NCBI GenBank assembly: GCA_947588805.1
Contig: CANPYR010000024.1
Span: forward strand, 1 to 36,434
Reading direction: 5' to 3'
From: an uncultured Clostridia bacterium
GTDB lineage: Bacteria > Bacillota > Clostridia > Oscillospirales > Ruminococcaceae
Length of the DNA stretch: 36,434 nt
Shown: positions 1 to 36,434 of the stretch, one piece after another
Position numbering within the stretch: position 1 is the first letter of the stretch
Layout of the letters: each line of letters opens with the position of its first letter
Made by a program: the position numbers and the translations under genes
Notes under the pieces: generated by a model
What the model was told of the DNA's origin: nothing
The model's database searches: none
Seen by the model: the letters and a program-made list of their open reading frames with translations, nothing else

Positions 1-689
1 TTATTGCACAGAGCGAGGTAGTTTACCGAATCCTCGAACTGCTTGAACACCGATCCGCCGAATTCCTTGCTGTCACGGAACTCCGTGCAGAGTTCATCTT
101 TGAATACGGCGATTTTGGTCGTGTGATGGCACTGGTCGGAAAGCAGCAGAGCGAGATTGGTGTAAATACCGTTCTGCATGATTCCGAGTGCTCGGTACTT
201 TTGAGCGGAAAACTCAACGCCGTACCGTTCAAATGCAATTTCTGCGGCGTGGAAGGTCAAATCCTGTTCAAGACTGCGGGAGTCTTCGTAAGTGTCGCCG
301 TCGGACTCTTTTATCATCTGCCGAATCTGTTCTGAAGACGCCTGAACACTGGACGCGCCCTGACGGACATAAACGCCGGCAGGCTTTATACCTTTTGATT
401 TCAGATAATAAGGCTTATAGCTGCCCTCTGAAACTTCAATCTGAATCACTTTATTATCTTTGAGGACATACCGCACGAACATGGTCACATCAGGTGCAAT
501 CGCGTCACGGATACCGTTAGTCAGACGGGTATATGTTTCGTCCACATTGTCAATGCCGATCAGATTGCCCCTATCATCAATGCCGAGATAGATAACACCG
601 CCGTCCGTGTTTGCAAATGCGATGACTTCCTTGTAGATGTCGTCGGTCATCTGAGATTTATATTCAATGCGCTCACTTTCATATTGCAT
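1..689 (-). CDS. Schlafen/AlbA_2-domain putative DNA-binding regulator or helicase-like protein, truncated by window edge
   Basis: Reading leftwards from an ATG at 689, an uninterrupted frame runs off the left end of the window, so only the N-terminal ~229 residues are visible. It begins MQYESERIEYKSQMTDDIYK and continues with FANTDGGVIYLGIDDRG, the signature of the AlbA_2 (Schlafen-like) nucleic-acid-binding domain. After ~residue 130 comes a region like that preceding the ATPase-like domain of COG2865 proteins. These are usually annotated as ATP-binding or transcriptional regulators and are common in mobile and defence regions; the target is unknown. GGAGGTG lies 6 nt upstream of the ATG, and a consensus promoter lies behind it, so the start is well supported. 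The missing C-terminus reflects the window boundary, not a visible mutation. Confidence 0.8.
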   Translation of the reverse strand, partial: MQYESERIEYKSQMTDDIYKEVIAFANTDGGVIYLGIDDRGNLIGIDNVDETYTRLTNGIRDAIAPDVTMFVRYVLKDNKVIQIEVSEGSYKPYYLKSKGIKPAGVYVRQGASSVQASSEQIRQMIKESDGDTYEDSRSLEQDLTFHAAEIAFERYGVEFSAQKYRALGIMQNGIYTNLALLLSDQCHHTTKIAVFKDELCTEFRDSKEFGGSVFKQFEDSVNYLALCN

Positions 690-718
690 ATACAGCACCT
701 CCGTTGCAGCTTAATTAT

Positions 719-746
719 ATTATACTCATATTTTCACAATTTTCAA
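719..746 (-). promoter_or_regulatory. sigma-A-type promoter of the AlbA_2 gene
   Basis: On the minus strand TTGAAA (741-746) is followed by a 16-nt spacer and a perfect TATAAT (719-724), about 30 nt upstream of the start at 689. The surrounding DNA is AT-rich and carries repeated GTGAA/TTCAC motifs. Confidence 0.75.
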
Positions 747-752
747 TAGGCC

Positions 753-800
753 AGAGTGAAAATTCACTTTTTATTCACATTTAAATGTGAAAATCACTCT
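753..800. promoter_or_regulatory. nested palindromes, candidate operator
   Basis: A perfect 18-bp palindrome, TTCACATTTAAATGTGAA, sits at 774-791. A second inverted pair, AGTGAA-AA-TTCACT, is at 755-768, and outer arms AGAGTGA (753-759) and TCACTCT (794-800) enclose both. The cluster lies directly behind the -35 of the AlbA_2 gene, in the gap before the recombinase remnant. Repeated half-sites of this kind suggest a regulator binding site; the binding protein is not known. Confidence 0.5.
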
Positions 801-912
801 TATCATGTTCAATGCCTTCTGCATTTGCATTTTTGCAAGATTTGCGGGAGGGCTTTATGTTTTCTTGCATATCCGCCTGATTTTTCAGGTCTAAGACTTT
901 TTCACCGTATAA

Positions 913-1302
913 TCGGAGGACAAGGTTAGCAACGTCATCAAGCGCAGACAGGCAGACGGCGAATGGCTGTGTGCCGCTCCCTACGGATACATCATCACCA
1001 AACGCAAGGAATTTGAGATAGTTCCCACGGAAGCGGATATCGTGCGAAAAATCTTTGATTTATATAACAACGAGGGCTGGGGTTACAAGAGAATCGCAAA
1101 CTATCTGACCGATCAGGGGATACCGACCCCCCGAATGTTAGAGCAAATGCGTAGAGAGACCGACGGGCTTGAATACAAGCGTCAGGTCAAGGCGGCATGG
1201 GCTATTGTTACGGTGCAGGGTATTTTAGACAACGATTTCTATATCGGTACTCTCCGTCAGGGCAAGTATACCCGCGCAAAGATAAACGGCAAGGATACAT
1301 AA
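913..1302 (+). pseudogene. large serine recombinase remnant (central Recombinase domain only)
   Basis: The frame is open from 913 after a stop at 910. From 919 it reads DKVSNVIKRRQADGEWLCAA, PYGYIITKRKEFEIVPTEA and IFDLYNNEGWGYKRIANYL, and ends GTLRQGKYTRAKINGKDT before TAA. This matches the middle Recombinase domain of large serine recombinases from conjugative and mobilizable elements. The N-terminal resolvase catalytic domain with its serine is missing, as are the C-terminal zinc ribbon and coiled coil, so it cannot be active. An internal ATG at 1042 has no convincing ribosome site. It is most likely a scar of a mobile element that once occupied this region. Confidence 0.8.
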
Positions 1303-1308
1303 ACGCAT

Positions 1309-1342
1309 AAAAAGGAAGTCCTTCAAGAAGGTCTTCCTTTTT
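1309..1342. terminator. bidirectional hairpin terminator
   Basis: Arms AAAAAGGAAGTCCTTC (1309-1324) and GAAGGTCTTCCTTTTT (1327-1342) pair with a single T-T mismatch. The T-run on each strand lets it end transcripts both from the recombinase remnant (+) and from the PLD-ATPase gene (-), which stops at 1366. Confidence 0.85.
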
Positions 1343-1365
1343 ATAGTACACGCCAAGTGTTTCAA

Positions 1366-3351
1366 TCATTTGAACCTACCCAAAAAACCGCGTTTAAACT
1401 CTATCCCGAAAAACTCCTTCGCCGTATCAAGCTTCATGATAACCAGCTCTCTTGACGCCTTAGGCTCGAGCGTTTCGGGAAGCTCTTTTACAATGCGCGA
1501 AGCGTCATACGTCTGCCCGGCATTATACTTAAGCAGGTTTCTCCTTGAGTCAACTTCAAACTGGCTCCGGTTGTTGTTCCAAGCTGTTTTAATTGTCCGG
1601 ATCACGTTGCTGCCGGTGTTCCGCTCGTCGAAATAATCCTTAAGGCTCAGCTTGCGGATATATTCCGGAATCGCAATATCCGAAAAGCTCTCGAATATTT
1701 CATAAATGACCTCCGACGACATTTTCAGAATATCCGGCGCGGATTCCGCGTCGTCGTCTTTCATGCTTTCCAAAAGCTCCGGGATTCTTTCAAGCATCAT
1801 ATACAGATATCGCCTGTAAAACGCTGTCCCGATATTTTTCTGAACCTTTTTGACAGTGCTGTTCTGCATGACTTCGGTATTGGTAAGTCCCGCGCTCACA
1901 TGGCAGATAACCGTTCTTCTGATTATCTCCTGACTGACGGCTTTAACATCCTCGTTTGCGCTTATGACGACAGCCGGATAGTGTATATTTTTATCCATGA
2001 TACCGTAGTCGTCGTTTTTGATCGTTTCTACGGCGTGTGTATCAAATCTTGCTTTTACCATATCGTCAACAATGATCGGCACTCCCTTTGTCTGCGCTCT
2101 TAGTCCATCAATAGTGGTTCTTGTAAAATCTGAGCCCGGGATTTTCGGTTTTTGACCTATCATCATCTTTTCAAGCGTTTCTAAAAAGCTTGTCTTTCCC
2201 GCTTTACTCTGACCGTAGACGATTCCGAAAACGGGATACGGACCTTTATTCTGATTGAATCTTGTCGCGGCGTCGCGCATTACCCCCATAAAAGGCGAGC
2301 AGAAAAACCAGTTGGCAAACTCAAAGTATCGCTTCTGCATAGACCGATAATCGCCGTGAAAAATCTTATAGCCGTCCATATACTGCAAAAACAGTTCAGC
2401 GTCACGCTTAACGTCGGCGTCGTCCGGCAAAAGATCGAGCTTTATATCATTGAGGGCGACTTCGCCTTTTTCCACGTCTACGACTAATTGCGGATACTCT
2501 TTTCTGACCTCCTTTTCTCTGTCTGCCTCTTCCTTTACATGGCTTTTCACTGAGACAATCTTGGCGGGAGAAATAAGTATTTTGCCCTTTTTATCGGGCT
2601 GAGGGCATGACGGTTTGAATCTCGCCGAAAGTTTTGATGTTTCTAATGCAAACTCAATTTCTTCGTTTTGCTGCTTGTCCTGAATGATTTCAAAAACCTT
2701 CTTAGTCTTTACCGTCTGAGAGATTGGAAGCTCGTCGAGATTATCGCCGCTGTCTGCGACCAAAATAGCCTTGGCGGTTATCTCGTCGGTGCTGTCCTGC
2801 CGGAGCGATTTGTAGATATCCATATACCAATCATACGCTTCTTCACCGTCGATAAAGGAAATATTTTCGCGCTGCAATCCCCCGAAGGCGTTATAGGACA
2901 TATTTGCAGAGCCCATTATTACTCTCTTTCTTCCGTCGTCGGATGACAAAAGATAGATTTTCTCGTGGGAAAGCTTTTTATTTGCGACATACATTTTAAG
3001 ACTTCCGGAATTTATTCTGTCAATCAGAGCGTCTTTCATTTTACCCGAACGGATTTTTTCTATAATCTTCGTCTGAAAAGCCATTATTTCGTTTAAAGTA
3101 TAGGACATCACCTGCTCGCAGCCGAAGATGATTTCGGCGCGGTCAAACATCTCGACAAGCTTGCCGATAAACCCGACACCCGAGGAATATGTAATCGCGT
3201 AAAGCTCATTATAACCCGAAAAAAGCTCCTGCCATGGTATGAACATGCCCTCGACAAAGTCAAGCTTTGTGACTGCAAGCTTGTTTGAAACATTCTCCGA
3301 AAGATTTATCTGCTGCTCTTCACCGAATAAACTGATTTGTTCCTCAGACAT
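1366..3351 (-). CDS. fusion of phospholipase-D-like nuclease domain and P-loop ATPase, putative defence or mobile-element protein
   Basis: This 661-aa protein has two parts. Residues ~25-185 resemble a PLD-family nuclease, with the HxK...GSxN signature at H129, K131 and G147-N150 (GSAN). Residues ~240-310 are a charged linker. Residues ~335-490 form a P-loop ATPase: Walker A GQSKAGKT at 380-387, Walker B-like VPIIVDD at 424-430, a sensor-like VVISANE at 461-467 and an RR pair at 479-480 that could supply an arginine finger. Single-copy HKD motifs normally require dimerization. I do not recognise the whole architecture; PLD nucleases coupled to ATPases occur in restriction and anti-phage proteins, so defence is an inference. 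AGGAGG precedes the ATG, and the gene has its own promoter and terminator. It sits beside the recombinase remnant, which supports acquisition by transfer. Confidence 0.75.
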   Translation of the reverse strand: MSEEQISLFGEEQQINLSENVSNKLAVTKLDFVEGMFIPWQELFSGYNELYAITYSSGVGFIGKLVEMFDRAEIIFGCEQVMSYTLNEIMAFQTKIIEKIRSGKMKDALIDRINSGSLKMYVANKKLSHEKIYLLSSDDGRKRVIMGSANMSYNAFGGLQRENISFIDGEEAYDWYMDIYKSLRQDSTDEITAKAILVADSGDNLDELPISQTVKTKKVFEIIQDKQQNEEIEFALETSKLSARFKPSCPQPDKKGKILISPAKIVSVKSHVKEEADREKEVRKEYPQLVVDVEKGEVALNDIKLDLLPDDADVKRDAELFLQYMDGYKIFHGDYRSMQKRYFEFANWFFCSPFMGVMRDAATRFNQNKGPYPVFGIVYGQSKAGKTSFLETLEKMMIGQKPKIPGSDFTRTTIDGLRAQTKGVPIIVDDMVKARFDTHAVETIKNDDYGIMDKNIHYPAVVISANEDVKAVSQEIIRRTVICHVSAGLTNTEVMQNSTVKKVQKNIGTAFYRRYLYMMLERIPELLESMKDDDAESAPDILKMSSEVIYEIFESFSDIAIPEYIRKLSLKDYFDERNTGSNVIRTIKTAWNNNRSQFEVDSRRNLLKYNAGQTYDASRIVKELPETLEPKASRELVIMKLDTAKEFFGIEFKRGFLGRFK

Positions 3352-3390
3352 ACCGGCGCCTCCTGACTTCTAAATATAATTATTGCAATT

Positions 3391-3419
3391 ATTATAACAC
3401 GGTTGTGCGGCGATTTCAA
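3391..3419 (-). promoter_or_regulatory. consensus promoter of the PLD-ATPase gene
   Basis: TTGAAA (3414-3419), a 17-nt spacer and TATAAT (3391-3396) on the minus strand lie about 40 nt upstream of the start codon. This indicates an independently expressed single-gene unit. Confidence 0.8.
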
Positions 3420-3435
3420 GTTATTTTTAATTTGA

Positions 3436-3451
3436 GTACAAAATTTTGTAC
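3436..3451. promoter_or_regulatory. perfect 16-bp palindrome upstream of the PLD-ATPase promoter
   Basis: GTACAAAATTTTGTAC is its own reverse complement and lies 17 bp behind the -35 of the PLD-ATPase promoter. It could be a regulator binding site; no regulator gene is adjacent on this side. Confidence 0.45.
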
Positions 3452-3681
3452 AGATAAGCGGAAACAATGTTTCTGCTATTTTTAAAATGTATCCCGCCTA
3501 AATATCGCCAAACTGAATTCATAGATCTCGCCGGATGGGCTTGCATGATCCGGCTGAAAAAACGGAAAGACCAAAAATTGAAAATACCCTCCTCTTCCGC
3601 TCATCCAGCCGCCACTTACCCGGTTTTTTAATCTTTCCCCCTCCCCTCCCATTTCTTAATAATTATTTAACAATTTTACTC
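3452..3681. other. AT-rich intergenic region, no gene recognised
   Basis: This stretch separates the leftward PLD-ATPase gene from the rightward ArgC-like gene. A short open frame at 3535-3720 has no ribosome site and no recognisable product, so I do not call it. Pyrimidine-rich runs occur around 3620-3660. Confidence 0.5.
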
Positions 3682-3710
3682 TTGACAAACGGCGAAAAAT
3701 ATGGGAAAAT
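3682..3710 (+). promoter_or_regulatory. promoter of the ArgC-like gene (extended -10 type)
   Basis: A perfect TTGACA (3682-3687) is followed at 17 nt by GAAAAT (3705-3710), preceded by TG at 3702-3703. The weak -10 hexamer is offset by the extended-10 TG and ideal -35. The same arrangement recurs upstream of the GH43 gene at 20868. Confidence 0.6.
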
Positions 3711-3835
3711 TATTATGTAAAAATATGAATTCATAATGTCGAATCATATCCTCGGATGCCGAATGCTCCGCTGACTCTTTATAACATGAAAATTCCGCGT
3801 CTTGAAATCAGACGCCTTGCAGAGGGTGTATACAA

Positions 3836-4780
3836 TTGAAAAAAGTGCTTGTTGACGGCCACTACGGAACCGTCAACCTTAATCTTAATAAAATGATCTC
3901 CGGCAGGGACGATCTTGAAATAATCTGGCTTGAAAATAAAAAGCAGGTGACCGAACAGCAGAGAGTTTCGCTTCTTAACGCTGCGGATATTGTTATTCTC
4001 TGCCAGTCTGCGCAGACCGTAGTCGAAACCGTTCCTCTTATCACCAACCGCGGCGTTAAGGTCATCGATACCTCTAACGCCTACCGGCTTGCGCCTACCT
4101 GGGCTTACGGGATGCCGGAGCTCGGACCGGATCAGAGACAGAAAATTATCGCTTCAAGATTTACCGCGATCCCCGCGCCTATAGCAGTGGGATCCTGCGC
4201 GCTTCTGAATCCGCTTATCAGGGGTAAGATCATGCCGCCGTATCTTCCGCTTTATATTAACTCCGTCGTGGGATATTCTTCGGGCGGCGCAAATATGATA
4301 GCGATGTACGAGGACGCCGGGAAGCCGAGAAGCTATTCCTCGGCGCGGCAGTATGCTTTAGACCAGACGTATTTTCAGCAGAAGGAGATAATGCACGCTT
4401 GCGGGATATCCTACCGTCCGTCGCTTAATCCGATGATAGATAACTATCCTAACGGGATTCTCGTCACTGTGCCGCTTCATTTGAGAACTCTGCAAAAGCG
4501 CCTTCATGCAAGGCAGATCTGGGATGTGATGGCGAGATTTTACGAGAAAGAGCCGCTTATACAGGTGGTAGATTTCGACGACGCTATTGAATCGCTCGGG
4601 GGATTTTTGGACGCGGGCGGCATGGCGGGGTCTAACCGTATGCAGATCTTTGCTTTTGGGGATAACGATATCTGCCTGCTCGCCGCAAGGTTTGACAACC
4701 TCGGAAAAGGCGGCGCGGGAGCCGTGATACAGAATATGAATTTAATGCTCGGGATCGACGAATATAAAGGTGTGCTTTGA
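3836..4780 (+). CDS. N-acetyl-gamma-glutamyl-phosphate reductase-like protein (type 2 ArgC family), catalytic residues replaced
   Basis: This 314-aa protein has the length and fold signatures of the short (type 2) ArgC family, which reduces N-acetylglutamyl phosphate in arginine synthesis. Visible markers are the N-terminal dinucleotide-binding segment (DGHYGTVNLNL, 7-17), VIDTSNAYRLAP (76-87), VVGYSSGGANMI and NGILVTVPLHLRTL (206-219). The usual NPGCYPTG catalytic motif aligns with IPAPIAVG (112-119), which puts Pro115 where the catalytic Cys belongs. The conserved PHV histidine aligns with Ser196. Cys121 lies nearby but out of register. The protein may be an inactive or re-purposed relative, so I withhold argC. 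The start is TTG at 3836 behind GAGGG; no other arginine gene is in view. Confidence 0.7.
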   Translation: MKKVLVDGHYGTVNLNLNKMISGRDDLEIIWLENKKQVTEQQRVSLLNAADIVILCQSAQTVVETVPLITNRGVKVIDTSNAYRLAPTWAYGMPELGPDQRQKIIASRFTAIPAPIAVGSCALLNPLIRGKIMPPYLPLYINSVVGYSSGGANMIAMYEDAGKPRSYSSARQYALDQTYFQQKEIMHACGISYRPSLNPMIDNYPNGILVTVPLHLRTLQKRLHARQIWDVMARFYEKEPLIQVVDFDDAIESLGGFLDAGGMAGSNRMQIFAFGDNDICLLAARFDNLGKGGAGAVIQNMNLMLGIDEYKGVL

Positions 4781-4782
4781 GA

Positions 4783-5045
4783 GGACAGACGGTCAGAGGT
4801 CAGAAGACATATGAAGCGGCAGGAGCGGGATGACTGAGGATTAGGCTCACTTCTTGGGGAGGAAGGCCGGATTAGTTGGGGCTATGGATTTCTGCTTCTA
4901 TCTTTCATTTCGCTATGGAAAAGGGGCGCTATCCCGCTTCTATCTTCTATTTTCTAATTTCTAATTTTTAACCCTCTAACTCTCTAAAAGCTCCGAAACC
5001 TATAGTTACAACATCTGACTTCTGATTTCTGAATTCTGTCTTCTA
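4783..5045. repeat. composite intergenic repeat (inverted relative of the copy at ~30340-30500)
   Basis: It contains, in order, a purine-rich tract (GGTCAGAGGTCAGAAGACA), the conserved motif TCTTTCATTTCGCTAT (4901-4916), a TTCTATCTTCTATTTTCTAA tract, and a 44-nt block at 4974-5017 that is the exact reverse complement of 30381-30424. It ends in pyrimidine-rich copies of the TCTGATTTCTGAATTCTG tract. No gene is visible here. Confidence 0.8.
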
Positions 5046-5060
5046 AACGGGGGCTTTTTT

Positions 5061-6338
5061 ATGGCTGAAAATAATTTTGACAGTATCTTTATAAAAAACA
5101 CCGAGAAAGATCTTCCGAAGGCTATGATAGCGGCTATCGATACGGGCGACTACGACGTTGAGCGCTCCATCGGCGAGCTCAAAGAGCTTATAAGGACCGC
5201 CGGCGGGATAACCGAAGCGGAAATAGTTCAGAAGCGCCAGGCTCCCGACAGCGCCACCGCGATAGGCTCGGGGCGGCTTGAGGAGATGAAGCGGCTCGTT
5301 AAGGATCTTGATATCGATATAGTGATATTTGATCTCGAGCTGACGGCTACTCAGATAAGAAATCTTGAAGACGCGCTCGACGTGGAGACGATAGACCGAA
5401 CGATGCTTATACTTGATATCTTCGCTCAGAGGGCGACTACAAGAGAAGGCAAGCTTCAGGTCGAGATCGCGAAATATAAATATCTTCTGCCGAGACTTTC
5501 GGGGATGGGAAGGGAGCTTTCAAGAACCGGCGGCGCGGTAGGAATGCGCGGGGGTCCGGGAGAGACGAAGTTAGAGCTTGACAGAAGATACATCCGTTCA
5601 AGAATAACAGCTCTTGAATCCGAGCTTAAAAACATCGCGTCAAGGCGGGAGCTGATGAGAAAAAGACGAAAGAAGGACGGAATGCTCACCGCCGCGATAG
5701 TAGGATATACAAACGTCGGAAAGTCAACGCTTATGAACGCGCTGACAGAAGCGGGAGTTCTTGCGGAGGATAAGCTCTTCGCGACTCTTGAGACCACGTC
5801 GCGCTCTATAATCCTCCCGGACGGCAGGAGTGTGCTTCTTACCGATACGGTAGGACTTATCAGCAGACTGCCGCATCATCTTGTAGAAGCGTTCAGATCG
5901 ACGCTTGAGGAAGCGGCGAACGCGGACGTTATTTTGCACGTCTGCGACTGCTCGTCGGAGGATCCTAAGGAGCAGACGAGCGTCACAAAGGAACTTCTTT
6001 CGGAGCTCGGCTGCGACGGGATCCCGGTAATAAACGTTCTTAATAAAAGCGATCTTGCGGATTGGAGCGAAGAATTTCTGCCGGAGGGGACGGTGCTGAT
6101 ATCCGCAAAAGAGGGAAAAGGACTTGAAAAGCTTTTAGAGGAGCTGATGAAAGCGCTCCCTGAGACGGCGAGAAGGATGAAGCTTAAGCTCCCGTTCAGC
6201 GAAGCGGGCCTGCTCGCAAGGATAAGAGCGGAGGGGAACGTCTACAGCGAAGAATATACGGAGGACGGAATAAAAGTAGACGCGCTGGTAGATATAAAGC
6301 TTTGCAAGGAAGCGGAAAAATTTTCGGAGGAGGATTAG
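5061..6338 (+). CDS. hflX: GTPase HflX, ribosome-splitting factor
   Basis: At 425 aa it matches full-length HflX, a ribosome-associated GTPase that rescues stalled or stressed ribosomes. The N-terminal HflX domain carries GSGRLEEM (69-76) and the family signature REGKLQVEIAKYKYLLPRL (128-146). A glycine-rich segment (GGAVGMRGGPGETKLELDRR, 157-176) and a basic coiled-coil linker follow. The G domain (~210-365) has G1 GYTNVGKST (215-223), G3 DTVG (262-265) and G4 NKSD (328-331). The ATG at 5061 follows a GGGGG stretch, a weak ribosome site. I see no good promoter; the upstream region is occupied by repeats. A strong terminator follows the stop. Confidence 0.95.
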   Translation: MAENNFDSIFIKNTEKDLPKAMIAAIDTGDYDVERSIGELKELIRTAGGITEAEIVQKRQAPDSATAIGSGRLEEMKRLVKDLDIDIVIFDLELTATQIRNLEDALDVETIDRTMLILDIFAQRATTREGKLQVEIAKYKYLLPRLSGMGRELSRTGGAVGMRGGPGETKLELDRRYIRSRITALESELKNIASRRELMRKRRKKDGMLTAAIVGYTNVGKSTLMNALTEAGVLAEDKLFATLETTSRSIILPDGRSVLLTDTVGLISRLPHHLVEAFRSTLEEAANADVILHVCDCSSEDPKEQTSVTKELLSELGCDGIPVINVLNKSDLADWSEEFLPEGTVLISAKEGKGLEKLLEELMKALPETARRMKLKLPFSEAGLLARIRAEGNVYSEEYTEDGIKVDALVDIKLCKEAEKFSEED

Positions 6339-6383
6339 GAGCAGGGATGGAAGTCTTGCGTAAGACTTGGAAGAGATGAGCAG

Positions 6384-6423
6384 AAAACCGTCGATCTTTT
6401 TGAAAAAGGCCGACGGTTTTTTT
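6384..6423 (+). terminator. rho-independent terminator after hflX
   Basis: Arms AAAACCGTCG (6384-6393) and CGACGGTTTT (6411-6420) enclose an inner CTTTTT-G-AAAAAG helix, followed by a T-run. Confidence 0.9.
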
Positions 6424-6708
6424 ACGCACCTGCAAACGAAAAATACCTTAAAATTGAAGTGCAATCGGGAAGAACGGACGGGGGAAACCCTGCTTCTTTT
6501 CATTACGGTAACGTGTTTTGGCGTTTTTCTGCCCGGCGGCTTCGGTATTGATCTTTGCCGTCATCTCGGAAATCCTCACGTCAAGCTGTTACTGCTCGGT
6601 CCGGAAATTGAAGCAAAGGCCGTCAAAGCTTCGCCGCGTAACTTTTCGGGATACCTGTCCTCGGACAGCTTTTTTCACTTAAAATTTACCACTTTTTCCG
6701 ATTATAGG
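6424..6708. other. intergenic region without recognisable gene
   Basis: An open frame covering 6367-6717 runs through the hflX terminator and has no ribosome site or recognisable domain, so it is not called. The only structure noted is a small CTGTCC-TC-GGACAG inverted repeat near 6654. Confidence 0.5.
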
Positions 6709-6737
6709 TTGACTTAAGCCCCATTATGATGTATAAT
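6709..6737 (+). promoter_or_regulatory. promoter of the frameshifted hydrolase
   Basis: TTGACT (6709-6714), a 17-nt spacer and a perfect TATAAT (6732-6737). Confidence 0.85.
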
Positions 6738-6745
6738 ATCATCAG

Positions 6746-6795
6746 AACACCCTCTCGGGTGTTTTAAAATGGAACCGCTGATTTTGAATCAGCGG
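6746..6795 (+). promoter_or_regulatory. two leader hairpins between promoter and hydrolase start
   Basis: The first hairpin, AACACCC-TCTC-GGGTGTT followed by a short TTTT (6746-6765), resembles a weak terminator or attenuator. The second, CCGCTGATT-TTG-AATCAGCGG (6775-6795), is a perfect 9-bp stem about 20 nt before the ATG. Together they suggest leader-based control or a residual upstream terminator; no riboswitch class was recognised. Confidence 0.5.
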
Positions 6796-6814
6796 CGGAT
6801 CTGGATGTGAAAAT

Positions 6815-7710
6815 ATGTCTTATCTAACAGTTTCCGGCAGGAAAATCTATTACGAAGAATAGGCGTTGATAATTCGCCTGCGCTCGTTTATTTACATGGC
6901 GGGCCGGGCGAGAGTTGTCTTACATATTCCTATCAGGCTAAAAAGCTCGGCGAGACTTTTCATGTCGTCAGCTTCGATCAGTACGGCGTTTTCCGCTCCG
7001 ACGCGGTCGGCGAAGAACCGCTTGGCGTGGGAGATCTTGTTCGGATGACCGAGCAGATGAGGTTGACCCTCGGAATAGAAAGCTGGATTCCGCTCGGGCA
7101 TTCCTTTGGTGGAATGCTTGCTCTCGTCTATGCTCACACTTATCCCGACAGCATTGACGGAGTTATATACGACTGTCCGATGTGGAGCGCTCTTCATACG
7201 GCAAGAGCCATCGCGGAAGCGACTCTGCCATGCTTTGAGCGCGACGGCGTTTCCGATCAGGCCGCGCTTTGCAAAGAAATCCTCGACAGCGGGATTTCAC
7301 CAAAAGAAGCCTTTGAAAAGGCGACGTCGATTGATATGACCGAAAGCGTGCAGAAGTACTGTCATGTGATAGAAAACGACAGATATAACGAATATATCAA
7401 CGCTCATATCAGCGATCCGATGGTGACGGAGGAATGCTGGAGCAAATTTATAGATTTCAGAAATAAGCTCTTTAATTCGGAGGATTTCTATGCGGATTAC
7501 CTTCCGTATCTTGCGGATATCGCAAAGCCGCAGCTTCTGATAGTCGGAGAGTATGATATGACCTGCGGAAAATATGAGCAGAAATGGTTTGCGGACAACG
7601 CGCAAAACGGCAGTACCGTGATACTTCCGGACTGCGCGCACCTGACTTGGTTTGAACAGCCGGAAAAATATACCGATATAATTATAGAAAAGTTTTCTGC
7701 CGGCGGATAA
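6815..7710 (+). pseudogene. alpha/beta hydrolase (proline iminopeptidase-like), frameshifted near its N-terminus
   Basis: Translation from ATG 6815 gives MSYLTVSGRKIYYEE and then hits TAG at 6860-6862. The family-typical continuation, GVDNSPALVYLHGGPGESCL, lies in the next frame from 6862 and runs intact to 7710. The loss of one base around 6858-6862 explains this. Downstream are the oxyanion motif HGGPG, the nucleophile elbow GHSFGG, an acid in VGEYD and the catalytic His in DCAHLTWF, so the rest looks functional. Such enzymes cleave N-terminal proline or small esters in the cytoplasm. The break could be a real mutation, a sequencing error or, less likely, programmed slippage. GTG 7027 would give a stub without the HGGPG loop. 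Promoter and terminator are intact. Confidence 0.8.
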
Positions 7711-7721
7711 CGCGCCAAAAA

Positions 7722-7746
7722 GAATTCGCCGAAAGGCGAATTTTTT
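7722..7746 (+). terminator. terminator after the hydrolase
   Basis: AATTCGCC (7723-7730), a GAAA loop and GGCGAATT (7735-7742) form a stem followed by a T-run. Confidence 0.85.
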
Positions 7747-7903
7747 AGTTAGGCGCGGCTCACGCTCTGAAATTATGCCCGACTCGGAAAATAAAAATAA
7801 CTTTTTCAGGCGATCGCCACCCTTCTTTTCCTGTCATATAATGTAAATCTCACGTCCTTTAAGGGCGAATTTTTATATATCCGCGCGTCGGACAAAAAAA
7901 TGC

Positions 7904-7932
7904 TTGCATTCCTGCTTAAAATGTGGTATGAT
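7904..7932 (+). promoter_or_regulatory. promoter of the yloU-yloV operon
   Basis: TTGCAT (7904-7909), a 17-nt spacer and TATGAT (7927-7932), about 55 nt upstream of the GTG start at 7988. Confidence 0.75.
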
Positions 7933-7987
7933 ATCTTATAAGTGCCGACTTCGGCCGGCGATCCTGAAAATCAAGGGGAGGATCCAT

Positions 7988-8356
7988 GTGATAAAACTCA
8001 ACACACACCTTGGCGCGATCATTCTTTCCGGGGGGTATCTCTCGAATCTTATCGCTCATACGGCTTCAAGCTGCTTCGGCGTCGTGCAGATGAACCCCGC
8101 CGGCGCTTCTCAGGGAGTCAGAACCGCCGTTTTTCGCTCCGAACCCCGCGACAACGGCGTTAAGGTTTATCAGGGAAAGTCAAACGGCGCTCTTTCCGTA
8201 GATCTGCATATTACCGTGATGTACGGAGTGAACGTCGGCGCTATCACCGAGAGCATTATAAATAAAGTCCGCTATGTCTGCGAACGCGAAACCGGTCTTA
8301 AGACAGAGACGGTAAACGTCTTCGTGGACGGAATGGAAAACAGTCAGGAGGACTAA
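7988..8356 (+). CDS. yloU: Asp23/Gls24 family envelope protein (YloU-like)
   Basis: The 122-aa product begins MIKLNTHLGAIILSGGYLSN and ends in a NVFVDGME-containing segment, typical of the small Asp23/Gls24 (YloU) family that is associated with the cell envelope and general stress in Firmicutes. The start is GTG at 7988 behind GGGGAGG at 7975-7981. The frame is open further upstream, but that extension has no ribosome site and overlaps the promoter. The stop lies one base before the ATG of the next gene, so the two are translationally close. The yloU-yloV order is widely conserved in Firmicutes. The molecular role of YloU is not well defined. Confidence 0.85.
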   Translation: MIKLNTHLGAIILSGGYLSNLIAHTASSCFGVVQMNPAGASQGVRTAVFRSEPRDNGVKVYQGKSNGALSVDLHITVMYGVNVGAITESIINKVRYVCERETGLKTETVNVFVDGMENSQED

Positions 8357-8357
8357 G

Positions 8358-10025
8358 ATGGCAATAAACGGAAAAATTCTCAGAGACGCGTTTATAAGCG
8401 CGGCCAACTGTATTGCGGCTAATAAAAAGGATATCGACGCGCTCAACGTGTTCCCGGTACCGGACGGAGATACCGGAACGAATATGTCGATGACTCTCGG
8501 AAGCGCTAAAGCGGAGCTTGAAAACATGGGCGACGGCGTAAGCGTCAGCGAGGTCGCTAAGGCTATGTCGGGAGCGCTTTTGCGCGGCGCGCGCGGAAAC
8601 TCGGGAGTCATAACCTCCATACTCTTCAAGGGATACGACAAGGCGTTCAAGGATATAAAGGAAGCGACTAATTCCGATCTTGCGAGGGCTATGGAGCTCG
8701 GAGTCGAAAGGGCTTACAAGGCGGTGATGAAGCCGACCGAGGGAACCATTCTTACGGTTTCGCGCCTGGCAGCGGAAAAAGCTAAACAGCTCGCGGCCGA
8801 GACCGAGGATCTTTGCCTGTTCTGGGAAGGAGTCTGCGAGGAGGCCGAGAGAGCTTTGGAGGAAACCCCGGAGCTTCTGCCGACTCTTAAAAAGGCCGGA
8901 GTCGTAGACGCGGGCGGCAAGGGCTTTTGCATGTACATGAGAGCGATGGAGAAGGTATTCAAGGGCGAAGGGATTTACGAATACAAAGAACCCGAAGCCA
9001 AGGCTCAGGAGCCCGTGACGATAGAGACTTACGCTTCGGCGGTGGGAAAATTCGAGGGAGAGATCACTTTCACCTACTGCACCGAATACATAGTGAGAAA
9101 GGCCGAGGGATGCGACGACAGCCTGAAGCTCAGGGCTTATCTTGAGAGCATAGGAGACTGCGTGGTGGTAGTAGAGGACGGGGAGATAATAAAGGTCCAC
9201 GTTCATACCAACAACCCGGGTCTTGCGATAGAGAAGGGGCTTGAGTTCGGTTCTATAAATCTTCCGAAGATAGAGAATATGAGATACCAGCACGAAGCGG
9301 CGAAAAAGCCGGATAAGGTCACGGTATCGAGCTCAAACAAGGCTTACGTCTCGGTGCCGCCCGAAAAGCCGTACGGATTTGTCGCGGTGGCCGCGGGAGA
9401 CGGCATAGAAGCTATGTTCAAGGACGCGGGAGCGGACTGCATAGTAAAGGGCGGTCAGACGATGAACCCGTCCACTCAGGACATACTTGCGGCGATCCAG
9501 GCGACTCCTGCCGAGACGGTGTTCGTTCTTCCGAACAACAAAAATATCATCATGGCCGCGGAGCAGGCTGTAAAGCTTGCGGACAGAAAGGTCTGCGTGC
9601 TCCAGACGCGTACCATCCCTCAGGGAATTTCCGCGCTCTTAGCGTTCGATCCCGAAGCGGATTTCAACACGATGCGCTCTGACATGACTCAGGCGTTCGA
9701 GAGAGTCAAGACGGGACAGATAACATTTGCCGCCAGAGACAGCGAATTCGACGGCCAGCAGATCAAAAACGGAGAGATCCTTGCTCTTGATAACGGCAAG
9801 CTCAGCTTCGTGGAAAGCGATATGAACAAGGCCGCCTACAGGCTTGTCAAGAGAATGGTGGATGGAGATACCGAATTTATTACCATTATCGTTGGCGAGG
9901 ACGTGAGCGACAGCGATTCGGAAGCGCTCAGACAGAGACTTGAGGAAAAATTCGGCTCCCGGTTTGACATAACCGTAATAAGAGGAAACCAGCCCGTGTA
10001 TTACTACATCATCTCGGTCGAGTGA
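8358..10025 (+). CDS. fakA: DAK2-domain fatty acid kinase subunit FakA/YloV
   Basis: At 555 aa it is close to the usual FakA length. FakA phosphorylates fatty acids presented by FakB, giving acyl phosphate for phospholipid synthesis. The N-terminal DhaL/DAK2 kinase domain shows NVFPVPDGDTGTNMSMT (30-46), with Mg/ATP-binding Asp36 and Asp38, and RGARGNSGVI (76-85). The middle domain has Cys241, His281 and His283 (HVHTNNPG), matching the metal site described for FakA. The C-terminal ~230 residues are DegV-like. AGGAGG precedes the ATG. No FakB is in the window, so the partner must be elsewhere. It is co-transcribed with yloU and followed by a strong terminator. Confidence 0.92.
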   Translation: MAINGKILRDAFISAANCIAANKKDIDALNVFPVPDGDTGTNMSMTLGSAKAELENMGDGVSVSEVAKAMSGALLRGARGNSGVITSILFKGYDKAFKDIKEATNSDLARAMELGVERAYKAVMKPTEGTILTVSRLAAEKAKQLAAETEDLCLFWEGVCEEAERALEETPELLPTLKKAGVVDAGGKGFCMYMRAMEKVFKGEGIYEYKEPEAKAQEPVTIETYASAVGKFEGEITFTYCTEYIVRKAEGCDDSLKLRAYLESIGDCVVVVEDGEIIKVHVHTNNPGLAIEKGLEFGSINLPKIENMRYQHEAAKKPDKVTVSSSNKAYVSVPPEKPYGFVAVAAGDGIEAMFKDAGADCIVKGGQTMNPSTQDILAAIQATPAETVFVLPNNKNIIMAAEQAVKLADRKVCVLQTRTIPQGISALLAFDPEADFNTMRSDMTQAFERVKTGQITFAARDSEFDGQQIKNGEILALDNGKLSFVESDMNKAAYRLVKRMVDGDTEFITIIVGEDVSDSDSEALRQRLEEKFGSRFDITVIRGNQPVYYYIISVE

Positions 10026-10052
10026 TAAAGCTTTAAATCATAAATAATAACT

Positions 10053-10078
10053 GCGCCGCCGAAAAAAGCGGCGCTTTT
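10053..10078 (+). terminator. terminator after fakA
   Basis: GCGCCGC (10053-10059) pairs with GCGGCGC (10068-10074), followed by TTTT. Confidence 0.85.
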
Positions 10079-10228
10079 GGAAGAAAACGGATCCCGGCGC
10101 ATGTCGGAAGTCGGAAGCTTCGGCGGCAATTGCGGCGACTGCCGAGGGGCGCGCTGAAGGAGACGGGGTGCGCGGTCGGAGCTTACGTCTTCGGGCGGTG
10201 GCGCGCTCTGAATTTCGGTGCGGCATAA

Positions 10229-10315
10229 GGCGAAGCCCTGCCCGTCCTGCGGACGGGCAGCCCGCGCCTACGGCGCGGGCTCGCCGCCTTCGGCGGCGAG
10301 GGCTTCGCCCTCGCC
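10229..10315. repeat. cloverleaf of GC-rich hairpins, copy A
   Basis: An outer stem, GGCGAAGCCC (10229-10238) with GGGCTTCGCC (10300-10309), encloses three consecutive triloop hairpins: GCCCGTCC-TGC-GGACGGGC (10240-10258), GCCCGCGCC-TAC-GGCGCGGGC (10260-10280) and CGCCGCC-TTC-GGCGGCG (10282-10298). An alternative stem, GGCGAGGGC-TTC-GCCCTCGCC (10295-10315), competes with the closing stem. The preceding 10080-10228 is GC-rich and holds no gene. The layout matches copies B (19849) and C (30728). Confidence 0.85.
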
Positions 10316-10397
10316 CCTTTTCGCCGCGCGCCCCTCGGCTTTCCTCCCAAGAATCCAAAATCAAACTTACATACTCCCCCTAAAAAAGGAAGATCCC

Positions 10398-12128
10398 ATG
10401 AAAACACTTCTGAAATATTTCAAAGGCTACTCCTTAGAAGCCTTCACAGCGCCGTTTTTCAAGATACTTGAAGCCTGCTTCGAGCTTCTGGTCCCGTTTG
10501 TGGTCGCGGCTATAATCGATAACGGTATCCAGGGCGGCGATAAGCCTTATATCTATAAAATGTGCGGGGCGCTCGTTTTGCTGGGCGCGGTAGGGCTTGC
10601 TTCTACTCTTGCCGCTCAGTACTTCGCAGCTAAGGGCGCAGTTGGCTTTTGCTGTAATTTAAGACGCGCGGCTTTTGAACATATTGAAAGCCTGAGCTTT
10701 ACCGAGCTTGATTCTCTCGGCGCTTCGTCCCTTATAACCCGCCTTACAAGCGATATAAATACCGTGCAGTCGGGGCTTAATATGACTCTTCGCCTGATGA
10801 TGCGCTCGCCGATAATCGTCTTCGGCGCGATGATAATGGCTTTCACGATAGACTTCAAGTCCGCGACGATCTTTTTGATTACTATCCCTATCCTCACCGT
10901 AATAGTCGTGGGTATTACTCTTTTTTGCATTCCGCTCTATGATAAAGTGCAGAAGAAGCTTGAAAAAATCCTCCTTCTTACCAAGGAAAACCTGACCGGC
11001 ACGAGAGTTATCCGGGCGTTTTGCAAGGAAGATGAGGAAATAGAACGCTTCACCGAAGAAAATTTACGCCTTTCACGCGGTCAGAAGCTCGTGGGAAGAA
11101 TTTCCGCTGCTATGAATCCGCTCACCTTTGTGATAATAAACCTCGCGATAATCTGCCTGATACAGACCGGAGCTTTAAGAGTCGAAAGCGGGATTCTTAC
11201 TCAGGGACTCGTCATCGCTCTTTATAACTATATGTCGCAGATACTTGTCGAGCTTATAAAGCTTGCGAACCTTATTATCTCCATCCCGAAAAGCGCAGCA
11301 TGCGCAAAAAGAGTCGCGGAAGTTCTTAATACCCCCTGCTCTATGGTAAACGGGACTGCGACGGAATGTAATATAAATGCGGAGTATTCCGTAGAGTATA
11401 AAAACGCTTCGCTCAGATACAGCGGAGCCGCCGCGGATTCCGTAGAGGATATAGATCTTAAATTAAAGCCGGGAGAGACTCTCGGAGTTATCGGTCCTAC
11501 CGGCTGCGGAAAATCAAGCCTTGTAAGTATGCTGCCGAGATTTTATGACGCCACGGGCGGCGAGGTAAGGATCTTCGGCAGAAACGTTAAGGGATACGAT
11601 CTGTCATACCTAAGAAGCATTTTCGGATTCGTACTTCAAAAAAACCGGCTGTTCTGCGGAACGGTCAGAGAGAATATGAAGCTTGGCGCGGAAAACGCTT
11701 CGGATGAGGATATAGTCGAAGCGCTCAAAGCGGCTCAGGCTTGGGAATTTGTCAAAGAGCTTCCGGGCGGGCTCGATTATAAGATAGAGCAGGGCCAGGC
11801 TAATCTCTCGGGAGGTCAGGCGCAAAGGCTCTGCATAGCAAGGGCGCTGGTGAGAAAGCCTAAGATCCTTATCCTTGACGACAGCTCCTCGGCGCTTGAC
11901 TATTCCACCGATTCCAAGCTCCGAGCGGCGATAAGGGAGCTTGAATACCGTCCCACGGCGGTGGTGGTATCTCAAAGAGTCTCTACGGTTATGCACTGCG
12001 ACAGGATAATAGTTTTAGAGGACGGCAGGGCCGAGGGCATAGGTTCTCACGGGGAGCTTCTAAAGAGCTGCGAAGAGTACCGCGAGATCTATGAGAGCCA
12101 GATAAAGTCGGAGGGCGGAAGATCATGA
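10398..12128 (+). CDS. ABC exporter half-transporter with degenerate ATP site (first subunit)
   Basis: This 576-aa membrane protein has an N-terminal exporter transmembrane domain (~1-310) and a C-terminal nucleotide-binding domain. Walker A is GPTGCGKSS (366-374) and the signature is a canonical LSGGQ (470-474). The Walker B end is LDD with Asp495 in place of the catalytic Glu, and the H-loop has Gln526 instead of His. These changes mark the degenerate half of a heterodimeric exporter such as TM287/288 or BmrC/D. The start is ATG 10398 behind AAGGA; an upstream in-frame ATG at 10218 would run through the cloverleaf hairpins and is rejected. The stop overlaps the next gene's ATG. The substrate (drug, lipid or peptide) cannot be read from sequence. 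Confidence 0.9.
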   Translation: MKTLLKYFKGYSLEAFTAPFFKILEACFELLVPFVVAAIIDNGIQGGDKPYIYKMCGALVLLGAVGLASTLAAQYFAAKGAVGFCCNLRRAAFEHIESLSFTELDSLGASSLITRLTSDINTVQSGLNMTLRLMMRSPIIVFGAMIMAFTIDFKSATIFLITIPILTVIVVGITLFCIPLYDKVQKKLEKILLLTKENLTGTRVIRAFCKEDEEIERFTEENLRLSRGQKLVGRISAAMNPLTFVIINLAIICLIQTGALRVESGILTQGLVIALYNYMSQILVELIKLANLIISIPKSAACAKRVAEVLNTPCSMVNGTATECNINAEYSVEYKNASLRYSGAAADSVEDIDLKLKPGETLGVIGPTGCGKSSLVSMLPRFYDATGGEVRIFGRNVKGYDLSYLRSIFGFVLQKNRLFCGTVRENMKLGAENASDEDIVEALKAAQAWEFVKELPGGLDYKIEQGQANLSGGQAQRLCIARALVRKPKILILDDSSSALDYSTDSKLRAAIRELEYRPTAVVVSQRVSTVMHCDRIIVLEDGRAEGIGSHGELLKSCEEYREIYESQIKSEGGRS

Positions 12129-13846
12129 AAAAAACCGTAAAAAACCTTCTGAAGCTTTTGGGAAAAAGCCGCGCGGCGCTTTTTGTATCGATAATTCTCG
12201 CGGCGGCGAGCGTATCTCTTTCGTTATACGTCCCGATACTCTTCGGGGACGCTATCGATGAAATAGTCGAGACCGGGATAAGATTTGAGGTCGTTTCAAG
12301 ACTTTTGTTCCGCGCTGGGATAGTAGTCGCTGCGACCGCGGTCCTGCAGTGGGCGATGGGGATGATAAACAACAGAATAACCTTCGATACCGTAAAAAGG
12401 GTAAGAGATCTTGCGTTTGAAAAGATAGAATCCCTACCCCTGAGCTATATAGATTCTCACGCGGTCGGGGATCTTTTAAGCCGCGTGATTTCCGACGCGG
12501 ATCAGTTTGCCGACGGTCTTTTGATGGGATTTTCACAGTTTTTCACAGGGATAGCGACTATTTTAGTCACCCTCGGGTTCATGCTCTATATAAACCCGAA
12601 GGTCGCGCTCGTCGCGGCGCTTCTGACTCCGCTCTCCATCTTTGTAGCGAGATTCGTAGCCAAAAACACCCACAGTCTTTTTCAGAAGCAGTCGGTCATA
12701 CGCGGAGAACAGACCGCTCTTATAGACGAGATGATAGGCGGGGCGAAAGCGGTATCAGCATACGGATATGAAAACAGAGCGCAGGAGAGATTCATAGAGA
12801 TAAACGGAAGGCTTGAGACTACTTCCCGAAAGGCTATATTTTATTCTTCGCTCGTAAATCCCACCACCAGATTTGTAAACGCTCTTGTATACGCGGCGGT
12901 ATGCCTTGCGGGAGCCTTGACCGCGATCTCGGGAGGAATGTCGGTAGGAGGGCTTTCGGCGATCTTGGCTTACGCCAATCAGTTCACAAAGCCTTTTAAC
13001 GAGATATCCGGAGTCGTAACAGAGCTTCAGAACGCGATAGTATGCGCGCAGAGGATCTTCGAGCTTATAGACGAGCCGTCTCAGCCGTCCGACGAGGGCT
13101 TCCCGGCGCTTTCGGAGATAAAGGGAAATGTGGCGATAGAAAACGTCTCGTTCAGCTATTCCTCCGACCGTCCGCTTATAAGAAACTTCGATCTTAAGGT
13201 CTCCCCCGGCAGCAGGATAGCTATAGTAGGTCCGACGGGATGCGGAAAAACCACGCTTATAAATCTTCTTATGAGATTTTACGACGTAGACTCCGGGAGG
13301 ATAACGGTAGAGGGCCTGAACATAGCGAAAATAACCCGCGAAAGTCTCAGGCGCGGCTACGGGATGGTGCTCCAGGATACATGGCTGCGTTCGGGGACGA
13401 TACGGGACAACATCATAATGGGAAAGCCGGACGCTTCGGAGGAGGAAATAACCGAAGCCGCGAAGGCTACGCACGCCCACAGCTTCATCAAACGTCTCCC
13501 GCAGGGCTATGATACTCCCGTAGGCGAAGACGGCGGGAATCTATCCGCAGGACAGAGACAGCTTCTCTGCATAACAAGAGTGATGCTATCCGCGCCGCCC
13601 ATGCTTATTCTGGACGAAGCGACATCTAACATAGATACAAAAACAGAGCTTCGCGTCCAGAGAGCTTTTGAGAAGCTTATGAAAGGAAAAACAAGCTTCA
13701 TAGTCGCCCACAGACTTTCAACGATAATGTCTGCGGACAGGATCCTCGTAATGCGAGACGGAAACGTCATAGAGCAGGGCTCCCACGGCGAGCTGATGGA
13801 AAAAGGCGGGTTCTATGCCGAGCTTTATAACAGTCAGTTCTCTTAA
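12125..13846 (+). CDS. ABC exporter half-transporter with catalytic ATP site (second subunit)
   Basis: This 573-aa partner starts within the ATGA overlap with the preceding gene, indicating coupled translation and heterodimer assembly. The transmembrane domain fills ~1-320. The nucleotide-binding domain has Walker A GPTGCGKTT (369-377), LDEATSN with catalytic Glu498 and switch His529 (AHRLST). Its signature is LSAGQ (473-477), not LSGGQ. In the heterodimer the competent site would combine this Walker A/B and His with the partner's LSGGQ. The degenerate site would combine the partner's Asp and Gln with this LSAGQ. The two deviant sets of motifs are therefore complementary, which supports a real heterodimer. 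No regulator is adjacent and no clear terminator follows. Confidence 0.92.
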   Translation: MKKTVKNLLKLLGKSRAALFVSIILAAASVSLSLYVPILFGDAIDEIVETGIRFEVVSRLLFRAGIVVAATAVLQWAMGMINNRITFDTVKRVRDLAFEKIESLPLSYIDSHAVGDLLSRVISDADQFADGLLMGFSQFFTGIATILVTLGFMLYINPKVALVAALLTPLSIFVARFVAKNTHSLFQKQSVIRGEQTALIDEMIGGAKAVSAYGYENRAQERFIEINGRLETTSRKAIFYSSLVNPTTRFVNALVYAAVCLAGALTAISGGMSVGGLSAILAYANQFTKPFNEISGVVTELQNAIVCAQRIFELIDEPSQPSDEGFPALSEIKGNVAIENVSFSYSSDRPLIRNFDLKVSPGSRIAIVGPTGCGKTTLINLLMRFYDVDSGRITVEGLNIAKITRESLRRGYGMVLQDTWLRSGTIRDNIIMGKPDASEEEITEAAKATHAHSFIKRLPQGYDTPVGEDGGNLSAGQRQLLCITRVMLSAPPMLILDEATSNIDTKTELRVQRAFEKLMKGKTSFIVAHRLSTIMSADRILVMRDGNVIEQGSHGELMEKGGFYAELYNSQFS

Positions 13847-13948
13847 GATATCCGAAAGTCTGTCTTTCCGACGGGTCTAAGCGCAGTCGAACATGCATAT
13901 ACTTGACTACCTGAAAAAATCAAAAAATTTAAAAAAGGGGTATCAAGT

Positions 13949-14413
13949 ATGTATGTAAAGACAGTAAAAATAAAGAGCGCTCTGAAAGCGCTTCTCACAG
14001 CCCTGATAGTCGCGGCAGTGATATTCGCCGCGGTCTACGCCGTCAACAGGCTCGTCAAGCCGAGGGCGATAAAGCTTTGCTCCGAGGATGAGATGCTCGA
14101 TTTTCTCCACGGGCTCGGCTGGGAGACCTCGGATTGCGCGATAAACGTCCGCGACGTGACGGTCCCCTCGGAGTGGAACGAGGTTTACACCCGCTACAAC
14201 GAGCTCCAGAAGCAGCAGGGCTTCGACCTGACGAAGTACAAGGGCAGCAGCGCGACGGTTTATTCGTTTAAGATACTGAATTATGAATCTCACCCGGAGA
14301 ATATTGTCGCGAACCTTCTGATATGCGATGATAAGCTTATCGCCGCGGACGTGAGCTGCACCGAGCTCGGAGGGTTCATGCAGGGCGTTCGGAGAGCGGA
14401 AGAAAGCGATTAG
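13949..14413 (+). CDS. DUF4830 domain-containing membrane-anchored protein
   Basis: The 154-aa protein has a basic N-terminus, one transmembrane helix (~13-33, rich in Ala, Val and Ile) and a soluble C-terminal domain likely outside the membrane. FLHGLGWETSDCAI, PSEWNEVYTRYNELQKQQGF (53-60 onward), DLTKYKGSSATVYSFKILNY and the ending ELGGFMQG fit DUF4830, a family of unknown function from clostridia. AAGGGG precedes the ATG at 13949. It follows the ABC exporter on the same strand after ~100 bp with no strong terminator, so partial co-transcription is possible. I do not assign a function. Confidence 0.75.
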   Translation: MYVKTVKIKSALKALLTALIVAAVIFAAVYAVNRLVKPRAIKLCSEDEMLDFLHGLGWETSDCAINVRDVTVPSEWNEVYTRYNELQKQQGFDLTKYKGSSATVYSFKILNYESHPENIVANLLICDDKLIAADVSCTELGGFMQGVRRAEESD

Positions 14414-14470
14414 AAATCAGAAATCAGAGGTCAGATTTCAGATTTTTTGGGGGAGAGTAATTTTATATGT
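14414..14470. repeat. TCAGAAATCAGA purine-rich tract
   Basis: Directly after the DUF4830 stop, the sequence reads AGAAATCAGAAATCAGAGG and continues TCAGATTTCAGA. This is one of at least eight similar tracts in the window's intergenic gaps. The rest of 14470-14586 shows no gene. Confidence 0.7.
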
Positions 14471-14586
14471 CGGGGGTTTATTCCCGGCGCTCTGCGAAGA
14501 CGAATTTTATGAAGGCTTCTGCTTCTGAATTCCATTTTGTTTGGACGGAGGGGTGAAGCGGGCGAGGCTATGGTTTGCTGATTCTG

Positions 14587-14704
14587 TCTTTCATTTCGCT
14601 ATTAAGAAGGGCGCGGCAAGCGGCGGCGAGATTCGCTGCTTTATTGCTGAATCTCTACCGACTGCTCCCCGCCCTCCCGCCCGGCCCGCGAATCTCGCCG
14701 CCGT
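14587..14704 (+). repeat. 118-bp structured element, copy E1
   Basis: It begins TCTTTCATTTCGCTAT and contains a perfect 15-bp stem, CGGCGGCGAGATTCG (14621-14635) with CGAATCTCGCCGCCG (14689-14703), around a 53-nt loop containing CTACCGACTGC and CCCTCCCGCCC. A copy of the same length in opposite orientation is at 19431-19548; its stem differs at three pairs, all compensated. It lies about 55 bp upstream of the RadC-like gene's promoter. Confidence 0.85.
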
Positions 14705-14758
14705 CATTGAATCAATTTCAAAAACCCAAAAATGTCCCCATCTTTTTTCCAAAACGTC

Positions 14759-14787
14759 TTGACAAAATTCCCGGCGTATTGTATAAT
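14759..14787 (+). promoter_or_regulatory. consensus promoter of the RadC-like gene
   Basis: TTGACA (14759-14764), a 17-nt spacer and TATAAT (14782-14787), a perfect sigma-A consensus about 95 nt upstream of the start. Confidence 0.9.
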
Positions 14788-14881
14788 ATATTCGAAAATA
14801 TATTATTTTAACTGTTCTTCCACGCATGGCTGCGTTGGGAGAACTACTTCTGAAATTCGACTGAGAAACGAGGGCGCGTCA

Positions 14882-15718
14882 ATGGCTAAGCGTGGGAAAG
14901 CTGAGGAAAATTTGACCGAAAATGCTGCGAAGACGGTCGGTGAAACGCCGGAAAAGGATGAAGCCAAAACTCCCGGGAATCACGAAAAGAAGCCGAAAGC
15001 GCAGTCTTCTCATGCCAAAAAATCCGTCTCGGAGGAAAATATTCACAGCGGACATCGGTCAAGGCTGCGTGCCGAAGCGTGCGAAGGCGGGTTTCGCAGG
15101 ATGAATCCGCACAGGTTTTTGGAGTATCTGTTGACATATCCCATCCCTCGGCGCGATACCAATCCGCTCGCGCACAGGGTCGTGAACCGTTTCGGAGGTA
15201 TCGGAGAAGCTTTTTCAGCCGATATCGGCGAGCTTGAAGAGGTCGATGGGCTCGGCGAGACGAGCGCGATTTTTCTGAATCTTTGCGGGAAATTTTATGA
15301 AGAATTCGGGATGAAAGACCCGGAGCTCCCGAAGCCTTGGAGCACGGAATACAGCCTTATAAACTACCTCGCGACTATTTACGACGGCTCGAAGCCTGAG
15401 GTTTTGTTGCTTTACACCTATTCTGACGGAAGGGTGTTTTTTGTTGACAGATTTGAGGACGACCTGCGCGGAGATCCTATAAAATTACGTCAAAAAATAG
15501 TTAAATCCTATGACAGTTTTCGTTATCCCTGCGCTATCATTCACTGCTCGAGCGAAAAGAGAGTGGCGGAAGAAGAATCGAAGATCATGGAGGATATCAT
15601 CAGCCGCGTCGACGAGGGTTGGGATTTTTTAGAAGCTTCGCTTTTCAGAGAGAACGAGATCGAGCGGCATCTGATGAACGGGCATGTGAGACGTTGGAGA
15701 TATCCTAAGTTTTTCTGA
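14882..15718 (+). CDS. RadC-like protein with degenerate JAMM domain
   Basis: The 278-aa product has a low-complexity Lys/Glu-rich N-terminus (1-55). The RadC/UPF0758 helix-hairpin-helix region follows (~56-135: HSGHRSRLRAE, FLEYLLTYPIPRRDTNPLAH, VVNRFGGIGEAF, VDGLGETSA). The C-terminal ~120 residues align in position with the RadC JAB/MPN domain. The metal motif HxHPSGxxxxSxxD is absent: only His221 (IIHCSSEKR) remains. A zinc-dependent isopeptidase-like activity is therefore unlikely, while the DNA-binding part looks intact. RadC-family function is poorly understood even for intact members. The ATG at 14882 follows GAGGG; upstream in-frame codons overlap the promoter and are rejected. Confidence 0.8.
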   Translation: MAKRGKAEENLTENAAKTVGETPEKDEAKTPGNHEKKPKAQSSHAKKSVSEENIHSGHRSRLRAEACEGGFRRMNPHRFLEYLLTYPIPRRDTNPLAHRVVNRFGGIGEAFSADIGELEEVDGLGETSAIFLNLCGKFYEEFGMKDPELPKPWSTEYSLINYLATIYDGSKPEVLLLYTYSDGRVFFVDRFEDDLRGDPIKLRQKIVKSYDSFRYPCAIIHCSSEKRVAEEESKIMEDIISRVDEGWDFLEASLFRENEIERHLMNGHVRRWRYPKFF

Positions 15719-15840
15719 GAGACTGTCAGCGATTAGAATTCAGAAGTCAGAAATCAGAATTCAGAATAAACTTTACCTCTCTGCGCTGCGAGCTCATAGA
15801 AGATAGAAGATAGAAGATTAAAAATTAAAAATCAGAATGG
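15719..15840. repeat. purine-rich repeat tracts
   Basis: Two runs are visible: ATTCAGAAGTCAGAAATCAG near 15735 and ATAGAAGATAGAAGATAGAA near 15795. They match tracts in the other composite intergenic repeats. No gene is present. Confidence 0.7.
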
Positions 15841-15877
15841 AAACGCCCCTTTCCCTCCAAAAAATTTTCTTTTCCTC

Positions 15878-15906
15878 TTGCATTCCATATGAAAAAATGT
15901 TAGAAT
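15878..15906 (+). promoter_or_regulatory. promoter of the GH94 gene
   Basis: TTGCAT (15878-15883), a 17-nt spacer and TAGAAT (15901-15906), about 40 nt upstream of the start. Confidence 0.75.
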
Positions 15907-15948
15907 AAAAAAGAAGAAAAGGCATAAGCCTAAAAGGAGGATCTGATT

Positions 15949-18351
15949 ATGAAATACGGTCATTTTGATCTCGCCGCGAAGGAATACGTGATCACCCGGC
16001 CCGATACCCCGGCCCCGTGGTGCAACTATCTCGGCTCGCCCGCCTACGGCGCGATCATTTCAAACAACGCCGGAGGATACAGCTTCGTACAGAGCGGCGC
16101 GAACGGACGAATCTCACGCTACCGCTTTAATTCAATGATGGCGCTTCCCGGAAGATATATCTACATCCGGGATAACGAATCCTGCGACTATTGGTCCGCG
16201 ACATGGCAGCCGGTCGGTAAGCCGCTCGAACAGTATATCTCCGAGGTTCGTCACGGAACGGGATATTCCGTCATGAGCGCCGAGTATTCCGAGATTCGCT
16301 CGGAAGTCTCCTACTACGTCCCGAACGGCGCTACTTACGAGGTCTGGCGCGCCAAGGTCAGAAATCTTTCATCAAAGCCGAGAAAGCTCTCTGTTTTCGG
16401 TTTTTTGGAATTCACAAACGACAGCAACTACGAACAGGATCAGGTGAATCTTCAGTATACTCTGTTTATCACCAGGACCTCCTTTGAGGGCGGCAACAGG
16501 GTGATACAGCACATAAACGAAAACTCCGGGCGGGACGCTTCCGGCTCAAATCACCGCGAACGCTTCCTGGGACTTGCATGCGCAAAGGCTGACGCTGCGT
16601 GCGGAAATCTTGACGGATTCATAGGGGCATACAGAACATACTCAAACCCGATAGCGGTCGAAAACGGCAAGCTTGACGGAACGATGAACTATAACTCCAA
16701 CGCCTGCGGAGCGCTTCAGTCGGATATCGCTCTCGAACCGGGCGAAGAAAAGACATTTATTTATATCCTCGGTCAGCGCGATTCAAAGGCCGCGGGGGAG
16801 ATAATAAAGAAATACGACTCCGATCCGGGGCTTGTAGACATGGAGATCGAAGAGCTTAAAAGCTTCTGGCATGAAAAGCTTGAACGCTTCTCGGTCGAGA
16901 CTCCGTCCGAGGAATTCAACAACATGATAAACGTCTGGAACGCTTATCAGTGCTTTATCACTTTCACATGGTCCAGGGCCGCTTCGCTTATCTACTGCGG
17001 ACTCAGAAACGGCTACGGCTACCGCGATACCGTTCAGGACATTCAGGGCATTATACATCTTGATCCCGAGATGGCGCTTGAAAAGATCCGCTTTATGATC
17101 TCGGCGCAGGTCGATAACGGCGGCGGTCTCCCGCTCGTCAAGTTCAACCACAACGCCGGCCATGAGGATACCCCCGACCAAGCTTCTTATGTTCAGGCGA
17201 CGGGGCATCCCTCTTACCGCGCCGACGACGCGCTATGGCTCTTCCCGACGGTATATAAGTACATCGGCGAGAGCGGAAACACCGCGTTTTTGGATGAAGT
17301 CATAGTTTACGCCAACGGCGGCGAGGATACGGTTTACGATCACTTAAAGAGAGCGATTAACTTCTCTATGGAACGCCTTGGCGCTCACGATATGCCGGCG
17401 GGACTTCACGCCGACTGGAACGACTGTCTAAGGCTCGGCGCGAAGGGAGAATCGACCTTCGTCGCGTTCCAGCTTTACTACGCGATGAGTCTTATGAGAT
17501 ACTGGGCTTCCGAACGCGGAGACAAGGAGTATCTTGAATATCTCGACAAAGTACAGCCGAAGCTCGGAAAATCCCTCTCGGATTGCTGGGACGGTGACAG
17601 GTTCATAAGAGGAATACGCGAGGACGGAGTCGTAGTAGGCGCGAAATCGGATCCCGAAGCGAGCATGTGGCTCAACCCGCAGAGCTGGTCGGTAATTTCC
17701 GGCTTTGCAACTAAAGAGCAGGGTCTGACCGCGATGGATTCGGTCCACAGGATTCTGAACACCAAATACGGCGTAAAGCTTTTAGAGCCGCCCTATGTCG
17801 ATCACTTCTTTGACGGCGCTCTTATGCACATATTCAATCCCGATACCAAAGAAAACGGCGGCATCTTCTCGCAGTCGCAGGGCTGGGCGATACTTGCGGA
17901 GTCGCTTTTAGGGAACGGAAACCGCGCGTTTGAGTACTTCCTTGAGAGCTCCCCGGCGTCTATGAACGACAAGGCCGAGATCAGAGTTATCGAGCCGTAC
18001 GTCCACGGGCAGTTCGTAGAATCTACGCGTTCACCCTTTGAAGGCAGGGCGCACGTTCACTGGCTCACCGGTACCGCTTCAACGGTCATGGTAGGCTGCG
18101 TTGAAGGAATATGCGGCATGAGACCGAATTCCGAAGGTCTTATAATCGATCCCGCGATACCGTCCGAGTGGCCGAAGATGAAGATGAAAAAGGTCTTCCG
18201 GGGAAGAAAGCTCGATATCACGGTAGATAACTCCGCGCACGTTCAGTCGGGAGTCAAGGAGCTTATTCTGAACGGCGAAAAGCTCCGCGGAACGCTTATC
18301 CCGGAGAGCAAACTCAAGGAGGAGAATGAAGTCAGCGTCGTGCTGGGGTGA
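15949..18351 (+). CDS. GH94 family glycoside phosphorylase (cellobiose/chitobiose phosphorylase-like)
   Basis: At 800 aa it is full length for GH94 enzymes, which split beta-1,4 disaccharides with phosphate, giving a sugar 1-phosphate and a free sugar in the cytoplasm. The N-terminus, KYGHFD...EYVITRPDTPAPW, with NYLG and GGYSF, closely follows the family. GLRNGYGYRDTVQDIQG is the conserved barrel segment, and ADWNDCL carries the general acid Asp492. Later motifs are ASMWLNPQSW, SQSQGWAI and HVHWLTGT. I cannot separate cellobiose, cellodextrin, cellobionate and N,N'-diacetylchitobiose specificity. No signal peptide is present, so the substrate must be imported; no sugar transporter is next to it. 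AGGAGG precedes the ATG. It stands alone between its own promoter and terminator. Confidence 0.9.
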   Translation: MKYGHFDLAAKEYVITRPDTPAPWCNYLGSPAYGAIISNNAGGYSFVQSGANGRISRYRFNSMMALPGRYIYIRDNESCDYWSATWQPVGKPLEQYISEVRHGTGYSVMSAEYSEIRSEVSYYVPNGATYEVWRAKVRNLSSKPRKLSVFGFLEFTNDSNYEQDQVNLQYTLFITRTSFEGGNRVIQHINENSGRDASGSNHRERFLGLACAKADAACGNLDGFIGAYRTYSNPIAVENGKLDGTMNYNSNACGALQSDIALEPGEEKTFIYILGQRDSKAAGEIIKKYDSDPGLVDMEIEELKSFWHEKLERFSVETPSEEFNNMINVWNAYQCFITFTWSRAASLIYCGLRNGYGYRDTVQDIQGIIHLDPEMALEKIRFMISAQVDNGGGLPLVKFNHNAGHEDTPDQASYVQATGHPSYRADDALWLFPTVYKYIGESGNTAFLDEVIVYANGGEDTVYDHLKRAINFSMERLGAHDMPAGLHADWNDCLRLGAKGESTFVAFQLYYAMSLMRYWASERGDKEYLEYLDKVQPKLGKSLSDCWDGDRFIRGIREDGVVVGAKSDPEASMWLNPQSWSVISGFATKEQGLTAMDSVHRILNTKYGVKLLEPPYVDHFFDGALMHIFNPDTKENGGIFSQSQGWAILAESLLGNGNRAFEYFLESSPASMNDKAEIRVIEPYVHGQFVESTRSPFEGRAHVHWLTGTASTVMVGCVEGICGMRPNSEGLIIDPAIPSEWPKMKMKKVFRGRKLDITVDNSAHVQSGVKELILNGEKLRGTLIPESKLKEENEVSVVLG

Positions 18352-18394
18352 AAGATTTCGCGGCGAGGGATGAGGGAGATACAGTCTGAGAATG

Positions 18395-18425
18395 TCCCTG
18401 CGGGAGGTCCCGCAGGGATTTTTTG
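18395..18425 (+). terminator. terminator after the GH94 gene
   Basis: CCCTGCGGG (18396-18404), AGGT and CCCGCAGGG (18409-18417) followed by ATTTTTT. Confidence 0.92.
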
Positions 18426-18502
18426 TATACTAAAAGAGCGGAGCCCCAAGGCTTCCGCTCCATTTCTGCTATTCTACGCCGCTGCCGACCTCTCGTTCTC
18501 TG

Positions 18503-19324
18503 CTATCCCCCGAACCTCTCCATAAACACTTCGGGCCACATCAGTGCGTCGGCGTTCTTATTTATCTCCTCCTGCGACCACTCCCACCAGCGCGTCTTTA
18601 AAAGCGCTTTTATCATTTCCGGCCGGTAGCGGTACTTTATCACCTTTGCCGGCACCCCGACTACCACCGAATATGGCGGCACGTCCTTTGTCACCACCGC
18701 GCCCGCGCCTATCACAGCGCCGTCGCCTATTGTTATAACTTTTGAACAGTTTATAAATGTGTGCGCGCCTATCCAAACGTCGCTTCCGATTGTGATCTTC
18801 GGCTTTCCGTATGCATATGGGTGTTTCGGATCAAGAGCGCAGAGCTTTTTAAATTTCTGACGGTTTGATTCGGTAAAGAAACCGTCAAGCTCGTCCGTCA
18901 CAAACATCATATTAGAGTGATGGTCGCAGTGAATAACGGCTGTAGAATTGATAGAAGTATATCTTCCTATGGATTCGATATATCCGTTTCGGCATGCTTC
19001 GATAACGCCTTCGCCGAAGTAGGTCTGACGGCCGATTTTTGCCCCGTACAGCTCCCAGTCAAACGGCAGCTCTTTTCCTACATCCTCATAAGAGATATAA
19101 TCCTCCACGCTCTTAAATCCCTCGCTTTTCGGCTCAAGCAAAAAGTCGGTGAGATCGTCGTCAGTGACCGCGACAACATAGTGCCGTCCCGGGTCTACGC
19201 TCTCGGTGAACGCGTACCCGTAAGGCTCCAATTGCCGTTTTAAAAGCCGCGTAGGTTCGCCCCAAACGACTATTTCCCTGCCGCGAAGGCAGTGCTCGAA
19301 AATTTGTCTCAGTCTTGTAGTCAT
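18503..19324 (-). CDS. CatB-type hexapeptide-repeat acetyltransferase with N-terminal extension
   Basis: The 273-aa protein ends in a left-handed beta-helix acyltransferase domain: [38 protein letters not shown] and [17 protein letters not shown]. The tail [20 protein letters not shown] is typical of CatB/xenobiotic acetyltransferases, which transfer acetyl from acetyl-CoA to hydroxyls of sugars or antibiotics. A candidate catalytic His is in the IHCDHHSN segment (~132-139). The first ~95 residues form an extra domain ([20 protein letters not shown]) like those of surface-sugar acetyltransferases, which makes a glycan substrate likelier than chloramphenicol. GGAGG lies 9 nt before the ATG. 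No clear promoter is visible, and it converges on the GH94 terminator. Confidence 0.85.
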
Positions 19325-19430
19325 ATATTTTGACCTCCGAAATGTGGGTGGTGGGTATAAAAGCGAATAGTTTTTTTATTTAAATTTTGGGGGATGGCCG
19401 GTTTGCGGTTGGAATATAGAATGGATAAAA

Positions 19431-19548
19431 GCGGCGGCGGGATGAGCGGGGAAGGGCGGGAGGGTGGGCGCAGTCGGTAGTGATTCCGCAGAGAAGCAGC
19501 TCATCCCGCCGCCGCGTGCGCGCCCTCTTTTCATAGCGAAATGAAAGA
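19431..19548 (-). repeat. 118-bp structured element, copy E2
   Basis: This is the inverted counterpart of 14587-14704 with the same length. The stem is 17 bp: GCGGCGGCGGGATGAGC (19431-19447) with GCTCATCCCGCCGCCGC (19499-19515). On the minus strand the loop shares CTACCGACTGC and CCCTCCCGCCC with E1. The conserved ATAGCGAAATGAAAGA (19533-19548) ends the element. Sequence matching the composite repeat continues to its right. Confidence 0.85.
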
Positions 19549-19640
19549 TAGAAGCAAGCAGTTGTGGTTATGCATAATCAAGCTTTCTCATCATACAAAA
19601 TGAAAAGCAGAAGCAGAAAACTTCATGTTCAGATGCACAG

Positions 19641-19935
19641 CTTTATTTCTGCACATCAGTAAATTCAAAGGCAGAGACTTGTAATTATATCACGCAAGCC
19701 TTTTATCCTATCAGTAACGATTGGCAGAGCCGCAAGACCGTAACCCGTACTGCTCTGCGCTGCACCCTCGGCGCTATAAAGCCGCAGGCGCTGTTTTCGT
19801 TCCTAACGACCTTTGATGTAGTCTTTCCTTTCCTGCCCCCACACCGGCCGCAGCCCGGCGCGCTATCGCGCACGACTCGCCGTCCTTCGTCCGGCGAGCC
19901 CGTCCGGCCATACGGCCGTCCGCGGGCTGCGCCCT
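19641..19935. repeat. long intergenic repeat ending in cloverleaf, copy B
   Basis: It shares CTTTATTTCTGCACA, GTACTGCTCTGCGCTGCACC and many further blocks with 30535-30816. The 3' part folds as a cloverleaf: outer stem CGCAGCCCG (19849-19857)/CGGGCTGCG (19923-19931), arm GCGCG/CGCGC (19858-19871), arm CTCGCCG/CGGCGAG (19876-19898) and arm CGGCC/GGCCG (19905-19918). The region 19325-19973 has no gene. Confidence 0.8.
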
Positions 19936-19973
19936 TCCACAACTGCAAACTCCCCATATCCCTCTACCCTTCC

Positions 19974-20660
19974 TCACCTGACATTATACCCCCAAAGCCT
20001 TTCAACAACGCTTCTCTCCGCCGCCGGAAACGTCTTGCAGATATGCAAAACTATCCTCTCAAACGACTCCTCGGGCTCGCGGGAATATGCCGAGCTTGTA
20101 AAATCATACCCGAAAATCTTCTCCGGCGTTGAATATCTCGCCACGCCCCAGCCGTACTTATTTCCTTTTTTATCCACCATGTACTCAAAGTCCGAAATGC
20201 AGATATACCCCTGCATCTGCAAGCGCGTGATTATGCCGTCGAACCCCTTCTGACCGCCGGCTTTTGTGTATCCGCAAACGCTCTTGAGCTTTTTTGAGAG
20301 GACGTCGCCGTAGCGCTCGACAGCGCCGTAAACGTCCATATCGCGCCGTGAAGCGAGTCCGCAGTCATATCTCGAATCAAAATCATACCCGTCGCGGCGG
20401 TAGTTCAGAAAGTCCGGTATCCAATCCTCGGAAATATAGCAAGCCTTGCCCGCGAAAAACTTTCCGTAAATGCATCCCCCGAGCCGGATCACCGGTCCTT
20501 TCCACTCCCAAGGCCCATCCTCGGAGTCTGAGAACCAAAGCTGCGGCGGCGTCATTTCTTCTATCGAGAAGCCGGGGATGGGGTTTTTGAAGAACGGCAG
20601 GAATCCGAGTTCTTTGACCAAGGAAGAAATTTTTTGAGGAGAATCAAGCTCCGGCATCAT
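19974..20660 (-). CDS. AlkZ-related protein
   Basis: The 228-aa soluble protein shows LGFLPFFKNPIPGFSIEEMT, PPQLWFSDSEDGPWEWKGPV, CIYGKFFAGKACYISEDWIP, RRDGYDFDSRYDCG and AYSREPEESFERIV. I recall this pattern from proteins annotated as AlkZ-related in Firmicutes; AlkZ (YcaQ) proteins are winged-helix DNA glycosylases that unhook crosslinks. The relation is from memory of conserved motifs, so a repair role is tentative. It begins with two Met codons; AAAGGTC lies upstream, and a TTTACA-17-TACAAT promoter lies behind it. No neighbour supports a specific pathway. Confidence 0.6.
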   Translation of the reverse strand: MMPELDSPQKISSLVKELGFLPFFKNPIPGFSIEEMTPPQLWFSDSEDGPWEWKGPVIRLGGCIYGKFFAGKACYISEDWIPDFLNYRRDGYDFDSRYDCGLASRRDMDVYGAVERYGDVLSKKLKSVCGYTKAGGQKGFDGIITRLQMQGYICISDFEYMVDKKGNKYGWGVARYSTPEKIFGYDFTSSAYSREPEESFERIVLHICKTFPAAERSVVERLWGYNVR

Positions 20661-20689
20661 ACCACGACCTTTAAAAATATTCTTTAGTC

Positions 20690-20718
20690 ATTGTATCACA
20701 TTTTTCACGGTTTGTAAA
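20690..20718 (-). promoter_or_regulatory. promoter of the AlkZ-related gene
   Basis: On the minus strand TTTACA (20713-20718), a 17-nt spacer and TACAAT (20690-20695). Confidence 0.75.
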
Positions 20719-20821
20719 TAGGGTTATTTGACATGAAAGGTAGCGAAACGGCCGCGTCAAGAAAGCAGAGGAAGATATCGGGAATCAGAACGGCGGAATT
20801 TAAAGTATTAGTCCTGCGGCG

Positions 20822-20848
20822 ATATGTCTGAATATAATTCAGACATAT
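20822..20848. promoter_or_regulatory. 27-bp interrupted palindrome, candidate operator of the GH43 gene
   Basis: ATATGTCTGAA (20822-20832) and TTCAGACATAT (20838-20848) are perfect inverted arms around TATAA. The site lies 19 bp upstream of the -35 at 20868, where activators or repressors of sugar genes often bind. No regulator gene is adjacent. Confidence 0.6.
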
Positions 20849-20867
20849 AAAATCCTTTCAAAACCTA

Positions 20868-20896
20868 TTGACACTCGCGCCGAAATGTGAGAAAAT
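20868..20896 (+). promoter_or_regulatory. promoter of the GH43 lipoprotein gene (extended -10 type)
   Basis: TTGACA (20868-20873), a 17-nt spacer and GAAAAT (20891-20896), preceded by TG at 20888-20889. It has the same composition as the promoter at 3682. Confidence 0.6.
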
Positions 20897-20925
20897 GTAA
20901 GAAGAATCTTTGAAAGGGTGATTAC

Positions 20926-22593
20926 ATGAAACGTTTTGCGGCGATTATTATCGCGATCTCAACGGCTTTCGGTTTAACATCTTGCGCGAAAAACGGAGGA
21001 ATTACTATGGACAAATCAAATCTTCAGGCGGTCGTGGACTATGAAGCCGAGTATCAGGGCAACCCGTATCTGCCGCTGTGGGAGTATATTCCCGACGGCG
21101 AGCCGTATGTTTTTGAGGATCCGGACAATCCGGGGAAGTATCGGGTTTATATTTACGGATCTCATGATATGTTAAAAACTGAATACTGCGGAAAGGACTT
21201 GGTGGTATGGTCTGCGCCGGTTGAAGACCTATCTGACTGGCGAAAAGACGGCGTGATTTTTGAATCGATCGTCAACGGTTCGGCGGATACTTTGTACGCT
21301 CCGGACGTGGCTTTGGTCGAGAAAAACGGTGTGAAAACTTACTATCTGTATCCCAACAATCAGGCTTGGGGACGGGGTTCTATGGTATGTAAGTCCGACC
21401 GGCCGGACGGGCCTTTTGAGGTCGTGAACTGGAAATTCAAGAGCACTACCGAGACTGAGGGGCCTTTGGGCTTTGACCCCGCTGTTTTTGTTGACGACGA
21501 CGGCGCGGTCTACGGCTATTGGGGCTTTACCGACTCATATTGGGGCAGACTTGATTCTGAGAATATGTCAACCCTTGCCTATGGTTTGAGCGCAAAGCAT
21601 AACATCCCGAGCTACGATCAAATGATGGCCGAAGATTACGATCCCAAGGAATTTAATATTTATCAGGACAAGAATATCAAAAAGTGGGGATTTTTTGAAG
21701 CGTCAAGCATCCGAAAAGTCGGAAATAAATACGTATTTATTTACAGCCGAAACGGTCTTGAAAGCGAGCCGACCGGCAAAAATTACAGCCAGCTCGCCTA
21801 CGGCTACAGCGACAGCCCTGCCGGGCCATGGAAGTGGGGCGGGATTATCGTTGACGCGGCGGGCGAGGTCATCCCGAACGGAAACGGCGGCTATGACAGG
21901 ACGTTTGCGGGCGGCAACACGCACGGCAGTATCTGCGAAATTAACGGCCAGTGGTACGTTTTTTATCATCGGAATCTGCATGCATACGCGCGGCAATCGA
22001 TGGTCGAGCCGATAGCGGTCGAGTGGGACGAAAAGCCTGTTTCGGAGGGCGGCGAGGTGCGCATTTCGATGGCTGAAGTCACCTCAAACGGGTTCTTCAT
22101 AAACGGTCTGAACCCCTACAAGAAGCATTCTGCCGGTATTGCGAGCTACCTCACGGGCGGCGCGAAGATAACTCCGGCGTATGACGAGACGACTACGACC
22201 CTGCCGATAGTCAACATAACTAAGGGCGTGATCGCGGGGATTAAATACTTCAATTTTGATCTCAAAGAGGACGGCAAAAAGTCGCTTGAAGTCGAGCTTA
22301 AGCCTTTGGGCGCGGCCGCGACCGTAGATGTATACCTTCGTCCTGACAGCGCGGCGAATACGCCTGCGGAGCGCGATAAGGACGGGAATATCATCTCAGT
22401 GGGCAAGGGGAGCATAAAGCTCGGGACAATTGGGCTTACCAAAGAAATGCCGCAGGAGATAACGACGTTCAGCCTCCCGGCAGACGAGATCGACGGGCTG
22501 AGCGGTCAGTGGGGCGTGTTCTTTGTGTTCAATGCGAAGAGGTACGGAAATATCTGCGAGCTGTATAATATGCAGTGTGTCGCGGAAAAGTGA
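20926..22593 (+). CDS. GH43 family glycoside hydrolase, lipoprotein
   Basis: The 555-aa precursor starts with a lipoprotein signal, MKRFAAIIIAISTAFGLTSC, with lipobox Cys20, so it should be anchored outside the membrane. The five-bladed GH43 propeller covers ~45-390. Candidate catalytic residues are Asp57 in IPDGEPYVFEDPD, Asp184 in GFDPAVFVDDDG and Glu258 in WGFFEASSIRK. The order base, pKa modulator, acid fits the family, which attacks arabinan, xylan and related glycans. Residues ~400-555 form a beta-rich, possibly carbohydrate-binding domain (DVYLRPDS, GQWGVFFVF). The exact substrate cannot be read. A palindrome and promoter precede it, suggesting dedicated regulation. Confidence 0.88.
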   Translation: MKRFAAIIIAISTAFGLTSCAKNGGITMDKSNLQAVVDYEAEYQGNPYLPLWEYIPDGEPYVFEDPDNPGKYRVYIYGSHDMLKTEYCGKDLVVWSAPVEDLSDWRKDGVIFESIVNGSADTLYAPDVALVEKNGVKTYYLYPNNQAWGRGSMVCKSDRPDGPFEVVNWKFKSTTETEGPLGFDPAVFVDDDGAVYGYWGFTDSYWGRLDSENMSTLAYGLSAKHNIPSYDQMMAEDYDPKEFNIYQDKNIKKWGFFEASSIRKVGNKYVFIYSRNGLESEPTGKNYSQLAYGYSDSPAGPWKWGGIIVDAAGEVIPNGNGGYDRTFAGGNTHGSICEINGQWYVFYHRNLHAYARQSMVEPIAVEWDEKPVSEGGEVRISMAEVTSNGFFINGLNPYKKHSAGIASYLTGGAKITPAYDETTTTLPIVNITKGVIAGIKYFNFDLKEDGKKSLEVELKPLGAAATVDVYLRPDSAANTPAERDKDGNIISVGKGSIKLGTIGLTKEMPQEITTFSLPADEIDGLSGQWGVFFVFNAKRYGNICELYNMQCVAEK

Positions 22594-22681
22594 TGAGAAA
22601 ATTATTCACATAAATTGATAACACTATATATTTAATAATTTTGTTTGCTAATAATCATATTAAGAAATTTTGGAGATATTT

Positions 22682-23479
22682 ATGCTTAGAAAAACAGTCG
22701 CGGACCGGTTCGGCACGGTCGTATATTATGTTTCAAACGACTTTGAGCCGTCGCGCAGCACTTTATTTTTCCTTCACGGTCTGACCGCGGACCACACGAT
22801 GTTCGAGCGGCAGTTTCAGGCGTTTCGCGACGGTTTCAACATAATCGCGTGGGACGCTCCCGCGCACGGCGAATCGCGGCCGTATGAAAAATTCACCTAC
22901 GGGAATGCTGTCGAAGCGATGAGGAAAATACTTGAAGACCTCGGCGTTTCAAAGCTCGTTCTGATCGGGCAGTCGATGGGAGGTTTCATCTCGCAGGCCT
23001 TTATTTTACGGTATCCCGAGACGGTCAAAGCCTTCGTCGCAATCGATTCCGCGCCCTACGGCGACTGCTATTCGCGGTCGGATATGTGGTGGCTGCGGCA
23101 GGTCGAGTGGATGTCAAAACTCTTCCCGGAGCGGCTTTTGAAGTCTGCGATCGCAAAACAGAACGCCGTCAGCGAGTTCGGCAGGTCCAACATGGCAAAA
23201 ATGCTTAATTCGTATAACAAATCCGAGCTTTGCAGGCTTATGGGGATCGGCTACGCGGGCTTTTTGGAGGACAACCGCCCGCTTGAGATTCCCTGCCCAA
23301 CGCTGTTGCTCGTCGGCGAAAAGGACCGCACCGGAAAGGTCCGCGCGTACAATAAAATGTGGGCGAAGCGGACCGGTTTTCCGCTGATTTGGATCCCGAA
23401 CGCCGCGCACAATTCTAATGTGGACAATCCGGAGACGGTAAATGAAAAAATTAAGGAGTTTATTAAATCTTTGAGATGA
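22682..23479 (+). CDS. alpha/beta hydrolase
   Basis: The 265-aa cytoplasmic protein has the hydrolase landmarks: oxyanion loop FFLHGLTADHTMFERQ (29-44), IIAWDAPAHGES (54-65), nucleophile elbow GQSMGG with Ser98, acid candidate in VGEKDRTG and the catalytic His in NAAHNSN near the C-terminus. The substrate is unknown; esterase or lactonase activity on small molecules is typical. The start is ATG 22682, 8 nt after GGAG; an in-frame TTG at 22670 overlaps the ribosome site and is rejected. The 88-bp gap after the GH43 gene is AT-rich and has no terminator. Confidence 0.88.
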   Translation: MLRKTVADRFGTVVYYVSNDFEPSRSTLFFLHGLTADHTMFERQFQAFRDGFNIIAWDAPAHGESRPYEKFTYGNAVEAMRKILEDLGVSKLVLIGQSMGGFISQAFILRYPETVKAFVAIDSAPYGDCYSRSDMWWLRQVEWMSKLFPERLLKSAIAKQNAVSEFGRSNMAKMLNSYNKSELCRLMGIGYAGFLEDNRPLEIPCPTLLLVGEKDRTGKVRAYNKMWAKRTGFPLIWIPNAAHNSNVDNPETVNEKIKEFIKSLR

Positions 23480-23541
23480 TTTTCTGCGGATTTTCCGGGG
23501 CATGCAACGGGGAGGCATGATATTTTAGCGCTCGGTCGGAA

Positions 23542-23689
23542 TCATTCCGCAAGATGTGGCCAAGGCGGCCACATCAAGAATACAGAAGTCAGAAGTCAGA
23601 TGTCAGAACTTCAAGGTGTCGCCTATGGCGACGATTTTAAAAATAATGAATAATGCGGGCAATTTAGACACTCCCGCTCATTCCGCAAG
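23542..23689. repeat. 125-bp mobile-type repeat with flanking direct repeats, copy 1
   Basis: The core 23552-23676 matches 35989-36113 at 123 of 125 positions. It contains two hairpins, GATGTGGCC-AAGGC-GGCCACATC and GTCGCC-TAT-GGCGAC, with CAGAAGTCAGAAGTCAGA between them. TCATTCCGCAAG occurs exactly at both edges (23542-23553 and 23678-23689), like a 12-bp target-site duplication. Short open frames inside it are not genes. Confidence 0.85.
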
Positions 23690-23694
23690 CTTTG

Positions 23695-23723
23695 TTGACA
23701 TTTTCAAGAAAATGCAGTATAAT
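23695..23723 (+). promoter_or_regulatory. consensus promoter of the DUF1648 gene
   Basis: TTGACA (23695-23700), a 17-nt spacer and TATAAT (23718-23723). It lies immediately beyond the inserted repeat. Confidence 0.9.
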
Positions 23724-23752
23724 ATTTTATCAAGTTTAAAGGAGTGCTGATT

Positions 23753-24148
23753 ATGAAAAAGCTTTATATTGCGGCGTTTGCGGTGATGGCGCTGTCCTGG
23801 ATCGTAGCGATAGCGTTTCTTTTTATTCTTCCGGAGCGGATCCCGATCTGCCTGAGCCCGAGCGCAGTCGGCGGGGTAGACCGGCTCGGCAGCAAGTTTG
23901 AATGCCTGATTTTTCCTGCAGCGACGACTATAATCGGAGCGATTTTCCTGCTGGCGGCGCGAGCGAACGGCAAAAAGGGCGCTGAGTGCGAAGAAAAAGC
24001 TTTAGTTTTGTCGTCGCTCCCGGCAATAGCGACGGTGTTTCTGATCGGGGATTTTGCATGGTCGGGGAAATTGGAGGATGAGAGGGGGATGGCATTTCGG
24101 GGCTGTCTAAAGCGCCGATTTAGAATTGATTTTATATGTTATTTCTAA
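23753..24148 (+). CDS. small DUF1648-type membrane protein, possibly C-terminally truncated
   Basis: The 131-aa product has an N-terminal transmembrane helix (~4-28) followed by LPERIPICLSPSAVGGVDRL and GSKFECLIFP, the DUF1648 pattern seen in SdpI-like membrane proteins. A second helix is at ~54-68 and a third at ~84-100. After ~105 the sequence becomes polar and basic (GMAFRGCLKRRFRIDF) with no family likeness, so the C-terminus may be a shifted frame. AAAGGAG lies 8 nt before ATG 23753; an in-frame GTG at 23744 overlaps it. Function is unknown; SdpI relatives act in immunity to toxic peptides, but that is only family knowledge. Confidence 0.7.
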   Translation: MKKLYIAAFAVMALSWIVAIAFLFILPERIPICLSPSAVGGVDRLGSKFECLIFPAATTIIGAIFLLAARANGKKGAECEEKALVLSSLPAIATVFLIGDFAWSGKLEDERGMAFRGCLKRRFRIDFICYF

Positions 24149-24206
24149 TCATGTAAACCCGGACTGTCTTTTATATCCCCGAATTAAGTTTTCTGCATTA
24201 CATTCA

Positions 24207-24247
24207 AACCCCTGTCGCACTCGCAATTTCCGAGGACGGCAGGGGTT
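24207..24247. other. hairpin between convergent genes
   Basis: AACCCCTG (24207-24214) and CAGGGGTT (24240-24247) form an 8-bp stem with a 25-nt loop between the DUF1648 and cupin genes. It lacks a T-run, so termination is uncertain. Confidence 0.4.
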
Positions 24248-24323
24248 ATGTTCTGAAAATATTATCCTTTGCTATTTGCTATTTGTTAATCGCGGTATTG
24301 TCCTTGAAAAAATCCCCGCTCTA

Positions 24324-24677
24324 TCACGACAAAACCGCGTCGTTTGCGGTGAATTCTTCAAGCGAACCCGCTTTTACCTGAATGCAAAGATACTTTACGG
24401 ACGAATCCGCAGCCGCGGAAAGCTGTCTCTTCGCTTCGGGAGCCACCCTTAAAAAGTCGTTCGCATTGAGCTCAACCTTTTCGCCGTCGACGTCCATAAA
24501 CCCTTTCCCTTCAAGAATGATGTAAATTTCCTCATTTTGCTTGTGAGCATGAACGAACGGCACGCCCGCCCCCGCAGGCATATAATTCACGCTGATCTCG
24601 GCTCCGGAAAGCCCTAAAATGTCATGAAGCTCGACTCTTTCGGTTCCGGTCACGTTTGTTTTACTGTAATTTTTCAT
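24324..24677 (-). CDS. single-domain cupin protein
   Basis: The 117-aa protein is a small cupin. Motif 1 is HAHKQNEEIYIILEGKGFMD (43-62), giving metal ligands His43, His45 and Glu50. In motif 2 (NDFLRVAPEAKRQL) the usual His is replaced by Arg, leaving an incomplete metal site. Small cupins bind sugars or metals or act as isomerases or sensors; no specific role can be read. AGGAGGT precedes the ATG. The gene has its own promoter overlapping the end of the Rrf2 gene, with a palindromic operator between promoter and start, so the neighbouring regulator probably controls it. Confidence 0.85.
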   Translation of the reverse strand: MKNYSKTNVTGTERVELHDILGLSGAEISVNYMPAGAGVPFVHAHKQNEEIYIILEGKGFMDVDGEKVELNANDFLRVAPEAKRQLSAAADSSVKYLCIQVKAGSLEEFTANDAVLS

Positions 24678-24695
24678 GATAATACCTCCTAAAAT

Positions 24696-24720
24696 AGTTG
24701 TAATCGAATCGGTTACAACT
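24696..24720. promoter_or_regulatory. 25-bp operator, probable Rrf2 binding site
   Basis: AGTTGTAA (24696-24703) and TTACAACT (24713-24720) are inverted arms. The interior CGA-A-TCG is also symmetric, with one mismatched pair. It lies 2 bp downstream of the cupin promoter's -10 box, where a bound repressor would block transcription. Confidence 0.7.
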
Positions 24721-24722
24721 AT

Positions 24723-24751
24723 ATAATATCACATCCTCGATGTAATGTCAA
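24723..24751 (-). promoter_or_regulatory. promoter of the cupin gene
   Basis: On the minus strand TTGACA (24746-24751), a 17-nt spacer and TATTAT (24723-24728). The -35 overlaps the stop codon of the Rrf2 gene. Confidence 0.8.
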
Positions 24752-25194
24752 GAGTTACAGCATAATTTTAAAATGAGTAGGTCCAGATTTTTTATCAGTT
24801 CCGCAAAAGTCGTTTTTTTAAGCTCGTTTTCCATCGCCGCCTGCGCCGTTTCAAGATAAGGATCAAGCACTGAATGGATATTTTTACCTACCGGGCAGTT
24901 GGGATTCGGTTCATCATGAAAATTAAACATATTATCCTCCCGACAGCCCGCTGCGGCGTAAACATCGTAAAGAGTGACGTTTTCTGCATTCATTAGCGGC
25001 ATGGCGCCGCCGCTTCCTGCCTTTACACCGATAATTCCTGCCGCCTTAAGACTTAAAAGCGCGCGACGGATAACGACCGGGTTCACGTTTACGCTTGAAG
25101 CTATGAAATCCGACGTCATTTTATATTCCGAACCAAGAACATAAATCGCAAGAAGCGCATGAACCGCAACGGCAAATCTTGATGAAATCTTCAT
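24748..25194 (-). CDS. Rrf2 family transcriptional regulator
   Basis: The 148-aa protein starts MKISSRFAVAVHALLAIYVL, the classic Rrf2 opening. A winged helix-turn-helix follows (SDFIASSVNVNPVVIRRALL, ~28-47, then a GVKAGSGGAMPL wing). Cys residues occur at AAGCRED, PNPNCPVG and the C-terminal CC. Some Rrf2 proteins use Cys for Fe-S sensing, but the spacing here does not allow assignment. The start is ATG 25194, 6 nt after GAGGTG; an in-frame GTG three codons upstream lies inside that ribosome site. It has its own consensus promoter and is followed by the cupin gene, its likely target. Confidence 0.9.
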   Translation of the reverse strand: MKISSRFAVAVHALLAIYVLGSEYKMTSDFIASSVNVNPVVIRRALLSLKAAGIIGVKAGSGGAMPLMNAENVTLYDVYAAAGCREDNMFNFHDEPNPNCPVGKNIHSVLDPYLETAQAAMENELKKTTFAELIKNLDLLILKLCCNS

Positions 25195-25212
25195 ATGATA
25201 CACCTCATTAAC

Positions 25213-25241
25213 ATTATATACTTTTTTCGGAGGGTTGTCAA
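25213..25241 (-). promoter_or_regulatory. consensus promoter of the Rrf2 gene
   Basis: TTGACA (25236-25241), a 17-nt spacer and TATAAT (25213-25218) on the minus strand. Confidence 0.9.
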
Positions 25242-25255
25242 TCTTAAAATGTATC

Positions 25256-25335
25256 CGGAGGCGTCCGAGACGGCAGCGTTAAGAAGACAGAGACCCGAAA
25301 AGAAGACAGAGGTCAGAAATCAGATTTCAGAATTT
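25256..25335. repeat. purine-rich repeat tract
   Basis: GACGGCAGCGTTAAGAAGAC is followed by AGGTCAGAAATCAGATTTCA. The left part resembles the GCGGCCACATCAAGAATACA junction of the 125-bp repeat and a similar junction near 20753. Confidence 0.65.
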
Positions 25336-25430
25336 CGCGGCAGCTTTCGGTTTTATTAAATATCATAACCTATTCAAAAAGTTTAGAATTCCCTCACTCG
25401 CTGATTGAGAAATTTTCACTTTATGCGTTA

Positions 25431-25459
25431 TTGAATTGCCGCGATTTTTATGCTATCCT
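25431..25459 (+). promoter_or_regulatory. promoter of the XRE regulator gene
   Basis: TTGAAT (25431-25436), a 17-nt spacer ending in TGC, and TATCCT (25454-25459). Confidence 0.65.
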
Positions 25460-25559
25460 TTAGATGAGCTCAGAAAACCGCGGTTAAAATCCCAAAAAAC
25501 AACCCGCAAATATTAAAAAAACAAACCCATAAATTTTTCAAACTTAAGGAGTGTTAAAT

Positions 25560-26768
25560 ATGAAACTATCAATAGGAGAAAACATAAGAAGACTTCGCCG
25601 CCAGAGAGACATCACTCAGGAGCAGCTTGCGGAACGCTTGGGCGTTACCTATCAGTCCGTGAGTCGCTGGGAGAACGGCAACGCTTACCCCGATATGGAG
25701 CTTTTGCCCGCTATCTCGGATATTTTTTCGGTATCGATCGACGAGCTTTTGGGGATCCCGGAAGCCGAGAAGGAAAAACGTGCTCAGGAGCTCTGCGAAG
25801 AGTATAGCAGGATCCAGAACATGGATTTTCCGAAGGATAAAGAAAACGAGCGCTATGAAAGGCTCGCGGAGATCATAGTCTCTCTTCGCCGCGACTACGC
25901 GGGCTGCGATTCGGTCTGGAAGTTCTGGCTGAACAGCTTTGATTGGCTGCTGATGGATAAGAGACTCTTGCCGGAGGTAAGACTTTTCGCAGAAGCGAGA
26001 CTCGAAAAATGCCCCGAAAACACCGAAGTCATCGACAAGATGGCGATAATCGAGGACGACGATCATATCGAAGCGTTTTTAAAGCGCTATGCCACCGAGT
26101 ACGACGTCAGCAAGGACTCGCTTTTAATGAGACGTTACTTGAAAAGAAACGAGCCCGAAAAGGCCGTCCCTCTTCAGAATCAGAAGCTTTTCGAGATCAT
26201 CGACGACGCGATCAACTCCCGCGCTCTGTATCTTCTTGACCGCAACAACAAAACGTTAGAGGGCTGCTTCGCGGAAAATACCGTACGTCTTGGAATCCTC
26301 CACTCGTTCTGCGAGGAGACTCCGACTCCCGAGCATCCCATAACCTGCGGAAACGGCGTGGATTACTGGGCGGAGACAAGGCTCGAGATCGGAATTCGCC
26401 GCGCGTGCTACCTTGCGGCGATGGGCAAACCCGAGGAAGCCTTCGCTGTTTTGGAGGATGTAATATCGCTGCTTGAAAATGTAATGAAGATCAAAGACCG
26501 AATCGAGCTTAAGACCTCACGCTTCACCCCGACTTTAAAATGGACCGCCGAGGAAAGCTGGTTCAATCCGAACGCCCAGCCCGGCGCGCTTGAGAGAAAC
26601 ATCTTCATAAACAACTCGCAAAACTTCTGCTTCGAAGTTTATCCGTCCTCGTATCTCCAAATGCTCACCGCCGATCAAGGCTGGGAGTGGTTCGACGCTA
26701 TCAGGGAGGACGAGAGGTATAAGGCAATAGTAGATCGCGTAAGAAAGCTGGTCCTGACGAAGGAGTGA
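25560..26768 (+). CDS. XRE family transcriptional regulator with long C-terminal region
   Basis: The 402-aa protein opens with a Cro/C1-type HTH (~4-62: IGENIRRLRRQRDITQEQLA, VTYQSVSRWENGNAYPDMEL, SIDELLG). The remaining ~330 residues are helix-rich and may form TPR-like repeats (ARLEKCPENTEVIDKM, RRACYLAAMGKPEEAFAVLE), a layout common in clostridial XRE regulators that sense small molecules or peptides. The target is unknown. The start is ATG 25560, 8 nt after AAGGAG; an upstream in-frame GTG at 25551 overlaps the ribosome site. The gene stands alone. Confidence 0.88.
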   Translation: MKLSIGENIRRLRRQRDITQEQLAERLGVTYQSVSRWENGNAYPDMELLPAISDIFSVSIDELLGIPEAEKEKRAQELCEEYSRIQNMDFPKDKENERYERLAEIIVSLRRDYAGCDSVWKFWLNSFDWLLMDKRLLPEVRLFAEARLEKCPENTEVIDKMAIIEDDDHIEAFLKRYATEYDVSKDSLLMRRYLKRNEPEKAVPLQNQKLFEIIDDAINSRALYLLDRNNKTLEGCFAENTVRLGILHSFCEETPTPEHPITCGNGVDYWAETRLEIGIRRACYLAAMGKPEEAFAVLEDVISLLENVMKIKDRIELKTSRFTPTLKWTAEESWFNPNAQPGALERNIFINNSQNFCFEVYPSSYLQMLTADQGWEWFDAIREDERYKAIVDRVRKLVLTKE

Positions 26769-26794
26769 GAGACGGGTTGGGGGGATATAGATTA

Positions 26795-26821
26795 GATAAT
26801 CAGAAGTCAGAACACGAACAG
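26795..26821. repeat. short TCAGAAGTCAGA tract
   Basis: AATCAGAAGTCAGAACACGA lies between the XRE and sigma factor genes, a minimal copy of the dispersed tract. Confidence 0.6.
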
Positions 26822-26835
26822 CGCCAACTTGTCGC

Positions 26836-26864
26836 TTGCATTCTCGCCGTCAAAAGTATAAAAT
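26836..26864 (+). promoter_or_regulatory. promoter of the sigma factor gene
   Basis: TTGCAT (26836-26841), a 17-nt spacer and TAAAAT (26859-26864). Confidence 0.6.
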
Positions 26865-26950
26865 AAAATCATACTACCTCAAAAATTTCATTCCCCTTTG
26901 CAACCTTTCGCGCCTTTTTCCGACTATATTACCGAAAGGAGACGAAGACC

Positions 26951-28546
26951 ATGCCGAACGACGACCTCATCCGGGATTATACACTCAACTTCATGGGGAA
27001 AGTCTACTACTTCTGCCTTAAAAGAACCGGCAGCCCTTCCTTAGCTGAAGAGCTTGCTCAGGATATCTCCCTGAGGATCATCTCTTCGCTCTCAAACTGC
27101 GCTCGGCCTGAAAACTTCCCGGCTTATGTGTGGCGAACGGCGCGCAATTGCCACGCGGACTTCGCGGAAAAACGCCGAAGGACTCGGGAACGCTTCGGCG
27201 CGGACGTTTATGAGATCGAATTTGAGGACGATACTCCCGGTCCCGAAGAACAGCTTATCCGCTCGGAACAGCTGAAACTTCTTCGACGCGAGCTCGCTTT
27301 TATCTCGGAGGATTACCGTAAGATCGTAGTCGCGTTTTATATCGAGGACCGCTCGGTAAAGGATATCTCCGCGTCTTTGAATCTCCCGGAAAATACGGTA
27401 AAGTCAAAGCTTTACCGGGCACGAAAATTTCTGAAAGAGGGTATTGATATGGCAAGAGAATTCGGACCTAAGAGCTATAAACCGGAAAATATTTCTTTTG
27501 TGGCAAACGGAAACCAGCCTTCCGGGCTGCCGTGGAAGGCGGTGGAGACTATGTTTGCGAAAAACGTCCTTTTGGAAGCGTCGAACAACCCTTCCACCGT
27601 TGAGGAGCTGGCCGTAGCGCTCGGGATAGCCGTCCCGTATATGCAAGAGCAGGTGGACGCGCTCGTCAGCGCCACGCTTTTAAGGGCCTTGGACGGGAAA
27701 AAATATGTGACTGACTTCCCGATAGTATCGGCCGGAAAGCGCGTCGAAACAGTTGAGATCGTCAAAAGCTCCGCTCCGAAGGCTGCGGAGTATGCAGATG
27801 AGATCGCGGAGGATATTGTTAAGAAAATTAAGGACATGGGCCTTGCGGGCAGCCTTGACGCGGGAGGGTTGAAGTGGCTCGGGGTGTTCAGGGCGCTTCA
27901 TATGATGGAGTTTTGTACGGAAAGCCCGGCGAGCGGGGGCTCCAAGCCTAAAGCCCGCGCAAACGGCGAAACATGGGAGTTTTACGGCTTCGAGGAGGGG
28001 GCCGACAACCCCGACCATAACTTCGTGAGCTGCAACGGCGTCGGCTGCGACGGCGGGCAAATAACCCTGTTTTTCTTTCATAAATACAACCTCGGCGGCG
28101 ATTTTGAGATCAAAATGACCGACGCGAAAAGAGCCGTATGGGTGATGAAAACGGTCCGAGAAGGCAAAAAGTACAGGGACCTTACCGATCACGAAAAGAC
28201 GGTAATCGACAGCTTCCCCGCCCTTGTGCGCGTCGAGCCGGACGGAAGGCTTGTCTCAAACGTCCTTCTCCTTTCGACCAAGGAGGACGAGGAGATCGAA
28301 AAGCTGATCAAAAATCACCCAAGCTTCAAGCCGCTCTGCAAAATACACTGCGAAAATGCGGAGAAGATACTCCAGCTTCTGCGCTCCGAGAACAGCGAGA
28401 CGGTCAGGAAGGATCTTCCGGGTGTAGTGGGCACCATGAACCATATCCGCGGGTTTGTAGCCGACGAGGAGCTGGCTAAAGGAAGGCTGACGCTGCCCGA
28501 AAACCCGGCTAAGAGCTTGGCGACGGCTTATGCGGTGCTGAGATAA
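26951..28546 (+). CDS. ECF-type RNA polymerase sigma factor with ~360-residue C-terminal extension
   Basis: The 531-aa protein begins with sigma region 2 (~5-75: AEELAQDISLRIISSLSNCA, FPAYVWRTARNCHADF) and sigma region 4 (~118-168: FISEDYRKIVVAFYIEDRSV, LNLPENTVKSKLYRARKFLK). ECF factors normally end near 180-200 residues. Here another ~360 follow: a winged-helix-like segment (~210-255: STVEELAVALGIAVPYMQEQ) and a large domain with clustered Cys, Trp and Phe (CNGVGCDGGQITLFFFHKYN). No transmembrane segment or neighbouring anti-sigma gene is seen, so the extension may act as the internal sensor. An AGGAG-like site (AAAGGAGA) precedes ATG 26951. Which genes it controls is unknown. Confidence 0.85.
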   Translation: MPNDDLIRDYTLNFMGKVYYFCLKRTGSPSLAEELAQDISLRIISSLSNCARPENFPAYVWRTARNCHADFAEKRRRTRERFGADVYEIEFEDDTPGPEEQLIRSEQLKLLRRELAFISEDYRKIVVAFYIEDRSVKDISASLNLPENTVKSKLYRARKFLKEGIDMAREFGPKSYKPENISFVANGNQPSGLPWKAVETMFAKNVLLEASNNPSTVEELAVALGIAVPYMQEQVDALVSATLLRALDGKKYVTDFPIVSAGKRVETVEIVKSSAPKAAEYADEIAEDIVKKIKDMGLAGSLDAGGLKWLGVFRALHMMEFCTESPASGGSKPKARANGETWEFYGFEEGADNPDHNFVSCNGVGCDGGQITLFFFHKYNLGGDFEIKMTDAKRAVWVMKTVREGKKYRDLTDHEKTVIDSFPALVRVEPDGRLVSNVLLLSTKEDEEIEKLIKNHPSFKPLCKIHCENAEKILQLLRSENSETVRKDLPGVVGTMNHIRGFVADEELAKGRLTLPENPAKSLATAYAVLR

Positions 28547-28665
28547 AATCCCGAACGCACGGATTGAGATTTTGATATTCCCGAAAATTCTTTTCATAAG
28601 GTTTTTACCGCGTCCCGCCACGATCAAAAAGGTCGTGGCAGGGGCGTATGGGGGAGAATATAAAA

Positions 28666-28702
28666 AAGAAAAACGCAGTCAAGAGATGGCTGCGTTTTTC
28701 TT
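28666..28702. terminator. bidirectional terminator between convergent genes
   Basis: AAGAAAAACGCAG (28666-28678) pairs perfectly with CTGCGTTTTTCTT (28690-28702). It can end the sigma factor transcript and the converging GH43 transcript. A separate stem, GCCACGA/TCGTGGC (28617-28639), lies just upstream. Confidence 0.88.
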
Positions 28703-28732
28703 ATTATAATATTTGACTATTTACCTATTTAC

Positions 28733-30223
28733 CTATTTACTCTCTTCTTCCTTTTCCTTTTTCTTGGTGTGGAGAGCTATTATCGCCGCGGCGGCGCAGA
28801 ACATACATACTCCGGCAAGAATCGACGATACGAGCGGAAGGCTCACTCCGCTGTAGCCGTGCTGGTCGGCGGCGGTTGTGCTGAACTGCCAGTTGTCAAA
28901 CATCAGATACTTTGCGTTTTCAAACACGAAGTAGATGTCATGCACCCCAGATACCCCGGAAACATCGCATCCTATGGCTTCCTTTTTACCTTTGGTATCA
29001 AGAGACATCTTCCCTATTTTCTCTCCGTCTACCCCGTCGAGCCTTATCTCCATATTCCCGCCCGAAGCGGAGATATCCGCTGAAAAGCTTCTCGCTCCGG
29101 TTCCGAAGTCCGCTCCGCTGACCTTTATGTATCCCCCGCCCTCGCGGCTCGTTATCAGAACGCCCTCCTTAGTCGTTACGGAAAGCATCCCTTCTGAGTA
29201 AGACATGGTCTCGGCTTCCTGCGGAGTCAGAGGATCGAGAGTTTCAAGCTGAGTCACTCCCGCGTCGCTGTGACGTATCAGCGGTATCGTGCCGTTGTCG
29301 TTATATTCAAATTCCGCGATGGCAGTGGAGCGCTTATTCCAGCCGCCGTGCGGCAGCAAAACGCCGTGATAGAAGAAATAGCTGTGACCTTTATAGTCTA
29401 TGACTCCGGGGTGGATAGTAGTTGAATTTCCCGGCTCCATTATCACTCCGCGATAATCCCAAGGTCCCTCGGGGCTTTCGGCGGTGGAGTACGATATCCC
29501 CTCCGGGACTCCGCTTGAAGCGTATATCAGATAATACAGTCCGTCTCTTTTGCAGAGCCAAGGACCCTCGGTATAGCTTGACGGAGCGTCGGATTCAAAC
29601 GGCTTGAAGCCGAAAGCTTCCTTTGTCATATCCTGCTGACGGATTTCGCCGTCTATAGATATCATATCGTCGTTAAGCTTGCAGTAATAAGCGTTAGGAT
29701 TTCCGAAGTATAACCATGCCTGACCGTCGTCGTCTATCATAACGGTAGGGTCGATATAGAGCCAGTTCGGGCCTGCCAAAGGACCGCCGATAGCGTCTTT
29801 AAAGGGTCCGGTAGGGCTGTCCGAAACCGCAACGCCGATATTTCTGCCGCCGCCGTTTGTCACCGTGACATAAAGATAGAATTTCCCGTCTTTTTCCACG
29901 CACTGGCAAGCCCACGCGCTTCCGGGGTCCGCCCACTCGAAGTCCTCGGGCTTCATTATCTGACCGTAGTCGGTCCAGTTCACCATATCGGTAGTGGAAT
30001 AGCACCGCCAGGCGGTCATGTTATAAAATCCGTTATCCTCTTCGGAGTCCTCGCCGGTATAGAGATAGAGCTTCCCGCCGTACACCATCGGCGCGGGGTC
30101 GGGAGTAAAAGCGGTCTGGACGGGAGGGTTTTCGGCGTTAAGCCTAAGCGGCGTAAGACCGCAGAAGCCGAACGCGATGGCAAGCGCCGCAAGCGCGGCA
30201 ATCAGTTTTTTCAGGTTTTTCAT
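28733..30223 (-). CDS. GH43 family glycoside hydrolase, secreted and membrane-anchored
   Basis: The 496-aa precursor has an N-terminal signal peptide (~1-30, LIAALAALAIAFGFCG) and a GH43 propeller (~38-325). Candidate catalytic residues are Asp42 (TPDPAPMVYGGKLYLYTGED), Asp158 (IDPTVMIDDDG) and Glu219 (YTEGPWLCKRDGLYYLIY). A beta-sandwich carbohydrate-binding module of CBM6 type follows (~345-450). A C-terminal transmembrane helix (~462-484) with a Lys/Glu tail holds it at the cell surface. Related enzymes release arabinose or xylose from hemicellulose; specificity is not readable. GGAG precedes the ATG, and a perfect promoter lies upstream. Unlike the GH43 at 20926, it is anchored by its C-terminus and not by a lipid. 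Confidence 0.9.
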   Translation of the reverse strand: MKNLKKLIAALAALAIAFGFCGLTPLRLNAENPPVQTAFTPDPAPMVYGGKLYLYTGEDSEEDNGFYNMTAWRCYSTTDMVNWTDYGQIMKPEDFEWADPGSAWACQCVEKDGKFYLYVTVTNGGGRNIGVAVSDSPTGPFKDAIGGPLAGPNWLYIDPTVMIDDDGQAWLYFGNPNAYYCKLNDDMISIDGEIRQQDMTKEAFGFKPFESDAPSSYTEGPWLCKRDGLYYLIYASSGVPEGISYSTAESPEGPWDYRGVIMEPGNSTTIHPGVIDYKGHSYFFYHGVLLPHGGWNKRSTAIAEFEYNDNGTIPLIRHSDAGVTQLETLDPLTPQEAETMSYSEGMLSVTTKEGVLITSREGGGYIKVSGADFGTGARSFSADISASGGNMEIRLDGVDGEKIGKMSLDTKGKKEAIGCDVSGVSGVHDIYFVFENAKYLMFDNWQFSTTAADQHGYSGVSLPLVSSILAGVCMFCAAAAIIALHTKKKEKEEESK

Positions 30224-30296
30224 AATAACGCTCCGTTTAAGTAAATGGTCTCAGCGGCGGCGAAAAAATTTTTTCATTTTCGTCCCGATTTCTTAA

Positions 30297-30325
30297 AGTA
30301 TACTACATAATATTTGAAATGTCAA
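30297..30325 (-). promoter_or_regulatory. promoter of the anchored GH43 gene
   Basis: TTGACA (30320-30325), a 17-nt spacer and TATACT (30297-30302) on the minus strand. A GAAAAAATTTTTTC palindrome (30262-30275) lies in the leader. Confidence 0.85.
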
Positions 30326-30334
30326 TACGCTATT

Positions 30335-30500
30335 GGAAGACAGAAATCCGTTTAGAAGACAGAATGCAGAAGTCAGAAATCAGATGTTGTAACTATAGGT
30401 TTCGGAGCTTTTAGAGAGTTAGAGAGTTAGATAGTTAGAAATTAGAAGATAGAAGTGGTATAGCGGCGAGCGTCAGCGCGAAATGATATTCAGGAGCAGG
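30335..30500. repeat. composite repeat, left modules (inverted relative of 4783-5045)
   Basis: Purine-rich tracts (GCAGAAGTCAGAAATCAGA) are followed by the 44-nt block 30381-30424, the exact reverse complement of 4974-5017, then AGAAATTAGAAGATAGAAG and a degenerate version of the AGCGAAATGA motif. Confidence 0.8.
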
Positions 30501-30534
30501 AAGCTGTTTATTTAGATAGCGCGGCTTTATTTCT

Positions 30535-30816
30535 GCACAGCGGTAAATTCATTGGCGGAAGCCGGCGGTTATATTTTGCAGGCTCTTTTTGTTATCCGTA
30601 ACCTTGTCAGAACCGCAAGATCTAAATTCGTACTGCTCTGCGCTGCACCCTCGGCGCGATATAGCTTCAAGCGCCGCTTTCGCCCCTAACGTCTTTCTGC
30701 ATGTCTTTCCCTTTCTGCTCCCCCACCGGGCGCAGCCCGGCGCGCTAACGCACGCGACTCTCCGTCCTTTGTCCGGCGAGTCCGTCCGGCCATTCGGCCG
30801 GACGCGGGCTGCGCCC
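30535..30816. repeat. long intergenic repeat ending in cloverleaf, copy C
   Basis: It is homologous to 19641-19935. The 3' cloverleaf has a 12-bp outer stem GGGCGCAGCCCG (30728-30739)/CGGGCTGCGCCC (30805-30816). The arms are GCG/CGC (30742-30751), GACTC..CCG/CGG..GAGTC (30756-30782) and CGTCCGGCC/GGCCGGACG (30783-30804). Together with 30335-30500 it fills the gene-free gap 30224-30894. Confidence 0.8.
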
Positions 30817-30843
30817 TCTTAGAAAATATAAATTAAAGCCTCA

Positions 30844-30875
30844 AAAAGCAGACGTCCCCTCAAACGTCTGCTTTT
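30844..30875 (-). terminator. terminator of the ychF operon
   Basis: AAAAGCAGACGT (30844-30855) pairs with ACGTCTGCTTTT (30864-30875), giving a T-run on the minus strand just after the stop at 30895. Confidence 0.88.
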
Positions 30876-30894
30876 AAAAATCCGTAATTCTCCC

Positions 30895-31587
30895 CTAAAA
30901 CTCCGTCTTTGCCAAAATCAGCGAAGCAAAACGGACATAGTGCTCCAAAAGATACGTCCTTTCCGCACTGAGCTCCGCGTGCATTCCCCTCTTATCAAGC
31001 GGCACTCCGAACGTCACCGTCAAAGTCTTCCCTCTTTTTCGTATGCTGTACTCGCTCCCATAACATTCCGAAAATTTGGTAAGTATATCCTTGCCGCTCG
31101 GATCAAAAAGATTCGCGGCCGCATTACCCAAAGACTCGTTCAGCCGCCTGGTGACGGTGATTTTAGCGTATTCGCCCTGCTTTTTCACGGAATATCTGAT
31201 CTTCCCGCCGCCTTTTGAGCATTCCGCTGCGTTCAGTATGACGTTTGAAAAGCAAATCAGAAATCTCCCGATATCGCATTTGCATACCGTTCCCTCATCG
31301 CTTTCCGAGATCTCCGTCTTTATCTTAGCGCGGTCAAGATATCTCCCTGCGGAGCCTAAAAATTCTTTTATTATTCTTAGAATGTCAAAGCTCACGTCTT
31401 CCGGCTTTCTTTCGGCATAGTCAAGAAGTCCCGCAAGATTCACAAAATCCGAAACTATATTCTCATATTCGGCCCTGAGAACTTCTATCCTGCCGTCTGA
31501 CGGATGATCCGCTTTAAGCTCCGCAAATATCGCCGCCGCGTTTTCTATATCCGTAACGCGGTCGTAAAAATCCTTCGAGACTAACAA
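30895..31587 (-). CDS. histidine-kinase-like ATPase fold protein, degenerate
   Basis: The 230-aa protein resembles the core of a sensor kinase. A helical segment (~35-95) matches the dimerization region in position but shows no phospho-accepting His. It is followed by an N-box-like FSNVILNAAECSKGGGKIRY (113-132) with Asn119. Clear G1 and G2 boxes (DxGxG, GxGLG) are not seen, although the tail GKTLTVTFGVPL fits the final strands of the fold. There is no sensor or membrane segment. Catalytic activity is doubtful; an adaptor or Spo0B-like role is possible. The start is TTG at 31587 behind GGGAG. It lies 21 bp downstream of ychF on the same strand, so the two are probably co-transcribed. Confidence 0.65.
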   Translation of the reverse strand: MLVSKDFYDRVTDIENAAAIFAELKADHPSDGRIEVLRAEYENIVSDFVNLAGLLDYAERKPEDVSFDILRIIKEFLGSAGRYLDRAKIKTEISESDEGTVCKCDIGRFLICFSNVILNAAECSKGGGKIRYSVKKQGEYAKITVTRRLNESLGNAAANLFDPSGKDILTKFSECYGSEYSIRKRGKTLTVTFGVPLDKRGMHAELSAERTYLLEHYVRFASLILAKTEF

Positions 31588-31608
31588 AATCGGCTCCCGC
31601 TTAATTCT

Positions 31609-32703
31609 TTACACGTTAAATCTGAAAAGAATAACGTCCCCGTCCTGCACTACGTACTCCTTCCCCTCGGAGCGTACAAGTCCTTTTTCCTTCGCGGCGT
31701 TCATGGAGCCGCAAGCCTTAAGATCTTCAAACGCCACCACCTCGGCGCGTATAAAACCTCTCTCGAAGTCGGTGTGGATCTTTCCGGCAGCCTGCGGAGC
31801 TTTCGTGCCCTTCTTTATAGTCCAGGCGCGGCACTCGTCGTGCCCCGCGGTCAGGAAAGATATAAGTCCCAAAAGCGAATACCCCTCTTTTATCACCCTG
31901 TCAAGCCCCGAAACTTCAAGCCCGAGATCCGAAAGAAACATCTTTTTGTCCTCGGGATCCATCTCCGAGATCTCCGCTTCTATCTGCGCGCAGATCGGTA
32001 AAACCGCCGAGCCCTCCGCGTCGGCTATAGCTTTGACCGCCTGATAATTCGGTCTCGTCTCATAGTCGGCCGAAAAATCCCCGTCCGAAAGATTAGCGGC
32101 ATAAATTACCGGCTTCCTTGAAAGAAGCGGGGTGGATTTTATCATCTCCTCCTCTTCCTCGCTGAACTGATAGGAACGCGCCGGCTTGCCGTCCGAAAGA
32201 TGAGCGATAAGCGCTTCGGTCATATCTATATCGGCCTGATATTTCTTATCCCCTTTAAGAGCCTTCTTAGCTCTGTCAAGACGGCGCTCGAGCACTTCAA
32301 GATCCGAAAGAATAAGCTCAAGATCGATGGTCTCTATATCTCTTTTCGGATCCACCGAGCCTTCGACGTGAATAATATCGTCCGATTCAAAACACCTTAC
32401 CACATGAATAATAGCGTCGCACTCCCGGATATTCGCAAGGAATTTATTCCCAAGGCCTTCCCCCTTGGACGCTCCCTTCACAAGCCCCGCTATGTCTACA
32501 AATTCAAGAGTAGCCGGCTTGAAGCTCAGAGTATCGTAAAACTCCGCGAGCCAGTCAAGCCGCTCGTCCGGAACCGATACCACGCCTACGTTCGGCTCGA
32601 TTGTGCAAAACGGATAATTTGCAGACTCCGCTCCCGCATTTGTAAGAGCGTTGAAGAGTGTGCTTTTTCCTACGTTCGGAAGCCCGACCATGCCAAGTTT
32701 CAT
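31609..32703 (-). CDS. ychF: redox-responsive ATPase YchF (OLA1/Obg family)
   Basis: The 364-aa protein is the usual YchF length. YchF binds the ribosome and, unlike other Obg proteins, prefers ATP. Walker A is GLPNVGKST (7-15), then [13 protein letters not shown], the G3-like [20 protein letters not shown], and the altered G4 region AANLSD in place of NKxD, the feature tied to ATP preference. The C-terminus has the TGS-type domain ([29 protein letters not shown]). AGGAG lies upstream of the ATG, and TTGACT-17-TATACT lies further upstream. It leads an operon with the kinase-like gene. Confidence 0.95.
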
Positions 32704-32833
32704 ACCTTTTCTCCTAACCCGAAAGCCTTCCGCTTCCGATAAAACTCACTCGCCGACGGTTTTCTATATTTCCGCGCCGGCGTGAAAACCTTAATTATTT
32801 TATCATTTTTTACTGACTTTTAAGCCATAGTGA

Positions 32834-32862
32834 AGTATATCACAGCGATGAAGAAAAGTCAA
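32834..32862 (-). promoter_or_regulatory. promoter of ychF
   Basis: On the minus strand TTGACT (32857-32862), a 17-nt spacer and TATACT (32834-32839), with a ~130-nt leader. Confidence 0.8.
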
Positions 32863-32932
32863 GAAGTAAACGCAAAAAAGTCGCGTATTGGGGATATTCG
32901 GAGCGGCTATAAGAATTTAAGAATATAAGAAT

Positions 32933-32977
32933 AAAAAACCGGGACCGTGAACGCAATTTACTTCGCTTACGGTCCCG
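32933..32977 (-). terminator. terminator after thrS
   Basis: CGGGACCGT (32940-32948) pairs with ACGGTCCCG (32969-32977), followed on the minus strand by GGTTTTTTA. Confidence 0.88.
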
Positions 32978-33092
32978 ACTGTATTTTTTCAATGCGGCGC
33001 GCTTAATTATTTGTACGCGCTATTTTCGGATACCCGGATTTTTCGCCGCGTGCCGGTCGCTGAGATTCCGACTTCCGTCTATCTTAACTTTT

Positions 33093-34856
33093 TTAAACTC
33101 TGTCTTTTATCTCGGCGGTGATCTTAGCTACGAATTCGTCAAGCGGCATAGATACCGTCTCGGTAGAGTCGAGCTTTCTTACCGATACCGTGCCCTCCTC
33201 GGCTTCCTTCTGTCCTACGATTACCATATACGGCACTCTGTCTACTACCTGAGCTTCTCTTATCATATATCCGATCTTTTCGTTTCTGTCGTCAAGCTCG
33301 GTTCTCACCTTTGCGGCTCTTAGCGTCTCGTAAACCTTGTTTCCGTACTCCGCGCACTTCTCCGATACCAAAAGCACCTTAGCCTGTACCGGCGCTAACC
33401 ATGTCGGGAACTTCCCGGCAAACTGCTCGATAAGGTTTCCTATGAAGCGCTCGAGCGAGCCGAACACCACGCGGTGGATCATTATCGGGCGCTGCTTATC
33501 GCCGTTTTGGTCTACATATTCAAGATTGAAGTTCAGAGGCATCTGGAAGTCAAGCTGAATAGTCCCGCACTGCCAAGATCTTCCGAGACAGTCTTCGATA
33601 TGGAAATCTATCTTCGGACCGTAGAACGCTCCGTCGCCCTCGTTTATCACATAAGGAAGCCCCAATTTTTCAAGAGCGAGCTTAAGACCGTTCGTCGCGG
33701 CTTCCCAGTCCTCGTCGGAACCCATCGAATTCTCGGGACGCGTGGAAAGCTCAACGGTGTACTTGAAGCCGAATTTCTTATACACCTCGTCGATAAGATT
33801 TACCACCCCTATGATCTCGTCGGTGATCTGATCGCGAGTCATGAATATATGCGCGTCGTCCTGAGTGAAGCATCTCACGCGGAAAAGACCGTGCAGAGTG
33901 CCTTTAAGCTCGTGGCGGTGAACAAGACCGAGTTCTCCCATCCTTATCGGCAGATCTCGGTAGGAGTGGGGCTGAGAGCGGTAAACCATTACCCCTCCCG
34001 GGCAGTTCATGGGCTTTACGCAGAAGATCTCGTCGTCTATCGTCGTGGAATACATATTGTCCTTATAGTGATCCCAGTGACCGGAGGTCTCCCAGAGCTT
34101 TCTGCTCATGATCATCGGAGTCTGGACCTCTACGTAGTGGTCGCGGGTATGGATCTCTCTCCAGTAATCCACAAGAGCGTTCTTGATCGCCATCCCCTTA
34201 GGAAGGAAGAACGGGAAGCCCGGAGCTTCCTCCGCGAGCATAAAGAGTCCCATTTCCTTTCCGATCTTTCTGTGATCGCGTTTTTCGGCTTCCTCCAAAA
34301 GCTTGAGATAGTCTTCAAGCTCCTGCTGAGTCTTGAACGCGGTGCCCTTTATTCTTGTGAGCATCTTATTATTCTTATCGTTTTTCCAGTACGCGCCGGA
34401 GACCGCGGTAAGCTTGAAAGCCTTAAGAGCCTTGGTATAGGTGAGGTGCGGGCCTACGCACATATCCACGTAATCCCCCTGCTTATAGAAGCTTATGACA
34501 GCGTCCTCGGGAAGGTCCGCGATATGCTCGGCCTTATACTTTTCGCCGCGCTCGGTCATATACGCCACGGCTTCCTCTCTGGGAAGAATAAACGGCTTGA
34601 TAGGGATATTTTCCTTTACTATCTTTTTCATCTCCGCTTCGATCTTCGGCAGATCGTCCTCGCCCACGGTCTTATCCCCGAGATCTATGTCGTAATAGAA
34701 TCCCGTTTCATTCGCCGGACCGTACGCAAACTTAGCTTCGGGATAAAGGCGCTGAACGGCCTGCGCCAGGATATGCGCGGCGGTGTGCCTTAAAATATGG
34801 AGCTCCTCCTCCTGCAAGGCTTCGCCGACGGTTCCGTTTGAATAGATTACTTTCAT
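33093..34856 (-). CDS. thrS: threonine-tRNA ligase lacking the N-terminal TGS domain
   Basis: The enzyme charges tRNA-Thr with threonine. The 587-aa protein has the editing domain with His24/His28 (HTAAH) and Cys133/His137 (CVGPH). The class II catalytic core has zinc ligands Cys285 (MNCPGG), His336 (DDAHIF) and His461 (MIHRVVFGS), and motif 2 RVRCFTQDDAH. The C-terminal anticodon domain (PVQAKVLLVSEKCAEYGNKV onward) is complete. Canonical ThrRS is ~640 aa; the missing ~50 residues correspond to the TGS domain, so it begins directly before the editing domain. The AGGAGG-preceded ATG confirms the short start. It follows a methyltransferase gene after 27 bp, under a T-box. Confidence 0.96.
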   Translation of the reverse strand: MKVIYSNGTVGEALQEEELHILRHTAAHILAQAVQRLYPEAKFAYGPANETGFYYDIDLGDKTVGEDDLPKIEAEMKKIVKENIPIKPFILPREEAVAYMTERGEKYKAEHIADLPEDAVISFYKQGDYVDMCVGPHLTYTKALKAFKLTAVSGAYWKNDKNNKMLTRIKGTAFKTQQELEDYLKLLEEAEKRDHRKIGKEMGLFMLAEEAPGFPFFLPKGMAIKNALVDYWREIHTRDHYVEVQTPMIMSRKLWETSGHWDHYKDNMYSTTIDDEIFCVKPMNCPGGVMVYRSQPHSYRDLPIRMGELGLVHRHELKGTLHGLFRVRCFTQDDAHIFMTRDQITDEIIGVVNLIDEVYKKFGFKYTVELSTRPENSMGSDEDWEAATNGLKLALEKLGLPYVINEGDGAFYGPKIDFHIEDCLGRSWQCGTIQLDFQMPLNFNLEYVDQNGDKQRPIMIHRVVFGSLERFIGNLIEQFAGKFPTWLAPVQAKVLLVSEKCAEYGNKVYETLRAAKVRTELDDRNEKIGYMIREAQVVDRVPYMVIVGQKEAEEGTVSVRKLDSTETVSMPLDEFVAKITAEIKDRV

Positions 34857-34883
34857 AAAAAATGTCCTCCTATTTATATAGTA

Positions 34884-35693
34884 TTAAACTTTTCTTAAAA
34901 CATACAGCGTGGTGATATCTCCTATTTCGATACCTACGCTCTCGGACTGTTTGCCGAACTCGTTGTCGTATCTGTCCCATTTGTGATAGTACGACTTGTC
35001 GCAGGCTTCGATCTCAAATCCGCACCTTGTAAACATCTCTTTCCAGGTTTCGCCGGGCTTGTCGTCGTAGGGTTTCCAAAGCGGCGGGTCCCACGTTGCA
35101 TAGACCTTTTTGACCGCTTCAATATCCTCCCAACCGTCGCTTTCAATGGCGACAAACCTGCCGCCGTCCTTTAAAACGCGGCGGATTTCCTTCAGCGCTT
35201 TTATCTGACCCTCTTTGCCCGCTCTCGTTGAAGAAACTCCGATGTAGCTGGTAACGTTTTCAAAAGCGCCGTCAACAAGCGGGATATCCAGGACGCTGAA
35301 CTGGGCAAGACTGATATTGCAGTCGCGCATATCCCTGTTTAAATACTCGCGCCAGGATTTAATAAGTATCGAGCAAGCGTCGGTCGCCAAACAGCCAAGC
35401 TTCGGATTGCTGCCTAAAATTATCGGAGCAAGACCCATTCCCGGACCGCATGCGATCTCCAAAAACGGCTCGGTCACATCGGAAAACAGTCTGCGGACCT
35501 CGTCAAAGATCTCTTTGAGGACGGGGCCTTCATGCTGCTTATCATACCATGTGTTACGGAAGCAGCTGTCGAGCCAATAGTCGCGGTCCTCTTCATCAAA
35601 TTGGTCGCCGTCGGCGTCGGTATCGTAATAGTAATCGCCGCGGATCACTTTTTCGGGCGGGCGGTTGAATAAGCCGGAAAATAAATCGTTCAT
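34884..35693 (-). CDS. class I SAM-dependent methyltransferase
   Basis: The 269-aa protein has the Rossmann SAM-binding motif FLEIACGPGMGLAPIIL (~91-107), an acidic post-I position in CLATDA, and motif-like FENVTSYIGVSSTRAGKEGQ, LKEIRRVLKDGGRFVAIESD and TRCGFEIEAC, typical of Methyltransf_11/25 proteins. The substrate is unknown. GAGGAGG lies 6 nt before ATG 35693; an earlier in-frame start falls in the T-box terminator region and is rejected. It lies between a threonine T-box and thrS, so its expression should rise when uncharged tRNA-Thr accumulates. Whether it acts in translation or was inserted there by chance is not clear. Confidence 0.85.
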   Translation of the reverse strand: MNDLFSGLFNRPPEKVIRGDYYYDTDADGDQFDEEDRDYWLDSCFRNTWYDKQHEGPVLKEIFDEVRRLFSDVTEPFLEIACGPGMGLAPIILGSNPKLGCLATDACSILIKSWREYLNRDMRDCNISLAQFSVLDIPLVDGAFENVTSYIGVSSTRAGKEGQIKALKEIRRVLKDGGRFVAIESDGWEDIEAVKKVYATWDPPLWKPYDDKPGETWKEMFTRCGFEIEACDKSYYHKWDRYDNEFGKQSESVGIEIGDITTLYVLRKV

Positions 35694-35727
35694 CGAAAAC
35701 CTCCTCTTTTTTGACAGCGTGGGAAAC

Positions 35728-35940
35728 AAAAACGCCCCATAAGCGCTTTCGGCTCATGGGGCGGCAAAAGCCGCGGTTCCACCCAAGTTTGTAACTCAAA
35801 AGCCGGGTAACGGCGGCAGCCGGCGCTTATTAGGCGCGCTCGGGGAACGGTAGCCTTTTTGCCGAAGCTCTGCGCCTATTCCACCCTCCGGCGCTCTCTG
35901 CAAAAGTTTCAAGCAAGGCCTTTCCCTTCATAGCTTTTTA
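35728..35940 (-). promoter_or_regulatory. T-box riboswitch, threonine-specific
   Basis: On the minus strand the leader carries the T-box sequence TTGGGTGGAACCGCGG (35771-35786). The terminator stem CGCCCCAT/ATGGGGCG (35733-35763) follows, with a T-run on the minus strand. A GGGAA...TTCCC helix in Stem I brackets an ACC triplet (35849-35851), a Thr codon well placed as specifier. Binding of uncharged tRNA-Thr would favour the antiterminator and let transcription enter the methyltransferase-thrS operon. Confidence 0.9.
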
Positions 35941-35943
35941 TTA

Positions 35944-35972
35944 ATTCTATCATAAAACGCAGAGTTTGTCAA
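35944..35972 (-). promoter_or_regulatory. promoter of the T-box operon
   Basis: TTGACA (35967-35972), a 17-nt spacer and TAGAAT (35944-35949) on the minus strand. Confidence 0.85.
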
Positions 35973-35979
35973 GGGGGAG

Positions 35980-36121
35980 GGGGACGTTAGATGTGGCCAA
36001 GGCGGCCACATCAAGAATACAGAAGTCAGAAGTCAGATGTCAGAACTTCAAGGCGTCGCCTATGGCGACGATTTTAAAAATAATGAATAATGCGGGCGAT
36101 TTAGACACTCCCGGGGACGTT
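35980..36121. repeat. 125-bp mobile-type repeat with flanking direct repeats, copy 2
   Basis: The core 35989-36113 matches 23552-23676 with two substitutions. GGGGACGTT occurs at both edges (35980-35988 and 36113-36121). It lies between the T-box operon promoter and an ISAs1 remnant. Confidence 0.85.
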
Positions 36122-36140
36122 TCACGGCAATCGCTGTGTA

Positions 36141-36365
36141 AGTCCTGGCCATTTAATTATTGTCAGTGCTATCGACTGTAACAAGATTTACGGGACGGAG
36201 CTTTTCGGCTTGAAGCGCGAGGAATGGTTAAAAAGCTTTCTGACGTTTGAAAACGGTACCCCGTCGTACGATACGTTTGGGGATATTTTTGCGGTGATAG
36301 ACCCGGAACAGATGCGGCAGTGTTTGATTGAGTGGACAGAAGGCAATCGTGAGAAGATTAGATAA
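36141..36365 (+). pseudogene. ISAs1 family transposase remnant
   Basis: The frame reads SPGHLIIVSAIDCNKIYG, then LFGLKREEWLKSFLTFENGT and PSYDTFGDIFAVIDPEQMRQ, ending NREKIR and TAA. This matches the N-terminal associated domain of ISAs1 (H-repeat) transposases (KxxWLxxFLxxENGxPSxDT). The start is missing, and the whole DDE catalytic part is absent after the stop at 36363. The last ~70 bases of the window hold no gene; a TGTCCCCGCACTTCTGG string there could be the end of another element, but I cannot confirm it. Confidence 0.75.
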
Positions 36366-36434
36366 GGTACAATATCTTTCGCAAAAAGAAAAAGGACAAA
36401 AATATAGACATGTCCCCGCACTTCTGGTAGAATG

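Follow-up and report, generated by a model that had tools for sequence, protein, structure and literature searches.

A family of about 100 stem-loop repeats with a G-quadruplex motif and nested palindromes in an uncultured Clostridia genome

Two stem-loops of 118 bp lie on opposite strands of the 36,434-nt stretch of DNA that we analysed (the window), and their arms differ in sequence while both still pair, which raises the question of what kind of element this is and what keeps its fold. A first-pass annotation had placed the copies at 14587-14704 (+) and 19431-19548 (-), and we found these positions, the equal length, and the common leader and loop all to be correct. On the plus strand, copy 1 consists of a leader module (14587..14619; TCTTTCATTTCGCTAT...) that precedes many copies elsewhere in the genome, a left arm (14620..14636; GCGGCGGCGAGATTCGC), a 51-nt loop (14637..14687) containing CTACCGACTGC, and a right arm (14688..14704; GCGAATCTCGCCGCCGT), with a G-quadruplex motif on the minus strand at 14667..14682 (GGGCGGGAGGGCGGGG on minus, CCCCGCCCTCCCGCCC on plus). 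Copy 2 has the same parts on the minus strand, with its leader at 19516..19548, left arm at 19499..19515 (GCGGCGGCGGGATGAGC), 51-nt loop at 19448..19498 and right arm at 19431..19447 (GCTCATCCCGCCGCCGC), its G-quadruplex motif being on the plus strand at 19454..19468 (GGGCGGGAGGGTGGG). The stem of copy 2 pairs at 17 of 17 positions, as had been reported, whereas that of copy 1, previously given as 15 bp, has 16 Watson-Crick pairs plus a terminal G.T. The three arm differences described earlier, at positions 10, 14 and 15 of the stem, are all compensated in the right arm; a further right-arm difference lies at the outermost position, where copy 1 has its G.T. A third, partial leader, claimed at 4901-4916, proved to be an exact 15-base copy of the leader module at 4902..4916 (+) that stands alone, with no hairpin after it, and a covariance scan of the window gave nothing above noise beyond the two copies and their opposite strands.

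Folding calculations set both copies apart from dinucleotide-shuffled sequence, as none of 200 shuffles folded as well as RNA for copy 1 plus or copy 2 minus, one of 200 did for copy 1 minus, and none of 200 did for any of the four DNA folds. The window has no Rfam match at the gathering score, in agreement with the earlier statement that no Rfam family fits, and seven copy-bearing loci searched at E<=1 gave six Rfam matches, of which two were tRNAs above gathering and four fell below it. Copy 1 is flanked by a DUF4830 gene and by an unassigned gene, the latter having a perfect match to a promoter at 14759-14787; copy 2 has an AlkZ-related gene on one side and a hexapeptide transferase-like gene on the other, while an 800-aa neighbour gene in the window belongs to glycoside hydrolase family 94 (GH94).

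Rather than being present twice, as first described, both stem-loops are members of a dispersed repeat family, here R1, with about 100 copies in the genome; this copy number, the G-quadruplex run and the inserts nested in other copies had been overlooked. Our preferred reading, to which we give a probability of roughly 0.6, is that R1 repeats are non-autonomous mobile DNA hairpins moved in trans by a putative enzyme. BLASTN with copy 1 returned 51 match rows in its own 2.0-Mb genome, some of them the two halves of one copy, and no match in 24 other genomes of the genus or in 16 of the order. A covariance model built from 31 copies recovered 54 full copies in the own genome at E<=1e-9; at E<=0.001 it gave 106 rows, of which many low-scoring ones are halves of insert-bearing copies. 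A half-profile scan of 329,452 bases, taken mostly around matches, found 110 left halves, with the right half nearby in 53, more distant in 31 and absent in 26; 26 of the 31 were kept, the other five having lengths outside the insert classes and probably representing joins to a neighbouring copy.

Across the genus the same model found six copies in G014, two in G046, one each in G017 and G004, and none in 26 others, such that R1 is detected by model in 5 of 31 genus genomes (own included), a distribution that counts against the mobile reading. A stem-free pattern (CTGCKCCCNCCCNCCCNCCC, at most one mismatch) revealed far more in G014, a second species of the genus, with 98 matches (54+44) against 6 (2+4) for a reversed control pattern, and gave 1-3 matches in seven more of the 30 genomes. 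Another genus (G061, G264) carries the R1-type C run at six loci, none of them with a stem, which speaks against the hairpin as the sole unit of selection. No pair of empty and filled R1 sites was found, the six relatives of the window locus that were listed matching the GH94 gene region only, the best of those listed over 15865-18334 at 82% DNA identity. A literature search, thin in its coverage of subscription journals, found no published work on the R1 repeat or on R2, the palindrome inserted in it.

The R1 unit is about 85 nt long and combines a GC-rich stem of 15-17 bp with a loop of 49-52 nt; among 53 uninterrupted own copies, 49 have a unit of 83-86 nt and 49 a loop of 49-52 nt. The stem type in this genome is GCGGCGGCG[A/G]GATTCGC and the loop consensus is GCTRCTTT..TGC..GAA...CTACCGACTGC[G/T]CCC, followed by C tracts, such that the loop holds a run of the form CTGCKCCC-N-CCC-N-CCC-N-CCC, which on the opposite strand reads as a G-quadruplex motif with short loops. 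That motif occurs in 46 of 49 uninterrupted own loops (the 53 copies minus four shorter ones), compared with a mean of 12.2 and a maximum of 20 of 49 when the C-rich 26 nt are shuffled, and a mean of 2.7 and a maximum of 7 when the whole loop is shuffled. The canonical form ACTGCK-C3/4-N-C3-N-C3-N-C3 is present in 43 of the 49, with variable N: the three spacer bases are A25 G9 T9, T23 A15 G5 and G32 A5 T6 in these 43 loops. With four G tracts of three or more and short loops, the run has the motif that defines G-quadruplex DNA and, judged on its sequence, is predicted to fold as such.

We next consider where R1 lies relative to genes, as called by us from open frame and codon use. Of 107 copies scored (three low-scoring ones excluded), only 4 overlap a called gene. 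Among the 95 copies flanked by genes, 40 lie in tandem gaps in the sense of the genes and 19 antisense to them, with 20 in divergent and 16 in convergent gaps; the tandem-gap bias is modest (P 0.009) and is one that a purely selfish element need not show. It agrees with an alternative in which R1 is an RNA element whose hairpin works in transcripts, as a 3' stabiliser or as a barrier between units, with copies kept for that use. The same alternative would be served by a C-rich strand running in the sense of its neighbours at a median of 207 nt from the end of the upstream same-strand gene, by promoter-like sites within 250 nt downstream of 16 of 101 copies in the element's sense versus 7 antisense, and by the stem compensation described below, which suits RNA as well as DNA. 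However, 36 of the 95 placed copies sit between divergent or convergent genes, and neither window copy is an intrinsic terminator by the rule of stem plus T run, since no T run follows the long stem and a terminator scan finds only a sub-hairpin there. Moreover, about 100 copies in each of two species with few or none found in the other 29 genus genomes is unlike the pattern of a conserved RNA, and we therefore hold an RNA role to be possible but on balance unlikely. An accessory role for promoters was also considered and was rejected, as the 16 of 101 promoter-like sites after R1 are fewer than the 34 of 103 found before genes generally, a shortfall that tells against the RNA alternative as well.

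Within the genome, we compared 79 arm pairs, from 53 uninterrupted and 26 insert-bearing copies: 29 are perfect over 17 positions, 50 are imperfect and 62 match at 15 positions or more. Own arms match at 15.43 of 17 positions on average, and arms re-dealt among copies at a mean of 14.62 with a maximum of 14.98 (2000 shuffles). Stem position 10 is A-T in 42 copies, G-C in 29 and other in 8, and the apical types ATTCG, ATTTG and ATGAG occur with their matching partner in 36, 9 and 5 copies, respectively. Uncompensated hybrids were also seen, with 12 of 79 joining an ATTCG left arm to an ATGAG partner and further copies mixed. The first-pass annotation had named non-complementary stems in additional copies as grounds against its claim, and in the own genome these are partly what we see (50 imperfect, 12 hybrid); taken together, the pairs indicate that compensation is real, but that copies also exchange halves or decay.

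The search of relatives by covariance model that the same annotation had proposed was run, and it brought up compensated R1 stems beyond the own genome, for example in G014. The eight copies read among those that the model found outside the own genome differ in stem sequence, with complementarity extending over 8-17 bp. Of 20 loci in G014, 18 have a best stem score of 13-17 (L313 and L320 do not) and 18 a loop of 49-52 nt (the exceptions being L311 and L313), with the quadruplex run closer to the left arm than in the own genome. Random positions at the same loci mostly scored 4-9, with a few at 10-17 that we took to be other copies; among 30 pattern loci, L300, L309 and L312 stand at this control level and L302 and L307 are doubtful. 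Across species, 19 distinct stems have 202 of 209 cells in Watson-Crick pairs, where shuffling gives 113.6 on average and at most 150, a result to be read with the fact that cross-species arms were located by searching for complementarity near the motif; outside this set stand repeated stems, the weak L302, L306, L307 and L313, and the stemless L300, L309 and L312. All 19 distinct stems have C-G and G-C as the two pairs that border the loop, and so do 72 and 73 of the 79 own copies, respectively.

The earlier claim that the fold matters thus survives on other grounds than those first offered: compensation across species (202/209) speaks for it, while the three double changes of the window pair are insufficient alone, because a palindrome can correct itself from its other arm or be copied whole. 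This is the basis of another alternative, that no selection acts on the fold and that arms stay complementary through self-correction (template switching, quasipalindrome repair) or whole-unit copying. The window pair fits that account equally well, and the 12 mixed-type arm pairs are what exchange between copies would give, but it leaves unexplained the constancy of the loop at 49-52 nt, the C tracts kept while their spacers vary, and the C-G/G-C step at the loop in all 19 stems, so that we think it improbable. The comparison of stems supports an R1 stem maintained by compensation, with a fold that would matter to the element.

Returning to the interrupted copies, R1 occurs in total length classes of about 85, 169, 207, 250, 318 and 400 nt. 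A first insert of 84-86 nt (AAACTTGCCGG...CCGGCAATGTTTT) splits the quadruplex run at one fixed place, and BLASTN with its left part found 40 places, all 40 of them within an R1 copy. A second palindrome (AACAACGCGATTAAAACT...AGTTTTAACGCTTTGTT) lies within the loop of the first insert, and a third within the second; by eye, these two deeper palindromes are similar to R2-type elements seen elsewhere in the genus (L198, and a 71-nt one in L164). Among 29 of the 40 places, one was found without the left half and three without the right end. In window copy 1, the run at 14667..14682 is the spot that holds the nested inserts in other copies. In gapped comparisons, insert arms are 95.9% identical and the outer parts of R1 83.5% (24 copies), and the whole insert is 90.1% identical against 82.8% for the outer part (13 copies with the first insert only). 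An insert clearly younger than its host was suggested by ungapped identities (97% for arms, 80% for outer parts) and was dropped as a firm claim because the gapped difference is smaller; being only moderately more alike than its hosts, the insert need not be younger and may be more constrained. Mapped onto a tree of the outer parts, which is weak as it comes from 74 nt, insert presence requires 19 changes, with a shuffled mean of 21.8 and 29 of 300 shuffles as low. Repeated insertion at the one site would give this pattern, and so would exchange between copies.

The first insert is itself a strongly covarying family of 84-87 nt, R2. BLASTN placed R2 in nine other genus genomes (10 of 31 including the own) and a covariance model in 14 of 31 including the own, with up to 99 matches in one; under stricter filters, 117 genomes from other genera of the family gave no match at E<=1e-6, and the R2 model found nothing above noise in the window. 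Over 53 matches, of which 43 are distinct, pairing holds in 98.1% of cells (77.8% when shuffled), double changes occur at 22 of 27 pairs, and covariation is 0.522 against 0.143 for shuffled and up to 0.106 for slid controls, in an alignment that, having been fitted to the model, is biased in its favour. R2 folds with symmetrical GA/GA internal loops, and a locus-specific stem of about 5 bp closes it.

R2 is also found outside R1, including four more matches in the own genome (L181, L353, L359, L360). In G004 an R2 copy lies inside a SIR2-like gene (Pfam SIR2 just under cut-off) with the frame open, and the corresponding genes of G010 and G009 lack it, such that the net insertion is 84 nt, or 28 codons. 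Other in-gene copies, for which there are no empty sites, lie in a DUF4440 protein with an open frame and near the start of an HTH protein. By eye, R2 was also placed in a mobilisation-like gene (L353) and in two serine recombinases whose frames are broken. A long open frame through R2 was flagged in 19 of 39 matches, and most of these look spurious, so that a convincing host gene is lacking for most R2 copies. Direct repeats of 3 bp or more appear at one boundary offset in 7 of 33 cases (shuffled maximum 5), their source being shared flanking modules. Viral contigs held no exact match to one R2 pattern, and the flank of an R2-interrupted recombinase matched no plasmid and a single phage, over 7% of the query in an unannotated record.

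How, then, do R1 and R2 compare with known systems? Palindromes inserted into palindromes are found in the GC clusters of yeast mitochondrial DNA, these belonging to a eukaryotic organelle. A retron-derived origin was a further candidate, msDNA-like repeats of that kind occurring in Nannocystis. Miniature elements of the MITE kind carry transposon ends and usually make target duplications (terms as in PMC10969869). R1 and R2 share with MITEs small size, dispersal and terminal inverted arms; PF01797, the donor family searched, has no match in the own genome, and no target duplication was convincing at the R2 boundaries or R1 flanks inspected. Rickettsia palindromic elements (RPE), given as 105-146 bp in Rickettsia in PMC2229807, resemble R2 in that the palindrome can sit in-frame inside protein genes as well as between genes; R2 differs in its 84-87 nt, its Firmicutes genus and the lack of a convincing host gene for most copies examined, and R1 differs in the in-gene feature itself, given its 4 of 107 overlaps. 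The intrastrand triplex motifs of enterobacteria (TM-ECO) are, according to PMC4666352, G/C-rich and intergenic, as R1 is, and linked to DNA instability, but measure about 34-37 nt and have a third strand and a stem of G/A tracts, unlike the mixed-sequence stem of R1 with G tracts in its loop.

The REPs of the RAYT system (GTAG and CGTC super-families), described in PMC3733652 as 20-40 bp long with a tag left unpaired at one end, are similar to R1 in being short, intergenic, high-copy palindromes in both orientations with stems that differ by species. That R1 is a REP/BIME of a RAYT system with an unusually long loop is very improbable: despite the stem compensation and a CTAC (GTAG on the other strand) in 38 of 49 uninterrupted own loops, GTAG sits in the loop and is found in only 1 of 20 G014 loops, the unit of about 85 nt, with its loop of about 51 nt and quadruplex run, is outside the size described there, no unpaired constant tag was seen by eye at the stem foot in 15 G014 flanks, and the Y1 (REP/IS200-type) transposase PF01797 has no match in the own genome (86% complete) in a search that was positive in 5 of 14 control genomes. 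The same transposase was not found in G009, which has 45 R2 matches, and therefore seems not to be needed. R1 thus resembles REPs, MITEs and RPEs in being small, palindromic and dispersed, yet departs from REPs in size, tag position and transposase.

For R1 as non-autonomous mobile hairpins, we infer movement as folded single-stranded DNA that is recognised by its shape, with the enzyme acting in trans. The stem would form when DNA is single-stranded, on the lagging strand or in an extruded cruciform, and the G run would fold and hold the loop open. A trans-acting enzyme reading shape and not stem sequence could then copy or move R1 to new intergenic sites, and selection on active copies would keep the arms complementary while their sequence drifts, and would therefore yield species-specific stem types. 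The exposed R1 loop may in turn be the target of R2, giving the nested forms; it is equally possible that the insert spread between copies by gene conversion around the quadruplex. No convincing target-site duplication was seen at R2 boundaries or, by eye, in the R1 flanks of 15 G014 copies. A bolder and quite tentative extension, which we consider rather unlikely as a whole, is that palindromic parasites in this genus of gut Firmicutes form a hierarchy based on recognition of folded DNA and not of sequence, in which a quadruplex hairpin with a free stem is entered by a second palindrome homing into its loop and a third and fourth insert in turn, at about 68-84 nt per step, all moved by a kind of enzyme not yet linked to such repeats.

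For many high-copy bacterial palindromes the mover is still to be found, and here two families in one genus keep their shape while the stem sequence changes completely, which makes structure recognition testable. R1 keeps its loop length and quadruplex run as well, and nesting at one fixed site suggests that insertion or exchange is directed by structure. R2, finally, brings in-frame palindromic insertion, known from Rickettsia, to a Firmicutes genus, with an empty site at the DNA level.

A SIR2-like gene in a genome of the same genus (G004:C52:5696-6370, locus L240) holds an 84-nt palindromic element of the R2 family, in frame, and sequence comparison with the orthologues L241 and L243, which are free of the element, revealed the empty site for this insertion. 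Another R2 copy located outside the R1 hairpin repeats was seen in the window's own genome (approximately positions 1501-1587 of locus L353; C37:1633-1719), where the host, judged by eye, resembles a mobilisation gene and a stop codon lies at the junction in the reading frame assigned by eye.

R1 copies in the same genome also occurred as pairs (C5:66448-66711, C10:40026-40289, C13:17338-17599, and C26:25359-25622), with members spaced ~179 bp apart, the right arm of the first copy altered in every pair, and a spacer carrying a palindrome resembling GAGCTTCATTTCATTCTGAAATGAAGGCTC. Two further loci (L155 and L162, on C18 and C31) showed a third-level insert followed by the second-level palindrome again, in tandem, within one R1 element. 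In two genomes of another genus (G061 and G264), small repeats with the same C-rich run, CTGCGCCCNCCCNCCCNCCC, were present at L331, L332, L334, L335, L337, and L339, and no hairpin was found at these repeats.

Within the window, a perfect TTGACA-17-TATAAT match (14759-14787) lies 55 nt past the R1 copy at 14587-14704 and precedes an unassigned gene with its start at ~14882. The glycoside hydrolase family 94 gene (15949-18348) encodes a protein with 93% identity to its counterpart in the uncultured Clostridia MAG Lapin-012__bin76.

A leader module, TTCTGCTTCTATCTTTCATTTCGC, was repeatedly found at hairpins (in the flanks of many R1 copies) and occurs also by itself (window 4880-4940), and a downstream module, GCTTCTGACTTTATTATTCTACAGTCATAAAGC, is likewise recurrent around hairpins, such that these recurring modules make up mosaic intergenic repeats.
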